Assembly: GCF_000421465.1 (NCBI RefSeq)
Contig: NZ_ATXB01000001.1
Span: forward strand, 1-64,000
Reading direction: 5' to 3'
DNA: 64,000 nucleotides
Source: Methylohalobius crimeensis 10Ki
GTDB lineage: Bacteria > Pseudomonadota > Gammaproteobacteria > Methylococcales > Methylothermaceae
In this document: positions 1 through 64,000 of the stretch, piece after piece
Layout of the letters: each line of letters opens with the position of its first letter
How positions within the stretch are numbered: position 1 is the first letter of the stretch
Translations under genes and position numbers: made by a program
The notes under the pieces: model-generated
Told to the model about the DNA's origin: nothing
The model's input: the letters and a program-made list of their open reading frames with translations, nothing else
The model's database searches: none

Positions 1-1117
1 GGAAACCCGGGATTTCGGCCGCACCATTTACCGCATCATGTCCGGTTCCGGACGCCGGCGCGCCAATGTCGGAGGTGGTTTACGGCGCGCCAAATCCTGG
101 CGCGTGCTGATTCTCAGCGCCGGCGAACTGCCCGCCGCCGAATACGCCGCCCAGGAAGGCCGGCAGGTGCGTGGCGGGCAGCTGGTGCGCTTGGCGGATG
201 TCCCCATCGATGGCGCACCCCTGTTCCGCGATGGTGGGGAGGTCGATCATCTGAAACAGGCATTCGCCCACCATTTCGGCCATGCCGGCCCCCGGTTTAT
301 TGAGTCCGTCACTACGGAAAAAATGGCCGAAGCCTGGCGCGGTTTCGACCCCGAGGCCATTGGTCCCGCGGCCACCCCGGAGGCGGTGCGCGTCCGAAAA
401 CGCTTCGCCCTGGCCGCCTGTGCCGGCGAGCTGGCCATTAAGCATGGCCTTCTGCCTTGGAGGCCTGGCCAAGCCATCGAGGCCGCGCGCTTGGCCTATC
501 GAACCTGGCAGTCCGGACATTCCGCCGCCACCGAAGGGGAACGGGGGATTGTGAATCTTCAGGCATTCATCCTACGGCATGAAGCAAGGTTCGAACGCGA
601 GGACAACGACCCTCCCAAGGAGCGCGCCGGCTGGTTTCGCCACGATTGCTATCACTTCACCCGGGAAGCGTTCAAGGAGGCCTTGGCCGGTGCCAACCAG
701 AAGGCCACCCTTGATCTGTTGGACCAGCTGGAGGTGTTGAAGAAGGAACGGGCAGACCGAACCGGGAATCGGATCGGTGTCGGTAGGGATCGTGTCCGCG
801 TTTTCAGTATTCGTTCCTCGATTTTGACGGTGGAAACGGTGGAAACGGTGGAAACGCCAGAGCCAGAGCGGGCTCAAGGTCTTCCACCGTCCATGGGGGA
901 AATGGTGGAAACGGTGGAAGAATGGGGGAAATCGGAAATGTGCGGCCCTGCTTCTTCCACCGTTTCCACCATTGGGGGAAGTCACGGTGGAAGATCCAGA
1001 CCCAAGGTGGGGCGCGGTCTTTCCACCGTTTCCACCGTTTCCACCATGAAAAATGGCAAGTCGGATTTTTCCGGCGGTGGAAAACGTCACTTTAATGACG
1101 ATTGGGGAGAGCCATGA
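1..1117 (+). CDS. DUF927-family phage primase/helicase-like protein (5' end outside window)
   Basis: The reading frame is open from base 2 and has no convincing start inside the window, so the N-terminal part lies to the left. The visible start (GRTIYRIMSGSGRRRAN, then WRVLILSAGE and GGQLVRLADVPID) matches the C-terminal half of DUF927 domains, superfamily-3-helicase-like proteins found with phage and plasmid primases. The middle part is a charged helical region. The last 90 or so codons form a low-complexity linker of ETV and STV repeats that mirrors a nucleotide repeat. The stop TGA overlaps the next start (ATGA, 1114-1117), so the two genes are probably coupled. The ATPase motifs would lie off the left edge, so activity cannot be judged. 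Confidence 0.68.
   Translation, partial: ETRDFGRTIYRIMSGSGRRRANVGGGLRRAKSWRVLILSAGELPAAEYAAQEGRQVRGGQLVRLADVPIDGAPLFRDGGEVDHLKQAFAHHFGHAGPRFIESVTTEKMAEAWRGFDPEAIGPAATPEAVRVRKRFALAACAGELAIKHGLLPWRPGQAIEAARLAYRTWQSGHSAATEGERGIVNLQAFILRHEARFEREDNDPPKERAGWFRHDCYHFTREAFKEALAGANQKATLDLLDQLEVLKKERADRTGNRIGVGRDRVRVFSIRSSILTVETVETVETPEPERAQGLPPSMGEMVETVEEWGKSEMCGPASSTVSTIGGSHGGRSRPKVGRGLSTVSTVSTMKNGKSDFSGGGKRHFNDDWGEP
829..1046. repeat. GGTGGAAAC 9-mer repeats in both orientations
   Basis: GGTGGAAAC occurs at 829-837, 838-846, 847-855 and 904-912. Its complement GTTTCCACC occurs at 962-970, 1028-1036 and 1037-1045, with further near-copies between. The direct block and the inverted block could pair as a long stem. 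The unit is three codons long, so it is tolerated in frame as TVETVETVE and STVSTVSTV. Iteron-like arrays inside replication genes can be origins; that role is inference here. Confidence 0.8.
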
Positions 1118-1716
1118 ACACCGCCCAGGCCATCCAGAAAATGAGGAATGCCGGTTTCGATCTGGCGATTATCGACGGCAGGGTGATGGTAAGCCCGGTA
1201 AGCAAGCTCACCGATGACCAGCGCGCCTACCTCCAGGCCCACAAGCGGGAAATCATCGCCGAACTGGAAGCCGCCAATTCGGGCCCGGATGAATCGCTGC
1301 CCTGGCGGATCCGCTGGACGCTAGAAACGTGGCTCGACGCCATCGAGGAGCGCGACCCGGCAGACCGGGCTCTTGTGTTCCACCAGGCCGCCACCGACGC
1401 GGGCGCGTTGAATCGCTGGTTGAAGTGCGCGGCCGAAGACGGCATCCGGCCGGAGCAGGCGCCACCGGACCCGAACACCGCCATAAGCCTCTGCCCAATG
1501 TGTGGCCGGACTGACGCCGACACCCACCAATGCGGCGCGCCGGCGTCGATCCCGGGGCGGGTTCGTTGCGGCGATTGCCGGCACTTCCAGCCGGATCGGA
1601 TCGGCGGCGGTGACGGGATCGGGGATTGCTTGGCGGATGCCTGGAAACCGGGCGACCCGCTGCCTTACCCTGGCCGGGAAAGATTCTGTGACAATTTCAA
1701 ACCAGAGAGGAAATGA
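1114..1716 (+). CDS. TubC_N-like domain protein with C-terminal Cys motif
   Basis: A 200-residue protein of unknown function. The first 55 residues (AQAIQKMRNAGFDLAIIDGRV through LQAHKREIIAEL) resemble the TubC N-terminal docking-like fold often seen in short mobile-element proteins. The C-terminal half has cysteine pairs (CPMCGRTDADTHQC; VRCGDCRHF with later GDC and FCDNF) that could bind zinc. The ATG at 1114 is preceded by GGGGAGA and overlaps the upstream stop; an in-frame TTG at 1102 is less likely. The stop overlaps the next gene start. Context suggests an accessory role in phage replication or regulation, without a specific function. Confidence 0.6.
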   Translation: MNTAQAIQKMRNAGFDLAIIDGRVMVSPVSKLTDDQRAYLQAHKREIIAELEAANSGPDESLPWRIRWTLETWLDAIEERDPADRALVFHQAATDAGALNRWLKCAAEDGIRPEQAPPDPNTAISLCPMCGRTDADTHQCGAPASIPGRVRCGDCRHFQPDRIGGGDGIGDCLADAWKPGDPLPYPGRERFCDNFKPERK

Positions 1717-2438
1717 TGAGCATCATCGAAATTTTCCGGGCCGGAGCCCACGTGGCGATGTCCGGCACACGGCACACCTTCACCGAGCAGGATTTGGAGG
1801 TCTGCGCGCGGGCGTATTCCCCGCAATCACGGTTGGCGCCTTTGGTTTTAGGGCATCCGGACCAAGAAACGGAAACCTATGGCACAGTGTCGCGCCTGTT
1901 TCGCCGGGGGAAAAGCCTTTTCGCCGACTGCAACCACGTTTCGGAACGTCTCAAGGATTGGGTCCGCCAAGGCCGCTATAAGAAGATATCCGCCTCCTTC
2001 TTCATGCCGGGGTCGCCGCACAATCCCCGGGCCGGGCAACTCTACCTCAAGCATGTGGGGTTTCTGGGCGCCATGCCGCCGGCAATCAAAGGCATGCTCG
2101 ACCCGGCGTTTTCCGAGACCGAACACAAAATATTCAGTTTCGGCAACGATATCTGTTGCCTTCCCGCCCGTTTTCACGAGGAGCCGGACGACTTGGCGAA
2201 CCCCGGCCATGCCGATATTGCGCGCCGGGCGCGCATCTATCATGCCGAGATGGCCGAAATGGGCGCCCGCGTCAGTTTTTCCGAAGCAGTGGAAGCCGTC
2301 ACGGGTCACAACCACGCCACCCTCAGCGATGCAGACATCGCGTTCAAGGCGCGGGTTTATCGTGACCGAATGGCGGCCCAGGGCAAATACATCAGCTTCA
2401 CCGAAGCGGTGGAGGTGGTAAACACCGACAAGCCATAA
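1716..2438 (+). CDS. Mu gpI-like phage prohead protease/scaffold family protein
   Basis: The N-terminal two thirds fit the Mu-like I-protein/prohead protease group: a phage-capsid start (FRAGAHVAMSGTRHTFTEQDLE), APLVLGHPDQE, a glycine-rich strand, then YKKISASFF and the LKHVGFLG segment. In phages these proteins cut scaffold and capsid during head maturation. The C-terminal 75 residues hold two copies of a helical repeat, ARIYHAEMAEMGARVSFSEAVE and a diverged second copy. ATG codons at 1713 and 1716 are both possible; 1716 is better spaced from GAGAGG (1705-1710). No capsid, portal or terminase gene follows, which is odd for a working head module. Confidence 0.62.
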   Translation: MSIIEIFRAGAHVAMSGTRHTFTEQDLEVCARAYSPQSRLAPLVLGHPDQETETYGTVSRLFRRGKSLFADCNHVSERLKDWVRQGRYKKISASFFMPGSPHNPRAGQLYLKHVGFLGAMPPAIKGMLDPAFSETEHKIFSFGNDICCLPARFHEEPDDLANPGHADIARRARIYHAEMAEMGARVSFSEAVEAVTGHNHATLSDADIAFKARVYRDRMAAQGKYISFTEAVEVVNTDKP

Positions 2439-2570
2439 AAGGATGGCGCCATTTCTCCCCTGGTCGCCTTGTTTTAACCCCTCTATGGCGTCTGTAAGAA
2501 TTCGTTGCAAATTCAAATACGGACGTTAAACTAGAAATGAAACTGTTACAAATTCATAGAGGCGGCAAAC

Positions 2571-2939
2571 ATGGCGAGGGGAGGCAAAAGAACCGGAGCG
2601 GGCCGGAAATCCCGCTATGGGGTGGAAACCACCACCGTCAGGATACCGGCGGCCCTGAAGGAGGAAGTGCTGGCATTTGTCGAACGGCGGATGACCGAGC
2701 GAGCGCGTGATTCTGAAACCGTCACGGAATCAAACACCATCGAGGCCTGGAAGCACTCGAACCGGCGTTGCCAAGCGGCCACCACCAAGGACACCCGCTG
2801 TAGCAATGCATCCTCCATCATTGAAGTGGACAGACTGCCGGACGGGCGCAAAATCGAGTATGAGGTTTGCAAGCGCCATCATACCGCCTTTACGCGAGGC
2901 GACCCGGTACGGCCGCACCGGTCAATATTGAAACCGTGA
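2571..2939 (+). CDS. Small phage-region protein with CX6C..CX3H zinc-like motif
   Basis: A 122-residue basic protein. Residues 1-45 (GGKRTGAGRKSRYG, then TVRIPAALKEEVLAFVERRM) look like the N-terminal arm and ribbon-helix-helix segment of small DNA-binding proteins common in phages. Residues 65-115 have RRCQAATTKDTRC and EVCKRHH, the spacing of a small CC-CH zinc-binding element found in phage proteins. RBS-like AGAGGCGG lies before the ATG. A gap of about 130 bp from the previous gene is AT-rich and could hold a promoter. Specific function unknown. Confidence 0.55.
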   Translation: MARGGKRTGAGRKSRYGVETTTVRIPAALKEEVLAFVERRMTERARDSETVTESNTIEAWKHSNRRCQAATTKDTRCSNASSIIEVDRLPDGRKIEYEVCKRHHTAFTRGDPVRPHRSILKP

Positions 2940-2957
2940 CAAAATCAAAATGCGATC

Positions 2958-3305
2958 ATGAAATTCACCCTGGAACTGCAACCCTACACCGGCGAACGGG
3001 AACCCTTGTCTGTGACTTGGGATTCTGAGGCCGGCACCGTAACCAGCCCGGGCGCTGCCGAGGTCAAGTCTCTTTTGGATAGCGCGGCGGAGGTGGGCTA
3101 TACCAGCATTCATCCGATCCCGAGCACTTACGCCATCTCCGATCCATATCACCGCCCGGACGAATTCGCCGCGGTGATCGGCTCATCCTGGCGTGTGCCG
3201 GAAGCGCTCAAAGCGTTTTACCCCAAGGTCGAGTCGATCGACGATACCGTCTATCTGATCGATGAGGATGGCAATGAAACCCCGATAGGGAGGGTACTGT
3301 TTTGA
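2958..3305 (+). CDS. Hypothetical phage-region protein
   Basis: A 115-residue acidic protein that I do not recognise. It starts with a beta-rich stretch (MKFTLELQPYTGEREPLSVTWD) and has no membrane segment or cysteine motif. Its TGA stop overlaps the TTG start of the gpG-like gene (TTGA, 3302-3305), so the two are probably translated together. Position suggests a small virion or assembly accessory protein, but that is inference. Confidence 0.5.
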   Translation: MKFTLELQPYTGEREPLSVTWDSEAGTVTSPGAAEVKSLLDSAAEVGYTSIHPIPSTYAISDPYHRPDEFAAVIGSSWRVPEALKAFYPKVESIDDTVYLIDEDGNETPIGRVLF

Positions 3306-3796
3306 TTCACATCGAAGTCGATGACCACGAAGTGATGGACGCGCTCAACCAGCTGATATCCCAGCTCGATGATTTAACCCCGGCGATGAAGGACGTTTCC
3401 GGAGAGCTGGAGAAAATCGCTACCACTGCATTCGAAGAACAAGCGTCCCCGGCGGGGATTCCATGGCCTGATCTATCCGATGTCACCAAGGAACAGCGCG
3501 CCGAATCCGGACACTGGCCCGGAGATATCCTAAAAGTCACGGGGGACCTCGCCAGCAGCATCCAATCCGACTACGGCCCCGATTTCGCCGTCGCCAGCAC
3601 CAATGCACCTCATGCCGCCACGCATCAGTTCGGCGCCAAGCAAGGGCAATTCGGCCGCGGCACGTTCAAGACCCGAGAGGGGAGCGTCCCCATTCCTTGG
3701 GGAGATATTCCACCGAGACCGTTCTTAGGTCTTTCCGATGAAGGCAAGGAGGAAATCCTGAATATCTTTACCCAATTTTTGGACGGCGCCTTCTAA
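3302..3796 (+). CDS. Phage virion morphogenesis protein (Mu gpG / tail completion family)
   Basis: A 164-residue protein matching the phage virion morphogenesis family. It has the N-terminal helix (DALNQLISQLDDLTPAMKDVSGELE), the conserved ASPAGIPWPDLS, KVTGDLASSI and HAATHQFGAKQG segments, and the C-terminal IPPRPFLGLSDEGKEEI. In Mu-like phages this protein acts at the head-tail joining or tail completion step. The start is TTG at 3302, overlapping the upstream stop, with a GGGAGGG ribosome-binding site at about 3288-3293. Confidence 0.8.
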   Translation: MIHIEVDDHEVMDALNQLISQLDDLTPAMKDVSGELEKIATTAFEEQASPAGIPWPDLSDVTKEQRAESGHWPGDILKVTGDLASSIQSDYGPDFAVASTNAPHAATHQFGAKQGQFGRGTFKTREGSVPIPWGDIPPRPFLGLSDEGKEEILNIFTQFLDGAF

Positions 3797-3841
3797 TTGC
3801 GATATCTGCAACCCTGTTTCATTAACCACGGAGAAAAAAAC

Positions 3842-4903
3842 ATGACCAAGGCATCTCAAGTTCAGAAAGTCGAGGACCTCAAAGCCCCGTCGTTGCTGGA
3901 ACGCATCGAGCACAAGCAGGCGATCGAACGCCGGATAGCGGAAGTCAGGGAGCATATCGGCGAAGCGAGCGCTTTGGCGGATGCCAAGCGCTTGGAAACC
4001 GAAGGGGCTTGGCGCGAGTTTGAGCGTTATCAGAAAGTGGCGGGCCCCAAAGAGGACTTGGACGACCTGCAAAGAGAAAAACTGGCCAGGTTGCGCCAGG
4101 CAGCGGAGAAAGCCGACCAGGAGGCGCAAGCGGCAAGAGAGGATTTCCAGGCTTTAACCGCGGAACTCAATGAACTGGAAAGAAACGCGCTGCCCAACTG
4201 CAACGCCGGTGCCGCCATCGAGGAGGCCTTGGCCTATCAGGCCCGGGTGGCGGAAATCCAAGGTCAAATCGAAGGCCTGGAGAAGTTGATCGAAGAGCAG
4301 CGCCAAATCGTTGAGAACTCCCAAGCCGAGGTTCCCGCGTTGGACGGCCTTTATCAAAAACGAGAAGACCTGTTGGCGGATCTGGCCATTGGCCAGGCCT
4401 CCAAGGCGGACATGGAAACCCTGGAAGCGGAAATCTCAGAGGCCGAAAAGAACAGGGACAAAGCCATCCAGCGCGCCAAGCGGGGAGAAGTCAAGGCCAA
4501 CCAAGCGCGCCAGACCATCGCCGGCCTTGAGCGCAAAATCGAACCACTGCGCCAAGAGCTGGCCGAGATCGAGGATAAAGGGCCGGAGGTATTGCGCCAG
4601 TTGGTGCGAGGCGAGGCCGAGGTACTGGGTAAGGAGTATGCCGAATTGGCCACGGCGTTGAAAAATCACTTCGTCCGGCTGGTGGGGTTGAGCATGCTGC
4701 TCAAAAGTTTGGGAGGCAAGGAATTTCTGACCACCGTCGAGTTGGCGCTTCCCGGTTTCGCCCTGGATACCTGCAAGGCTGTCGAGCTTCCCGCCCACCC
4801 GGGTTGGTTGTACCAGCTGCATTCCTGGTCCGATCGGGAAACCTTCCATAAGGCCATGCATTCGGAGCGGGAACGCCTGCGTGAGCATGGGGTGGAGTTC
4901 TAG
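3842..4903 (+). CDS. Coiled-coil phage-region protein
   Basis: A 353-residue protein, mostly charged heptad-like helices (residues about 15-280, rich in E, A, K, Q), followed by a compact C-terminal part with VELALPGFALDTCKAVELPAHPGWLY. No catalytic motif is visible. The ATG at 3842 follows GGAG at correct spacing; an upstream in-frame codon at 3797 has no such site. It sits after gpG and before a strong terminator, so it closes the operon. A structural or scaffold-like role is possible, but I cannot name a family. Confidence 0.55.
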   Translation: MTKASQVQKVEDLKAPSLLERIEHKQAIERRIAEVREHIGEASALADAKRLETEGAWREFERYQKVAGPKEDLDDLQREKLARLRQAAEKADQEAQAAREDFQALTAELNELERNALPNCNAGAAIEEALAYQARVAEIQGQIEGLEKLIEEQRQIVENSQAEVPALDGLYQKREDLLADLAIGQASKADMETLEAEISEAEKNRDKAIQRAKRGEVKANQARQTIAGLERKIEPLRQELAEIEDKGPEVLRQLVRGEAEVLGKEYAELATALKNHFVRLVGLSMLLKSLGGKEFLTTVELALPGFALDTCKAVELPAHPGWLYQLHSWSDRETFHKAMHSERERLREHGVEF

Positions 4904-4927
4904 GGCTTTCCGCGAGCATTTCAACGA

Positions 4928-4950
4928 CCCCCGGCCTACCGGGGGTTTTT
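4928..4950 (+). terminator. Rho-independent terminator closing the phage operon
   Basis: A 7-bp GC stem (CCCCCGG/CCGGGGG) with a 4-base CCTA loop is followed by five T residues at 4946-4950. It lies 24 bp after the coiled-coil gene and before the Mor-like gene, which is therefore probably transcribed separately. Confidence 0.85.
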
Positions 4951-4995
4951 ATCCATGCCAAAAAAAAGAATGGGCCAAGATCGGGAGGTTGGATG

Positions 4996-5364
4996 ATGGA
5001 GCACTTACCCTTGGAACACTTGCCGCCTAAGCTCCAGGAAATCGCCGAGTATTGCGGTAAGCGCCTCGCGCTCCTGCTGCTGAAGCATTACGGCGGGGGA
5101 CACTTGCACATACCCAAGACCATCTCCCCGGGGCATCACCTGGCGGAGGTGCTGGGGCTGGAGGATTCGCGGCGGTTTTGCGAGATCTATGGCGGTGAGT
5201 TCTTTCATGTACCCCGGGCCGATGAGGCGCTTCGGGCGACCCGCAATGCAGCCATTCATGAAATGCGTGCCGCCGGCGCTTCCCTATTTGAGCTTGCCCG
5301 GCGCTTCGGCCTGACCGAGCGTCATATCAGCAATATTCTCAAATCTTCAAATCGAAATAAGTGA
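4996..5364 (+). CDS. Mor/C-family transcription activator
   Basis: About 122 residues matching the Mor transcription activator family of Mu-like phages, which switch on middle or late phage genes. Visible are the N-terminal dimerisation region (LPPKLQEIAEYCGKRLALLLLKHYGG), the central beta segment (GGEFFHVPRAD) and a C-terminal helix-turn-helix (RNAAIHEMRAAGASLFELARRFGLTERHISNIL). ATG codons occur at 4993 and 4996; GGGAGG at 4983-4988 favours 4996. It lies after a terminator, as expected for an independently expressed regulator. Its target promoters cannot be assigned from sequence alone. Confidence 0.8.
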   Translation: MEHLPLEHLPPKLQEIAEYCGKRLALLLLKHYGGGHLHIPKTISPGHHLAEVLGLEDSRRFCEIYGGEFFHVPRADEALRATRNAAIHEMRAAGASLFELARRFGLTERHISNILKSSNRNK

Positions 5365-5715
5365 ATTTATCCGGAAAGAACCTGAAAGAAATGGAATGGG
5401 GTTGCCCGCCGGTTAATATCAATGTGGTGAGCTTAGCCGTCTAAACCTTCCGAACGGGGCTTGTGGCGGGGGATGGAGCCTGTCACGTTTTGCGACACAT
5501 CCCGCTTGGTGGGGCTGAAATCTCTACTATAAACTTCAGAGTGGGCCGTACTGGTTCCCCATACCTTGTTTTCGTCATGGCCGGCGGCCTTATCCAATCA
5601 AATGACCGTCAAATGAAAACCCTTCGCCAGCTTGGCCGGAAAGGGTTTTGCTCGTGGTGATGGTCGAGAAAATGCTTCGAAATCGGTCCTAGTGTAGAAC
5701 CGGCGTAGAACCATA
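5365..5715. other. Non-coding stretch between phage genes and tRNA-Phe
   Basis: About 350 bp with no convincing gene. It holds an inverted repeat (AAAACCCTT at 5617-5625 and AAGGGTTTT at 5641-5649) that could terminate transcription in either direction, and a short direct repeat GTAGAACC near 5695-5712. This may be the island boundary; I found no integrase or clear attachment-site duplication. Confidence 0.4.
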
Positions 5716-5718
5716 AAA

Positions 5719-5755
5719 AAAGCCTTGCCAGCGGGTTACAGGCAAGGCTTTGTTT
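5719..5755 (-). terminator. Terminator downstream of tRNA-Phe
   Basis: Inverted repeat GCCTTGCC (5722-5729) and GGCAAGGC (5741-5748) with an 11-base loop, flanked by A-rich and T-rich tracts. On the minus strand it directly follows the tRNA 3' end and ends in a run of T. Confidence 0.8.
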
Positions 5756-5759
5756 TTGT

Positions 5760-5835
5760 TGGTGGCCAGGGACAGAATCGAACTGCCGACACGGGGATTT
5801 TCAGTCCCCTGCTCTACCGACTGAGCTACCTGGCC
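5760..5835 (-). tRNA. tRNA-Phe (GAA)
   Basis: The minus strand folds as a full cloverleaf: acceptor GGCCAGG/CCTGGCC, D-loop AGCTCAGTCGGTAGAGC, anticodon stem GGGGA/TCCCC around loop CTGAAAA (anticodon GAA), T-arm GTTCGATTC, and an encoded CCA end at 5760-5762. Confidence 0.95.
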
Positions 5836-5871
5836 GAAAGACGCTTATTAAACTAGCCTGACTTGGACATG

Positions 5872-6159
5872 TCAAGTTCGATACTGCTCGGCTTCGGGGG
5901 GTTGATAGCCTTCGGGCATGTCGATGCCCTCGCCGAAAAGGAATTTGGTCCGCTCCCGGGCGAGGAATGCTTTGGCTTCCGGCTCGAATACGGTCAGCCG
6001 ATGTTCGTTGATGAGCATGGTCTGGACGTTTAGCCATTCCTGCCAGGCTTGTTTGGAGATGTGGTCGTAAATTTTTTGCCCCTCCGGGCCGGGGAACGGC
6101 AGATTGTCCAAACCTTCTGCTTCAATGCCAAGTTTTACGCACTTAACTTTGCGTGCCAT
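5872..6159 (-). CDS. yggX: Fe(2+)-trafficking protein YggX
   Basis: A 95-residue protein with the typical YggX start (MARKVKCVKLGIEAEGLDNLPFPG) including its single conserved Cys, followed by ISKQAWQEWLNVQTMLINEHRL and a C-terminal FLFGEG segment. YggX is a cytoplasmic protein linked to iron trafficking and protection of iron-sulfur clusters from oxidation. The ATG follows GGGAG. It lies just downstream of mutY on the same strand, the usual mutY-yggX order; MutY itself carries a [4Fe-4S] cluster. Confidence 0.95.
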   Translation of the reverse strand: MARKVKCVKLGIEAEGLDNLPFPGPEGQKIYDHISKQAWQEWLNVQTMLINEHRLTVFEPEAKAFLARERTKFLFGEGIDMPEGYQPPEAEQYRT

Positions 6160-6190
6160 GAGTGACTCCCTGGAAAACTTGATTGTTTTA

Positions 6191-7240
6191 CTATGTTATC
6201 ACGGGATCGGACAATAATCGTCGTACCGGTGTGGGCATGGCTAGTTGCGAGGCATGGGTGGGCATCAGCCAGCGGGATGGACGGTCGTGAACCAGGGAAA
6301 GTGCTTCTTCCAGGTCGATCAAGGCGGGCGTGTAGCGCAAGGTGTAGTGAGTGAAGGTGTGTTTTCGTTCCGCCAGCCACTGAAGACGGTCGGGCTGAAG
6401 ATTCAGGCGGTGACAATGATTTTTCAATCCTTCCGGACAATCCCAATGAGGCGGCGTCCAAAGTCCCGCCCAAATGCCGCTGGGAGGGCGCTGCTGGAGA
6501 TAGATCCGGCCGCTCGGGTCGCGCAGCAGCAGCCAGTAGCTTGATTTGACCGGCTTGGTCCGGCGTGGACGCGGGGCGGGAAGCTCGGTCACTCGGCCGG
6601 TTCGGTAGGCCAGGCAATGGGCCTGGAGGGGACAGTCCGGGCACCGGGGTCGGGTTCGAGTGCAGAGGGTGGCCCCGAAATCCATCAGTGCCTGGGTGTA
6701 GTCGGCGTTGCGCCGGCGAGGAAGATATTTTTCGCTCAAGCCCCACAAGCGCCGTTCGGTTGCCGACGGACTCTCCTCGTTGCCGATGGCGTGCAGACGG
6801 CACCACAGTCGCTTGACGTTCCCGTCCAGAATCGGTGCGGGGCGGTCGTAGGCCAGGCTGAGGATGGCGCCGGCGGTGGAGCGTCCGATGCCCGGCAGTT
6901 GGATCAGCGCCTCTTGAGAGGCGGGCATATCCCCGTCATGCTCGGCGACGATTTGGTTCGCGGCCCGATGCAAATTGCGGGCGCGGGCGTAGTAACCCAG
7001 CCCGGCCCAGTGTCGGAGTACCTGGTCCAATTCGGCCCGGGCCAATGCCTCGACGGTGGGGAATGCCGCCGTAAAGCGCTGGAAGTAAGGCACCACGGTT
7101 CCCACCTGGGTCTGCTGGAGCATGATTTCCGATACCCAGACGCGGTACGGCGATCTGGGCCGTTGCCAGGGAAAGTCCTTGCGCCCGGACCGGTCGTACC
7201 ACGCCAGGAGGATCGATTGAAAGGTTTCGGGCGAAATCAA
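6191..7240 (-). CDS. mutY: Adenine DNA glycosylase MutY
   Basis: A 349-residue enzyme that removes adenine mispaired with 8-oxoguanine. Visible are the catalytic Glu motif (VWVSEIMLQQTQV), the helix-hairpin-helix (LPGIGRSTAGAIL), the catalytic Asp segment (ILDGNVKRLWCR), the iron-sulfur ligands as C-x6-C-x2-C-x5-C (CTRTRPRCPDCPLQAHC), and a C-terminal NUDIX-like recognition domain. I chose the TTG at 7240: it overlaps the TGA of the upstream AsmA gene (TTGA), AAGGGG lies 8 bases before it, and it gives the normal family length. Longer upstream starts would run deep into the AsmA gene. Confidence 0.93.
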   Translation of the reverse strand: MISPETFQSILLAWYDRSGRKDFPWQRPRSPYRVWVSEIMLQQTQVGTVVPYFQRFTAAFPTVEALARAELDQVLRHWAGLGYYARARNLHRAANQIVAEHDGDMPASQEALIQLPGIGRSTAGAILSLAYDRPAPILDGNVKRLWCRLHAIGNEESPSATERRLWGLSEKYLPRRRNADYTQALMDFGATLCTRTRPRCPDCPLQAHCLAYRTGRVTELPAPRPRRTKPVKSSYWLLLRDPSGRIYLQQRPPSGIWAGLWTPPHWDCPEGLKNHCHRLNLQPDRLQWLAERKHTFTHYTLRYTPALIDLEEALSLVHDRPSRWLMPTHASQLAMPTPVRRLLSDPVIT

Positions 7241-9330
7241 CGAAACAGCCCCTTGAGCATTTCGCCGGCGCCCTCTCCCAGCTTCTTTTCCAGTTCCTCG
7301 GTCACTTTTTTCTCGATTTTGCCTTTCTTCTCTTGGATCTTGGATCTGTATTTTTCCTGGGCCATTTGCACGACGTCCAAGCCGTATTTGGGTTCGGCGA
7401 GGGGGCCGCTGATCTTGATGATGATGGGCAGGCTCTTGGCGGTGGCGATTTCTTCGCCGGTCTCGCCTTCTTCGTGTTTGAGGCGATCGACTCGCACGGA
7501 ATAATCCAATTGCTCCTGTACCAGGTCGACGGTGCCGCTGCCCTGGATTCGGAGCTTGCGGCTGTCGATCAGGAAACGGTCGGTATTCATGACCCCGTTT
7601 TGAACGGTGCCGCGAAAATCCAGGCCGACGAATTGGAGCTTTTCGATCTGGGTTTCGGCGGGCGCTTCCTTGCCCTTCCACCAGGCTTCGCCGTGTTTGA
7701 TCAAGCGCAGGATCTGGACGTTGTTGAGACTGCCGTTTTCGGTCTGAAACGCCACTTTGCCGTCCAAGGTTTTTTGGATGTCCGAGACTTTACTGCCCCG
7801 GCCCGCGAGGTTCAGATCCAAAAAGGCAGTGCCGCTGAGCTGAGCCTTACCGGTCATATCCTGAAGCAAGGGCTCGATTTGGACGTTCTTCATCGAGGAA
7901 CTCAGAGAGACTTGCGGGACTTGGGCACGCCCGTCGAAGCGAACCTGTCCTTGATAGTTTCCTTGGTAAAATTTGTCGATGGTCGGGGTCAAAGTCATTA
8001 CCCGGTTCTTGCCCAGGGCGGTTAAGGTCACGCCCTGCATTTGCAATCCCTTGACCTTGAGCTGGCCGATTTGAATCCGTCCGTCCACATTCAAACCCGC
8101 AAGCGCGGCGAAGGGGAGCGGCTGTTCAGGGGTTTTCTCGGCCGGCGCCTCCTTTGTTGGCGCGGACGCCGACTCGGCGGGCAGATATCTATCCAGATCC
8201 AGGTTGTCGGCCGTCAGTTGCAGGTTGATTTTGGGCTGGGCGAACGAGGCGACGGCGAGTTCACCGTTAAGTTGAGTGTCGTCCAGATTTCCCCGGAGAT
8301 CGGTCAGTGCCAGATGGTCCGTATCCGCCTTCAGATTGAAGTCGAGTCGTGTTTTGCCAGGTGCCTCGGCGTTGGCCGGTTGCGGCAGTGCCACGCCCAG
8401 CGCGGTCAAAACCTTGGGGAGCGCCGCCTCAAGCCGGAAGTTTCCCCGGAGCTTGGGAGCATCCAGGATTTGTTCGCCTTCCAGGGTCCCCGTCAATTCG
8501 GCATCGGCGGCTTGGAGTTGGATGTCGGTGGCGGTCAGTGTCTGGGCCGCCAGATCCAGCTTCAGCGAGCCGTCGAGCATCGCTTCCAGCCGGCCCGACG
8601 GGACGGGTTCGCCTTCGCTGTGGGATTGGAGGTGCAGGTCGTGGAGCTCGAATCGTTGCAGTTGCTCGTCGGCCAAGACGGTCGTTTTCAGAGAGACTGT
8701 TTCTTTCAGGGAGGGTTCGTCCAACTGCAGCACGAAGCCCAACCGGAAATCGGTGGGATCGCCGAAGCGAAACTGGTCCAGGCGCGCGTTCAGGTGTTGA
8801 ACTTGGACCGTTCGACCGGCTTGCCTGTCTTGCCAGGTAACGGAGCTGTCGTCCAGGGTGACACCGCCGATCAGCAAGGGAGGAACGGGAGTGGGCGCCT
8901 TGGGTGCCGTTTCGGGTTCGATTTTTGCCGGTGCTCGGGCGGCGGTCAAGTCCTCCCAGTTGGTTCGTCCGTCGGCCTTTTTGGCCAAGTTCAGCTGCAG
9001 CTTTTCCAACACCAGGTGCTTGATTTCCACTTTTTTGCGCAACAGAGGCAACAGCTTGACCTTGATTTCCGCCTTCTGGACCTCGGCGAACGGTTCGGGA
9101 CCGAAGCCGGCCGCGTTGCCCAGCGTGACTTCTCCGGTTTTAACGCCTATCCAGGGAAATACCGACAGGGACAAATCTCCTGGGATTTGAAGATTGCGTC
9201 CGGTGTTCTTTTCCACCGCAGCGGCGATTTGATCTTTGTATTGATTGGGATCGACCAGCACCACCACCGCGACCAGTCCCGCGGCGAGAAAGATAAGTAT
9301 GGCCAGGATGGTTAAGAGAAGGTATTTCAA
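7237..9330 (-). CDS. AsmA family protein
   Basis: A 697-residue protein with an N-terminal membrane anchor (residues about 4-27, LLLTILAILIFLAAGLVAVVVLV), the AsmA start DPNQYKDQIAAAVEKNTGRNLQI, long repetitive beta-rich segments, and the C-terminal AsmA domain (GKAQLSGTAFLDLNLAGRGSK; GSGTVDLVQEQLDY). These are periplasmic bridge-like proteins anchored in the inner membrane and linked to outer-membrane lipid homeostasis. It overlaps mutY by the TTGA junction, so yggX, mutY and this gene probably form one transcript. Ends with a Lys/Glu-rich helix. Confidence 0.88.
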   Translation of the reverse strand: MKYLLLTILAILIFLAAGLVAVVVLVDPNQYKDQIAAAVEKNTGRNLQIPGDLSLSVFPWIGVKTGEVTLGNAAGFGPEPFAEVQKAEIKVKLLPLLRKKVEIKHLVLEKLQLNLAKKADGRTNWEDLTAARAPAKIEPETAPKAPTPVPPLLIGGVTLDDSSVTWQDRQAGRTVQVQHLNARLDQFRFGDPTDFRLGFVLQLDEPSLKETVSLKTTVLADEQLQRFELHDLHLQSHSEGEPVPSGRLEAMLDGSLKLDLAAQTLTATDIQLQAADAELTGTLEGEQILDAPKLRGNFRLEAALPKVLTALGVALPQPANAEAPGKTRLDFNLKADTDHLALTDLRGNLDDTQLNGELAVASFAQPKINLQLTADNLDLDRYLPAESASAPTKEAPAEKTPEQPLPFAALAGLNVDGRIQIGQLKVKGLQMQGVTLTALGKNRVMTLTPTIDKFYQGNYQGQVRFDGRAQVPQVSLSSSMKNVQIEPLLQDMTGKAQLSGTAFLDLNLAGRGSKVSDIQKTLDGKVAFQTENGSLNNVQILRLIKHGEAWWKGKEAPAETQIEKLQFVGLDFRGTVQNGVMNTDRFLIDSRKLRIQGSGTVDLVQEQLDYSVRVDRLKHEEGETGEEIATAKSLPIIIKISGPLAEPKYGLDVVQMAQEKYRSKIQEKKGKIEKKVTEELEKKLGEGAGEMLKGLFR

Positions 9331-9504
9331 AGCGAAGCCTCCAAGTCAATTTTCAGACGCGCCATGGATGATAATCATTCTACTCTTACGCAAAACATCC
9401 TGCGCCGAAAAGGATAAATTTCAAATGAATGGAATAAAGTTTATGATGTGATCGGTGCTTGACATCCCATAACAACTCGAAGATTGAGAGAAGGAGGTGA
9501 CACA

Positions 9505-9801
9505 ATGTTAGGTGGACTAGGAGGGCTGATCGCGATTGCCGTCGCGATCTGGTTCTATCGTACCGCGGTTGACATCAACGACCCCAAGTCCCCTTTCGTG
9601 TGGGCATTCAACGGGGCTGCGGCTTATTACGTGGTTGTCTTGTTGTGGTGGTTTTTGGTGCTCAAGCCGGTGAGCGCCAGTTTTCATCATACCAACCAGT
9701 CCTTGATTTTAGCGGCCCATGTCGGCGGCTATGTGCTCGCATTGGCGCTGGTTTGGTTCATTAGAAATCGCTGGATCGCCAGCATGAAAAAATCTTCATA
9801 G
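9505..9801 (+). CDS. Small three-helix membrane protein
   Basis: A 98-residue protein with three hydrophobic segments (about residues 3-20, 35-56 and 68-87) and no recognisable catalytic motif. The ATG at 9505 is preceded by a perfect AAGGAGGTGA ribosome-binding site; a longer in-frame start at 9484 would put that site inside the gene. A TTGACA box at 9459-9464 could be a -35 element, but the -10 is weak. Function unknown; it ends convergently with the peroxiredoxin gene across a shared hairpin. Confidence 0.7.
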   Translation: MLGGLGGLIAIAVAIWFYRTAVDINDPKSPFVWAFNGAAAYYVVVLLWWFLVLKPVSASFHHTNQSLILAAHVGGYVLALALVWFIRNRWIASMKKSS

Positions 9802-9810
9802 CAATAAAAA

Positions 9811-9839
9811 AAGCTGTCAGGCGCATTGCCTGACAGCTT
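9811..9839. terminator. Bidirectional terminator between membrane protein and peroxiredoxin
   Basis: A perfect 12-bp stem (AAGCTGTCAGGC / GCCTGACAGCTT) with a 5-base loop lies between two convergent genes. The minus-strand side is followed by seven T residues, so it serves the peroxiredoxin best. Confidence 0.88.
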
Positions 9840-9867
9840 TGCCATCCCGAGTCGCCGAAATGGCGGC

Positions 9868-10473
9868 TTACAGTTCCTTCGAGTGGACTTCCAGGAAGTG
9901 GGCGACGCCCTTCGGATCGGGCTTCATGCCTTCTTGACCCGGTTTCCAATTGGCCGGACACACTTCCCCGTGCTTTTCAAAGAACTGGAGCGCATCCACC
10001 ATCCGGATCAATTCGTCCATGTTGCGGCCCAGGGGTAGATCGTTGACCACCTGATGGCGGACGACCCCTTCCTTGTCGATCAGGAAGCTGCCGCGGAAGG
10101 CCACGGAAGCGCCTTCGGCTTCCACGTCGTAGGCGCGGACCACTTCATGGCCCACGTCCGCCGCCATAGTGTACTTGACCGGACCGATGCCGCCGTCTTC
10201 GACGGGGGTGTTGCGCCAAGCGTTGTGGGTGAACTGAGAATCGATCGATACGCTGATCACCTCAACGTTCCGCTTGGAAAATTCTTCCACCCGATGATCC
10301 AGAGCGATCAACTCGGTCGGGCAGACGAAGGTGAAATCGAGCGGGTAAAACACCAAAACGGCGTATTTGCCTTTAGTGGCTTCGGAGAAATTGAACTCAT
10401 CGACAATTTGGCCGTCTCCCAACACGGCCGGCACGGTAAAGTCGGGTGCTTTTTTGCCTACTAATACGCTCAT
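9868..10473 (-). CDS. 2-Cys peroxiredoxin (AhpC/Prx1 type)
   Basis: A 201-residue thiol peroxidase that reduces hydrogen peroxide and organic peroxides in the cytoplasm. The peroxidatic cysteine is in DFTFVCPTE and the resolving cysteine in GEVCPANW near the C-terminus; the active-site Arg region is also present (RGSFLIDKEGVVRHQ). Length and the long C-terminal tail fit typical 2-Cys Prx1/AhpC proteins. A CAGGAGGG ribosome-binding site precedes the ATG. It diverges from the AP2-like gene across about 250 bp. Confidence 0.95.
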   Translation of the reverse strand: MSVLVGKKAPDFTVPAVLGDGQIVDEFNFSEATKGKYAVLVFYPLDFTFVCPTELIALDHRVEEFSKRNVEVISVSIDSQFTHNAWRNTPVEDGGIGPVKYTMAADVGHEVVRAYDVEAEGASVAFRGSFLIDKEGVVRHQVVNDLPLGRNMDELIRMVDALQFFEKHGEVCPANWKPGQEGMKPDPKGVAHFLEVHSKEL

Positions 10474-10656
10474 CGAGTCCCTCCTGATTCTAACCTGTGT
10501 TAGCGAACCCCCGTAGGGGAAGAAGTGTACGGGGAAATTCTACACTAAACCGCTCTGGAATACTTCACGTGCATTCCCCTGAATAGGCCGGTTGCTTTAC
10601 AAGCGACGAAATGTTTTTGTAATATTTGCTATGTTTTGTAAGATTAGACTGACAAA

Positions 10657-10707
10657 GGGAGCATGAAAGTTGATTCACGCTCCTGATTAGAAAACAACTC
10701 AACTTTC
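10657..10707 (+). promoter_or_regulatory. Nested inverted repeats in the leader of the AP2-like gene
   Basis: Upstream of the AP2-like gene are GGAGC (10658-10662) with GCTCC (10679-10683), and GAAAGTTGA (10665-10673) with TCAACTTTC (10699-10707). The two pairs interlock, so they could be alternative RNA stems or an operator. No known riboswitch is recognised. Confidence 0.4.
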
Positions 10708-10721
10708 AGGTTGGATGAGTT

Positions 10722-11279
10722 ATGGCAGAACATAAGCACATTACTGAACCGGATCCGTTCGGCTACCAGGTACGAATCGTCCGCCGCAGCGTAGAGCATA
10801 GTCGTTACTTTTCCCATAAGCTTTGGGGGGGAAAGAAAAAATCCCTGCAGGCCGCTATCCGCTGGCGGGACCAGATGCTGGTCATTTTGAAAGGTAGCCG
10901 CACGCGCTTCATGAAGACGCCCTGTAACAAGCTGTCCACCGGCGTTACGGGGGTTTCGCGCACGATCAAATACGACAAGCGCAAGGACAAAAGCTATTTA
11001 TGCTACACCGTTTTTTGGATCCGGGACGGCAAGCCTCGCAATAAAACATTTCAGGTCGGCAATATCAAAACCGTCACCGCCGACCAGGAGCTGCATGCTT
11101 TCCGGACCGCGGTAATGTTCCGGAAGGCTTACGAGTATGCGATCGATAACGATCTTCAATTCGACGAAAATTTATTCAAGAACTGGCGGAACATTCGGCT
11201 TTACGAGCCTCCTGTTTCGGAAGAAACGGCAAAGAATGATGATATTTCCTTGCCGGAGTTGAGAGTGGCACTTGCCTGA
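10722..11279 (+). CDS. AP2-like domain DNA-binding protein
   Basis: A 185-residue basic protein that appears to contain two AP2/ERF-like units: one at about residues 12-50 (YQVRIVRRSVEHSRYFSHKLWGGKK..AAIRWRDQML) and one at about 70-145 (GVTGVSRTIKYDKRKDKSYLCYTVFWIRDGK, then FRTAVMFRKAYEYAID). Each has a three-strand sheet followed by an amphipathic helix, the AP2 layout. Bacterial AP2 proteins are often linked to homing endonucleases, but no HNH motif is present here, so a stand-alone regulator is more likely. It is convergent with the orphan pmoC; a link to methane oxidation is speculation. Confidence 0.55.
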   Translation: MAEHKHITEPDPFGYQVRIVRRSVEHSRYFSHKLWGGKKKSLQAAIRWRDQMLVILKGSRTRFMKTPCNKLSTGVTGVSRTIKYDKRKDKSYLCYTVFWIRDGKPRNKTFQVGNIKTVTADQELHAFRTAVMFRKAYEYAIDNDLQFDENLFKNWRNIRLYEPPVSEETAKNDDISLPELRVALA

Positions 11280-11313
11280 GGGCATGCGCTACGGCGCAGC
11301 CTCGGGCATTTTT
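11273..11313 (+). terminator. Terminator of the AP2-like gene
   Basis: TGCCTGAGG..TGCGC pairs with GCGCA..CCTCGGGCA around a TACG loop and is followed by five T residues at 11309-11313. The stem starts inside the last codons of the gene. Confidence 0.75.
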
Positions 11314-11327
11314 GAGGATTCGCGCAT

Positions 11328-11370
11328 AAAAAAACCCGGGCCCTCCGAAGGGGACCCGGGTTTTTCTTTT
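11328..11370. terminator. Bidirectional terminator between AP2-like gene and pmoC
   Basis: An AAAAAACCCGGGCCC arm pairs with a GGGGACCCGGGTTTTT arm. A tracts on one side and T tracts on the other let it work for both convergent genes; it lies about 40 bp after the pmoC stop. Confidence 0.88.
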
Positions 11371-11406
11371 TAGCGAGTGGTTGCGAATGAAATTGAGCCG
11401 TGTGGT

Positions 11407-12210
11407 TTAATCCGCCCAGGTGGCGGCATCGCCGCCTTCATAGACGTCACCGACCAGATCGCGCCCAATCAGGTTGGCGAAGCTGGCGAACACTTGCAGC
11501 AGCAAGCCCAGAATCGACAGCGCCATCCAGCCGAAGAACACGAAGCCATAGTGCAGCGGCGCCACGAACAGCTCTTCCATGAACCAGAAGGTGTGACCCC
11601 ATTCGTTCAGACCCACGTTGGGAAGAATCATGAACGGTCCCACCACGGTGATCATATAAGCCACCGAAAAACCCTTCTTCTGGTAGTTGAAGTAGGGCAG
11701 ACGGGTGTGCGCATAGATCATCGCCGCAAACCCGGTGATGATGTAGATCGGGTAGCTCAGGTAGAATTCGATGATGTGGCTCGGGGTGAAGTCGGTGTCC
11801 CGAACGATGGTTTGGTGCCAGGTGCCGTCCTGCTCGGTGAAGTAGCTCGCACCCCAGTAAATGGCCCAGGCATAAGCCACCAGCCAGATCAGGTGGGTGA
11901 AGTTGCGACGCAGTTCTTCACGCGGCGCCAAGGCGTCCAGGTTGCGGTCCCGGCTCTTCCACAGATAACCCCACAGCACCGAGGCCGTGACCACTTCCAG
12001 TACGATTTCGGTGTACAGGAAGTTCATCCAGTATTTTTCGAATTCCGGAGCGAACGAGTCCAGACCGGCCGACCAGCCATAAACCCCTTCGTACCAACGT
12101 ACCCACGCGTAGAAAACCGTGTAAATGCCCAGCGCGAACGCTAGCCATTTCTTGTCCAGAAGTGGGGTTTCACGTTCAGCAGCGCTTACTGCTTGAGTGG
12201 TTGCAGCCAT
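11407..12210 (-). CDS. pmoC: Particulate methane monooxygenase subunit C (orphan copy)
   Basis: A 267-residue membrane subunit of the copper enzyme that oxidises methane to methanol. All copper-site residues known from pMMO structures are present: D128, H132 and H145 (EQDGTWH..SH) match the Cu_D site, and N202, H206 and H220 (NEWGH..PLH) match Cu_C. RDTDFTPSHIIEFY and the NVGLNEWGHTFWFMEELFVAPLH block are nearly identical to methanotroph PmoC as I recall it. An AAGGAGGT ribosome-binding site lies 6 bases before the ATG. No pmoA or pmoB is adjacent: a terminator and a convergent gene follow. It is therefore an extra, stand-alone pmoC. Confidence 0.96.
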   Translation of the reverse strand: MAATTQAVSAAERETPLLDKKWLAFALGIYTVFYAWVRWYEGVYGWSAGLDSFAPEFEKYWMNFLYTEIVLEVVTASVLWGYLWKSRDRNLDALAPREELRRNFTHLIWLVAYAWAIYWGASYFTEQDGTWHQTIVRDTDFTPSHIIEFYLSYPIYIITGFAAMIYAHTRLPYFNYQKKGFSVAYMITVVGPFMILPNVGLNEWGHTFWFMEELFVAPLHYGFVFFGWMALSILGLLLQVFASFANLIGRDLVGDVYEGGDAATWAD

Positions 12211-12284
12211 TGCTTACCTCCTTCTTGTGAAGAAGTTAGTTTACGACAATACTTGCGACAAGCCGAAAAGTGAAAAAGTTCCCT

Positions 12285-12482
12285 TTAATTCAGATTATTT
12301 TTCTCGGTATTTTCTGGATGGCTTGACTCGGGGTGTTCCGCCGGTTCGCCGGCGATGTAGCGGTTTTCGGCGGCCCACTCCCCTAAATCGATCGATTTGC
12401 AGCGCGGGCTGCAAAACGGCCGGTTCGGGTTATCCCGGCGCCACTCCACGGCTCGGCCGCACTGGGGGCATTTGACTTGCAT
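12285..12482 (-). CDS. yacG: DNA gyrase inhibitor YacG
   Basis: A 65-residue zinc protein with the YacG signature [20 protein letters not shown] followed by SPRC (C-x2-C, C-x3-C) and [17 protein letters not shown]. YacG binds GyrB and blocks its DNA binding. It lies 5 bp after zapD on the same strand, the common zapD-yacG arrangement. Confidence 0.95.
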
Positions 12483-12486
12483 AGAC

Positions 12487-13254
12487 TTAAAAGAGACAGC
12501 GGGTCAGTTGAAAAGGAATGTCGGCATTGGCTTGCTTGGCTTTTTCCAGAAACTCCGGTTCCATGAAGCGGATCGTGAAACGGTGCTTGCCGCCGCTGAT
12601 TTCCGCGTAGTAGGGCAACTGGGAGTCCACCCCGATGCGAATCATTTGAAACGGCAGGGAACGGTCCAGGTTTTGTTGAAAGAATCCGGCCTGGGCGGAT
12701 TCCTCGCTGGGCAAGTTGCTGTGTCGGATGGTGTTCAAGATAAAATCGACCCCTTTTTGCACCGGCAAAAAAGGTTCCGTCCAGAAGGAGATATCTTCCC
12801 GCCGATGGGAAGCCGGTTGCTGCAGCCAATAGTGATAACCGGGCAGATCGAAACAGCAGGTCCCGCCCGGGATCGAGCTCCTTTGGAGGATGCTTTTGAA
12901 CAGGCCGCAATCGAGCAACTGCGTTCCCAGCTTGCCGTTGATCCCGCGGATCTGTTGGCTCAACGATTCGATTCTGTCTACGAACTGCTGTAATTTTTCC
13001 TGATCGGTGCTTTGGTTGCGGGCGAGGCGGGCCAGCACCTGGTGATGACGCTCGAGCTCTTTCAACAGCTCGGAACGCACGTCGCTGCGACTGAAAATCG
13101 TGACGATATCCAAAAGCCCGCCGACCGCCGCGCGGCTGTCCCATTCCGACGTTCCTTGGGCAAAATGCTCGATTTGGGAGAACAACTGCTCAAGGCGGAT
13201 TAATGTCCGAATCCGTTCGTTTAAAGGGAATTCATAGATCACAAGGCCGTTCAA
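12487..13254 (-). CDS. zapD: Cell division protein ZapD
   Basis: A 255-residue cytoplasmic protein that bundles FtsZ filaments. It begins with the family pattern [21 protein letters not shown] and carries [35 protein letters not shown], the [12 protein letters not shown] motif and a C-terminal FTIRFME segment. Length is normal. It is followed directly by yacG. Confidence 0.95.
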
Positions 13255-13339
13255 GATTACGGTCCACTCAATGCTGACAAAATATAGGTTCGACTATTGT
13301 AGTGAGTTTTGCTTGGGACTTCATCAAGACTCAGTCGGC

Positions 13340-14065
13340 TCAGAGATGAAAATGATCCCCTAAATAGACCTGGCGCACCTGCGGATGTTCGAGCAATTGA
13401 TCGGGGTCGCCGGCGGCGATGAGTTCGCCTTGGCTGATAATATAGGCGCGCTCGCATACGCCCAGAGTTTCGCGCACATTATGGTCGGTGATCAAGACCC
13501 CGATGCCCCGCTCGCTCAGATGGTGGATGATTTTCTGGATGTCGAGAATGGAAATCGGATCCACGCCCGCGAAAGGTTCGTCCAAGAGGATGAAGCGCGG
13601 CTCCAAGGCCAGCGCCCTGGCGATCTCCAAGCGGCGGCGCTCTCCTCCCGAGAGACTGGCGGCGGGCTGTCCGCTCAAATCGGTGAGGCCGAATTCCTCC
13701 AGGAGTTCGGTGGCGATCAATTCCCGCTGGCCGGCGCTCAAGTCGGGCCGCAGTTGGAGAACCCCCAGCATGTTTTGAGCAACCGTCAGACGACGGAAGA
13801 CGGACGCTTCCTGGGGGAGATAACCGAGTCCCAGCCGGGCGCGTCCGTGGATGGGGAGTGGGGTGATGTCGTGCCCGTCCAGGCCGATGCGTCCCTCATC
13901 CGGTTGCACGAGCCCGACGATCAGATAAAAACAAGTGGTTTTGCCGGCCCCGTTGGGACCGAGCAGTCCCACGATTTCCCCTTCCTTGACCGACAAGGAG
14001 ACGCCGTTGACCACCGTGCGTTTCCGATAACGCTTGACCAGTCCTTCAGCTTCCAGGATCGCCAT
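13340..14065 (-). CDS. lptB: Lipopolysaccharide export ATP-binding protein LptB
   Basis: A 241-residue ABC ATPase that powers extraction of lipopolysaccharide from the inner membrane with LptFG. Walker A is GPNGAGKTT, the signature is LSGGERRRLEIARAL, Walker B is ILLDEPFAGVDP and the switch histidine is in ITDHNVRE. It follows lptA by 5 bp. The usual downstream rpoN is not here; about 85 bp later comes zapD. Confidence 0.96.
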   Translation of the reverse strand: MAILEAEGLVKRYRKRTVVNGVSLSVKEGEIVGLLGPNGAGKTTCFYLIVGLVQPDEGRIGLDGHDITPLPIHGRARLGLGYLPQEASVFRRLTVAQNMLGVLQLRPDLSAGQRELIATELLEEFGLTDLSGQPAASLSGGERRRLEIARALALEPRFILLDEPFAGVDPISILDIQKIIHHLSERGIGVLITDHNVRETLGVCERAYIISQGELIAAGDPDQLLEHPQVRQVYLGDHFHL

Positions 14066-14070
14066 GAAGT

Positions 14071-14637
14071 TTATTGCTTGGTTTGGGAGGTGGATGAATC
14101 GGACGGTTCTTCGGTTTTGGGGTGCAGGATGATTTTCACCCGCTTGGTATCGGAGCTGGCCTCCCCCGCCTTGATTACATCGTTGATCTGGTCGTACTCG
14201 ATCCGGTCGCTGGCATACTCGTTCTGACCCTGATGCACGATCGCGTTGTCGATCAGAATGATGAGATCCTGGTCCACATAATATTCGGCCTGCTTGGAGG
14301 TGCCGTGAATTTCTTCTTCGCCGGGCTTGGGGGTTTGTCGGAAGCGGACCGGATCGCCGTAGGCGATCACCTTTTCCACCCTGCCTCCGGGACTATAGGC
14401 GACCAGTTTGTCGGACTTCAGATGCAGGCTGCCCTGGATCAAAACCACATCGCCCGTATAGGTGCTTCGATCGGTTTTCTTGTCGTAAAAAGCGGTGTTG
14501 GCTTCGATATAGACCGGTTGCTCGGAATCGTCTTCCAGCGCCGTCGCCGGCCCGACCAGGCAGGCCGATAAAAAGCATAGCAAAGGTAAAGGTCTCAAAA
14601 CTGGGTTCCGGTTCGAAAAACTGCGCTGCAAACTCAT
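14071..14637 (-). CDS. lptA: Lipopolysaccharide transport periplasmic protein LptA
   Basis: A 188-residue protein with a signal peptide (PLLCFLSACLVGPATALE) and an OstA-type beta-jellyroll: PVYIEANTAFYDKKTDRSTYTGDVVLIQGSLHLKSDKLVAY and EIHGTSKQAEYYVDQDLIIL. LptA forms the periplasmic bridge for lipopolysaccharide. Its ATG overlaps the kdsC stop (ATGA at 14637-14634), leaving no room for the lptC gene that normally lies between them. Confidence 0.92.
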   Translation of the reverse strand: MSLQRSFSNRNPVLRPLPLLCFLSACLVGPATALEDDSEQPVYIEANTAFYDKKTDRSTYTGDVVLIQGSLHLKSDKLVAYSPGGRVEKVIAYGDPVRFRQTPKPGEEEIHGTSKQAEYYVDQDLIILIDNAIVHQGQNEYASDRIEYDQINDVIKAGEASSDTKRVKIILHPKTEEPSDSSTSQTKQ

Positions 14638-15164
14638 TTCAAATAACCGCCGATGATATCATCGAAACGCCCCCGAGCCTGCATGATCAAATCGCACACC
14701 TCGCGCGCCGCACCATGCCCTCCGGGGGTTTGGGTGATCCAATGGGCGTGCCGTTTGACCACGAAGTGGGCGTCGGCCACCGCAATTGCCAGATGGACCC
14801 GGCGCATCACCGGCAGATCCAATATGTCGTCGCCCACGTAGGCCATTCGTTCCACCCCGATGCCGGTCGCTTGGGTCAATGCTTCCAGGGCGGGCGGTTT
14901 GTCCTCGTAACCTTGATATACGTGCTGAATGCCCAGGCTGTCGCAGCGCTGCGCCACCGAGGGAGAATTGCGTCCCGAGATCACCGCCGTTTCCACCCCG
15001 CTTCTCCGGAGCAGTTTCAAGCCGTGGCCGTCGCGGGCGTGGAAGGCTTTGTATTCGCGCCCCTTTTGGTCGAAAAACAGGCGCCCGTCGGTTAGCACGC
15101 CATCCACGTCGAAAATCACCAATTCGATCGCCGCCGCTTGCTCGAGGAGTTGACGATGATCCAT
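14634..15164 (-). CDS. kdsC: KDO-8-phosphate phosphatase KdsC
   Basis: A 176-residue HAD-family phosphatase that makes KDO for lipopolysaccharide. It has the nucleophile motif FDVDGVLTDG, the substrate segment FHARDGHGLKLL, motif II ISGRNS and motif IV GDDILDLP. The ATG at 15164 overlaps the kdsD stop by one base (TGATG), and its own stop overlaps lptA, so the operon is translationally coupled. Confidence 0.95.
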   Translation of the reverse strand: MDHRQLLEQAAAIELVIFDVDGVLTDGRLFFDQKGREYKAFHARDGHGLKLLRRSGVETAVISGRNSPSVAQRCDSLGIQHVYQGYEDKPPALEALTQATGIGVERMAYVGDDILDLPVMRRVHLAIAVADAHFVVKRHAHWITQTPGGHGAAREVCDLIMQARGRFDDIIGGYLK

Positions 15165-16147
15165 CAAAAGACCCCCGCGCGCAGCAAATCGTGCATATTG
15201 AGGGCGCCCATCAGCCGCTCCGACTCGTCGACCACCAGGAGGGCGTTGATTTTTTTCTCTTGCATCAATTTCACCGCTTCGGCGGCCAGGATATCGGTGG
15301 GCACGGTGGTGCAGCTGCGGGTCATGACTTCGCTTATAGGCGTGGTGCCCACGTCGTAACCCCCGCGCTCGAACAGGCGGCGCAGATCGCCGTCGGTAAA
15401 TATCCCCAATATTCGGCGCCGAGTGTCGATTACCGCGGTCATGCCCAGCTGCTTGGCGGTCATCTCCAGCAGCGCCTCGCTCAAGGTGGCGGCTTCGTGC
15501 ACGGCGGGGATGTCGGCGCCGGTATGCATGACGTCGTCGATTTTGAGCAGGAGCCGCCGCCCCAGGCTGCCCGCCGGATGGGAGCGGGCGAAATCCATCT
15601 GGGTGAATCCCCGCGCTTCCAGCAGGGCCACCGCCAGCGCGTCCCCCATGACCAATGCCGCCGTGGTGCTCGCCGTGGGAGCAAGCCCCAGGGGGCAGGC
15701 TTCCTGCCGGACGCTGACGTCGATATGCACGCTGGCTTGTTGGGCCAGGGTGGAGCGGGGACGTCCGGTCATGGCGATGAGAGGAACGCCCAGGCGTTTG
15801 ATCAAGGGGATGATGGTGATCAGTTCGCTGGTTTCGCCGGAATTGGAGAGCGCCAGCACCACATCGTGCTCGGTAATCATGCCCAGATCCCCGTGGCTGG
15901 CTTCGCCCGGATGAACGAAAAAAGCCGGCGTGCCGGTGCTGGCGAGGGTGGAGGCGATCTTGCCGCAGATATGCCCGGATTTGCCCATGCCGGTGACGAT
16001 CACCCGACCCCGGCATTGCAGCATCAATTGACAGGCCTGGCTGAAATTTTCATTGATGCGTTCCTCCAGGGCGGCCACCGCTCCGGTCTCCAAGCGGATG
16101 ACCTCCAATCCCAATCGGCGCAGACGCGCTTGTTCCGTGGTTGTCAT
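15164..16147 (-). CDS. kdsD: Arabinose-5-phosphate isomerase KdsD
   Basis: A 327-residue protein converting ribulose-5-phosphate to arabinose-5-phosphate, the first step to KDO. An N-terminal SIS domain ([39 protein letters not shown]) is followed by two CBS domains (about residues 205-265 and 270-327). The start ATG at 16147 overlaps the upstream exchanger stop (ATGA). Confidence 0.95.
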
Positions 16148-17154
16148 GATTTTTGATTCAATAGCTGCAAGATGGTGTTTAAATCTAGTGGAAAATAGAG
16201 TGAATATTGATAGGCGCAGAAGCCGGCCAATAACAATAGTCCGCCCAGCCGACCGATGCGGCCGGGGTTGCGCCAGCCCAATCCCAATAGGAACAAGGCG
16301 ACGGTAAACCCCAGCATCCAGGGAAAATCCCTTTCCACGACTTCTTTTTCCAACCAGTGAGGGTGAACCAGGGTGGGAATGGAATAAACCGCCAGGATAT
16401 TGAACATATTGGAACCGACGATGTTGCCGATCGCCAAATCGTCTTCCTTTCTCAGAATGCTGGCGAGGGAAGCGGCCAACTCCGGCAGACTGGTGCCCAA
16501 GGCGACGATGGTCAGGCCGATAATCAGGTCGGAGACGCCGAAATGATGGGCCAGTTCCACCGCCGCCCACACCACCGTCCTCGAACCGAGCAGTAGTCCC
16601 GCCAAGCCGAAGAAGATCCAGAACCAGGACTTGGGCAATGAGGTGATCGGCGGCAACTCGCTTTCCACTTCCTCCGCCAAAGGGTCGTCGGCTGAGGTTT
16701 GGCGCCCTTGCCAAACCAGCCAGAGCAGAAACATGATCAGTCCCGCCAGCAAAACCGAACCGTCCACATAGTCCAGGCGAAGATCCAGGCTCAATCCGTA
16801 GGCCAGCAGGCAGGTAGTCAGAAGCAGCGGGATTTCCCGCCGCAGCGCCCGCGAATGGACGGTCACCGGGACGAGCAAGGCGGAAACACCCATGATCAAG
16901 CCGATGTTGGCGATGTTGGAACCGAGGGCGTTTCCCACCGCCAAGCCCGTATTGCCGTGCCAGGCGGCGATGGAAGATACCAGCATTTCCGGGGCCGAGG
17001 TGCCGAAACCCACGATCGCCAGCCCCACCACCAGGGCGGATATGCCCAAGTGACGGGCGATGCTGGCCGCCCCCAGGACGAAACGATCGGCGCCGAAGAC
17101 TAAAACCGCAAAACCGCCCACCAGGGCGGTCGCATCGATCCATAACCCAATCAT
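16144..17154 (-). CDS. Calcium/sodium:cation exchanger (YrbG-like CaCA family)
   Basis: A 336-residue inner-membrane exchanger with two homologous halves, each holding an alpha repeat: [17 protein letters not shown] near residue 45 and [17 protein letters not shown] in the second half, followed by the [14 protein letters not shown] and [13 protein letters not shown] motifs. About ten membrane helices. I prefer the ATG at 17154, which fits the family N-terminus; a GTG at 17184 would overlap the upstream gene by 16 bases and neither has a good ribosome-binding site. It is the first gene of the kds-lpt operon, as yrbG is in E. coli. Confidence 0.88.
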
Positions 17155-17168
17155 ATTAATCCAAAAAT

Positions 17169-17525
17169 CTAAGAATGCCCCCACCAGCTGAGGAGGGTGA
17201 AGTTAAGCCAGCACTTCATTTTGCGATACCAACGCCGAAAAGGTGGATGGCGGCTGCGGAATCGTTCGAATTCGGCCTTGAAAAACGCATTGCTCAACTG
17301 CCCCGGTGTCGGTTCGAAGCCGTAGGTTTCCCGCCAATACCGCGCGGCTTCCTTCTGCAGCCGGTAATACAATAGATCGTAGGGCGTATTCCCGTCGTAA
17401 CTGAGGCCGCTACGGTCTAATCGAACCCCACCGCGGTGCAAACGATGTTGAAACCAGAGGCGCAATTCATCCAGCGATCCGGGTTCCACCAAGGAGTTTC
17501 GCATCAGAATGCAGGCCGGGAGCAT
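17169..17525 (-). CDS. Hypothetical protein upstream of the kds-lpt operon
   Basis: A 118-residue basic, aromatic-rich protein that I do not recognise (DGNTPYDLLYYRLQKEAARYWRETYGFEPTPGQLSNAFF). No signal peptide or clear membrane segment. Its end lies within 15 bp of the exchanger start on the same strand, so it may be the first gene of that operon. A second Met (residue 8, 17504) is an alternative start. Confidence 0.5.
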   Translation of the reverse strand: MLPACILMRNSLVEPGSLDELRLWFQHRLHRGGVRLDRSGLSYDGNTPYDLLYYRLQKEAARYWRETYGFEPTPGQLSNAFFKAEFERFRSRHPPFRRWYRKMKCWLNFTLLSWWGHS

Positions 17526-17629
17526 GTCAGAAGCCTGTCATTATACATGTTTTCCTTATTCCTCCTCGGTTGTGTTTTCCCGCGCACCGATTAAGATGGG
17601 CCCATCGAAAATAAGTTCAGGGCGAAGCG

Positions 17630-19675
17630 ATGACCAATCCCTTACTCGAAACCCAAGAATTTCCCCGGTTCTCCGAAATCCAGCCGGAGCACGTGGAACC
17701 GGCCGTTACCCGGATCCTGGCGGAAAACCGCGAACGGGTGGCGCGTCTGCTGAGGGAGGATCGGCAATATACCTGGGAGAATTTGATTCGGCCGCTGGAG
17801 GATATGGACGACCGCTTGGACAAGGCCTGGTCGCCGGTGCGGCATATGAACTCGGTGGTTAATACCGAGCCTTTGCGCCAGGCATACAACGCCTGCCTGC
17901 CCAAGCTGAGCGAATACGCCACCGACCTGGGCCAAAACCAAGCCTTGTTCGAGGCTCACCGGGCCATCCTCGAAGGCGATGAATTCAAGCGTTTCGATGC
18001 CGCTCAGCAGAAGATTCTCCGCGATGCCCTGCGCGATTTCCAGTTGGCCGGGGTGGCCTTGCCGGCGGATAAAAAGGCCCGCTTCAAGGAGATCGAGCAA
18101 CGCTTGTCCAAGCTCTCCAGCCAATTCGAGGAAAACGTGCTCGATGCCACCCATGCGTGGACCAAACATATCACCGAGGAATCCCGGCTGGCCGGTCTGC
18201 CCGACACCGCCAAGGCGCTGGCCCGCCAGGCGGCGGCTTCCCGGGATCTGGACGGTTGGCTGCTGACCCTGGAGTTTCCGTCCTACGTCGCGGTGATGAC
18301 CTACGCCGAGGACCGGTCTTTGCGACGGGAAGTGTACGAGGCTTTCGTGACCCGGGCTTCCGATCAAGGTCCCAACGCTTGCCGCTGGGATAATTCCAAG
18401 GTTATGGAGGAGATTCTGAGCCTTCGCCACGAGAAGGCGCAACTGCTGGGCTATGCCAACTTCGCCGAATTGTCCCTCGCCACCAAGATGGCCGACACCC
18501 CCAAGCAGGTGCTGGCATTCCTGCTGGAGCTGGCGGAACGCTCCAAGCCGGTGGCGCAGCGGGATTTGGACGAGCTGCGCCGATTCGCCCGCGACCGCCA
18601 CGAGGTCGAGGCGCTGGAAGCCTGGGACCTGATGTTCTATTCGGAAAAACTGCGTCAGCATAAATTCCAGCTCTCCCAGGAAGAGGTCAAGCAATACTTT
18701 CCGGCGACAAAGGTGGTGCCGGGGCTGTTCCGGGTGGTGGAAAAGCTGTACGGTTTCCAAATCCGGGAACTGGAAGGCGTGGATGCCTGGCACCCGGAGG
18801 TGCGCTGCTACGAGATCCGCGACCGGCAAAACGAGGTGCGGGGGCGCTTTTATTTGGATCTTTACGCCCGGCCCAAAAAACGCGGCGGAGCGTGGATGGA
18901 CGAGTGTATCGCCCGGCGTCGCTTGGAGGGCCAGGTCCAAGTGCCCATGGCCTTCCTCACCTGCAATTTCTCCCCGCCGTCGGGCGACGATCCGGCGCTC
19001 TTGACCCATGACGAAGTGCTCACTTTGTTTCACGAATTCGGCCACGGTCTCCATCACATGCTGACCCGGGTGGATTATTCCGGGGCTTCGGGCATTCGCG
19101 GCGTGGAATGGGACGCGGTGGAGCTCCCCAGCCAGTTCATGGAAAACTTCTGTTGGCAAAAGGAAACCTTGGGTTTGATTTCCGGTCATTACCGCAGCGG
19201 CGAACCCCTGCCCGACGAGCTGTTCGACAAAATGCTCGCGGCCAAGCATTTCCAGTCGGGGATGATGATGGTCCGGCAGCTGGAGTTTTCTTTGTTCGAT
19301 TTCCGCATCCACCTGGAATACGATCCGGATCAAGGCGGGCGGATCTACCCGATTCTGGACGAGGTCCGCGAGCAAGTGGCGGTGTTCAAGCCGCCCCGCT
19401 TCAATTGCTTCGCCCACGGCTTTTCCCATATCTTCGGCGGTGGTTATGCGGCGGGTTACTACAGCTACAAATGGGCCGAGGTCCTTTCGTCCGACGCTTT
19501 CTCCCGCTTCGAGGAGGAGGGGCTTTTCGATCCGGCGATCGGACGCGCGTTTCTCGAACACATCTTGGAGCGGGGAGGCAGCCGCCCGGCTCTGGAGTCT
19601 TTCGTCGCTTTCCGCGGCCGCGAGCCGAAAATCGACGCCCTCCTGCGCCACAGCGGAATCGTGACAGAAACATGA
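17630..19675 (+). CDS. prlC: Oligopeptidase A
   Basis: A 681-residue M3-family zinc metallopeptidase of the cytoplasm that degrades peptides, including cleaved signal peptides. The catalytic motif HEFGHGLHH lies in LTHDEVLTLFHEFGHGLHHML, with downstream GIRGVEWDAVELPSQFMENFCW and a C-terminal FAHGFSHIFGGGYAAGYYSY motif. The length is almost the same as the E. coli enzyme. It stands alone between a divergent promoter region of about 100 bp and the repeat at 19717. Confidence 0.95.
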   Translation: MTNPLLETQEFPRFSEIQPEHVEPAVTRILAENRERVARLLREDRQYTWENLIRPLEDMDDRLDKAWSPVRHMNSVVNTEPLRQAYNACLPKLSEYATDLGQNQALFEAHRAILEGDEFKRFDAAQQKILRDALRDFQLAGVALPADKKARFKEIEQRLSKLSSQFEENVLDATHAWTKHITEESRLAGLPDTAKALARQAAASRDLDGWLLTLEFPSYVAVMTYAEDRSLRREVYEAFVTRASDQGPNACRWDNSKVMEEILSLRHEKAQLLGYANFAELSLATKMADTPKQVLAFLLELAERSKPVAQRDLDELRRFARDRHEVEALEAWDLMFYSEKLRQHKFQLSQEEVKQYFPATKVVPGLFRVVEKLYGFQIRELEGVDAWHPEVRCYEIRDRQNEVRGRFYLDLYARPKKRGGAWMDECIARRRLEGQVQVPMAFLTCNFSPPSGDDPALLTHDEVLTLFHEFGHGLHHMLTRVDYSGASGIRGVEWDAVELPSQFMENFCWQKETLGLISGHYRSGEPLPDELFDKMLAAKHFQSGMMMVRQLEFSLFDFRIHLEYDPDQGGRIYPILDEVREQVAVFKPPRFNCFAHGFSHIFGGGYAAGYYSYKWAEVLSSDAFSRFEEEGLFDPAIGRAFLEHILERGGSRPALESFVAFRGREPKIDALLRHSGIVTET

Positions 19676-19716
19676 ACCAGGCTGTGTTGACATGGATAAA
19701 TTCCGCTAGAAATCAA

Positions 19717-19816
19717 GAGCCGGCGAGAACACTCCGGGACACGCTGTGAATACCTCCCTGTACGCTCGAATCGCAGCGTCCTGCTGCGAACGGTCCCGGA
19801 GCGTTCTCACCGGCTC
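19717..19816. repeat. 100-bp palindromic repeat, copy A
   Basis: The ends are inverted repeats of about 24 bases (left arm GAGCCGGCGAGAACACTCC; right arm ends ACCGGCTC) with a smaller inner hairpin TCGCAG/CTGCGA. A second copy lies at 21867-21967. Paired changes in the arms keep the stem in both copies, so the structure itself seems to be conserved. It sits between prlC and the adaptor gene. Confidence 0.85.
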
Positions 19817-19900
19817 CCGCTGAATGTCGACAGATCCAGAGAACGACAAAATGGATTCAACGTTCGTCGAACATTTGTCGTTGCATCGTTACGAGATTCC

Positions 19901-21151
19901 GTGAGCAATTCGCTGCATGGACAGGATAGGCAAGGGGTGGAAAACAGCGACCTCGAAAAGCTGAAAATCGACCGCAGCGCCCAAAGGACGGCCGGCCGAT
20001 TTCGGCGGCGCATCCCGTGGCGCTTTGTTTTCTTCGCCTTGGCGGTCTTGCTCGGCGTCGCTGCGGCGATGCGATGGTTCTCCCGAGGGATCGAAGTGGA
20101 CACCGCCACGGTCAAACGCGTCTATCCGTCTCAAGCCTATACCCTGCTCAGCGCCACCGGCTACGTGGTGCCCCAGACCAAGGCGGACGTGGCATCCAAG
20201 GCGACGGGACGGCTCGAAAGACTCGACGTGCAGGAAGGCAGTCACGTCAAACAAGGCCAAGTAATCGCGGAGCTGGAAGACGAGGACGTGGTCGCCGGCA
20301 GGAAACAGGCCGCCGCGAATATCCGTCTTGCCGAGGCGGAAGCGAGGGAAGCGCGGGCGGAGTTGGTCGAGTCGGATTTGCGTCTGCGCCGGGCCAAAGC
20401 CTTGATCGAGAAAAACTTCATTTCCCAGCAGGCGCTGGATGCCGAGATCGCCCGCAACGATCGGGCCCGGGCCGCCCTGAACAGCGCGCGCGCCCGAATC
20501 GCCGCGGCCCGGGCCGAATTTGAAGCGGCCCGGGTCGCCGAGGAGTATACTCGCATCCGGGCGCCTTTCGACGGCATTATTTTGACCAAAAATGCCGATA
20601 TCGGCGATGTGGTCGCCCCCTTCTCTTCGTCGATCGACTCCAAAGCGGCGGTCGTGACCATGGCGGATATGGATACCCTGGAAGTGGAAGCGGATGTATC
20701 GGAATCCAATCTCCTCAAGGTCGAGGTCGGTCAGCCGTGCGAAATCGAACTCGATGCCCTGCCCGATCGCAAGCTCCGGGGTCGGGTCAACCGGATCGTG
20801 CCGACGATCGACCGAAGCAAGGCCACGGTTCTGGTCAAGGTGAGCTTCGTCGACAAAGACGAGCGCCTTCTGCCCGATATGAGCGCCAAGGTGGCGTTTC
20901 TATCCAAGCCGTTGTCCGCCGAGGAGCGCAAGCCCCGAAAAGCCGTTCCGTCCGCGGCGATCGTCAAAAATCCCGGCCCCTCGGTATTTGTGGTGGAACA
21001 AGCGCGGGTCAAGCGGGTTCCGGTGGAGACCGGTACAGTGTTCGAAGAGCTCATCGAAATCCGGCGAGGTCTCGAATCGGGCGACGAAGTGGTGGTCGAT
21101 CCACCCCCGAACCTCAAGGACGGCGCCCGAATACGCGAGCGGTCGGATTGA
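19901..21151 (+). CDS. Membrane fusion protein of an ABC exporter (MacA/DevB-like)
   Basis: A 416-residue periplasmic adaptor with one N-terminal membrane helix (about residues 41-59, FVFFALAVLLGVAAAM), a lipoyl-like half motif (GYVVPQTKADVASKATGRLERLDVQEGSHVKQGQVIAELED), an alpha-helical hairpin, a second lipoyl half (YTRIRAPFDGIILTKNADIGDVV) and a beta-barrel domain. The start is GTG at 19901 without a strong ribosome-binding site; no better codon is visible. Its stop overlaps the ATPase start by one base (TGATG). The substrate cannot be told from the sequence. Confidence 0.85.
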   Translation: MSNSLHGQDRQGVENSDLEKLKIDRSAQRTAGRFRRRIPWRFVFFALAVLLGVAAAMRWFSRGIEVDTATVKRVYPSQAYTLLSATGYVVPQTKADVASKATGRLERLDVQEGSHVKQGQVIAELEDEDVVAGRKQAAANIRLAEAEAREARAELVESDLRLRRAKALIEKNFISQQALDAEIARNDRARAALNSARARIAAARAEFEAARVAEEYTRIRAPFDGIILTKNADIGDVVAPFSSSIDSKAAVVTMADMDTLEVEADVSESNLLKVEVGQPCEIELDALPDRKLRGRVNRIVPTIDRSKATVLVKVSFVDKDERLLPDMSAKVAFLSKPLSAEERKPRKAVPSAAIVKNPGPSVFVVEQARVKRVPVETGTVFEELIEIRRGLESGDEVVVDPPPNLKDGARIRERSD

Positions 21152-21843
21152 TGCCCCCCATTGTGGAGATTAAAAAATTGAGCAAGCACTACCGGCGCGG
21201 CAATCAGATCGTGCCGGTACTGGAAAACATCGATCTCTCCGTTGCCGAAGGCGAGTTTATCGCCCTCATGGGTCCTTCGGGATCGGGCAAGAGCACCCTG
21301 CTCAATTTGATCGCCGGCCTCGATTCCCCCAGCGGCGGTTTTCTCCAAGTGGCCGGCACCGATATCGCCCGCTTGACCGAATCGGAACTGGCCCACTGGC
21401 GCGCCGCCCATGTGGGAATCGTTTTCCAGTTCTACAACCTCATGCCGGTTCTGACCGCCTTCGAGAACGTCGAGTTGCCGCTGCTGTTGACCGGTCTGTC
21501 CCGGCGCGAGCGCCGCGAGCACGTGGAATTGGTGCTCAAGCTGGTGGGGCTTGAGGATCGCATGGATCACATCCCGGCCCAATTGTCCGGCGGGCAGCAG
21601 CAGCGCGTGGCCATCGCCCGCGCCGTGGTGACCGATCCGGCCATTATCGTCGCCGACGAACCCACCGGCGATCTCGACCGGGTCGCGGCCGAAGACATCA
21701 TGGCCTTGCTCGCCCAGCTCAACGCCATGGTGGGGAAAACCGTCATCATGGTCACCCACGATCAGCGCGCGGCGGAAAAAGCGCACATCGTGCGGCATCT
21801 GGACAAGGGGGTTTTGAATGATAAGGCGGGTCTAAACGCCTAG
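21151..21843 (+). CDS. ABC transporter ATP-binding protein (MacB/LolD-like)
   Basis: A 230-residue ATPase with Walker [10 protein letters not shown], signature [14 protein letters not shown], Walker [13 protein letters not shown] and switch MVTHDQ. It groups with the MacB/LolD/DevA class, whose permeases are FtsX-type. It is coupled to the adaptor upstream and separated from its permeases by copy B of the palindromic repeat. Confidence 0.9.
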
Positions 21844-21866
21844 AAACCGTTGATATTCTCGGAAGG

Positions 21867-21967
21867 GAGCCGGAGAGAGTGCTCCGAGACACGCTGTAAA
21901 TACCTCCGTGTACGCTCGAATCGCAGCATCCATGCTGCGAACGATCCCGGAGCACTCTCTCCGGCTC
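21867..21967. repeat. 100-bp palindromic repeat, copy B
   Basis: Nearly the same as copy A, in the same orientation, including the central ACGCTGT..ATACCTCC..TGTACGCTCGAATCGCAGC segment. In the stem, copy A reads GAGAAC/GTTCTC where copy B reads GAGAGTG/CACTCTC, so pairing is kept. It interrupts the exporter operon between ATPase and permease, where it may act as a processing or attenuation hairpin. Confidence 0.85.
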
Positions 21968-22029
21968 CTAAAAAGCGTTGGGAATGACTTATCCACATGC
22001 CCATGGTTGAGGGAAAACGACGCGGGACA

Positions 22030-23190
22030 ATGGGATTATTCATCAAGCTCGTTATCAAAAATACCTTGCGTCACGGTCTGCGCACCGCGTTGACCCTGGC
22101 CGGGATTCTCATCGCGGTCATGGCCTTTGTTCTGCTTCGCACCGTGGTGGACGCCTGGTATGCGGGCGCCAATGCCACCTCGGCCAAACGCCTGGTGACG
22201 CGCAACGCCATTTCGCTCGTGTTTCCCCTGCCCTTGAGTTATTTAAATAGAATTCGCCAGGTCGACGGCGTGGTGGCGGTGACCTATGCGAACTGGTTCG
22301 GCGGGATTTACATCGACGAAAAGAATTTTTTCCCCCAGTTCGCCATCGACGAATCCAAATATTTCGATATTTACCCCGAATACCTCCTCGATGAAACGGA
22401 GCGGTCGGCTTTTTTGCACGACCGCATGGGGGCCATCGCGGGGCGTAAGTTGGCGCGACAATACGATTGGGAAGTGGGGGATGTGATCCCCATCCGAGGC
22501 ACCATCTATCCGGGAACCTGGAGCTTCGTGCTGCGTGGCATCTATCGGGGCGTTGATAAAACCACCGACGAGACCCAGTTTTTCTTCCACTGGGATAATC
22601 TCAACGAAACCCTCAAGCAGCGCGGTGCGCCGGGGATCGACAAAGTCGGCATCTATATCGTCGAGATTGAGGAGGCCGACCGGGCCGCCGAAATTTCCGC
22701 CGCCATCGACCGCCAATTTGAGAATTCCCTCGCCGAGACCCTCACGGAAACGGAAAAAGCGTTCCAGCTCGGGTTCGTGGCCATGTCCGAGGCGATTCTG
22801 ACCGCCATCGAGGTGGTGTCCCTGCTCGTGATCGGCATCATGCTCGCGGTGATGGCCAACACCATGGCCATGACCGCACGCGAACGAAAGCGCGAATACG
22901 CCGTACTCAAGGCGCTGGGATTCGGCCCTTGGTTCATCGCCGCCCTCATCGGCTGCGAATCGCTAATCATCTCCTCGCTCGGTGGGGTTGCCGGCATCGC
23001 CGCATCCTATCCCTTGGCCGAGGCGTTCGCGCTGCAGATGGGGACCTTGTTTCCGGTGTTCGAGATCTCTTCAATGACTGTGCTGACGGCGCTGGCCACC
23101 GCAATCGGGGTCGGAATCGGGGCCGCCGTGTTTCCGGTCTGGCGCGCGGTCAAGGCGCCCGTCGGTCAGGGACTCGGCGCGGTCGGCTGA
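22030..23190 (+). CDS. FtsX-type ABC transporter permease, first
   Basis: A 386-residue permease with an N-terminal membrane helix (LTLAGILIAVMAFVLLRTVVDAW), a large periplasmic MacB-PCD-like domain (about residues 45-245) and three C-terminal helices with the FtsX pattern (MANTMAMTARERKREYAVLKALGF). I take the ATG at 22030, where MGLFIKLVIKNTLRH fits related permeases; an ATG at 21997 would add 11 residues. Its stop overlaps the second permease by one base. Confidence 0.85.
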   Translation: MGLFIKLVIKNTLRHGLRTALTLAGILIAVMAFVLLRTVVDAWYAGANATSAKRLVTRNAISLVFPLPLSYLNRIRQVDGVVAVTYANWFGGIYIDEKNFFPQFAIDESKYFDIYPEYLLDETERSAFLHDRMGAIAGRKLARQYDWEVGDVIPIRGTIYPGTWSFVLRGIYRGVDKTTDETQFFFHWDNLNETLKQRGAPGIDKVGIYIVEIEEADRAAEISAAIDRQFENSLAETLTETEKAFQLGFVAMSEAILTAIEVVSLLVIGIMLAVMANTMAMTARERKREYAVLKALGFGPWFIAALIGCESLIISSLGGVAGIAASYPLAEAFALQMGTLFPVFEISSMTVLTALATAIGVGIGAAVFPVWRAVKAPVGQGLGAVG

Positions 23191-24362
23191 TGAAGACGAA
23201 CATTCCCTATCTCTATTCGGTGAAAAGCTTTTGGGCCAGAAAAGCGACCAACGGTCTGACCGCCGCGGGCATGGCGCTGGTGGTCTACGTTTTCGCCACG
23301 GTGTTGATGCTGACCGAAGGGCTCGAACGAACCCTGGTAGCGACGGGGAGCCCAAACAATGTGATGGTCACCCGGCGGGGCGCCGAAACCGAAATTCAAA
23401 GCGCCGTCACTCGGGAGCAGGCGAATATCATCGCCAGCTATTCCGAGATCGCCCGCGGGCTCGACGGCGAAGCGCTCGTTTCCAAGGAATCGGTGGTCCT
23501 CATCGCCTTGCCCAAACGCGACACCGGCAAACCGTCCAACGTGACGATCCGAGGATTGTCACCCACCGGATTCCGGTTGCGGCCCAGGGTCACCCTCGCT
23601 GAAGGGCGCTGGTTTCGCCCCGGTACCTCGGAAATCGTCACCGGCAATAAAATCGCTGGAGGTTTCAGGGGGGCGAGGTTGGGCGAACGTATTCGCTTCG
23701 GTCTGCGCGATTGGACTGTGGTTGGTGTCTTCGATGCGGGTAACACCGGCTTCGGCTCGGAAATCTGGGGCGATGCCCAGCAGCTCATGCAGGCCTTCCG
23801 GCGGACGGACTATTCTTCTCTCATCTTCAAGCTCGCCGATCCGTCCCGCTTCGAAGCGGTGAGGGAGCGGATCGACGCCGATCGGCGACTGCCGCTGGAA
23901 GTCGAGCGGGAAAGCGTCTTTTATGCCGAGCAATCGGAAATGATGGCGAATTTTCTCAACATCCTGGGACTGACCCTGAGCTTCATCTTTTCCATCGGCG
24001 CCGTGGTGGGCGCCGTCATCACCATGCACGCATCGGTGGCAAGCCGAACCCGGGAGATCGGAACGCTGCGGGCGTTGGGATTTTCCCGCGTCAGCATCCT
24101 CGCCGCCTTCCTGCTCGAATCGCTGCTCATCGGGACGGTGGGGGGCGTCGTCGGCATCGTTTGCGCTTCCATCATGCAGTTTTTGACGCTCTCCACCATG
24201 AACTGGCAGACCTTCGCCGAAATCGCCTTTTCCTTCACCCTGACCCGTCCCATCATCGTCAAAGCCCTGGGGTTCGCCCTTGGCATGGGGCTTGTCGGCG
24301 GTTTCCTGCCTTCGCTCCGGGCCGCGCGAATGGACATCGTCGATGCGCTCAGGGCGGAGTGA
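23190..24362 (+). CDS. FtsX-type ABC transporter permease, second
   Basis: A 390-residue permease with the same layout: N-terminal helix (GLTAAGMALVVYVFATVLMLTEG), periplasmic domain (about residues 50-265) and C-terminal FtsX helices (VASRTREIGTLRALGFSRVSIL). With the first permease it probably forms a heterodimer, giving a complete adaptor/ATPase/permease-pair exporter. A TolC-type partner is not adjacent. Confidence 0.86.
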   Translation: MKTNIPYLYSVKSFWARKATNGLTAAGMALVVYVFATVLMLTEGLERTLVATGSPNNVMVTRRGAETEIQSAVTREQANIIASYSEIARGLDGEALVSKESVVLIALPKRDTGKPSNVTIRGLSPTGFRLRPRVTLAEGRWFRPGTSEIVTGNKIAGGFRGARLGERIRFGLRDWTVVGVFDAGNTGFGSEIWGDAQQLMQAFRRTDYSSLIFKLADPSRFEAVRERIDADRRLPLEVERESVFYAEQSEMMANFLNILGLTLSFIFSIGAVVGAVITMHASVASRTREIGTLRALGFSRVSILAAFLLESLLIGTVGGVVGIVCASIMQFLTLSTMNWQTFAEIAFSFTLTRPIIVKALGFALGMGLVGGFLPSLRAARMDIVDALRAE

Positions 24363-24412
24363 ATCCACTTTATAGCGGCAGCCACCATGGAGAAGATGGT
24401 TAGATTGCCCAT

Positions 24413-25168
24413 CTAACTCGAACAGCTCTTCATTTCGTTGGTAAAACCCGATGAGCAAAAACACGAAGGGCGGCGGAAATGATGCTGCGTATAGGCGTTT
24501 GTCATTTCTTGGATAAGCACTCCCGGATCTTGCGAGTAGACCAGGCGCGCCCCGCTATCCTTTTTGAAACTGGCGACGATCTCGGGGATTTGTTCGGTGA
24601 TGCCGCCGGTTCCTTCCAGAATTCCGATGAGCTTGCCCTCGTCATAGGCGATGGCGAATTCGCCCAGGGTTCCGGAGCGTCCTCCCAGGATCACGACCAT
24701 GTCGCTGGAACGGATATTGGTGACTTCCCTTCCCATCAGGCCGCTGCCGGTATAGATGATGACGTCGTAGACATCCGCCGGAGATCGGTATTTCAACAGA
24801 TGCTCGTCCAGGCTGAGGGCGGGAGAGATGCCGATTGATGCTCCTCCCTGCTGATAAGCTCCACGGGCGCATTGGTAGGGCAGGCCCGGACAGGCGCCGG
24901 TGATTAATGCCAGTTGTGCTTGAGCAATGTATTGTCCCAAAGAGAAAGCCTTGGCTCCGACGGCTTCCGGAATTTGCTCCGCAGCCGATCCCATGACACC
25001 GACCGTCAGGCGCATGGCCGATACATCGGGGGCGTGCTTTTCCGGTTCCTGTAAAAAGCGTTCCTGGCACCCGGGAGAACAGAAGTAGTACAGCCTGCCC
25101 CGGTAAATCTCCGTGGCCTGCGCCTCCCGGGGGAAAATCTGCATCCGACAAACGGGATCCAAAACCAT
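24413..25168 (-). CDS. YHS domain fused to LOG-family Rossmann protein
   Basis: About 251 residues. Residues 1-45 are a YHS domain (DPVCRMQI..YRGRLYYFCSPGCQERFL; the Cys residues could bind metal). Residues 54-230 are a LOG/SLOG-type fold: VGVMGSAAE, ITGACPGLPYQCARGAYQQGG, the GRSGTLGEF variant of the PGGxGT motif, and GILEGTGG. LOG proteins include nucleotide phosphoribohydrolases and nucleotide-sensing SLOG proteins. The ATG at 25168 has GGAGGT six bases upstream, better than the GTG two codons before it. It heads away from the phosphorylase genes. Function unknown; metal-linked nucleotide handling is a guess from the fusion. Confidence 0.75.
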   Translation of the reverse strand: MVLDPVCRMQIFPREAQATEIYRGRLYYFCSPGCQERFLQEPEKHAPDVSAMRLTVGVMGSAAEQIPEAVGAKAFSLGQYIAQAQLALITGACPGLPYQCARGAYQQGGASIGISPALSLDEHLLKYRSPADVYDVIIYTGSGLMGREVTNIRSSDMVVILGGRSGTLGEFAIAYDEGKLIGILEGTGGITEQIPEIVASFKKDSGARLVYSQDPGVLIQEMTNAYTQHHFRRPSCFCSSGFTNEMKSCSS

Positions 25169-25183
25169 CTTCACACCTCCGGA

Positions 25184-25777
25184 TTAAGCCTTTTCGGTTT
25201 CAGCAACACTCTCGTCGCCGTCCTCCTCACTCCCGGAAAAAACCTCGCAGAATCCCTGGGGCGGAACATCCAGGGCGGCGTTGAACTTGCTGGAAAGATT
25301 CTGGAAGGTGATCAGACCCGTCAGTTCGACGACGGCGTCTTCGTCAAACCAGGTCCTGAGCCTCTCCACCATCCGGTCATTCACCCCGAAGTCGGGGTAA
25401 GTCATCGCCTCGGTATATTCCAGGACTGCCTTTTCCCGCTCGTCGAACGAATCGCTCTCCCGCCAGTCGGCCACCGCCCGCACCTTCTCCTCGGAGCCGG
25501 TGCGTCGGGCGAGGAGCCAGGAATTGATATCGATGCAAAATCGGCAGTGATTGATCTGGGAAACCCGGACCGTCACCAGGCAGCGCAGGACGGAATCGAT
25601 CGGCGAGCGCCTGCGGTCGAGAACGCCATAGAGCAAAGCAACCGCGGCGAACAGCTTGGGCACCCGCCCCCATAACAGGCCGGGCACGAGCACCTGGCCG
25701 TATTTGCGCTTCTGGTTCCAAAAGAACGGCCGCAGCCACCAGGGATAGCGGTTCAGGGATTTGGGCTGGATACGCAT
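25184..25777 (-). CDS. Carboxymuconolactone decarboxylase/AhpD-like family protein
   Basis: A 197-residue protein with the AhpD-like helical core: RCLVTVRVSQINHCRFCIDINSWLLARR contains the C-x2-C redox pair, and FDEREKAVLEYTEAMT the next conserved helix. AhpD-type proteins reduce peroxiredoxin partners or act as alkylhydroperoxidases. It begins 6 bp after the phosphorylase stop on the same strand, so the two are probably co-transcribed. The substrate is unknown. Confidence 0.8.
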   Translation of the reverse strand: MRIQPKSLNRYPWWLRPFFWNQKRKYGQVLVPGLLWGRVPKLFAAVALLYGVLDRRRSPIDSVLRCLVTVRVSQINHCRFCIDINSWLLARRTGSEEKVRAVADWRESDSFDEREKAVLEYTEAMTYPDFGVNDRMVERLRTWFDEDAVVELTGLITFQNLSSKFNAALDVPPQGFCEVFSGSEEDGDESVAETEKA

Positions 25778-25783
25778 GGGGCA

Positions 25784-27472
25784 TTACCTCAAATAAGCCT
25801 CGGACGCATAGCGGCGCATCATCCGATGACTGTTGAAATAAGCGGCATTTTTGCTGATTGCCTGCTTCATCACACCAATCCAGCCGGAAGGATTTTGGTA
25901 ATACAAGGGAAGAACTGATTTTTCCAGTTTCTCGTAGAGGGCCGCCGCATCGTCGTGGCCGGCACCGCCATCGCCGATGGCCCAGCCGGTCACCCCTTCG
26001 ATGCACCCTTCCACCCACCAGCCGTCCAAAACGCTCAAGCTCGGAACGCCGTTGAACGCGGCTTTCATGCCGCTGGTGCCGGAGGCCTCCCGGGGCGGCA
26101 ACGGGGTGTTGAGCCAGAGATCGCAGCCGCCCGTGAGGGCCAGGGCGATCTCCAGATCGTAGTCGGGCAGGAACGCCATGGGTATGGTGCCGGAAAGCTC
26201 CCCGATGTGACGATGAAGCTGTTCGATCAGGCGCTTTCCGTCCGCATCCCGGGGATGGGCCTTGCCGGCCAGAACGATCTGTATCGGCATCGATCGGGCG
26301 ATCGCCTTCAGCCGCTCCAGGTCGGTGAACAACAGATCGGGGCGTTTGTAGGCGGTCATGCGGCGGGCAAAACCGATGATGGGAGTATCCGGGGACAGTT
26401 CGATGCCGCACAACTCTGTGGCCTTGTCGATCAGGATCTGTTTAGCCTGTTGGTGGGCTTCCCGGATATCGGCATCGGCCAGACAGCATTCGGCCCGCAT
26501 CAACAGTTCCGGCTGGTGGCACCAGCCGGGAAGGTGACGGTTGTAAAGCGTTTTGAAAGGCTGCGAGGTCCAGCGGAAAGGATGGACGCCGTTGGTGACG
26601 GCGTGAACGTGATAGCCGGGGAACATCTTCCGGGAAACCTCGGCGTGGCGTTTGGCCACCCCGTTGATGTATTCGCTCAGGTTCAGGGCCAGCCGGGTCA
26701 TGTTGAGCCGGTCCTCCCCGCCGAAATGTTTGAGCGTTTGTCCATCGACGATTGCTCCCAGCAGGCGTTCGACGAGAGAGTAGTCGAATTTATCGTGACC
26801 CGCCTCCACCGGGGTATGGGTGGTGAAGATGCATAGATCCCGAACCCGCGGAATGTCATACTTCGGCTCACCGGGACGCACTTCCTCGGCGGAATAGGCG
26901 TAACGGCGCAGAAGGTCCACCGTCAGCAAGGCGGAGTGGCCTTCGTTCATATGGTACTGGCGGATCTCGAATCCCAATGCCTGAAGCATCCGCATGCCGC
27001 CGATCCCCAGCACGATCTCCTGCTTCAGCCGGTAGTCCTGATCGCCGCCGTACAAGTAATGGGTGATGGTGCGGTCCTCGGGGGTATTCTCATCCAGGTC
27101 GGTATCGAGCAGGATCACCGGCTGGCGGCCGTTCATATGCCCTTTCAGGACATACAGCCAGCCGCCCACCCACACCTGCCGGCCTTCGATGGTCACCGCC
27201 ACCTTGGCCTCCAGGGGGCAGGTGAAATCGGCCGGATTCCACCCGTCGGGCTGTTCGGTCTGGCGGCCGTCGGCGTCGATTTCCTGGCGGAAAGACCCGC
27301 CCCGGCTGACCAGGGTCACCGCCACCATGGGGATTTCCAGATCCGCCGCCGAGTAAAGGGTATCGCCGGCGAGCACCCCCAGCCCGCCGGCGTAGGTAGG
27401 AATCTCGTTTTGCAGGGCGATTTCCATGGAGAAATAGGCGACGCGGGGTTGGTGGATGAATGCATCAAGCAT
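25784..27472 (-). CDS. glgP: Alpha-glucan phosphorylase (short, GT35)
   Basis: A 562-residue phosphorylase that releases glucose-1-phosphate from glycogen-like glucans. It starts with VAYFSMEIALQNEIPTYAGGLGVLAGD and has NEGHSALL, FTTHTPVEAGHDKF, the sugar-binding AVTNGVHPFRW block and the pyridoxal-phosphate lysine in EASGTSGMKAAFNG. The length matches the short alpha-glucan phosphorylases rather than the 800-residue GlgP type. A GGAGG ribosome-binding site precedes the ATG. Confidence 0.93.
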   Translation of the reverse strand: MLDAFIHQPRVAYFSMEIALQNEIPTYAGGLGVLAGDTLYSAADLEIPMVAVTLVSRGGSFRQEIDADGRQTEQPDGWNPADFTCPLEAKVAVTIEGRQVWVGGWLYVLKGHMNGRQPVILLDTDLDENTPEDRTITHYLYGGDQDYRLKQEIVLGIGGMRMLQALGFEIRQYHMNEGHSALLTVDLLRRYAYSAEEVRPGEPKYDIPRVRDLCIFTTHTPVEAGHDKFDYSLVERLLGAIVDGQTLKHFGGEDRLNMTRLALNLSEYINGVAKRHAEVSRKMFPGYHVHAVTNGVHPFRWTSQPFKTLYNRHLPGWCHQPELLMRAECCLADADIREAHQQAKQILIDKATELCGIELSPDTPIIGFARRMTAYKRPDLLFTDLERLKAIARSMPIQIVLAGKAHPRDADGKRLIEQLHRHIGELSGTIPMAFLPDYDLEIALALTGGCDLWLNTPLPPREASGTSGMKAAFNGVPSLSVLDGWWVEGCIEGVTGWAIGDGGAGHDDAAALYEKLEKSVLPLYYQNPSGWIGVMKQAISKNAAYFNSHRMMRRYASEAYLR

Positions 27473-27496
27473 GTCCGGCCTCCTCTGAGTTAATGA

Positions 27497-30076
<2,580 letters not shown>

Positions 30077-30108
30077 CGGGTTCTCCTTTGCCGGGATGTT
30101 CGTGGGAC

Positions 30109-33100
30109 TCAAGGAGCGGTTTTTGGCGTGGGTTCTTGCCATTGGATCACCAGGCTGTACATTACCGGAAAGATCAGCAGGGTGGTGATCATCACCGTGG
30201 TCATTCCGCCGAGGACAGGCACGGCGATGGGGCGGGCCAGGTCGGAGCCGGTGCCGCTACTCAAGAAGATGGGCACCAGCCCTAGAATGGTGGTGATAGC
30301 AGTCATCACCACCGGACGTACCCGAAGCGCGGTGGCCTCTTCCACGGCGGTGCGGATTTCCCGGACGGTCAAGGGCGCGTTTTTCGCTTTGCGCCGCTCG
30401 TCCACTTCCACATCGATGTATTTGAGCAATACGGCGCCGGTTTCCGCGGCGGTGCCGGCCAGGGCGATGAAACCGGCCACCACCGCTACCGAGAGATTGA
30501 AGCCGTAAAGCCAGCCCAGCCAAATGCCGCCGATCAAACCGAAGGGGACGGTCAGCATGACCAACAAAGGTTCGGTGAAGTTGCGGAAAGTGAAATACAA
30601 CAACAGGAAAATCAGACCCAGGGTAATCGGAATAACCAGTTGTAGGCGCTTGGCCGCTCGCGCCATGTATTCGAACTGGCCCGACCAGCTGAGGGTGTAT
30701 CCCGGTGGAATCTTCACCTGCTGCGCCAACACTTGCTTGGCCCGGGCGACGAAACCGCCGATGTCCGAGGTGTTGATATCCACGTAGATCCAAGCGTTGG
30801 GACGGGCATCCTCGGTCTTGATCACCGGCGGTCCGCGCCGCAGTTTCAGCTCCGACACCTGGGACAGCGGGATCTGGGCGTCGGTGGGGGTATGGATCAA
30901 CACCCGCTCGAGCATCTGCAGATTGTCGCGGTAGGCGCGCGGGTAGCGCAAGTTGACCGGATAACGTTCCAGTCCCTCTACGGTCCAGGTGATATTCATG
31001 CCGCCGATGGCGCTCTGGATCACGTCCTGCACGTCGCCGACGGTGAGACCGTAACGGGCCGCCTGGTGGCGGTCGATGGCGAAATCGACGTAATAGCCGC
31101 CCACCGCCCGGTCACCGAAGGCGGAGACGGTTTCGGGCAGGTCTTTCATGGTGCGCTCGATGGCTTTGGAGAGCCGTTGCAGCTCGCTCAAATCGGGCCC
31201 CGAAACCTTAATCCCCACCGGGGTCTTGATTCCGGTGGAGAGCATGTCGATGCGGGTCTTGATGGGCATGGTCCAGGCATTGGCGATGCCCGGGAAACGG
31301 ATTGCTTGGTCCATTTCCTGCATGAGCTCTTGGGTGGTTTTGTCGGGATTGGGCCATTTCGACTTAGGCTTGAGGCGCACGGTGGTCTCGATCATTGACA
31401 AGGGCGCGGGATCGGTGGCGGTTTCGGCGCGCCCCACCTTGCCGAATACATGATGGACCTCGGGAAAGGTTTTCAGGATCTTGTCGGTCTGCTGCAGGAT
31501 TTCCTTGGCTTTGGTGATGGAGACGCCGGGAAAAGTGGTGGGCATGTAGAGGATATCCCCCTCGTCCAAGGGCGGCATGAATTCGCTGCCCAGTTGGGAA
31601 AAAGGATACCAGGTCGAAGCCAGAATCAGCGCCATGACTCCCAAGCTCATCCAACGATGGCGCATGGCAATCTTCAAAATCGGAGCGTGCAGAGCGTGCA
31701 ATAGGCGGATAGTCGGGTTTCTGTTTTCCGGAAGGATTTTTCCCCGGACGAAATAGCCGAGCAGCACCGGTACCAGGGTGACGGTCAGCACCGCCGCCAC
31801 CAACATGGCGTAGGACTTGGTGAAGGCGAGCGGGGAAAACAGCCGCCCTTCCTGGGCCTGAAGGGCAAGGATGGGCAGAAACGCCACCATGATCACCAGG
31901 AGCGAAAAGAACAGCGCCGGCCCTACTTCCCGCGCCGCCTCGCCGATGACTTGCCAGTGTTCCGAGGGGGTCAGTTTTGACCCCTTGCTTTTTTCCGCCC
32001 GGGCCAGGTGTTTATGGGCGTTCTCCACCATGACGATCGCTCCGTCCACCATGTCGCCGATGGCCACCACGATGCCTCCCAGGGACATGATGTTGGCGCT
32101 GAGCCCTTGCCACTTCATGAGGAGTAAGGCGCCCAGCACCCCCAGGGGCAGGCTGATGACCGCCACCAATGTGGAGCGGACATGAAGAAGAAATAGGCCG
32201 ATGATCAGGCTGACGATCAGAAGCTGCTGCGCCAAAGCTGTCTGGAGGGTGGCTACCGCGCGTTCGATCAGGTCGCCGCGGTCGTAGACCGGTACGATCT
32301 CCACCCCTTCCGGCAGCCCTTGTTTGAGTTCTTCCAGCTTTTCGCGCACCCTTTGGATGGTGGCGAGCGCGTTCTCACCGAAACGCATCACCACGACACC
32401 GCCGGCTACCTCGCCTTCCCCGTTCAATTCCGCCAGGCCGCGGCGCAGCTCGGGACCCAGATGGATGTTGGCCACGTCCCGGAGGAGGATCGGCGTGCCG
32501 TGGGCATCCACCCCCACTGGGACCGCTTTCAGATCATCCAGGGATTGGATATAACCCAGCCCGCGCACCATGTACTCGGTTTCAGCCATCTCGATGAGGC
32601 GCCCGCCCACGTCGTTGTTGGAGCGCTGGATCGCCCGCTTGACCTTGGCCAAAGGGAGGTTGTAGGCCAATAGCGCGGTGGGATCGACCTCCACCTGATA
32701 CTGTTTGACGTAACCGCCGATCGAGGCCACTTCCGATACGCCGGACACCGTCTGGAGAGGATAACGCAAATACCAATCCTGGAGTGAGCGTAGTTGGGCC
32801 AGGTCATGCTTGCCGGATCGGTCCACCAGGGCATACTCGTAGACCCAGCCCACGCCGGTGGCGTCCGGGCCGAGGGTGGGAGTGACCCCTTCCGGCAACC
32901 GACCGGCCACGTAGTTGAGATACTCCAGCACCCGGCTGCGGGCCCAATACAGGTCGGTGTCGTCCTCGAAGATGATGTAGACGAAGGAAAATCCGAAGAA
33001 GGAATAGCCGCGCACCACCTTCGCTTTGGGCACCGCCAGCATTGCCGTGGTCAGGGGATAGGTGACCTGATCCTCCACCACCTGGGGGGCCTGGCCCGGA

Positions 33101-33258
33101 TATTTGGTGAACACGATCACCTGAACGTCGGAAAGATCGGGAATGGCGTCCAGCGGAATGGTGCGCACCGCCCACGTTCCCCCCGCCAGCAGCAATACGG
33201 CGGCGATGAGGACCAGAAAGCGGTTCTTGAGGGAGGCGTCGATGATTTTTTCAATCAT
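30109..33258 (-). CDS. cusA: Heavy-metal RND efflux transporter CusA
   Basis: A 1049-residue inner-membrane pump of the heavy-metal RND family. It starts [17 protein letters not shown], contains [31 protein letters not shown] and the intramembrane motif [23 protein letters not shown], and the metal-specific [18 protein letters not shown] segment. Twelve helices in two blocks and two large periplasmic loops are evident. It exports Cu(I) or Ag(I) with CusB and CusC. It overlaps cusB by 8 bases and is followed by copA after 32 bp. Confidence 0.95.
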
Positions 33259-34540
33259 GGCCGTCTCCTTTAGGCTTGGTGAGTTTGCGCATGGCCTCGT
33301 TCAATTCGGACTCGGAATCGATCAAGAATTGACTGGAGACGACCACTTTCTCCCCCTCGGCCAAACCTTCCAGTACCTCTACCCGGCCGTTGGAGGGCAC
33401 GCCCACGGTCACTTCCCGGGGCTCGAAGCGGCCCGGTCCGGCGACCACGAATACGTGGTTTTTGGTCCCGGTGCGAAGCACCGCTTCCGAAGGAATGGAC
33501 AGGACGTCCGGCTTGGGCCGGGTATGGATGGTTGCGTTGGCGAACAAATCCGGCTTGAGGAGCAGATCGGGATTGGGAAACTTCAGCCGCACCTTGACCG
33601 TGCGGGTTTGAGGATCGGCATAGGGGTAGATATAAACCACCTTGCCCCGGAATACCCGGCCGGGCACCGCGGTCAGGCGGATTTCCGCCGGATCGCCGAC
33701 CTTGACCCAGGGCAGTTCGTATTCGTAGATGTCGGCATAGACCCACACCTTGCTCAGATCCGCCACGTGATAGAGCTCCGTCTTGGGGGTGACGTATTGG
33801 CCTTCGCGCACCCCCACGTGAACCACGTAACCGCTTAAGGGGGTATGGATGTGAAGGCTCTTCATGATCTCGCCGGTCTGTTCCAGTTGGCGAATTTGAT
33901 GCCGGGGCACATCCAATAGCTCCAGGCGCTCGCGCGAGGTTTTCACCATTTCCCGCGCTCCCCGGCGGATATCCTTGAAGGGGCTGTCCTCCAGCACTTT
34001 CAAGCTCTTGAGCGCCAACAGATATTCCTGTTCGCTGGCCACCAATTGCGGGGAATAAAGACTGAGAAGCCGGGTGCCATTGCGGACGAATTCCCCGGTT
34101 TCGCTGGCGTAGACTTTCTCGATCCAGCCCTCGGTTTTGGGGTGGAGGCGGGCCAGAAGATCCTCGTTGTAGGTGACTCGGCCCACCGTTCGGATGGGAT
34201 GGGCAAAGTCGCGCCGAGTTACTTCGGCGGTGCGGACCCCGATGTTTTGCACCACCGTAGGATCGATCACCACCGTTCCCGGCGGGCCGGATGAAGCCGG
34301 TGTCTCTCCACAACCGGGCGGATAGACCGGTACGTAATCCATGCCCATCTCGTCCTTGGCCGGCGTTTTGGAGGTAATGTCGGGGTTCATGGGATGGCGA
34401 TAGAACTTCGGTGCGCACTCGGCGCTTTTCTCGGAAACCGTCGTGGTCGGTTGTTCTCCATGCCTGACCGCCAGCCAATAACCGCCTCCCAGGCCAAGCC
34501 CCAAAGCGAGCAGGGCAATCAGGATCCATTTAATCGGCAT
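33251..34540 (-). CDS. cusB: Efflux adaptor CusB with N-terminal metal-binding domain
   Basis: A 429-residue periplasmic adaptor. After an N-terminal anchor (WILIALLALGLGLGGGYWLA) comes a heavy-metal-binding segment (CAPKFYRHPMNPDITSKTPAKDEMGMDYVPVYP), then CusB barrel-sandwich, helical hairpin and membrane-proximal domains (VGRVTYNEDLLARLHPKTEGWIEKVY; RTVKVRLKFPNPDLLLKPDLFANATI). It links CusA to CusC and can pass metal to CusA. The ATG at 34540 follows GGAGAG; upstream sequence is the palindromic repeat. Confidence 0.94.
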   Translation of the reverse strand: MPIKWILIALLALGLGLGGGYWLAVRHGEQPTTTVSEKSAECAPKFYRHPMNPDITSKTPAKDEMGMDYVPVYPPGCGETPASSGPPGTVVIDPTVVQNIGVRTAEVTRRDFAHPIRTVGRVTYNEDLLARLHPKTEGWIEKVYASETGEFVRNGTRLLSLYSPQLVASEQEYLLALKSLKVLEDSPFKDIRRGAREMVKTSRERLELLDVPRHQIRQLEQTGEIMKSLHIHTPLSGYVVHVGVREGQYVTPKTELYHVADLSKVWVYADIYEYELPWVKVGDPAEIRLTAVPGRVFRGKVVYIYPYADPQTRTVKVRLKFPNPDLLLKPDLFANATIHTRPKPDVLSIPSEAVLRTGTKNHVFVVAGPGRFEPREVTVGVPSNGRVEVLEGLAEGEKVVVSSQFLIDSESELNEAMRKLTKPKGDGHD

Positions 34541-35885
34541 GGTGCTTCTCTCCGTTTTTCTCCCCCCTCCCTGGCCCTCCCCCCGCTGGGGGGAGGGTTG
34601 GGTGGGGGGCAATTCCACCGACGGCGGCCCAAAGTGTCGCGCGTGCCTGGCGGGCGTCGGCCAGGGTCTTCCAGTATTGGATTTGGTAGTTGTAGAGGGT
34701 GATCTCCGCCGACACCAGATTGAGGAAATCCACCTTGCCTACCTGGTAACCGGCGAGCATTGAGGCCACCGTCTGGCGGGCCTGGGGAATGATGCCCTGA
34801 TCGAACAAAATGACTTGTTCGCGGGCGCGGCGGTAATCGGCCAGGGCCGCCGAGATCTCGGCGCGCACTTGGTTCCAGACGTCCTGCCACTGGAACTGTT
34901 CGCGGATCAGCTCGCTTTGCCGCTGATCCACCGCTTTGGCTTGTTTGCGGGAAAAGTAGAGCGGGACGCTCATGCTCAACTTCAAACTCAAAAAATCGGG
35001 GCGGCTGGTGCCGTCTGGATTCTGGCCGCTGCGGAAGCCGTGGAAGGCGCCTACTTTGAAGTCGGGAAGCAATTCTTTTTCGGCCAGTTCAACCCGGGAT
35101 CGCGCCGCTTCGATCTGGTTTTGAAAACGGGCCAGAAGCGGTCTGGATTGCTCTGCGAGGGTGAACAGCACTTTCTCCGAAGGCGCTTGGTCCAGGTGCG
35201 GTTCCACCTTGTCGGGCAGTTGCACGGCAGCATCGGCGGGTCGATCGAGAAGCGCGTTCAAGCGCGCCGTTTCCTGAGTTCTGAGGCCTTTCAATTGCAG
35301 CTGCCGATCCAACAGCCGCGACAGTTCCAGTTGCGCCAGCAGCACGTCCTGCTGAAGCCCTTGACCGACCTTGTATTTGGTTTGGGCGATCTCCACGAAC
35401 TGGCGCAAAAGATCCTGGTTGGCGGTGATGATCTCCAGCGCCCGATCCAAATAGAACACCCGCCACCAGAGCTTCTCCACGTCGCGCAGGAGCCGGAGCC
35501 GCCTTTCTTCGACGGCATCACCCGCCGCTCTCGCTTCCCACTCGGCCGCCTCTTCCCTAAGCCTCAATTTGCCGGGAAAGGGAATCGCCTGACTGATTCC
35601 GAACTGCAATTGGGTCATGGGCTCCTGGGGGATATCGAAAGTATCCACGGGCAGATTCAACGCGTTGAAGCTGACTTCGGGGTCGGGCAAGCTCCCAACT
35701 TGCGAAGGCACCGCTTTGAGCGCTTGGTAGCGGGCGCGGATGGCGGCCAGGGAGGGGTTGGCGCGTTCCGCCCGCGCCAGCGCGGCCGCCACCGTGAGCG
35801 GCTCGGCCCGGCGCTCCTCGACGGCGACCGCGGTACCTCCAGCCAGCAGCGCCAGGCCGATCAATAAAAACCATTTGAGAAACAT
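34530..35885 (-). CDS. cusC: Outer membrane efflux protein CusC (TolC family)
   Basis: A 451-residue TolC-family channel with a signal peptide (KWFLLIGLALLAGGTAVAV) and two internal repeats: LARAERANPSLAAIRARYQAL, SQVGSLPDPEVSF, KYKVGQGLQQDVLLAQLELSRL, and in the second half ELLPDFKVGAFHGF and YQVGKVDFLNLVSAEITLYNYQIQYWKTLADARQA. It forms the outer-membrane exit of the CusCBA pump. The ATG at 35885 follows GAGGA. The last 25 or so residues come from the palindromic repeat and run 11 bases into cusB. Confidence 0.92.
   Translation of the reverse strand: MFLKWFLLIGLALLAGGTAVAVEERRAEPLTVAAALARAERANPSLAAIRARYQALKAVPSQVGSLPDPEVSFNALNLPVDTFDIPQEPMTQLQFGISQAIPFPGKLRLREEAAEWEARAAGDAVEERRLRLLRDVEKLWWRVFYLDRALEIITANQDLLRQFVEIAQTKYKVGQGLQQDVLLAQLELSRLLDRQLQLKGLRTQETARLNALLDRPADAAVQLPDKVEPHLDQAPSEKVLFTLAEQSRPLLARFQNQIEAARSRVELAEKELLPDFKVGAFHGFRSGQNPDGTSRPDFLSLKLSMSVPLYFSRKQAKAVDQRQSELIREQFQWQDVWNQVRAEISAALADYRRAREQVILFDQGIIPQARQTVASMLAGYQVGKVDFLNLVSAEITLYNYQIQYWKTLADARQARATLWAAVGGIAPHPTLPPAGGGPGRGEKNGEKHHAD
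34562..34608. repeat. GC-rich palindromic repeat at the cusC-cusB junction
   Basis: The same block as at 29774-29820, in the same orientation. It covers the 3' end of cusC, where it is read in frame as [16 protein letters not shown], a tail not expected in TolC-family proteins. Confidence 0.85.
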
Positions 35886-35966
35886 GGATATCCTCGCATA
35901 AGACACAACGATTCGGTTTTACAAGAAACAAACCGATTCTCCTGCCGGCTTCCGCCGGTCATGCCG

Positions 35967-36407
35967 TCAAGCGAGGATTCGGGGCGGTTTGTGCGGCGGA
36001 GGCAGAGTGATTTCGAGGGCGGGGTGATTTGCACCACGCATACGGCTGAACGTCAACGGTGGCGGCACCATCTCCCAAGCGGAAATTGGCACGGCAACCG
36101 AACAGCCGGCACTGCATGCCCCGTGGTGGGTTGCGCAGCCCGGCGAGCAATGGGGGCACGGCGGCATAGAGGCAAAGCGTGGAGAAGCGGAAACGATGAC
36201 GATGCCGGGAGATGCCGTCCGAATGGACTGGATTGGTTGCGGCGAATGCCCTGCGGTCTCGTGGAGGAAGATTCGGGGGTTACGATTCTCCGGCACTAAC
36301 GGGTCCTGCCCGCCGGCGAAAGCGACGTGCGGGTTTCCCAGCCAAATCATCAGAAGGGGCAAGCCGATTTTCAGTGCTGCCAAGCAGAGTCTCGCCACTG
36401 CATCCAT
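35967..36407 (-). CDS. Cys-rich secreted protein upstream of cusCBA
   Basis: A 146-residue protein with a clear signal peptide (LCLAALKIGLPLLMIWLGNPHVAFA) and a mature part with CPHCSPGCATHHGACSAGC, a cluster of five Cys and two His suited to binding copper, followed by a proline-rich tail. Small proteins of this type often stand before cusC-type genes; I cannot name the family. It lies about 80 bp upstream of cusC on the same strand. The ribosome-binding site is weak. Confidence 0.5.
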   Translation of the reverse strand: MDAVARLCLAALKIGLPLLMIWLGNPHVAFAGGQDPLVPENRNPRIFLHETAGHSPQPIQSIRTASPGIVIVSASPRFASMPPCPHCSPGCATHHGACSAGCSVAVPISAWEMVPPPLTFSRMRGANHPALEITLPPPHKPPRILA

Positions 36408-36524
36408 CTCAGGATAACTAAGTTGATTAATTGTAGCCCTCTCCTATTCCCTAACGCAATTTGTTGCCCGGTCAGTTGGCCTGATGAGGTGATTAATGCA
36501 TAAATAGACATTGAAATGCAATTA

Positions 36525-36543
36525 AGAACAGTTATCATTTGCA
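36525..36543 (+). promoter_or_regulatory. Fur-box-like site upstream of the multicopper oxidase
   Basis: AGAACAGTTATCATTTGCA resembles half of the Fur consensus (GATAATGATAAT-type). It shares GTTATCATTTGC with the site before the TonB receptor at 57988-58006. It lies 37 bp before the oxidase start, as an iron-responsive operator would. Confidence 0.5.
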
Positions 36544-36579
36544 TGCAATCTTGTGTTTTAAATAATAAGGACTTTTCCC

Positions 36580-37620
36580 ATGTTAAATCGATCAGTACAT
36601 TTTGTCTCCCTATGCGCTTGTTTGTTCATCCTGCCCGCGGTCGGACAGGCCCAGGTCCGAGAATATTACCTGGCGGCCGAAGAAGAAATCTGGGATTTCG
36701 CTCCCACCGGGCAAAATCTGGTGCATTGCTATCCGGAAGCCGAGCCGTGCGCAATCCCGAAACCCTGGACCGACAGCCACAGCTTTCCTGTTACCCGATT
36801 CATCCAATATACCGGCGCCGATTTCCAGACACCGGTTACTCAGCCGGAATGGTTAGGCATTTTGGGTCCCATTCTGCGTGCCGAGGTGGGGGATGTGATC
36901 CGGGTGCATTTCTGTAACCATTCCAACCGTCCGACCGGTCTACATCCCCATGGCCTGCGCTATACCAAGGACCAGGAAGGGGCCCACTATTCCGGCGTCA
37001 ACTCCGGGCAGGGACCGGGCCTGGGGGCGGCCATCCCCCCGGGCGAATGCTTCGACTACGAGTGGCAGGCCGACGCGGAAAGCGGTCCTTCTCCCGGCGA
37101 ATCGAGCTCCAAAGTCTGGTGGTATCACTCCCATATCCACGAACCCACCGATGTCAACGAAGGGCTCCTCGGGCCGATCATCGTGACCCGGGAAGGCTGG
37201 GCCCGGCCGGACGGAAGCCCTAAAGACGTGGATCGCGAGTTTGTGACCGCATTCTTTATTCATGACATGGCGGAAGGAGAAGAGCCGGGCCTGATGCACA
37301 GCATCAACGGCTATATTTTCGGAAATCTCAAAGGATTGATCGCCCAATACGGAGAAACCGTTCGCTGGCATGTTCTCGGCATGGGCAACGAAGTCGATCT
37401 CCATACGCCTCATTGGCACGGCAAGACCGTCAAAGTAGGACGATGGGGAGTGCGGCGGACGGACGTGATCTCGCTGCTTCCGGCCGAGATGATCAGCGTC
37501 GATATGACCGCGGACAATCCCGGCGAGTGGCTATATCACTGCCATGTTTCCGATCACATCGACGCCGGCATGGTGACGACTTATCAAATTTTGCCGCCGG
37601 GGGTGATGCTCGATCAATAA
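36580..37620 (+). CDS. Secreted two-domain multicopper oxidase
   Basis: A 346-residue periplasmic enzyme with signal peptide (VSLCACLFILPAVGQAQ). Copper-ligand motifs are seen at both ends: LHPHGLRY and VWWYHSHIH in the first cupredoxin domain, and LHTPHWHGKTV with EWLYHCHVSDHIDAGM in the second, so trinuclear and type 1 sites can form. With only two domains it resembles hephaestin/ceruloplasmin-like small oxidases; ferroxidase or cuprous oxidase activity fits the Fur-like site and the copper cluster beside it. AAGGA lies before the ATG. Confidence 0.87.
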   Translation: MLNRSVHFVSLCACLFILPAVGQAQVREYYLAAEEEIWDFAPTGQNLVHCYPEAEPCAIPKPWTDSHSFPVTRFIQYTGADFQTPVTQPEWLGILGPILRAEVGDVIRVHFCNHSNRPTGLHPHGLRYTKDQEGAHYSGVNSGQGPGLGAAIPPGECFDYEWQADAESGPSPGESSSKVWWYHSHIHEPTDVNEGLLGPIIVTREGWARPDGSPKDVDREFVTAFFIHDMAEGEEPGLMHSINGYIFGNLKGLIAQYGETVRWHVLGMGNEVDLHTPHWHGKTVKVGRWGVRRTDVISLLPAEMISVDMTADNPGEWLYHCHVSDHIDAGMVTTYQILPPGVMLDQ

Positions 37621-37658
37621 GCCGTTTTTATCTATAAAATCGACATGGAATGACGAAA

Positions 37659-37690
37659 AAAGCCTTGCCGGTTTCAGCCGGTAAGGCTTT
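37659..37690 (+). terminator. Terminator after the multicopper oxidase
   Basis: AAAGCCTTGCCGG pairs with CCGGTAAGGCTTT around a TTTCAG loop with one G-T pair, followed by TTT. It lies 38 bp after the stop codon. Confidence 0.8.
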
Positions 37691-37734
37691 CCCCTGTTTT
37701 GCTGCTTTCCTACTTTTTGCTGGTGAAGCAGGAG

Positions 37735-37948
37735 ATGCTACTACCGGCCCCGTCAAGATCCAGAAGGTGCTGACCAATAACGGCAAGGAGTTCACCACTA
37801 CCCTGGAACGCAATACCCAGCTTTACCTGCATCCTATCCCCCAGCGTACCCTCCAGCATCAAACCCCGATGCAGACCATGGCGCAGTGGTATAAGAAAAC
37901 CCCCAAATTGTTTAAATCACCCGTTAATAATCTCGCGGGCCTTGACAC
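37735..37948 (+). pseudogene. IS481-family transposase remnant
   Basis: The encoded pieces PVKIQKVLTNNGKEFTTTLER and LQHQTPMQTMAQWYKKTPKLF..NNLAGLDT match the DDE-domain and C-terminal end of IS481 transposases, with the middle (including the catalytic E region) deleted. There is no intact start. The last 60 bp (37889-37948) recur inverted at 50327-50386. No terminal repeats could be defined. Confidence 0.75.
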
Positions 37949-38109
37949 ACAACAAGTATCACTCTCCCGGTAGATTTTGGAGATGAATTTGCCATTTTGA
38001 TAGTGGTAAAAACCCGACAAAATGTGGCTATACTGATAAACGAGTCTAGATCAACGCATGTATTACGGTTGGTTCGAGGATCATTTGAATAGTTCAATCC
38101 AAGGATGAC

Positions 38110-40248
38110 ATGAATCTGGTGCCATTTCCCATCATCAAATATATGCTTGCATGCTGTTTGCTCGCGGCGAGCGGCATTGCGCTTTCAGGTGTTGAAAACC
38201 GTGCCGCTGGCGAAGCCGCAGCCTTCGAAGTATTGCTTGAGGCCATTCATGCAAAATTTCAGAAGCTTCCCGCCCCAACCACCGATAGGGCCGACGGTCA
38301 CGCGATTTTCACTCATCCCTGCTCGTTCCCGCTGCCCGCGCCGCAACGGTTCGAGGCTCGAGCGTTGCGCGCCGAGGCCGATGACCTGAGGAATGACCTA
38401 GGGTTGGAGTTGCGCGGCCGCATCGCTTCCGACACTGTAACCGACAACGAAAATCAGCAGGCCTCCAGGGGCTATTTGGAATTATCCTGGGATTTACTCG
38501 AGGAAGGTTTCTTAGAAAACCGTGCTCAGGCGCGTGCTTTGAAGGCCAGAGCACAATTACTGGAACTCAGGGACGAAACCAACCGAATCAGAAACACTCA
38601 GCGCTGTGTGCAGCAGCGATTGGGCAAAGTTTTCGCGGGCTATACCGCTCGTATCCTGGCCTTGAAATTGGCGTTGATGGAGGCGATTTACCAAATCGAA
38701 AAACGCGCCTATTTCAAGGGTTGGCGCCGTTATGACGAGTTGGTGGTCAGCGATTCTGAATTGAAGCTCGCCCGCCACGAACTCAGTTACCTCTACGGTT
38801 CGCCTTATTTCGATGACGCGATCGGCACAGTGATAAATCCTCCCGCTATCGATATCGACATGGAAAAATTGATCGCGAACATACGCGCGGACGATGTGTC
38901 AGTTCGGCAAGCGCAACTGGAAAAGGAAATCATACGGCAGCAACAATTGGCTCGGAAAGATAACCAGGTGCGTTTTTTTTTGCGCGACAGTGTCTTGTCT
39001 CAAAATTCACTGGACCCTACCAATATAGCGGTCGGGGTAAGATTTCAGATACCCCTAGCGCGGAAATCGGATGCCGCTCTGCGTGAGCGTTACCACGCCT
39101 TGGATGAACGGAAGAAATTACGGCTTTGGGAGAGAGTGGCGCGAGTGCGCGAGATCTACGACGACGTGCGTTTTCAACAGAAACAATTGATTAAGCAGCA
39201 TGCCCGTTTTTTGCGCGCCGAAGAGCGCTTGCGCCAAACCTTGACCGAACTGAAACTGGGACGGCGAGACCTCTTGCCATTGGCCGCCACTCGTCTTCGA
39301 ACCATCCTGGATGCCGGATACGAGTTGATTCAGGCCAAACAATCCTTATATCAGCGCGTCAATCAAGTATTTGCCGCTGCCGGTGTATCGGTGAAGCCCG
39401 AATTTATCCATCCTTTGGACACCCGTTTCGAGGACCACCGAGCCAGAACCGGCCATAGAAGCCTTTATGTCTGGTCGAAAGCGTTCAATACTCAATCCAA
39501 TGAGCGTATTCTCTCTCTTGTACGCGCCCAGGGAATCGAGGAGGTTTTGCTTAGCGCGGGTAAATCGGTGAACAAGGACAAATTCGAAGCGTTTATCCGA
39601 GAGGCCCAGATCGCTGGTGTAACGGTTACATCAATTCTCGGAGCCAACGAATGGATTTTCCCCGAAAACCATCGACGAGCGGCGTTGGATGTCGCGATCA
39701 AAGCGGAACAGACCCGGCGCCTGCATCTGGATATCGAACCGCATACGATGCCCGGCTATCACGATGACGAAGCGCGCTATTTGCATCATTATCTGAGTTT
39801 GATGCGGACCCTACGTCAGATCATAGGCGAACGTTTTCTGAGCGTATCCGTGCCGGTGCATTGGCCCGAGTCGGTTTACCGTGAATTGGTGAAGTATGTG
39901 GATCAGGTTTACCTGATGGCATATGGCTCGGCCGATGCGGACACCATCGGACGGAGGCTCCAGAACGCGTTAAAGGCTATCCCCAAAGAAAAGCTGGTAA
40001 TCGCCTTAAACCTGCCGGATTTTCAGGACGCCTGGATGCTGGAACAAACCATCATCCACCTGTATGGCGGTTTACAAGTGGATCGTTACGCCCTGCACAG
40101 CCTCAAGTATTTTCCCGCTTTATTTGCCGGGTCGGCGGACGAACCACGCCCGTCAGGGTGGCGTACAGGGAGGTACAATCGTCAGGAAAGACGATTTGCA
40201 CAGCCGCAGGCTGCCCGTCAGGGTGGCGTACAGGGAGGTACGCCATGA
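38110..40248 (+). CDS. TolC-like outer membrane protein fused to a GH18-like domain
   Basis: A 712-residue secreted protein, first gene of a coupled operon. After a signal peptide (YMLACCLLAASGIALSG) residues about 80-430 are TolC-like: long helices (ALRAEADDLRNDLGLELRGRI; EEGFLENRAQARALKARAQLLELRDE) and a second repeat ending LKLGRRDLLPLAATRLRTILDAGYELIQAKQSLYQRVNQ. Residues about 445-672 look like a TIM barrel of the GH18/chitinase-like clan: LYVWSKAF, VLLSAG, LHLDIEPH (E543 possible acid) and QVYLMAYGS (601-607). The C-terminal 30 residues derive from a DNA repeat. It may export and trim or hold a polysaccharide; this is inference. ATG follows AAGGATGA. Confidence 0.72.
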   Translation: MNLVPFPIIKYMLACCLLAASGIALSGVENRAAGEAAAFEVLLEAIHAKFQKLPAPTTDRADGHAIFTHPCSFPLPAPQRFEARALRAEADDLRNDLGLELRGRIASDTVTDNENQQASRGYLELSWDLLEEGFLENRAQARALKARAQLLELRDETNRIRNTQRCVQQRLGKVFAGYTARILALKLALMEAIYQIEKRAYFKGWRRYDELVVSDSELKLARHELSYLYGSPYFDDAIGTVINPPAIDIDMEKLIANIRADDVSVRQAQLEKEIIRQQQLARKDNQVRFFLRDSVLSQNSLDPTNIAVGVRFQIPLARKSDAALRERYHALDERKKLRLWERVARVREIYDDVRFQQKQLIKQHARFLRAEERLRQTLTELKLGRRDLLPLAATRLRTILDAGYELIQAKQSLYQRVNQVFAAAGVSVKPEFIHPLDTRFEDHRARTGHRSLYVWSKAFNTQSNERILSLVRAQGIEEVLLSAGKSVNKDKFEAFIREAQIAGVTVTSILGANEWIFPENHRRAALDVAIKAEQTRRLHLDIEPHTMPGYHDDEARYLHHYLSLMRTLRQIIGERFLSVSVPVHWPESVYRELVKYVDQVYLMAYGSADADTIGRRLQNALKAIPKEKLVIALNLPDFQDAWMLEQTIIHLYGGLQVDRYALHSLKYFPALFAGSADEPRPSGWRTGRYNRQERRFAQPQAARQGGVQGGTP
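40148..40244. repeat. 29-bp direct repeat pair at the operon junction
   Basis: A 29-base unit (GCCCGTCAGGGTGGCGTACA... to GGTAC) occurs at 40148-40176 and 40213-40241. In the second copy GGCGTAC (40225-40231) and GTACGCC (40238-40244) form a hairpin whose loop holds AGGGAG, the ribosome-binding site of the adaptor gene. Confidence 0.8.
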
Positions 40249-41204
40249 AACTAAGAAACCGCAATCAAAATTTTTTGAACACCTTGCCGGAAGGTACCGC
40301 AAAAGTCAGTCGAACATCGAAAGTCCTGCATTGGGGGTATTTTCTCCTGCTGGCATTGCTACTGGTTTATCTTGGCCGTTATGTTTATCTGCGCCTCACT
40401 CAGATCGAAGGTTACGGGGAGGTGGTGATTGAGCGGAAACCTTTGGCTGCGGTGCGGGGTGGACGCATCGGAGCCTTGTCGGTGAAGGAAGGCGAGAAGA
40501 TACATGCAGGGCAAATGTTGGTGAGAATCGACGCCCAGGAGACCTGTTTGCCCCCGGAAGAGACCAAGTTGTTGCAAGCCGAGTACGACATTCAACAAAA
40601 ACGCGCCCACCTGGAAACGCTCCAGGCCAAATGGCGGGATCTCCATAGTGAAAGAATGCTACGCCGGGCCTTGGAACTGGACGACAGCCTCCGCCATGAC
40701 GAGCGTGAACTACCCTATCAAATCGCCTTGCTGAAAAAAGAGCTCATCCTGCAAAAGGAACATCTCAACCGCCTGCGCATGGCCAGACAATCCATGCCGC
40801 CGGCTACCGAATGCTTGCCCCAGTGGATCGAGTCGCCTGTTTCCGGCCGGGTGAATCGGGTGTTGAAACATCCCTTCGAGGTGGTCAAGACGGCCGAAAC
40901 CGTCCTGATGGTAGAGCCGGCGGAAGCCGATGTAATGATCGAAGGATATCTGAGCAAATACGATTTCAAGTCTTTGTTCGTGGGCAAGGAAATGACCGTG
41001 TTATTTCCGGATGAGAAAACTGGCAAGGGTCGTATCGTAGCCATTCATTCGGCGGCATATGCCTTTCCCGAACGAAAATGGCAGGAATACGAGCCCGCCG
41101 ACAGCCCCCTGCGTGTCACTATTGCGCCGGAAGGCCCGGGGGAGGCGAAGAAATGGAGAGCTTATAACTTGTTGCGGGTTGAACTTCGGGGGGCTCAAAT
41201 ATGA
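40245..41204 (+). CDS. HlyD-family membrane fusion protein of the polysaccharide operon
   Basis: A 319-residue adaptor with one membrane helix (residues about 28-46, GYFLLLALLLVYLGRYVYL), a lipoyl-like half (VIERKPLAAVRGGRIGALSVKEGEKIHAGQMLVRIDAQ), a coiled-coil region (about 110-195), a second lipoyl half (IESPVSGRVNRVLKHPFEVVKTAETVLMVEPAEADVMIEGYL) and a short barrel. Its ATG overlaps the upstream stop (ATGA), and its stop overlaps the next gene (ATGA). In alginate synthesis an HlyD-like part (Alg44) works with a family 2 synthase; a similar bridging role between the synthase and the TolC-like protein is inferred. Confidence 0.83.
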   Translation: MKLRNRNQNFLNTLPEGTAKVSRTSKVLHWGYFLLLALLLVYLGRYVYLRLTQIEGYGEVVIERKPLAAVRGGRIGALSVKEGEKIHAGQMLVRIDAQETCLPPEETKLLQAEYDIQQKRAHLETLQAKWRDLHSERMLRRALELDDSLRHDERELPYQIALLKKELILQKEHLNRLRMARQSMPPATECLPQWIESPVSGRVNRVLKHPFEVVKTAETVLMVEPAEADVMIEGYLSKYDFKSLFVGKEMTVLFPDEKTGKGRIVAIHSAAYAFPERKWQEYEPADSPLRVTIAPEGPGEAKKWRAYNLLRVELRGAQI

Positions 41205-42667
41205 CAAACCGGCAGGACGGCCGATTTGGACACTCTTCACTCCGCCAGAAGGGTGCGAGCCCGGGAAGACGAAGTATCAGGCGAGCGTGCTGGCTGGGGA
41301 CGACGGATGATCCGGCTTTGCCAGCCAATAAAGTATTTATCAGCGGGGATGCGGGACAGGCCGCTCGCCAGGAAAATGTGGCATTTTGGCTGGTGGACGC
41401 AACCTCGGATGAGGTCGAGGTTCGCGACGAGGTGGCTGATCTGCGTCGGCATGGGCAGCCGTCGGTTTATCTGAGGCCGATTGTTCTTATCGCTCGCCCC
41501 GGATTCAAGCGACGCCTAGGTCAAGACGAAACCGTGTCCGTTTCGGATCTGGACGAAGCCATGATCGATCGTTTGGTGGCTCGGTTCGAATCGGTCAACC
41601 AGTGGTTGGACCAAGTCGCACAGATTGGAGACGGTCCCGATACCAGCTTGATGTTCCGGGTGCTGCGCATGCTGGCCAGTCGCGGAGAGGAAGTCGATCC
41701 AGTGCGCGATGCGGGGGTATTGTCCGGCTTCAGCTATCCCTTGCTGGAAGCGCTGACCGACGGGGATTCGGACAGCCTCTTGCGCGTCTTGGAAATGCTG
41801 GAAACCCAACGGTTGATTGTTGGCCAATTCGCGACCAAAGCGTTTTTTTGCGTGCATTGTGGCTGCGCCTTCCTGAATTTCAAGGAAATCTGTCCGCAAT
41901 GCCAGGCCGAGGATTTAGATCAGCATGAATTAATCCATCATTTTCGTTGCTCTTATGTGGGCGAGAGGGACGAATTCGGACAAGGCGAGGAAAAAATTTG
42001 TCCGAAATGCGAGCGCAAACTCAAGCATATCGGTGTCGATTACGACAAACCTTCCACCATCTATCGGTGCAACCGTTGCCGTCACAGATTTCAGGAACCA
42101 TTAATCGTCACCGAGTGTTATCACTGCGGCCGCCGCACCGAACCGGAACATCAACTCCTGCGTGTAATCAAGTCGTACCGAGTGACTGCCATGGGCGATA
42201 ACGCCGCGCTTTTCGGTCTGGATAACCTGTTTTCCAAAATGTTGGAGCCCAGCTTCCATCTGATGGGTCAGGCCGAATTCAGGCACTTTCTCCAAATCGA
42301 GAAGGAACGCATTCATCGCTACCAAATTTCGGTGAGCACGCTGGTATTCATTTATCTGGACGTGGAGGCGCTGTATCTGCAATTGGGGGCGAAGGCTCCG
42401 CGCTTGTTCGAGGAGTTGACCGGTTTGTTCAAGACCTTGCTGAGGAAATCCGATCTCATCACGAGCCATAATGAATCCTTGTTCGTGTTGCTGTTGGTGG
42501 AAACCTCGGAAGATGGAGCAAAAACCGCGCTGGCGCGCTTCACCGAGGCGGTCGATCGGATGATCCATCATAATCTGGGCCACCCCATGACGATCACCAG
42601 CCGAATCGAGCCGGTTCGGTATGAAACCGACCTGAAACGAAGCCTGGATCAATTCCTGGAGCGCTGA
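41201..42667 (+). CDS. TackOD1 zinc-ribbon protein with degenerate GGDEF domain (putative c-di-GMP receptor)
   Basis: A 488-residue cytoplasmic protein. Residues about 150-310 match the TackOD1 output domain: LMFRVLRMLASRG, GFSYPLLEAL, then metal-ligand pairs C217/C220, C231/C234, HHFRC250, C267/C270, IGVDYDK, C290/C293 and C306/C309. Residues about 345-488 resemble a GGDEF domain in which the signature is NESLF (424-428), so cyclase activity is not expected. The I-site RKSD (415-418) is kept exactly five residues before it, the spacing of c-di-GMP inhibitory sites. This is like PelD. Its start and stop overlap the neighbouring genes. Role as c-di-GMP sensor for the synthase is inferred. Confidence 0.75.
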   Translation: MTNRQDGRFGHSSLRQKGASPGRRSIRRACWLGTTDDPALPANKVFISGDAGQAARQENVAFWLVDATSDEVEVRDEVADLRRHGQPSVYLRPIVLIARPGFKRRLGQDETVSVSDLDEAMIDRLVARFESVNQWLDQVAQIGDGPDTSLMFRVLRMLASRGEEVDPVRDAGVLSGFSYPLLEALTDGDSDSLLRVLEMLETQRLIVGQFATKAFFCVHCGCAFLNFKEICPQCQAEDLDQHELIHHFRCSYVGERDEFGQGEEKICPKCERKLKHIGVDYDKPSTIYRCNRCRHRFQEPLIVTECYHCGRRTEPEHQLLRVIKSYRVTAMGDNAALFGLDNLFSKMLEPSFHLMGQAEFRHFLQIEKERIHRYQISVSTLVFIYLDVEALYLQLGAKAPRLFEELTGLFKTLLRKSDLITSHNESLFVLLLVETSEDGAKTALARFTEAVDRMIHHNLGHPMTITSRIEPVRYETDLKRSLDQFLER

Positions 42668-43983
42668 TGTTTCTAGACCGGGCTTTCGCCTTCCTGTATG
42701 GCCTCGATCCTCACCGACTGATCGAATATTTCTGGCCCTTTCTATTGTTCGATTTCGTGCGTTATCTGGGGCTCGATCTTTTGATCGTGTTCGTGTATCT
42801 GCCCCGTCGCTGGTGGCAACGTACGCGGGGGCGCCGGCGGGCACTGGCCAAGTTATATCGGCTGTACCCTTTGGTTTCGATCATCGTGCCGGGAAAGAAC
42901 GAAGGCGAACATATTCCGCGCCTTGCGGTTTCCTTGCACCAGCAAACCTATGGAAACTATGAATTGATCATCGTCGATGACGGCTCGGACGATCATACCG
43001 AAACCATCTGCCGCCGGTTGGAACGTGAAGGCGCGATCGACCGCTTCATCCGTAACGAGTTCCGAGGGGGCAAGGCTTCAGCCGCCAATACCGCGCTTGC
43101 CTATGCCAATGGCGACTACATTATTCATATCGATGCCGACTCCCATCTGGATGATCGGTCCATCGAAACCATCCTGCTGCCATTTTTCATGGATGCCCAA
43201 GTGGGAGCGGTCGGCGGCGATGTGCGCGTGGCTAATTCCAAAACCAGTCTCGCCACGCGGCTTCAGACCATTGAATATATGAAGTCCATCTCCACCGGTC
43301 GGACCATCGCCTCCCTGCTAGGATTGCTGCGCATTATCGCCGGCGCGCACGGGGCGTTCAGGAAGGATATCCTGAAAAGGTTGCATGGCTGGGATGTGGG
43401 GCCGGGTCTGGATGGCGATATCACCTTGAAAATCCGCAAACTGGGCTACAAGGTGGTACACGAACCCCAGGCGATTTGCTACACCAATGTGCCTTCCCGC
43501 TTCGCCAAGCTGGCCCGCCAACGGTTCCGCTGGGACCGGTCGCTGGTGCGTTTTCGTTTGCGCAAGCACCGGGATTTATTGTTTCCGGGCCTACGGTTTA
43601 ATTTCTTCAATTTTCTGACCGTGGCCGACAATGTGTTTTTTAACCTGTTGCTGAATTTCAAATGGTGGGCCTATATCGCCCAGCTGCTTTTGATCTCACC
43701 GGTCGAGGACAAATTGGTATACATCGTATTCCTCAATTATGTTTTTTATTTGGGGATGAATATCGGGGAATACGCGATCGCCGCGCTCATTTACGGTGCC
43801 ACCATGTCGGTCCGGGAATTGAAAGTCTTGCCATATCTGCCATTGATGCCGTTTTATACCGGTCTGTTTATGAGAACGGTCAGAAGCTATGCCTATCTGA
43901 TGGAGCTGATCGTCAAGTCTTCGTATTATGATCGCTGGAATCCGTGGAAAGTATCCAGAATATCCAAGCAGGAAAGAATGTAA
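42667..43983 (+). CDS. Processive family 2 glycosyltransferase (polysaccharide synthase)
   Basis: A 438-residue inner-membrane synthase. An N-terminal helix pair (about residues 20-45) precedes a GT2 domain with SIIVPGKNEGEHIPRL, VDDGSDD (104-105 DD), HIDADSH (DAD at 156-158), LDGDI (249-252) and the processive-synthase motif QRFRW (285-289). At least four C-terminal helices follow (about 310-420). This layout is like PgaC, Alg8 and BcsA, which polymerise and translocate glycans. Its ATG overlaps the TackOD1 gene stop by one base. The sugar used cannot be told. Confidence 0.88.
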   Translation: MFLDRAFAFLYGLDPHRLIEYFWPFLLFDFVRYLGLDLLIVFVYLPRRWWQRTRGRRRALAKLYRLYPLVSIIVPGKNEGEHIPRLAVSLHQQTYGNYELIIVDDGSDDHTETICRRLEREGAIDRFIRNEFRGGKASAANTALAYANGDYIIHIDADSHLDDRSIETILLPFFMDAQVGAVGGDVRVANSKTSLATRLQTIEYMKSISTGRTIASLLGLLRIIAGAHGAFRKDILKRLHGWDVGPGLDGDITLKIRKLGYKVVHEPQAICYTNVPSRFAKLARQRFRWDRSLVRFRLRKHRDLLFPGLRFNFFNFLTVADNVFFNLLLNFKWWAYIAQLLLISPVEDKLVYIVFLNYVFYLGMNIGEYAIAALIYGATMSVRELKVLPYLPLMPFYTGLFMRTVRSYAYLMELIVKSSYYDRWNPWKVSRISKQERM

Positions 43984-44033
43984 GCACTTCTTTTATATCG
44001 ATTCTTCCCTTTCTGGAGTTTGAGAAAATGACT

Positions 44034-45923
44034 TCAGGCGGTTTCAATCCGATTGCGGCCTTTTTCCTTGGCTCGGTAGAGCGCTTCGTCGGCCAAGTGG
44101 AGCAGTTGTTCCAGATCACGAGCGGGGGGGCAGGCCCCCAAACCAATGCTGACTGTGACCGGGCGTTTCAGCGTTAACTCCGTCGGCTGGTGACTCAGGA
44201 GATGACGGCGTAGGCGTTCAGCCAATTTTCCGGTAGCGGCAAGGTCTGCGTTGGGAACGATGGCGAGAAATTCTTCTCCGCCCCAGCGGCATAATACATC
44301 GGAAGCACGCAACGCTTTTTGCATGGTCTGGGCGGCATGTTGGAGCACTTGGTCGCCGGCGGTATGGCCAAGCGAGTCGTTGATGCTCTTGAAGTGATCG
44401 AGATCCAGAATCATTATCCCCAAGGGTCGGGCGTAGCGGTGGGTGGCGGCCAATTCCTGCTGCAATCGCTGCTGAGCGTAGCGGCGGTTGGGCAGGCCGG
44501 TCAACAGATCGGTGTTGGCGAGTTGCTCCAATTTACGATTGGCCAAGGACAATTCCTTCGCTTTGTGTTCCAGTTCGGTGCGCTCCTTGGCAAGCTCGAC
44601 CTGCAAAGCGGCGATTCGCTGGCTGGCGCGGATGCGTGCCAGGAGCACCTTGAGATTGATTGGTTTGGTCACGTAGTCGTCGATGCCGGCTTCGAAGGCT
44701 TCCACCAGATCGTCCTCGCTTTCATTGGCGGTGAGCATGATGAGATAGAGATGGGGTCCTAGCGAAGATCGACGTAAATTACGAGATAGGGTCAAGCCGT
44801 CCACAGGCTGCATGGTCCAGTCGGTCACCACCAATTGGGGCGGGTTTTCGAGAATCATTTTGAGGGCTTCCCGGCCGTCGCGGCAAGTACGTACCCGATG
44901 ATCGGCTTTTTGGAGTTGCTTGGACAATTTGGCCAACAGGACTGGATCGTCATCCACCAGGACAATATCCAATCCTGGCATGGATTGGAGCAGGGGCGAC
45001 CGGCCGGTCGCCCCTGCTTGCTCCTTGGGGGGGAATTCCGGCGGCAAGTCGGTGCGCACTTCGATCACTTTTCCCCACGCATGCCAGGCCGTTTCGACCT
45101 CTTCGAGAAAATCCGGGAGGCTATCTTGGTCCAATTCATGATTGCTGGCGTGCCATTCGAGTGCCGGCAAGTGTTCATCGCGTGCCTGGGCCAGGCACCA
45201 GGCGGTGATGGTCCGGGCGAAGGCGATTTGACGGGCGAGGATTTGGGTCCGAGTGTCGGATGCGGAGGCAGGTTCCTTAGAGTGAGCCAGGGCGTCGCGG
45301 AAGATTTCGGGTAGGCCCCAGTCCGCCAAAAGCAGCACGGTGAGTTTTTCCTGATCGATGGCGAAGTGCTTGCGTTCCAGATTCAGCAGGGGCGATCGGC
45401 CGGTCGCTCCTGCTATTTCGTCGCTTCCAGCCTTTTCCAGACACCGAGCGTATTCCTTCGGCCAGACGGTTGCCAGGGCAAGTCGCCCGATATCGGCCAA
45501 AAGACCCAAGGTAAAGGTTTCTTCCGGTGCGATGATTCGGTTGCGGTGAGACAAGAAACTCAATGCTACCGCCATCGCCAGGGAGCCAGCCCAGTAGCGC
45601 TCGTAATTGAAATTTCGGCATGCGCCGCCGCGGTATTTCCCCACCAGTGACAACCCTAATACAAGATTGCGCACGCCACCCATGCCGATTCGAATCACCG
45701 CGTCCTGGATCGCTACAATCGGCCGCCGGGGCGCGATCAAAGCAGAATTGGCGAATTTTAACAGGCGGCTGGTGAGTGCGGGATCGGCTTGGATGAGATG
45801 GGCTAGATCTTCCAAGGAGGCATTGTCCCGGCTGGTTAATTCCAGCATCTTCAAGGCGATCCCGGAAGGGGAAGGAAGACGGTCGGTTGCCTTCAATTCC
45901 TCGAAATTGAATTCATTCAGCAT
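44034..45923 (-). CDS. HDOD-REC-GGDEF response regulator (diguanylate cyclase)
   Basis: A 629-residue regulator. An N-terminal HDOD domain (about residues 9-230), a receiver domain (about 318-440, phospho-acceptor D368 in VVTDWTM, K420 in TKP), a coiled coil and a C-terminal GGDEF domain (about 465-629) with an active GGEEF (548-552) and an I-site RASD (539-542). It should make c-di-GMP on phosphorylation. Two copies of [10 protein letters not shown] (171-180 and 303-312) come from palindromic DNA repeats. The ATG at 45923 overlaps the kinase gene by 11 bases; an in-frame TTG at 45941 is possible. Confidence 0.9.
44990..45017. repeat. Perfect 28-bp palindrome inside the cyclase gene
   Basis: The half-site is GCAGGGGCGACCGG, repeated as a perfect inverted copy. 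It encodes part of GATGRSPLL between the HDOD and receiver domains. It resembles REP-type repeats with a GGCGACCGGCCGGTCGCC core seen in many proteobacteria. Confidence 0.88.
45385..45414. repeat. Imperfect 30-bp palindrome inside the cyclase gene
   Basis: A diverged copy of the 44990 palindrome (arms AGCAGGGGCGATCGG and CCGGTCGCTCCTGCT). It encodes a second [10 protein letters not shown] in a loop of the HDOD domain. Confidence 0.82.
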
Positions 45924-48852
45924 GGGTGAGACTTTGTTCAAGAAATTCGATTAAATGACACACGGCCGTGGTCAGTGCATGGGTTTGGTCACCGTTTACG
46001 TCGGCATCCCCACCGCGCGCGGCTTTTTCAAGGGAAGCGGCTTGCCGGCTAATCTCGGCTGCGTGAAAATGGCTCGCCATGCCTTTGAGGGCATGAGCGG
46101 CTTCAGCCAAGGTGTCGGCGTCTTTTTTGATTTGAGCCTCCTTCAGTGCCGTTAGGCGCGTGGGCGCGTCCTCCAGGAAGAGACTGATTAATTCTTCCAG
46201 TAATTCTTGATCGCCGTCCAGGGATTCGAGTACCGCTTCCAGATCGTAGATGGGCGCTTCGTTATTTTTGGTTAAATTGGGTTGGGGCGTTTCTTCCTGT
46301 GAAAGAAAGTGGGTTAAGGTTTTTTCCAGGGCTTGCTTGGTCACCGGCTTGCTGAGGTAATCGTCCATTCCGGCGTTTAGGCATTTTTCCCGTTCTCCCT
46401 CACCGGCGTGGGCAGTGAGTGCAACGACGGGCGTACGTGGTGCATTTTCTTCCTCCTCACGGATGCGCAAGGCCCGGGTCGCCTGATAACCATCCAAAAC
46501 CGGCATTTGACAATCCATCAGTACTAAATCGAAGCGTTCTTGCGCCAGTTTTTCGAGGGCAGAGGTTCCGTTTTCAACCAAGGTGACCGTCAGTTCGAAT
46601 TTATTGAGAAGCCGGGTGATGACTTTTTGGTTGACCGGGTTGTCTTCCGCCACCAAAATTTTCCGCCCTGGCCAGGTGGTGGTATCGGCGGTTTGCGCGC
46701 GGTTGCCGGTCAAGGAAGCGGAAGTGTTCTGGAGTACCTCGCTCAAGACGCGCTTGAGTTGATGAGAACGCACCGGCTTGAGGAGGCAGGCGGATATACC
46801 GAGTCGTTTGCGCCTTTCGGCGTCGAGCGTCGCGCCGGAGGATAACAGCAATCGGGGGATGGTCGCCAGATGAGGCATGGCTTGGATGGCTTCGGACAAT
46901 TGATTGCCGTCCATTCCAGGCATGTGAAAATCCAGAATGATGGCATCGAACGCCGCATCCCGGGTAAGCAGGGAAAGGGCCGTATGACCCGACTCGGCTT
47001 CCACGACGGTCAGGCCCAGATGGGTTAAATGGGTGGAAAGGATACGGCGATTGGTGGCGTTATCATCCACAATCAGCACCCGTTTGCCATTCAAGTCCAC
47101 GGGGATTGTGGAGGGCGACTTTTCGACGGAGGGTAAAGACAATTCGAACCAGAAGGTGCTGCCCTGCCCTGGCGTGCTTTCCATCCCGATCTTACCACCC
47201 ATGCGCTCGATCAGTTGTTTGCCAATGGCCAGCCCAAGTCCGGTGCCGCCATAATGGCGGGTGGTGGATACATCGGCTTGCGTAAACGGCGTAAATAGAT
47301 GGGTTTGTACTTGGGGGGCGATCCCTATGCCCGTATCACGGATCTCGAATCGAAGGTTTTCCTTGGTGTGATGCTCGCCTTCCCTGGTTCCGTCCCCCTT
47401 CGGGGCGCAGTCTGTGCGTCCCGATCGGCTTTCCTGCCGATTGGTCGGACGCAATTCGACGGTTACCTCGCCACAATCGGTAAATTTGATTGCATTTCCG
47501 ACAAGATTAGTGAGAACTTGGCGGATCCGGGTCGGGTCGCCAAGGCGACCGGGACTCAGCTCGGGTGGGATCAGCAAATTCAGCTCGATTCCCTTGGCAT
47601 GAGCATGTGGAGCAAGGACGGTACAAGTTTCCTCGATTAATTCGGTTAAATCGAAGGACGTCGCTTCGATATCCAGTTTTCCCGCTTCTAATTTGGAAAA
47701 ATCGAGAATATCGTTCAGGATGTCCAGCAGGGCCTCGGCGGAGCCGGCGGCAGTTTCCAACAGATCGCGTTGTTCCTCGTTAAGGGAGGTATCCTTGAGG
47801 AGCTCCAGCATCCCCAGCACGCCGTTCATGGGGGTACGGATCTCATGGCTCATGTTGGCGAGAAACGCGGCTTTCGCCTGGGCTGTTTGAAGGGCCTCGT
47901 CGCGGGCCGTGGCCAAGGCCAGGCGGGTTTCTTCCTGAACCAAACTCAGTGCGACGAGTTCTCCCACCTGCAGCAGTAACGCCTGACGGGTGGGGTCCCA
48001 ACTCGGGTAGGGATCGGTGTAGAGAAAAAGAACACCCATTATTTCCTCACCATGACGAAGGGGAATGATGTAGTGCCCGTGGGGTTGCATTCCTGAAAAA
48101 GAATGTTCGTGGCGAGGGTCGCAAAAGCAATCGTCTGAAACCAATACTTCCCCCGACACGGCCGCTCGACCGCACAAGCACGCTCCTAAGGGAATGCGTT
48201 GTTCCTTTTGCCGAAATTCGTCGGAGAATTGGCCGTGGAGCAAAAACAGCTCCAGACGGTCCTCATGTTTCTTAAACAAACCACCCTTACGTTGCAACGT
48301 CATTCCAGGGAGACCGAATAAGACTTCCATCACTTGGGTGAGCCGCTTTTCGAGGGAAGCGGAACCTGCTAGGATCTTGGCGATCTTGAAGCGTGCTTCG
48401 GTGTCGGCCTGCTCGCGCTGTAGGCGAGCCTCTCTCTCCACTTCCGCGCTGATGTCCCGCTGGATTTGAACATAGCCGACGAGACCGTCTTTTGCGGAGT
48501 GAATCGGAGAGACGGTCATCTCCGCCCAATACTCGGATAGGTCGGAAGGAGGCATTTGCCCCTCAATAGGAAGGGGGAAAGGCTGCTTGCTTTTACGCCG
48601 TTGCAGAACTCTGCCCGCCCAGGATTGACCCGCCTTTAAAGCGGAAGCCATTTCCGCCAAAGTGTTCGGGTCGGCCTTGGGGCTATCCAGGACCTGAGGA
48701 GTGCGGCCGATGAGTTCTTGCGCCTCGTAACCGCTACTTTGACACAGGGTGGGATTGACATAACAGATCCGTCCCTTGGCGTCGACGAGGAGGATCATTT
48801 CGGAGCTGGCGTCCAGTATTTGGTGAAGTTCTTGATTCTGGTGGGTTTGCAT
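45913..48852 (-). CDS. Hybrid sensor histidine kinase (PAS-GAF-HisKA-HATPase-REC-REC-HPt)
   Basis: A 979-residue soluble kinase. PAS (about 5-135), GAF (about 155-305) with a Cys/His-rich patch ([19 protein letters not shown]), HisKA with H336 ([12 protein letters not shown]), HATPase (N-box [26 protein letters not shown]), receiver 1 with D641, receiver 2 with D780, and an HPt domain with H920 ([12 protein letters not shown]). About 30 extra residues (469-498) sit in the ATPase domain. No membrane helix, so the signal is probably intracellular. It overlaps the HDOD-REC-GGDEF gene, its likely phosphotransfer target. Confidence 0.92.
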
Positions 48853-49099
48853 TTACCTACAAATTGTACGGTTATGACTTATGGAACAAGCATAGACCAC
48901 TTCTCAGTAAAGGATTTAATATCCCTCAATCCATTTAAGGCTCGTCGTACCTTGTGACCAATGGATGCGTAATAGAAGCGCCATCAAAATCGCCATAACG
49001 CATTGATTTTAAAAATGCTTGGAGACTTGCCGATTATGTTCTTCTTTTTAAGAAGGTTTACAGCTTGCTGAATGAAATACTACGTTAGCGACGCAAAAA

Positions 49100-49375
49100 T
49101 TATTGACTTGATTTCCGGGGGGCAGCTTCTACTCTTTCAATCGCATCTTTGACGACTTCCCTCGTCTTTGCCTTCATCTGCAAATATTCGTCCGTGGGAA
49201 GGTAGAATGCCATGTCCACACCGTGTCTGAAATATCGAGAGGGCAGTGCATTCAGCGCGATACATACTGCATCTGCCAGAAAATCCTGATCATCTAAACG
49301 AAAGCCTGCTTGCTCTCCAAGCTCCTCTAGTACCAGCTTTTCATAGAAGTTCGAGGTTCCATCAATGATCGACAT
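49100..49375 (-). CDS. ComFB-like protein
   Basis: A 91-residue protein matching the late-competence ComFB family in its Cys-free gammaproteobacterial form: NFYEKLVLEELGEQAGF, DFLADAVCIALNALPSRYFRHGVDMAFYLPTDEY. ComFB-type proteins have been reported to bind c-di-GMP in cyanobacteria, which fits the cyclase genes downstream on the same strand. A gap of about 250 bp, with nothing else recognised, separates it from the kinase. The IS5-family element ends 65 bp upstream. Confidence 0.75.
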   Translation of the reverse strand: MSIIDGTSNFYEKLVLEELGEQAGFRLDDQDFLADAVCIALNALPSRYFRHGVDMAFYLPTDEYLQMKAKTREVVKDAIERVEAAPRKSSQ

Positions 49376-49449
49376 GTGTTTCTTATTCTCCGGTACGATT
49401 ACTCCATTTACATTTTAGTTAAGAATTTTAGGAGTGTTAGATAGTGTCG

Positions 49450-50028
49450 TCACGAGATTCCGGTCCGCAACACGAGACAGCGAATTTGGACGGCGGCCAG
49501 AAACGAAGCGGACCTTTTCGCATAGCGGGTAGCGATGCCTCTCCAACGCGTGAGATGCAAGAAGGCATTCTCGACCAAGTGCCGCAGCTTATACAGATGC
49601 TTGTCATACGCCCGTTGTTCCTTGCGATTTTTCCGCGGCGGAATCTGCGCCTCCATGCCTTGGCGACGTGCCTGCTCCACGATGGCATCCCTGTCATAGC
49701 CTTTATCGGCCAACAGGTGCTCGGCGCCGATTCCCTCGATCAGTCGGCCAGCAGACGTGCAATCCGCTTGGGTACCTGATGTAATAAGCGCTCTGACCGG
49801 CATACCATGCGCATCCACGGCCAAGTGTAGCTTCGTATTGAGCCCCCTTTTGTGCACCCCATCTCTTGGTTTCCGCCTTGGGCCTCCGCGGCATGGGGGT
49901 GAACTTTGATATGGCTGACATCGATCATCAGCCATTCGTAATCGGGCTCGTTGACCAACTTCTCCAACAACCCTTCCCAGATCCCGGCATCGCGCCAGCG
50001 ACAAAAGCGCCGGTGGGTGTTTTTCCAA
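49450..50028 (-). CDS. IS5-family transposase, second frame (OrfB)
   Basis: The useful part starts near 49850 (GLNTKLHLAVDAHGMPVRALIT) and contains the second Asp (LLADKGYDRDAIVEQAR) and the catalytic Glu region (YKLRHLVENAFLHLTRWRGIATRYAK). The stretch before 49850 is an out-of-frame reading of OrfA and is probably not translated on its own. The fusion would be about 255 residues, normal for this group. Confidence 0.82.
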   Translation of the reverse strand: MEKHPPALLSLARCRDLGRVVGEVGQRARLRMADDRCQPYQSSPPCRGGPRRKPRDGVHKRGLNTKLHLAVDAHGMPVRALITSGTQADCTSAGRLIEGIGAEHLLADKGYDRDAIVEQARRQGMEAQIPPRKNRKEQRAYDKHLYKLRHLVENAFLHLTRWRGIATRYAKRSASFLAAVQIRCLVLRTGIS

Positions 50029-50216
50029 TCGCCATAGTCCGGTGGCAGGTCACGCCACGGCGCGCCCGTGCGCAAAATCCAAAACACCGCATTGATAAAC
50101 TGACGGTTATCCCGCGCCTGGCCTCCCCAAGCACCCTTACGACCTGGCAAATGCGGTTCAAGTAATTCCCATATCCGATCCGATATATCATGACGTCGAT
50201 GGGCTGCTGAATTCAT
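49740..50216 (-). CDS. IS5-family transposase, first frame (OrfA)
   Basis: It begins MNSAAHRRHDISDRIWELLEPHLPG, the DUF4096-type N-terminal domain of IS5 transposases, and runs through NAVFWILRTGAPWRDLPPDYGDWKNTHRRFCRW and LMIDVSHIKVHPHA (first DDE aspartate). The ATG at 50216 follows GGGAGAGAGGG. At about 49842-49851 the minus strand reads AAAAGGGGG, where a -1 slip moves translation into OrfB. Confidence 0.88.
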   Translation of the reverse strand: MNSAAHRRHDISDRIWELLEPHLPGRKGAWGGQARDNRQFINAVFWILRTGAPWRDLPPDYGDWKNTHRRFCRWRDAGIWEGLLEKLVNEPDYEWLMIDVSHIKVHPHAAEAQGGNQEMGCTKGGSIRSYTWPWMRMVCRSERLLHQVPKRIARLLAD

Positions 50217-50326
50217 TTGCCCTCTCTCCCGGCAGCAATAATTTTGCTTATTGTCGCACAGGTTGGTTTCTCGTGACGACACTGTCTAGAGGAAAGATTG
50301 CGTGACAACCAATGGAAACGAAGTGC

Positions 50327-50386
50327 GTGTCAAGACCCGCGAGATTATTAACGGGTGATTTAAACAATTTGGGGTTTTTCTCATAA
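50327..50386 (-). pseudogene. Second IS481 transposase C-terminal fragment
   Basis: Sixty bases, in inverted orientation, almost identical to 37889-37948; they encode YEKNPKLFKSPVNNLAGLDT. The fragment is joined directly to the integrase pseudogene on one side and lies 39 bp from the IS5 element on the other. Confidence 0.8.
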
Positions 50387-50811
50387 TCGGTTAGTGGTCG
50401 ATCTCCGAAAGTAGGCAGCATGTCGGCTTCGATATTCCGCCAAACGTTGTCCGCGTGTTTGGGTTTCCATTTGCCTCAGTTGATCTCCCACCATTCCCTT
50501 GCGATTACCCGAAAGGTGTTTGAAGCCTTGCCCTGGCTGGTGACTTTTTCCTTTCGCCGCTCGGCTACCGGGTCTTTTCCCTCCCGAATCCATGCCCTGG
50601 CCTGGTCGCGGATCATGCGCGCCTCGGCCAAGGAAATCTCGGGATAGGTGCCAACAGCGAGTAGCCTTTGCTTACCTGCAAAGCGATAGGCAAAGCGCCA
50701 ATACCGCGCGCCATTGGGCCTTACTTCGATGAATAGGCCGCCACCATCGGCTTTTCGGTAGGTCTTATCCGAAGGCTTGAGATGCCGCAGTGCAATGGCC
50801 GTGAGCTTCAT
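50387..50811 (-). pseudogene. Tyrosine integrase pseudogene (P4-type arm-binding domain)
   Basis: The first 111 codons give a clear DUF4102 arm-type DNA-binding start (MKLTAIALRHLKPSDKTYRKADGGGLFIEV; WRFAYRFAGKQRLLAVGTYPEISLAEAR). A TGA at about 50477-50475 follows EWWEIN, but the frame continues as integrase (GKWKPKHADNVWRNIEADML then PTFGDRPLTD) until it meets the IS481 fragment. The catalytic domain is gone. It starts 150 bp from the 3' end of tRNA-Thr, the usual place for an integrase of an island inserted there. Confidence 0.85.
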
Positions 50812-50896
50812 TGTTGGTACTCCGCTTTATTGGTTTCGGCTATACCAACAATTTTTGCAGACGACAACGGCTTTTTTCGGTACTTGGTGGAAAAGA

Positions 50897-50937
50897 AAAA
50901 GCCGCAACTCTTTGTTTTTTCTTGAGTTGCGGCTTTT
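50897..50937 (-). terminator. Terminator downstream of tRNA-Thr
   Basis: A 13-bp stem (AAAGCCGCAACTC / GAGTTGCGGCTTT) with a 13-base loop; on the minus strand it is followed by a T-rich run. It lies 25 bp after the tRNA 3' end. Confidence 0.85.
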
Positions 50938-50961
50938 ATCGGAAGCAGTAGGAAGTGCTAA

Positions 50962-51037
50962 TGGTGCCGGGAACAGGAGTCGAACCTGCGGCCTATCGAT
51001 TACGAATCGATTGCTCTACCAACTGAGCTATCCCGGC
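50962..51037 (-). tRNA. tRNA-Thr (CGT)
   Basis: Minus-strand cloverleaf: acceptor GCCGGGA/TCCCGGC, D-arm AGCTCAGTTGGTAGAGC, anticodon stem ATCGA/TCGAT around loop TTCGTAA (anticodon CGT), T-arm GGTTCGACTCC, CCA encoded at 50962-50964. It is the likely attachment site of the decayed island at 49.4-50.9 kb. Confidence 0.95.
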
Positions 51038-51076
51038 TAACGGAATGGAGTGATTATACGGCTTTGCCGATTTGAT

Positions 51077-51385
51077 TCAAGCTTCGCCTGATGCGGGCGG
51101 ATCTTCATCCAGCCATTTTTGCAGGGCGGCAATGATGTTCTTGGCTTGTTCCCGGCTGGAGATGTTGAACTTCGACCGCTGCATATACTCTCCGTGGCGT
51201 TTTTGGTAGCGCCGGATGGTGTATTTTTCCGGGCTGTAGGTCTCTTTGCGCGGGTCCCACTCCTGGTAGCGGAAGAGAATGGTCGTCCACGCGCCTTTGG
51301 AGAGGATGACTTTGTCCAGTTCCTTGACGGTTTCGATATTGCCTTCCGTTTGATTGACGGTTAAGTCTTCGGGTTTGTCTGCCAT
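51077..51385 (-). CDS. Conserved hypothetical protein next to yqcC
   Basis: A 102-residue basic protein (VKELDKVILSKGAWTTILFRYQEWDPRKETYSPEKYTIRRYQK; QRSKFNISSREQAKNIIAALQKWL) that fits a small conserved family of unknown function; I have no specific role for it. It has no membrane segment. Its start overlaps the yqcC stop by one base (TAATG), so the two genes are probably coupled. Confidence 0.65.
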   Translation of the reverse strand: MADKPEDLTVNQTEGNIETVKELDKVILSKGAWTTILFRYQEWDPRKETYSPEKYTIRRYQKRHGEYMQRSKFNISSREQAKNIIAALQKWLDEDPPASGEA

Positions 51386-51711
51386 TAGGGTGTATCACTC
51401 AGTAAATCGTCGAATTCTCTCAGCAATCGGATAAGGCGCGGACTCCCTTCGCCATGGGCCATGAACCACTCCTCCGCCATGGGGGCGACGCCGCATTGGG
51501 TCGGCAGCGGCCGGCGGGCTTCGATCAGCGCGGTTACGCGGACCAAAAAGACAAACTGGAGCCATTGCGGAAAAGCTAGAGTATCACAGCAAAAAGGAAG
51601 CCGGCTGGCAAGATCTTCCGGTGGCGGAGGCGTTTTTTCCCACAGGGAGATACGGCGCATTTCCGCCTCGATGTCCAGTAAAAGGTCGGCTGCCGTATGA
51701 AGTTTTTCCAT
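51385..51711 (-). CDS. yqcC: YqcC family protein (DUF446)
   Basis: A 108-residue helical protein with the YqcC pattern ISLWEKTPPPPEDLASRLPFCCDTLAFPQWLQFVFLVRVTALI and the C-terminal TQCGVAPMAEEWF. Function in the cell is not established. It lies between the YncE-like gene and the conserved hypothetical gene on the same strand. Confidence 0.85.
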   Translation of the reverse strand: MEKLHTAADLLLDIEAEMRRISLWEKTPPPPEDLASRLPFCCDTLAFPQWLQFVFLVRVTALIEARRPLPTQCGVAPMAEEWFMAHGEGSPRLIRLLREFDDLLSDTP

Positions 51712-51715
51712 GGTC

Positions 51716-52687
51716 TCAAGGGGAAATGAATCGGCCGAAGGCCCGACTGCCGTTGCCGGTGGAGATGGTCGCCAAGAGGCGAAGATCCCGAGCGTCGAGC
51801 ACCGACACCGAATTGCTGAACCAATTGGCCACGTAGACCCGTCGTCCGTCGGGATGGGCGGCGATGCCTTCCGGATATTCCCCTACTTCCAGGGTTTCGA
51901 TGACTTTCAGCTGCTCGGCGTCGATCACCGATACGGTGTCGTCGTATTGATTGGTGACGAGCACGCGTCGGCCCTTGTCCGCCAGGGCGATGGCGTAGGG
52001 ACGGTCGCCTACGGGCACGGTTTGGATCGGTTCCAGGGTCTTGGCGTCCAGGACGGTGAGGTCGTTGCTGACCACATTGGCGGCGTACAAGCGGTTCCGA
52101 TTTTCATCCAGCGCGATCCCGAAGGGATGTTCCCCCACCTTTTGCTCGGCCACCACTTTCAGTGTCTGGGCGTCGATCAGGGAAACCGAATCGCTGTCGC
52201 GGTTGGCTACGTAGACCCGGCGATCGTCTCCGCTGACCGCAAGGCCGGAAGGCGATTTTCCCACCGGAATCTTGGCGATGACCTTGCGCGCCGGAATATC
52301 CAAAACGGCGACGTAATGGGCGTACCAATCGGCCACGTAGCCGCGTTTGCCTTGGGAATCCAACGCCACGCCCACCGGTCCGTCGCCCACGGGAATGGAG
52401 CCGATGGCCTTGAGCTGTTCGCCGTCCAACAGGGTGACTTCCTTGCCCGCCGAATCGGCCACCAGAACAATGCGGCCGTTTCCGCTGACCGCCACGCCGG
52501 AGGGCTTGGAGCCCACCTTCAGGGTTTCGATCACCTGGTTTTCGGCGGTATCGATCACCGACACCGTATCGTCTCCCTGATTGGTGATGAAGGCGTAGGG
52601 TTTGGCCGCAATCGGGGTGAGCCAAAAAAAGAGGGCGGCTGACGCCGCCACTGTCGAAAGGGTCGATAGCAATGGAGATCTAGTCAT
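51716..52687 (-). CDS. YncE-like secreted beta-propeller protein
   Basis: A 323-residue protein with a signal peptide (ALFFWLTPIAAKP) and seven propeller blades of the YVTN type, each with a VYVAN/LYAAN-like strand and a DTVSVIDAE-like strand (for example RRVYVANRDSDSVSLIDA). Such proteins are periplasmic and often sit near redox or metal systems. It is downstream of the MxaD-like gene by 11 bp and probably co-transcribed with it, so a role connected to methanol oxidation is possible. Confidence 0.86.
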   Translation of the reverse strand: MTRSPLLSTLSTVAASAALFFWLTPIAAKPYAFITNQGDDTVSVIDTAENQVIETLKVGSKPSGVAVSGNGRIVLVADSAGKEVTLLDGEQLKAIGSIPVGDGPVGVALDSQGKRGYVADWYAHYVAVLDIPARKVIAKIPVGKSPSGLAVSGDDRRVYVANRDSDSVSLIDAQTLKVVAEQKVGEHPFGIALDENRNRLYAANVVSNDLTVLDAKTLEPIQTVPVGDRPYAIALADKGRRVLVTNQYDDTVSVIDAEQLKVIETLEVGEYPEGIAAHPDGRRVYVANWFSNSVSVLDARDLRLLATISTGNGSRAFGRFISP

Positions 52688-52698
52688 GTAGCAAAGGG

Positions 52699-53274
52699 CT
52701 ATTTTTCCAGCAATTGTTTCAATCCTTCCAGGCCGCTGCGATAGAAAGCGGACATCGTATTGATAGCGGCTTCTTCGTTCATCTCTTCAGGCGGATTGTT
52801 TCTCATATAGGCCCGGTAGAAAGCACCGCGCCAGACAACCTGACTTTTGTCGGCGCCTTTATTTTTGACGAACAGCATGTCGGAATAGTTCGCCACCGGA
52901 AACATCGGCACCTGAATTTCTTCGCCGGCATGGACGATGGTTTGGGCGGTGCTCACGTCGTCGAAATTAAACTTGTAGCCGATCAGCTTTTTCTTTTCAT
53001 CGTATTTTTTTAGCTCTTGGTTGACCCAGCCTTCGTCGACCAAGGTGAGTTTGCGCTTGGCGTCCTCCTCCTGGCTCCCTTCGGCGTCGCATTCCGCTAC
53101 CTGCGGATGCCAGTCCTTGATGCTGCAGGGTGCTTTGATGATTTCCCAGACTTTGTCCGCCGGTGCGTTGATGACGATAGTTTCCTGGGTTTTTTGCCGA
53201 ACCGGGCCGTGGGCCGAAGCCGAGACGGCCCAAAACAAGGCCAGCAAGGGCATTAATGCCGTGAACTTCCGCAT
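52699..53274 (-). CDS. MxaD-like periplasmic SRPBCC protein
   Basis: A 191-residue protein with a signal peptide (LLALFWAVSASAHGP) and an SRPBCC/START-like fold (ETIVINAPADKVWEIIKAP; IKDWHPQVAECDAEG; VVWRGAFYRAY; GLEGLKQLLE). These features match MxaD, a periplasmic protein of methylotrophs needed for good electron flow from methanol dehydrogenase to cytochrome. The ATG at 53274 follows TTGGAGGA. No other mxa genes are in the window, so the assignment rests on similarity alone. Confidence 0.8.
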   Translation of the reverse strand: MRKFTALMPLLALFWAVSASAHGPVRQKTQETIVINAPADKVWEIIKAPCSIKDWHPQVAECDAEGSQEEDAKRKLTLVDEGWVNQELKKYDEKKKLIGYKFNFDDVSTAQTIVHAGEEIQVPMFPVANYSDMLFVKNKGADKSQVVWRGAFYRAYMRNNPPEEMNEEAAINTMSAFYRSGLEGLKQLLEK

Positions 53275-53345
53275 ATATCCTCCAAATTGGATTGGCTTGA
53301 GCAAAATTAAAAATCATGACAGGCTTTTTCCGAGAAGGCAATGGG

Positions 53346-54779
53346 TCACGTCGGGAGTATTTCCCGTCCGTAGGCTTCCAACGCTTCCAGGATAGCCATG
53401 CGGTTCTGAACGGCTTCTGAACGTCGCAAACGTTGCAGAATCTCACGGTACTGATCCCGGACGATGCTGGCCCCGCTTTCGGGGGAGGTCAAGCGTTCCC
53501 GGCGAAACGCGTCCCACCGCCGTCGTTCCTCGAGGGTTAGGGTTTCCGGCCAGTTGCGCGCCCGATAGCGAAAGACCATCTCCGGCAGGCGGGGATCGTC
53601 GAAATCGCCGTTGAGCCCTTGCAAGCGATGGGGCGCTGTCCGGCGGATCCGTTCCAGGCGGGCGCGGTCGGCGTCGCCCAGAAAACCGCCGCGGTAGAGC
53701 ATCCAATCGGGATCGGCCACCGGCTCCCGATCGGCAAAGTCGAAAATCTCGGGCAATAGGGTTTTGAGATAAGGTCGGTGGCGACGCAGGTGCTCCAGGT
53801 GGCGGCGACACCGTTCCGGGTCTATCCCCAAGCGCTCGGCGTCCCTTCCGCGCAGCGCCGAAACCGGCGCCAACACCGGGCAGCGATTCACTCGGACGGT
53901 TTTCAGGGGCAGGCGCTCCGAACCTTCGGGCAATTGATCGCCGGGAGTGAACAAGCGTTCCCGGAGGGTATCGGCGTCCAAGGTCAATAGCGGATCGGGG
54001 TCGACGCTCAGATCGTAGACGATGACGCCGTTGGGGTTGTTCGGGTCCGGCGCGATAGGCGCCACCATCGCCAGGCAGCCGCGTCGGGCCGGGTATTTTT
54101 CCGAGACGTGTAGCACCGGCCGCATTGCCTCGAGGTCCAGCAGGTTGCGGACCTCGGGCTTGAGTCGATGGTCGAAGCAATAGGCGTAGAGTTTGGGCTG
54201 GCGGGCTTTCAGCAGGCGGGCCAGTTCAATGGTGGCGCGCACGTCGGCCAGGGCGTCGTGCGCGCCCGAGTGCTCGATCCCGTTGGCCGCGGTCAAGCGA
54301 TCCAACTTGAAGCAGGGTGCGCCGTCGTCGCGCTTGGGCCATGCGATGCCCCGGGGCCTGAGCGCATAAGCCAGTCGCATCGCATCGATCAGATCCCAGC
54401 GCGAATTGCCGTTTCGCCATTCGCGGGCGTAGGGGTCGAACAGATTTCGGTAGAGCGTGTGCCGGGTGATTTCGTCGTCGAAGCGGATGTTGTTGTAACC
54501 CGTCACGCAGGTATGGGGCTGCGCAAATTCGGCATGAATGCGGGCGATGAAATCGGCTTCGCGGAGTCCCTTTTCCCGGGCGAGTTGCGGGGTGATCCCG
54601 GTGATCAGGCAAGCTTCCGGCTGCGGGAGAAAGTCGTCGGCGGGTCGGCAATACAACACCAAGGGATCGCCGATGGGATTCAAATCCTCGTCGGTGCGCT
54701 GGCCGGCGAACTGAGCCGGTCGGTCGCGCGCCGGATCGGCGCCGAAAGTTTCATAATCGTACCAATATAAGCTCGGCAT
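53346..54779 (-). CDS. sbcB: Exodeoxyribonuclease I
   Basis: A 477-residue 3'-5' single-strand DNA exonuclease. DEDD-family residues are visible in WYDYETFGADP, YNNIRFDDEITRH and HDALADVRATIELARLL, followed by the SH3-like and C-terminal ExoI domains. It diverges from guaB over a short promoter region. Confidence 0.94.
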   Translation of the reverse strand: MPSLYWYDYETFGADPARDRPAQFAGQRTDEDLNPIGDPLVLYCRPADDFLPQPEACLITGITPQLAREKGLREADFIARIHAEFAQPHTCVTGYNNIRFDDEITRHTLYRNLFDPYAREWRNGNSRWDLIDAMRLAYALRPRGIAWPKRDDGAPCFKLDRLTAANGIEHSGAHDALADVRATIELARLLKARQPKLYAYCFDHRLKPEVRNLLDLEAMRPVLHVSEKYPARRGCLAMVAPIAPDPNNPNGVIVYDLSVDPDPLLTLDADTLRERLFTPGDQLPEGSERLPLKTVRVNRCPVLAPVSALRGRDAERLGIDPERCRRHLEHLRRHRPYLKTLLPEIFDFADREPVADPDWMLYRGGFLGDADRARLERIRRTAPHRLQGLNGDFDDPRLPEMVFRYRARNWPETLTLEERRRWDAFRRERLTSPESGASIVRDQYREILQRLRRSEAVQNRMAILEALEAYGREILPT

Positions 54780-54784
54780 GATGA

Positions 54785-56317
<1,533 letters not shown>

Positions 56318-56348
56318 TTCTACCCACGTTAAGTAAGTTGTAAAGAAA

Positions 56349-57920
56349 TTGGACATTCACGCGCATAAAATCTTAATCTTGGATTTCGGCTCCCAGTATA
56401 CGCAACTGATCGCCCGCCGAATCCGAGAGCTCGGCGTCTACTGCGAGATCCATCCGTTCGACTGGGCGGAGGAATCCATCCGCCGTTTCAACCCGCGCGG
56501 CATCATCCTCTCCGGCGGCCCCCAGACCACCACCGAAGCATTTACTCCGCGCGCCCCCCAGGTGGTTTTCCAGCTGGGCGTGCCGGTGTTGGGGATCTGT
56601 TACGGCATGCAGACCATGGTCGCTCAATTGGGCGGTCGGGTGGAATCGGCCCTCAAACGTGAATTCGGCTATGCCCAGGTGCGGGTGAAAGGCCATTCGC
56701 CTCTGTTGGAAGGCATCGAGGATCACACCAATCCGGAAGGCGAAGCGCTGCTGGATGTCTGGATGAGTCACGGCGACCGGGTGATCGAGCTGCCTCCCGG
56801 CTTCAAGGTCATCGCCTTCACCGATGATGCGCCCATCGCCGGGATGGCGCTCGAAGGCGGGGATTTTTACGGTCTCCAGTTCCATCCCGAAGTGACCCAT
56901 ACCCATCAGGGAAACCGCATTCTGGTCCGCTTCGTTCACGATATTTGCGGATGCGGAGCGGCTTGGACGCCGGCCAATATCGCCGACGAGAGCATCGACG
57001 CCATCCGCCGCCAGATCGGTGAGGAAAAGGTGCTCTTGGCCCTCTCCGGCGGCGTGGATTCGTCGGTGGTCGCCGCCCTGCTCCACAAGGCGATCGGCGA
57101 TCAGCTGACCTGCGTATTCGTGGATACCGGGTTGCTGCGCCTCCACGAAGGGGATCAGGTGATGCTCAACCTGGCCAAGCACATGGGGGTGAAAGTGCTC
57201 CGGGTCAACGCCGCCGAGCGCTATTTCGAGGCCCTGAAGGGAGTTTCCGATCCGGAGGAAAAGCGCCGGGTCATCGGCCGCCTGTTCATCGAGATCTTCG
57301 AGGAAGAGGCGGCCAAGATCCGGGACGTGCAATGGTTGGCCCAGGGGACCATTTATCCCGATGTGATCGAGTCGGCGGGAGCGAAAACCGGAAAGGCCTC
57401 CTTGATCAAATCCCACCACAATGTGGGCGGCCTTCCGGACACCATGAATCTGAAGCTGATCGAGCCGCTGCGCGAATTGTTCAAGGACGAGGTACGCAAA
57501 ATCGGCTTGGAGTTGGGGCTGCCTTACGACATGGTCTACCGCCACCCCTTCCCGGGGCCGGGCTTGGGGGTGCGGATTCTGGGCGAAGTGGTGCCCGAGT
57601 ACGCGGCGATTTTGCGCCAGGCCGACGATATCTTCATCTCCGAGCTGCGCAAGCACGATCTTTACGACCAGGTGAGCCAGGCGTTCGCGGTTTTCCTACC
57701 GGTCAAATCGGTGGGCGTGATGGGCGATCAGCGCAGCTACGACTACGTCGTCGCCCTGCGGGCGGTGGAAACCACCGATTTCATGACCGCCCGTTGGGCG
57801 CGGCTTCCCTACGCGTTTCTGGAGGTCGTCTCGCGCCGGATCATCAACGAAGTCAGGGGCGTCTCCCGGGTGGTCTACGATGTCTCCGGCAAACCGCCGG
57901 CGACGATCGAGTGGGAGTGA
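56349..57920 (+). CDS. guaA: GMP synthase (glutamine-hydrolysing)
   Basis: A 523-residue enzyme converting XMP to GMP. The N-terminal glutamine amidotransferase has the catalytic GICYGMQ and QFHPEVTHT, and the synthase part has the PP-loop LSGGVDSS and [15 protein letters not shown]. The start appears to be TTG at 56349 ([19 protein letters not shown] matches the family start); no ATG lies nearby. It forms the guaBA operon. Confidence 0.96.
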
Positions 57921-57987
57921 GATAGCAAATTCGCCATTGGCCGGGGCGGAGGGTAGCCTCTCGTTGCTAATAGTTGCACTCACAAAA

Positions 57988-58006
57988 GACAATCGTTATC
58001 ATTTGC
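57988..58006 (+). promoter_or_regulatory. Fur-box-like site upstream of the TonB receptor
   Basis: GACAATCGTTATCATTTGC resembles the Fur consensus (complement GCAAATGATAACGATTGTC). It lies about 42 bp before the receptor start. The GTTATCATTTGC core is shared with the site before the multicopper oxidase. Confidence 0.6.
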
Positions 58007-58047
58007 GTCCGTTTTTATGCTATTTAAATTACTTAAAAGGGGGCGCA

Positions 58048-60312
58048 ATGAAATCGGCCAAATGGTCACTCATCTTATCGTTGGGCGTATTGCCCTTGGG
58101 CGCCGCGGCGGAAGAGTCGACCGCGGATGAATCCACCGAAGCCTCCGTGCTCGAGACCGTCCAGGTGATCGGGGATGCCGCCAATGTCGCGACCATTCCC
58201 GGATCCGCCACGCTCATCGGAACCGAGGACATCCGAACCCAGAGCTATAGCGACATCAATCGGATCTTGCGCCGCGTACCGGGGGTGTATGTGCGCGAGG
58301 AAGACGGCTATGGCTTGTTCCCCAATATCAGTCTGCGGGGGGTGGATACCAGTCGCAGCGCCAAGGTGACCCTGATGGAGGACGGGGTGTTGACGGCGCC
58401 GGCGCCTTATTCGGCGCCCGCCGCGTATTTCACTCCGTCGGCGGGCCGCATGAGTGGCATCGAAGTGCTCAAAGGCTCCAGCCAGATTCAATACGGTCCT
58501 CACATCACCGGCGGTGTGGTCAACTATCTTTCGACCCCGATTCCGGAAACCGGCAAGGCTTATTTGAAAGCCCTCTACGGTAGTTACAACGAGATCCGAA
58601 CCCATGGGTTTGTGGGCAAGACCGTCGACACCGATCTGGGACGTTTCGGTTATGTGCTGGAAGGGTTTTTCCGCGAGACGGACGGTTTCAAGCGCATCGA
58701 CAAAGCGCCCGATTTCAACGATCGGGATCAGACCGGGTTTACCCAAATCGAACCCATGATTAAGGTCATGTGGGAGCCGAAGACCGACATTTATCAGCGC
58801 TTGGAAGCGAAATTCGGTTATTCGAACTTGCAGGCGGATGAAACCTATCTTGGATTGAGCGAGACGGACTTCGAAAAGGATCCTTTCAGGCGCTATTCGT
58901 CTTCCCGTTTCGACAACATCAGCACCAACCAATATCGGACCTATCTGCGCTATTTCGTCTCTCCCACCGATAATCTCGATCTGATCACCACCGGCTATTA
59001 CAGCCAGTTCCATCGCAACTGGTTTAAACTGAACGATTTGCGCAACATCCCGGGGGTGGGCAATATGGATTTGTCTTCAGCCCTGGGAGGCGCCGAGAAC
59101 GGTCAAGGCCTGGCCTGCCTGAAAGGTCAGCTGGAATGCACCTTGCGCGTGCGCAACAACGATCGCAGTTACTATCTTTGGGGAATCGAGCAGAAAGCCG
59201 TCTATCGCATGACTCTGGGCGATACTTATCATCAGCTTTCCGGCGGCTTCCGCTATCACGAGGATCAAGTCCAAAGAAACCAATTGGATGAGTTGTTCAG
59301 CCAAAATACGGACGGGGTGATTTTCGATCGGGCCAAAGACGGTCCCCGGGGGAAAGCGGGGGAACGCACCCAGCACACCAAGGCGTATGCCTTCTTCTTG
59401 CAGGATCGCATCGAATGGGGCAAATGGGGATTCACACCCGGCATCCGCTATGAACATGTGGTTCAGGACCTGAAGGATAACAACTCTCCCCAGGACAACG
59501 GCTCCAACACCCTTGACCTGTTCGCCGGCGGAGGCGGAGTGGACTACACCTTCAACAACGAATGGATGGCGTTCGCCAGCGCCCATCGCGGGTTCTCGCC
59601 GCCCAGTCCCCGCAGCGCCGTCAGGGACGGTTTGGACGAGGAAACCAGCACCGCGTGGGAGTTGGGGGTGCGATACAATAAAGGGCCGTTCTCGGCCGAA
59701 GTGGTGGGATTCTACACCCAGTTCGAGGATCTGATCGTGATCAACAACATTGGCGGCACCGGTACCGGCGATACCGAAAATTTCGGCGAGGTTGACAGCC
59801 GCGGGGTGGAAATGGCCTTGAATTTCGATGCCGGATCCGCTTTCGATTGGGGCTTCAGCAATCCTTATTTCGTCTCTTTCACTTATACCAACGCAATTCA
59901 GAACAATGACGCCCAATCCACGGACCCCGAATCGATTTTCAGCTTCGGGAAGCAAGGCAACAAGGTTCCCTATATCCCCGAATATGCCGTCAGTTTCGGC
60001 ACCGGCCTGCACTTCAATCGCTGGGGCATCGATTTGACCGGCAATTACGTGGGGGAAACCTTTACCAGCGCCAACAATACCACCCAGCAGATCAATGGCG
60101 CCGGGGAGCCCGATGCGCGTTTCGGCAAGACGGACGACTATTTGATTTTCGATGTGGCGGCGTATTATCAAGTCAGCGACAAAATTCGCGTACTGGGCGG
60201 GGTGCAGAATTTCACCAATCGTGAATACCTGGTCTCTCGGCAACCCCACGGCCCGCGTCCGGGAATGCCGTTGTTCGCCTACGGCGGTTTCGAAATGGAG
60301 TTCGGTATTTGA
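58048..60312 (+). CDS. TonB-dependent siderophore/ferric-citrate-type receptor
   Basis: A 754-residue outer-membrane receptor with a signal peptide (LILSLGVLPLGAAAEE), a plug domain (LETVQVIGDAAN; INRILRRVPGVYVREEDGYG; NISLRGVD; IEVLKGSSQIQYGPHITGGVVNYL) and a 22-strand barrel. It is most like FecA-type receptors; no N-terminal signalling domain is seen, so it is not a sigma-regulator-coupled transducer. The ATG at 58048 follows AAAAGGGGG. The upstream Fur-like site suggests iron repression. The ligand is not known. Confidence 0.88.
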   Translation: MKSAKWSLILSLGVLPLGAAAEESTADESTEASVLETVQVIGDAANVATIPGSATLIGTEDIRTQSYSDINRILRRVPGVYVREEDGYGLFPNISLRGVDTSRSAKVTLMEDGVLTAPAPYSAPAAYFTPSAGRMSGIEVLKGSSQIQYGPHITGGVVNYLSTPIPETGKAYLKALYGSYNEIRTHGFVGKTVDTDLGRFGYVLEGFFRETDGFKRIDKAPDFNDRDQTGFTQIEPMIKVMWEPKTDIYQRLEAKFGYSNLQADETYLGLSETDFEKDPFRRYSSSRFDNISTNQYRTYLRYFVSPTDNLDLITTGYYSQFHRNWFKLNDLRNIPGVGNMDLSSALGGAENGQGLACLKGQLECTLRVRNNDRSYYLWGIEQKAVYRMTLGDTYHQLSGGFRYHEDQVQRNQLDELFSQNTDGVIFDRAKDGPRGKAGERTQHTKAYAFFLQDRIEWGKWGFTPGIRYEHVVQDLKDNNSPQDNGSNTLDLFAGGGGVDYTFNNEWMAFASAHRGFSPPSPRSAVRDGLDEETSTAWELGVRYNKGPFSAEVVGFYTQFEDLIVINNIGGTGTGDTENFGEVDSRGVEMALNFDAGSAFDWGFSNPYFVSFTYTNAIQNNDAQSTDPESIFSFGKQGNKVPYIPEYAVSFGTGLHFNRWGIDLTGNYVGETFTSANNTTQQINGAGEPDARFGKTDDYLIFDVAAYYQVSDKIRVLGGVQNFTNREYLVSRQPHGPRPGMPLFAYGGFEMEFGI

Positions 60313-60773
60313 TCGGTGATCTTGTCGTTGACGATATCACCGGGATGGACCGCGCCCTGGCCTTGGCCGAAGCGGCCGAACGCCAGGGCGAGGTGCCGGT
60401 GGGGGCGGTGCTGGTGCGGCAGGGACAAATCGTCGCCGAGGGATACAACCGCCCCATCCAGTCCTGCGACCCCACCGCCCACGCCGAGATCGAGGCCCTG
60501 CGCGCCGCCGGTCGGCTCCTGCACAATTACCGCTTTCCCGAAACCACCCTCTATGTCACTCTCGAGCCCTGCGTCATGTGCATGGGGGCGATCGTCCACG
60601 CCCGCGTCAAGCGCCTGGTCTACGGCGCGTCCGATCCCAAGCGCGGGTCGGCGGGAAGTATCTTGGCGCTGCATCGGGCGGAATTCCTCAACCATCGCGT
60701 GGATGTTTCGGGCGGGGTGTTGGCAGAGGAGTGCGGCCGTTTGCTAAAAGCGTTTTTCGAGCGTCGTCGTTAA
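60309..60773 (+). CDS. tadA: tRNA(adenine34) deaminase TadA
   Basis: A 154-residue zinc enzyme that makes inosine in the tRNA wobble position. Zinc and catalytic motifs are HAEIEAL and EPCVMCMGAI. The start is TTG at 60309 overlapping the receptor stop (TTGA); an ATG at 60345 would remove the N-terminal helix found in TadA proteins. It ends convergently with mltF, overlapping by four bases. Confidence 0.93.
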   Translation: MIGDLVVDDITGMDRALALAEAAERQGEVPVGAVLVRQGQIVAEGYNRPIQSCDPTAHAEIEALRAAGRLLHNYRFPETTLYVTLEPCVMCMGAIVHARVKRLVYGASDPKRGSAGSILALHRAEFLNHRVDVSGGVLAEECGRLLKAFFERRR

Positions 60774-62269
60774 AAAGGCACCGGGATGAGGGTCGGTGAG
60801 ACGACCTGGGCGGTTTTTGGGTCGACTTCTTCCAAGCGAGGTTCCGGTGCGGGCGATTCGTGGCCGAAGCCTTCCTTGTCGCTCAACCATCGCAGCAGAT
60901 CGTAGTAATTTCGGATTCGCGCCACATAACGCACCGGCTCATGGCCTCGCGCATAGCCGTGTTCGACTCGTCGGTACCAGGATTCTTCGGTCAACAAGGG
61001 CAGGTATTTTTTCACATCCATCCAGCGGTCGGGATTTTTGCCGGCTGATTGGGTCAAGATGCGCGCGTCTTCCAAATGGCCGAAGCCGATATTGTAGGCG
61101 GCGAGGGCCAGCCAGGTGCGATCCGGTTCCGAAATGCGCCGCGGAATCTTGTCCTTGACTTTGACCAGGTAACGGGTGCCGCCCAAAATGCTTTGCCGCG
61201 GGTTGTTGCGGTCGTCGACCCGGACCCGTCGGGCGGTCCGGCGAGTCAGCATCATCAAACCCCGCACCCCGGTCGGAGATCGGGCGTTCACTTTCCAGTG
61301 AGACTCTTGGTAGGCGAGGGCGGCCAGCAATCGCCAATCCCATCCGTGGCGGCGGGCGGCTTCTTCAAACGCTTCGCGATAGCGCGGTAGACGCGTCTTG
61401 TAGGCTTTCCGGAAAGCGCAAACCGCGGCGTAATTGAGGGCACCGACATGACCGTAATAGCGTTCTAGCAGCTGCGCCAGGGTGCCGTCCTGCCGGGTCG
61501 TCTGGAAAAAGGCATTGGCGGCTTGCAACAAAGTGCCGTCATGGCGTTTGGAAAAAGCCCAACCCAAAGCGCGCGACTCACCCAGATTGAAAGCCGCATG
61601 CAGGCGCGGATAGAACCGGCGCAAGGTGTCGAACAGATGGGAATCCAAGACGGTGTAGTCGATCAAGCCGATGTTCAACCAGTGCAGCAAGGCCTCGGTG
61701 TCGGTCGTGGGGTTGGCGTTCCAGCTCACTTCGGGGTGGCGGTGTCGCAGATTTTCCAGGGTGCGGACGTAACTGGAGCCGATCGTGACCTCCAGCAATC
61801 CCGAGGATAGATCGTCGATCGAACGAGGGCGGCGTTGCCTGCCGTGGTAAACGAGTTGCTCGGTCACCGTCTGGTAAGGGTTGGAGAAGCGCAAATACTG
61901 GCGTCGCGCGTCGGTGATGCTCAGGCTGGCGGCGGCCAGATCCGCCTCTCCGGCCAAGATCCGGGACAGGAGATCGGGTAAGGACCTGGCGACGATGAAC
62001 TCTGCTTCAACGCCGAGCCGGTCGGCAAAACGCGTGACCAAGGAATATTCCATTCCCGCGTGGCCTTTGGCCGCGGGGTAATAGGTCGTGGCGCCGGCAA
62101 GGGTGAGCACGCGCAACTTGCCGGCCCGCTTGACTTGCGACAGGTGGGGAAGGGGTTGGGTTCGATCCCGCAGTAGCACGATTCCCGCCATCATTAGAGC
62201 AATGAGGATGATGGCGCCGGCGCCGGCCATGACGCCGCGGTAGAGGAAAAGCCAGCCGTCGCCCTTCAT
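60770..62269 (-). CDS. mltF: Membrane-bound lytic murein transglycosylase F
   Basis: A 499-residue enzyme cleaving peptidoglycan. After an N-terminal membrane anchor (GAGAIILIALMMAGIVLL) comes a solute-binding-protein-like domain (about 48-275: KLRVLTLAGATTYYP; GEADLAAASLSITDARRQYL) that regulates MltF, then the SLT domain (about 295-440) with catalytic Glu in AYQESHWKVNARSPTGVRGLM and AAYNIGFGHLEDA. The ATG at 62269 overlaps the aroE stop (ATGA). Confidence 0.93.
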   Translation of the reverse strand: MKGDGWLFLYRGVMAGAGAIILIALMMAGIVLLRDRTQPLPHLSQVKRAGKLRVLTLAGATTYYPAAKGHAGMEYSLVTRFADRLGVEAEFIVARSLPDLLSRILAGEADLAAASLSITDARRQYLRFSNPYQTVTEQLVYHGRQRRPRSIDDLSSGLLEVTIGSSYVRTLENLRHRHPEVSWNANPTTDTEALLHWLNIGLIDYTVLDSHLFDTLRRFYPRLHAAFNLGESRALGWAFSKRHDGTLLQAANAFFQTTRQDGTLAQLLERYYGHVGALNYAAVCAFRKAYKTRLPRYREAFEEAARRHGWDWRLLAALAYQESHWKVNARSPTGVRGLMMLTRRTARRVRVDDRNNPRQSILGGTRYLVKVKDKIPRRISEPDRTWLALAAYNIGFGHLEDARILTQSAGKNPDRWMDVKKYLPLLTEESWYRRVEHGYARGHEPVRYVARIRNYYDLLRWLSDKEGFGHESPAPEPRLEEVDPKTAQVVSPTLIPVPF

Positions 62270-63102
62270 TCGCCGCCGGTAGCCGTGGCGCGGCGCAAGC
62301 GGCGGATAACCGGCGCTGTCCGGGGGCGCACGCCGCGCCAAACCAGGAATGCTTCCGCGGCCTGTTCCACCAGCATTCCCAAGCCGTCCACGCTGAGACG
62401 GGCGCCATGATCGTGTCCCCAGCGCACGAACGCGGTCGGCTTGTCCGCGTACATCAGATCGTAGCAATCGCCGTCGGGGGCCAGCAGGTCGTCGGGCAAA
62501 GGCGGCAGCTCGCCCTGCAATCCCGCCGCGGTGGCGTTCAGAACCAAATCGAATCGAAGTCCTTGCAGTCCGGGGAATCCCACCGCGCTGACCGGACCCA
62601 AGGCGGCGAAGCGGGCGGCCAAGCTTTGTGCTCGGGAGACGGTGCGGTTGGCGATGACCAGGCACGCCGGTTTCCGTTCCAGGAGCGGCCGGAGAATACC
62701 CCGGACCGCCCCTCCCGCCCCCAAGACCAAAAGCCGGCGGCCGCTTAGGTCGATGGCCAGATTCTCGGTCAAATCGCGCAGCAGGCCGATGCCGTCGGTA
62801 TTGTCTCCGCATAATTTGTCGTCGCGCCAGACCAGGGTATTGACCGCTTCGCTTTGCCGGGCCCGGGAAGTCAACTCATCCGCCGCCTGGAAAGCCAATT
62901 CCTTGAGCGGTACGGTGCAGTTCAATCCCTTGCCGCCGCCGGCGTGGAAGGTTCGGAGCGCCACTTCGAAGCATTCCGGCGGAACGTCTTGGGCGGTGTA
63001 GGCGATGTTTTCCCCGGTTTGTTGGACGAACAGGGTGTGGATCAGCGGCGATTTACTGTGGCCGATGGGGTGTCCGAAAACGGCGTAACGGTCAGGAAGC
63101 AT
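62266..63102 (-). CDS. aroE: Shikimate dehydrogenase
   Basis: A 278-residue NADP-dependent enzyme reducing 3-dehydroshikimate. Substrate motifs GHSKSPLIHT and LNCTVPLKELAF (catalytic Lys), NTDGIGL (catalytic Asp) and the NADP loop GAGGAVRGIL with NRTVSRAQSL are present. It overlaps the upstream membrane-protein gene by 11 bases and mltF downstream, so the three are probably co-transcribed. Confidence 0.96.
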   Translation of the reverse strand: MLPDRYAVFGHPIGHSKSPLIHTLFVQQTGENIAYTAQDVPPECFEVALRTFHAGGGKGLNCTVPLKELAFQAADELTSRARQSEAVNTLVWRDDKLCGDNTDGIGLLRDLTENLAIDLSGRRLLVLGAGGAVRGILRPLLERKPACLVIANRTVSRAQSLAARFAALGPVSAVGFPGLQGLRFDLVLNATAAGLQGELPPLPDDLLAPDGDCYDLMYADKPTAFVRWGHDHGARLSVDGLGMLVEQAAEAFLVWRGVRPRTAPVIRRLRRATATGGE

Positions 63103-63706
63103 GGTGGATGTCTTGAGCAGACTGCTGGCGAATCGTACGCTTGCGCTTGCCCCAGTAGAGGGAAAAAAGGATGAATATGACCGCGATCAGGATCGCCAAG
63201 GGCAGGAATTGCTCCACATAAGCGATGAGCATGGCGGTGGTGCCCAAGAAAACCCCGATCAGGCTGAAGCGCCAGCCGATCCGAATTCCGTTGAGATAGG
63301 TGCCCAATGCGATCACCAGGAGAATATCCAGAACCGCGGTGACATCATCGACGATTTCCTTATGCCGAAGCACAAACACAGCGATCACGGCCAACAAAAC
63401 CCCGCCCCAATGCAAGGTCTCGAAACACAACAGCGTTTTGATCGAAACATCGCTCTCCCCCGCCCGGCGGGCTTGGGCACGGCTAGAGAGGACGGCGCCC
63501 AACCAAAAAATCGGAATCATGACGAGCCAGAAAAAATAGCCGCCTTGGGAGGAGTAGGCGCTGATTACGATTCCGGCAAGAGATAACAGGAGCAGAACGA
63601 TCAAGACCGATTCATCCAGCCAGACGGTCATTTTCCTCAAGGGAGGTTCCTGCGGCTCCTTGCTTTGAGAAGGTTCCAACGATTCATTCGATTTTTCGTC
63701 TTCCAT
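63092..63706 (-). CDS. Multi-pass membrane protein of unknown function
   Basis: A 204-residue protein with about five or six hydrophobic segments between residues 33 and 190 and charged ends (KSNESLEPSQSKEPQEPP at the start, WGKRKRTIRQQ at the end). I recognise no family function. It lies 3 bp after hemB and overlaps aroE, so it is part of that operon. Confidence 0.65.
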   Translation of the reverse strand: MEDEKSNESLEPSQSKEPQEPPLRKMTVWLDESVLIVLLLLSLAGIVISAYSSQGGYFFWLVMIPIFWLGAVLSSRAQARRAGESDVSIKTLLCFETLHWGGVLLAVIAVFVLRHKEIVDDVTAVLDILLVIALGTYLNGIRIGWRFSLIGVFLGTTAMLIAYVEQFLPLAILIAVIFILFSLYWGKRKRTIRQQSAQDIHHAS

Positions 63707-63709
63707 CGA

Positions 63710-64000
<291 letters not shown>

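Follow-up and report, generated by a model that had tools for sequence, protein, structure and literature searches.

The four-gene locus

The window, a stretch of 64,000 nucleotides of Methylohalobius crimeensis 10Ki DNA, includes four genes that overlap at each junction and a convergent neighbor. The features are as follows.

38110..40248, + strand: TolC-type outer-membrane channel protein with a C-terminal GH18-like (beta/alpha)8 barrel, 712 aa (AF2 model, TolC fold, GH18 fold)
39448..40149, + strand: GH18-like barrel, about residues 447-680 (VIA-align range 447-679; eight strands in the model)
40148..40240, + strand: 28-bp perfect direct repeat, copies at 40148-40175 and 40213-40240, just 5' of the HlyD start
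40245..41204, + strand: HlyD-family periplasmic adaptor, 319 aa (Pfam, hydropathy)
41201..42667, + strand: Tack protein with TackOD1 zinc ribbons, a degenerate GGDEF domain and, tentatively, a receiver-like region at the N-terminus, 488 aa (Pfam, model)
42443..42484, + strand: I-site R415-K-S-D418 and degenerate active site NESLF (424-428) (alignments)
42667..43983, + strand: GT2 synthase with D, DxD, D and QxxRW motifs, 438 aa (Pfam)
44034..45941, - strand: HDOD-REC-GGDEF neighbor, convergent, with an intact GGEEF

The junctions read from the sequence are ATGA (40245-40248), ATGA (41201-41204) and TGATG (42665-42669), and together with the open reading frames, all on the + strand, they confirmed the arrangement of overlapping genes described in the initial annotation. 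The ATG at 40245 was taken as the HlyD start, whereas the mechanical list of open reading frames begins this gene at GTG 40158. The parts list proposed for the operon (TolC with a GH18-like domain, HlyD, TackOD1 with a degenerate GGDEF, and GT2) was also supported by Pfam, fold and profile comparisons. The Pfam matches of TackOD1 (E 1.1e-50), GT2 (1.9e-27) and HlyD_3 (3.5e-9) were over their own cut-offs. Those of OEP (E 0.0065), GH18 (0.048) and GGDEF (0.016) were below theirs, and these three weak assignments are backed by fold or profile.

The model of the exit protein (pLDDT 87.6) has a TolC fold (Foldseek E 5.8e-11), and its residues 447-679 have the GH18 chitinase fold (Z 20.0, rmsd 2.6, 215 aligned, against 3co4). 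The last ~36 residues of its reading frame are repeat-derived, are modeled with low pLDDT and are missing from all four other rows of the alignment; a third copy of the repeat, with one mismatch, is found at G000:C1:515631. A functional role for this C-terminal tail was rejected because it originates from the 28-bp repeat and is not family sequence. HlyD has a single N-terminal hydrophobic stretch at about residues 25-51 by hydropathy. The motif residues of GT2 are present in 95-97 of 97 rows. In the model of Tack (pLDDT 88.6), residues 341-488 have a GGDEF fold (Z 14.7, 138 aligned), and the region matches a solved GGDEF domain by profile (E 1.3e-14).

Recurrence across genomes

Co-occurrence and conservation of gene order, which the initial annotation had proposed as a check, were borne out. 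Aliiglaciecola lipolytica E3 (L027) is one cultured carrier with this arrangement. At 80 loci seeded with Tack, from about ten phyla, GT2 adjoins in 77, HlyD in 75 and TolC-GH18 in 58. The median gene gaps are -4 to +1 bp at the five main junction types. The pair, gap and motif counts include two records twice (L039 = L167, L041 = L168), and some hosts are near-copies, e.g., L029, L030 and L031. The four-gene set is beyond chance, recurring in distant phyla with tight gene gaps.

A profile search for TolC-GH18 in 398 genomes gave nine strong matches (E <= 8.9e-50) among those listed, seven of them in complete clusters; in this strong set G787 ends at a contig end and G866 was matched in two pieces. 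Counting all 150 of the 398 genomes with a profile match as carriers was rejected, as the weaker matches among those listed corresponded to the TolC part. Two listed matches, L174 and L175, covered the barrel only and lie in other gene contexts. When the class was searched with single proteins, 4 of 229 genomes had the exit protein; one of these was a partial match that belonged to a divergent cluster with the same four genes. The 13 genomes searched that carry the three-gene form gave no TolC-barrel fusion. That this form does without TolC-GH18 is an observation that counts against the mechanism proposed below.

Relationship to Mxd and other polysaccharide systems

The closest described likeness is to the little-studied mxdABCD of Shewanella oneidensis MR-1, where a TackOD1 protein with a degenerate GGDEF (MxdA), a GT2 (MxdB) and an HlyD (MxdC) are likewise encoded in one operon. 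MxdA was found by the Tack profile of the window family (3e-59), has a TackOD1 score of 238.7 bits, keeps RxxD and shares 26% identity with the window Tack over 260 residues (E 8e-29). MxdB and the window GT2 share 31% over 405 residues (E 1e-48; profile 5e-106). MxdC matches the window HlyD by profile alone (5e-20), the pairwise BLAST being weak (E 0.009). Mxd differs in its gene order, Tack-GT2-HlyD. No TolC-GH18 counterpart was found at the S. oneidensis mxd locus and no TolC-barrel fusion elsewhere in that genome. MxdD (122 aa, assigned by position) gave tblastn matches to its own locus alone among 97 loci, the window included, and for this reason the cluster is termed Mxd-like and not mxdABCD. 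The S. oneidensis mxd primers matched none of 21 loci.

Published work describes mxd as a putative EPS cluster required for biofilm (PMC3691769). MxdA, encoded in this named cluster, is reported to bind c-di-GMP (PMC11395469, PMC7666153; citing Gambari 2019). An indirect effect of MxdA on c-di-GMP levels has also been reported (PMC3691769, PMC3409153), which counts against the mechanism proposed below. The earlier suggestion that this set is absent from known systems is not supported in that form: Tack, GT2 and HlyD are the proteins of Shewanella mxdABC. The match to a named polysaccharide system covers these three components and not TolC-GH18. Thus the operon is undescribed only in part. The Tack/GT2/HlyD core is known from Mxd, and three things are new relative to it: an exit protein of the TolC-GH18 type, a wide distribution, and a branch in Bacteroidota/Balneola whose 22 tested hosts lack any GGDEF protein over the cut-off. 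Among the titles and abstract openings of the open-access literature, no described TolC-GH18 or TackOD1 polysaccharide system was recognized, and the function of TackOD1 was termed obscure in 2018 (PMC5847659).

Other systems share some of these roles. In Pel, polymer synthesis depends on the c-di-GMP receptor PelD, also a degenerate GGDEF protein, with RxxD and a further Arg (PMC8461298). PelD has GAF and membrane helices and no TackOD1. PelF is a GT4 (PMC8461298), while the window synthase is a GT2 and thus not of the PelF type. In the Listeria Pss cluster, EPS synthesis requires PssE, a receptor with an I-site in a degenerate GGDEF, and a putative glycosidase is encoded as well (PMC4125290); Listeria is Gram-positive and has no outer membrane, hence no TolC exit. 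Rhizobial BgsBA, which makes a mixed-linkage beta-glucan, has a GT2 beside an HlyD-like protein and is activated by c-di-GMP, but as described it is bicistronic and binds c-di-GMP at the synthase C-terminus, with no Tack-type receptor described (PMC9495663). The PNAG system (PgaABCD) has a related GT2, and one of its export components, PgaB, bears a barrel hydrolase. PgaB differs in being a deacetylase-hydrolase, and the annotated exit in that system is PgaA, not TolC.

Proposed mechanism and its control

The locus probably encodes a c-di-GMP-controlled, synthase-dependent exopolysaccharide machine of the Mxd type with its own outer-membrane exit, whose polymer, ligand binding and enzyme activity are predicted from sequence and models. 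We infer that the product is a polysaccharide. In the proposed pathway, c-di-GMP would bind the I-site of the degenerate GGDEF in the cytoplasmic Tack protein, as reported for the homolog MxdA, and Tack would then turn on the adjacent GT2, probably through its TackOD1 zinc-ribbon module. Judging from its motifs, GT2 would polymerize a sugar chain and move it across the inner membrane. The folds and gene linkage suggest that HlyD joins GT2 to a TolC trimer, where the chain would exit. Stray or jammed chains may be cut by the GH18-like barrel, which would face the periplasm, by analogy with what AlgL, BcsZ and PgaB do in other systems. GH18 enzymes use the N-acetyl group of their own substrate, and for this reason it is plausible, if still tentative, that the polymer contains N-acetylhexosamine.

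The barrel is named GH18-like because it lacks the complete DxxDxDxE motif and its Pfam score (13.7 bits) is below the cut-off of 29.6, although its fold is of the chitinase type. The motif is RxxHxDxE in place of the classical DxxDxDxE. Its upstream Asp is not conserved, and 60 of 63 rows have His at the next position, a divergence that would suit a non-enzymatic barrel that forms a collar on the channel, either sugar-binding or structural. Chitinase-like lectins have the same fold (4uri), and the six rows without catalytic residues still have the cluster. Nonetheless, D541, E543, M603 and Y605 are jointly kept in 57 of the 63 rows and all four are missing in the same six, which is the pattern of a catalytic set, and we consider the collar unlikely, if a serious alternative to a cutting enzyme.

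The Tack protein has the layout of an I-site receptor: RxxD (R415-K-S-D418), five residues, and NESLF at the GGDEF position. R415 is kept in 52 of 54 GGDEF-bearing hosts and in 4 of 22 hosts without a GGDEF match, a count that leaves out L030, L036, L077, L081 and L085, the first four of which keep R415. The Balneola-type Tack protein of Gracilimonas amylolytica (L050) is one that lacks the arginine. L085, a metagenome-assembled genome without a GGDEF match, also keeps R415, against the trend, and would change the second figure to 5/23; it is filed as a methanogen, and a binning error is suspected because its Tack protein groups with Synergistaceae. R373 (57/59 versus 1/22) and R446 (50/59 versus 2/22) behave similarly. 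All hosts without a GGDEF match group together on the tree as a single clade (1 change and just 1 independent pair), so the contrast is a single evolutionary case, and the Fisher p of 1e-11 for R415 was dropped as a measure of strength. Other Tack positions also drop in this branch (T435 from 0.86 to 0.18, N226 from 0.90 to 0.41), while the zinc ligands are kept. The I-site pattern, read from alignments, favors c-di-GMP control in this host. The control suggested in the initial annotation probably does not extend to the whole family, because none of the 22 tested Bacteroidota/Balneola-type hosts has a GGDEF protein over the cut-off. The convergent HDOD-REC-GGDEF protein is a possible source of c-di-GMP, linked to the operon by position alone.

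The persistence of the cluster in those 22 hosts could also mean that the machine is the same and c-di-GMP is not its main switch, the degenerate GGDEF being a scaffold and the signal arriving through the receiver-like N-terminus or a CheY-type partner. Some receiver-GGDEF proteins do align with Tack from the N-terminus, and MxdA is reported to interact with CheY3 (PMC7666153). However, the receiver-like region superposes only loosely (rmsd 5.8 to 21.8 A), and hosts that have GGDEF enzymes keep R373, R415 and R446; we regard this alternative as improbable.

A divergent PNAG or cellulose operon would be in keeping with PgaC/IcaA as the best NCBIfam match of GT2, with E. coli PgaC (30% over 273 residues, 118 bits) not far behind MxdB (159 bits), and with a Foldseek match of the exit protein to the PgaB C-terminal barrel. 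But GT2 scores 155.8 bits against a PgaC/IcaA cut-off of 422.3 and 32.4 bits against 699.1 for the BcsA/CelA equivalog, and the Pfam/NCBIfam search found no deacetylase, PgaA-type or Bcs domain in the cluster proteins. Filing the cluster as PNAG or cellulose from GT2 similarity was therefore dropped, the stated lack of pga and bcs markers held for GT2, and such an operon is very unlikely. Least credible is the export of some other cargo by HlyD and TolC with GT2 merely nearby: their folds are generic export parts, but the four-gene unit has no pump gene and HlyD remains beside Tack and GT2 where TolC-GH18 is missing.

Beyond the Mxd-type machine itself, a wider and more speculative reading is that these clusters may form an unclassified, phylum-crossing class of synthase-dependent polysaccharide secretion, with Mxd as its reduced form. 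Its exit duct would carry a chitinase-like enzyme, its polymer would be of HexNAc (chitin-like), and TackOD1 would be a general synthase switch, with c-di-GMP a plug-in input that was unplugged or replaced in the Bacteroidota/Balneola branch. For the product and exit route of Mxd, the four-gene form suggests a candidate exit and gives a clue to polymer content, which makes both testable. TackOD1 gains a candidate job, and the branch whose hosts have no detectable GGDEF proteins serves as a natural experiment in which the synthase switch can be told apart from the second messenger that feeds it.

Gene cluster and its distribution

Reading of the window sequence bore out the four co-directional genes and the ATGA, ATGA and TGATG overlaps of the initial annotation. 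The cluster and its neighbors are as follows.

38110-43983, plus strand, four-gene cluster: TolC-GH18, HlyD, Tack and GT2
44034-45941, minus strand, convergent: HDOD-REC-GGDEF protein gene with an intact GGEEF, 50 bp past the cluster
45913-48852, minus strand, convergent to the cluster: hybrid histidine kinase gene (PAS, GAF, HisKA, REC, Hpt)

The two minus-strand neighbors are a possible local source of c-di-GMP, the tie of the HDOD-REC-GGDEF gene to the cluster being purely positional. The cluster has a G+C content of 53.6%, below the 58.1% of the window as a whole. Among nine genomes of the same genus none has the Tack protein, and of 51 others in the order a single one (G015) does. This composition and patchy distribution hint at horizontal gain. 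A 28-bp perfect direct repeat (40148-40175 and 40213-40240) lengthens the TolC-GH18 frame by about 36 residues directly before the HlyD start, and a third copy, with one mismatch, was found at G000:C1:515631.

The Tack alignment was scanned against one genome per species (84,980 species), and the best 80 of 105 relatives were kept. Family profiles showed that, in these 80 loci, GT2 adjoins Tack in 77 and HlyD is present in 75. One locus lacking GT2 (L045) ends at a contig end and the other two (L021 and L086) do not; four of the five lacking HlyD end at a contig end, and L086 is a true absence. TolC-GH18 was found in 58 of the 80, plus a weak partial match in locus L084. Of 96 Tack-GT2 gene pairs (two records counted twice), 65 overlap and 95 are no more than 30 bp apart. 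Three arrangements were observed: TolC-HlyD-Tack-GT2, that of the window; Tack-GT2-TolC-HlyD; and Tack-GT2-HlyD without TolC-GH18, in Vibrio, Photobacterium, Psychromonas and Motilimonas. By record titles and tree labels, the carriers, many of them MAGs, belong to Pseudomonadota, Thermodesulfobacteriota, Myxococcota, Campylobacterota, Aquificota, Synergistota, Fibrobacterota, Gemmatimonadota, Bacteroidota, Balneola-type bacteria and Caldisericaceae. In the reverse test, the TolC-GH18 profile gave nine strong matches in 398 genomes of the window's phylum: seven in complete clusters, one ending at a contig end and one (genome G866) without Tack. Whether seeded with Tack (best 80 of 105 relatives) or with TolC-GH18 (398 genomes), these counts show that the four genes do not co-occur rarely.

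Other gene contexts were also seen. In G866 (locus L173, 7146-11236) a TolC-GH18-like protein adjoins a polysaccharide deacetylase gene, and Tack, HlyD and GT2 had no match within 19 kb; this is perhaps another export system using the same exit protein. In genome G600 (locus L174, 7632-12885) genes for a deacetylase and a GT2 lie opposite that for a barrel-like protein; the group resembles a PNAG-type set. The exit protein of a divergent cluster (L094, 10932-13439) has an additional N-terminal AMIN domain (Pfam E 5.1e-13). A Tack-type protein, with a diguanylate cyclase annotation, is encoded on a 29-kb mobilizable plasmid of Aeromonas caviae (NZ_AP024951.1, locus L132). On plasmid CP081100.1 (locus L133, 5833-10455), a gene annotated as UDP-glucose 4-epimerase comes after Tack-GT2-HlyD and hints at which sugar donor that relative uses.

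Relationship to the Mxd system

The Shewanella mxd locus was located with a primer for the mxd promoter listed in Table 2 of PMC3691769, which matched in one of 129 genomes of one genus; all five primer parts match on the contig of the locus. Downstream of the primer are the following genes.

462-aa protein: Tack profile 3e-59, Pfam TackOD1 238.7 bits
442-aa GT2: window-family profile 5e-106
362-aa HlyD: window-family profile 5e-20
122-aa protein without Pfam match: MxdD by position

No TolC-GH18 gene was present in the 11 kb examined there. Across 13 genomes that have the three-gene form, among them this one, TolC-GH18 profile matches at E <= 1e-5 stop at or before position 467 of 684, which indicates plain TolC and no TolC-barrel fusion. 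MxdD had no match in the other 96 loci searched. Since Tack-type MxdA, GT2 and HlyD are common to both loci while TolC-GH18 is, of the two, found only at that of the window, the window cluster is, by its predicted proteins, Mxd-like with one added component. The co-occurring gene set proposed earlier stands, and its interpretation is supported in part: the core is already described, under the name Mxd. What is new is the exit by TolC-GH18, the spread across phyla and the branch in GGDEF-less hosts; no description of them was found in the portions of the open-access literature searched.

Passages of PMC3691769 describe mxd as required for aggregation and biofilm, MxdD as without known homologue and MxdA as indirectly influencing c-di-GMP levels. 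Passages of PMC7666153 and PMC11395469 present MxdA as an effector that binds c-di-GMP and presumably triggers exopolysaccharide synthesis. The name Mxd occurs nowhere in a review on how c-di-GMP controls exopolysaccharides (PMC8461298).

Predicted exit protein and GH18-like barrel

TackOD1, GT2 and HlyD of the window cluster score above the Pfam cut-offs, and OEP, GH18 and GGDEF below. The TolC-GH18 model (47 sequences, pLDDT 87.6) consists of a TolC protomer, TolC being the top Foldseek match (E 5.8e-11), followed by an eight-stranded barrel that superposes on GH18 chitinases (3co4, Z 20.0, rmsd 2.6, 215 aligned). The model places D541, E543, M603 and Y605 where strands 4 and 6 of the barrel end, the location of the catalytic residues in GH18 enzymes. 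Of 63 aligned rows (two records counted twice), 57 keep all four residues and the other six (locus L019 and five Bacteroidales) lack every one of them, a joint loss suggesting that they function together. Since the alignment does not conserve the upstream Asp positions of the classical motif, enzymatic activity is predicted as likely, not certain. Because the termini of TolC face the periplasm, the barrel is expected to be suspended next to the tunnel rather than outside the cell.

A predicted c-di-GMP site in Tack

The Tack model (63 sequences, pLDDT 88.6) has a GGDEF fold at about residues 341-488 (Z 14.7). Some full-length receiver-GGDEF proteins (DgcR, PleD, WspR) align to it from residues 18-27 on; with rmsd of 5.8-21.8 A, the N-terminal region can only tentatively be called receiver-like. 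R415-K-S-D418 stands five residues ahead of NESLF, which occupies the GGDEF place, and this is the spacing given for the RxxD receptor motif in a passage of PMC5567048. In the profile alignment it falls opposite RKSD of DgcR; chains 6zxb and 6zxc have AKSA, and structure 6zxb is titled an I-site mutant. PelD, according to PMC8461298, requires R402 in addition to R367 and D370.

Among 22 Bacteroidota and Balneola-type hosts, no GGDEF match passed the cut-off, and three of these hosts gave marginal matches (E 7e-4 to 1e-3); the same search gave 27-55 matches in each of four gammaproteobacterial hosts. At least three matches at E <= 1e-15 were found in 49 of the 50 other hosts. The exception, L085, is a contig assigned to a Methanomethylovorans MAG; its Tack protein clusters with those of Synergistaceae, which probably reflects a binning error. 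Among proteins from GGDEF-bearing hosts, the window included, 52 of 54 have Arg at the R415 position, versus 4 of 22 from GGDEF-less hosts (5 of 23 if L085 is counted as GGDEF-less). With the five proteins left out of that count added to the 54, the figures are 57/59 versus 1/22 for R373, 50/59 versus 2/22 for R446 and 59/59 versus 21/22 for D418. We take R373 and R446 to be the counterparts of PleD R313 and R390. Conservation of T435 and N226 also drops in GGDEF-less hosts, and the zinc-ribbon ligands (eleven Cys and His246) are kept at 100% in both groups. In the Tack tree the GGDEF-less hosts form one clade, with five changes needed for R415 and four for R373. As these hosts also include several near-copies and are mostly MAGs, the contrast counts as one evolutionary case, with decay inside it. 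We read c-di-GMP as the predicted ligand of Tack wherever the arginines are kept, the window included, and TackOD1 as an indispensable part of the machine.
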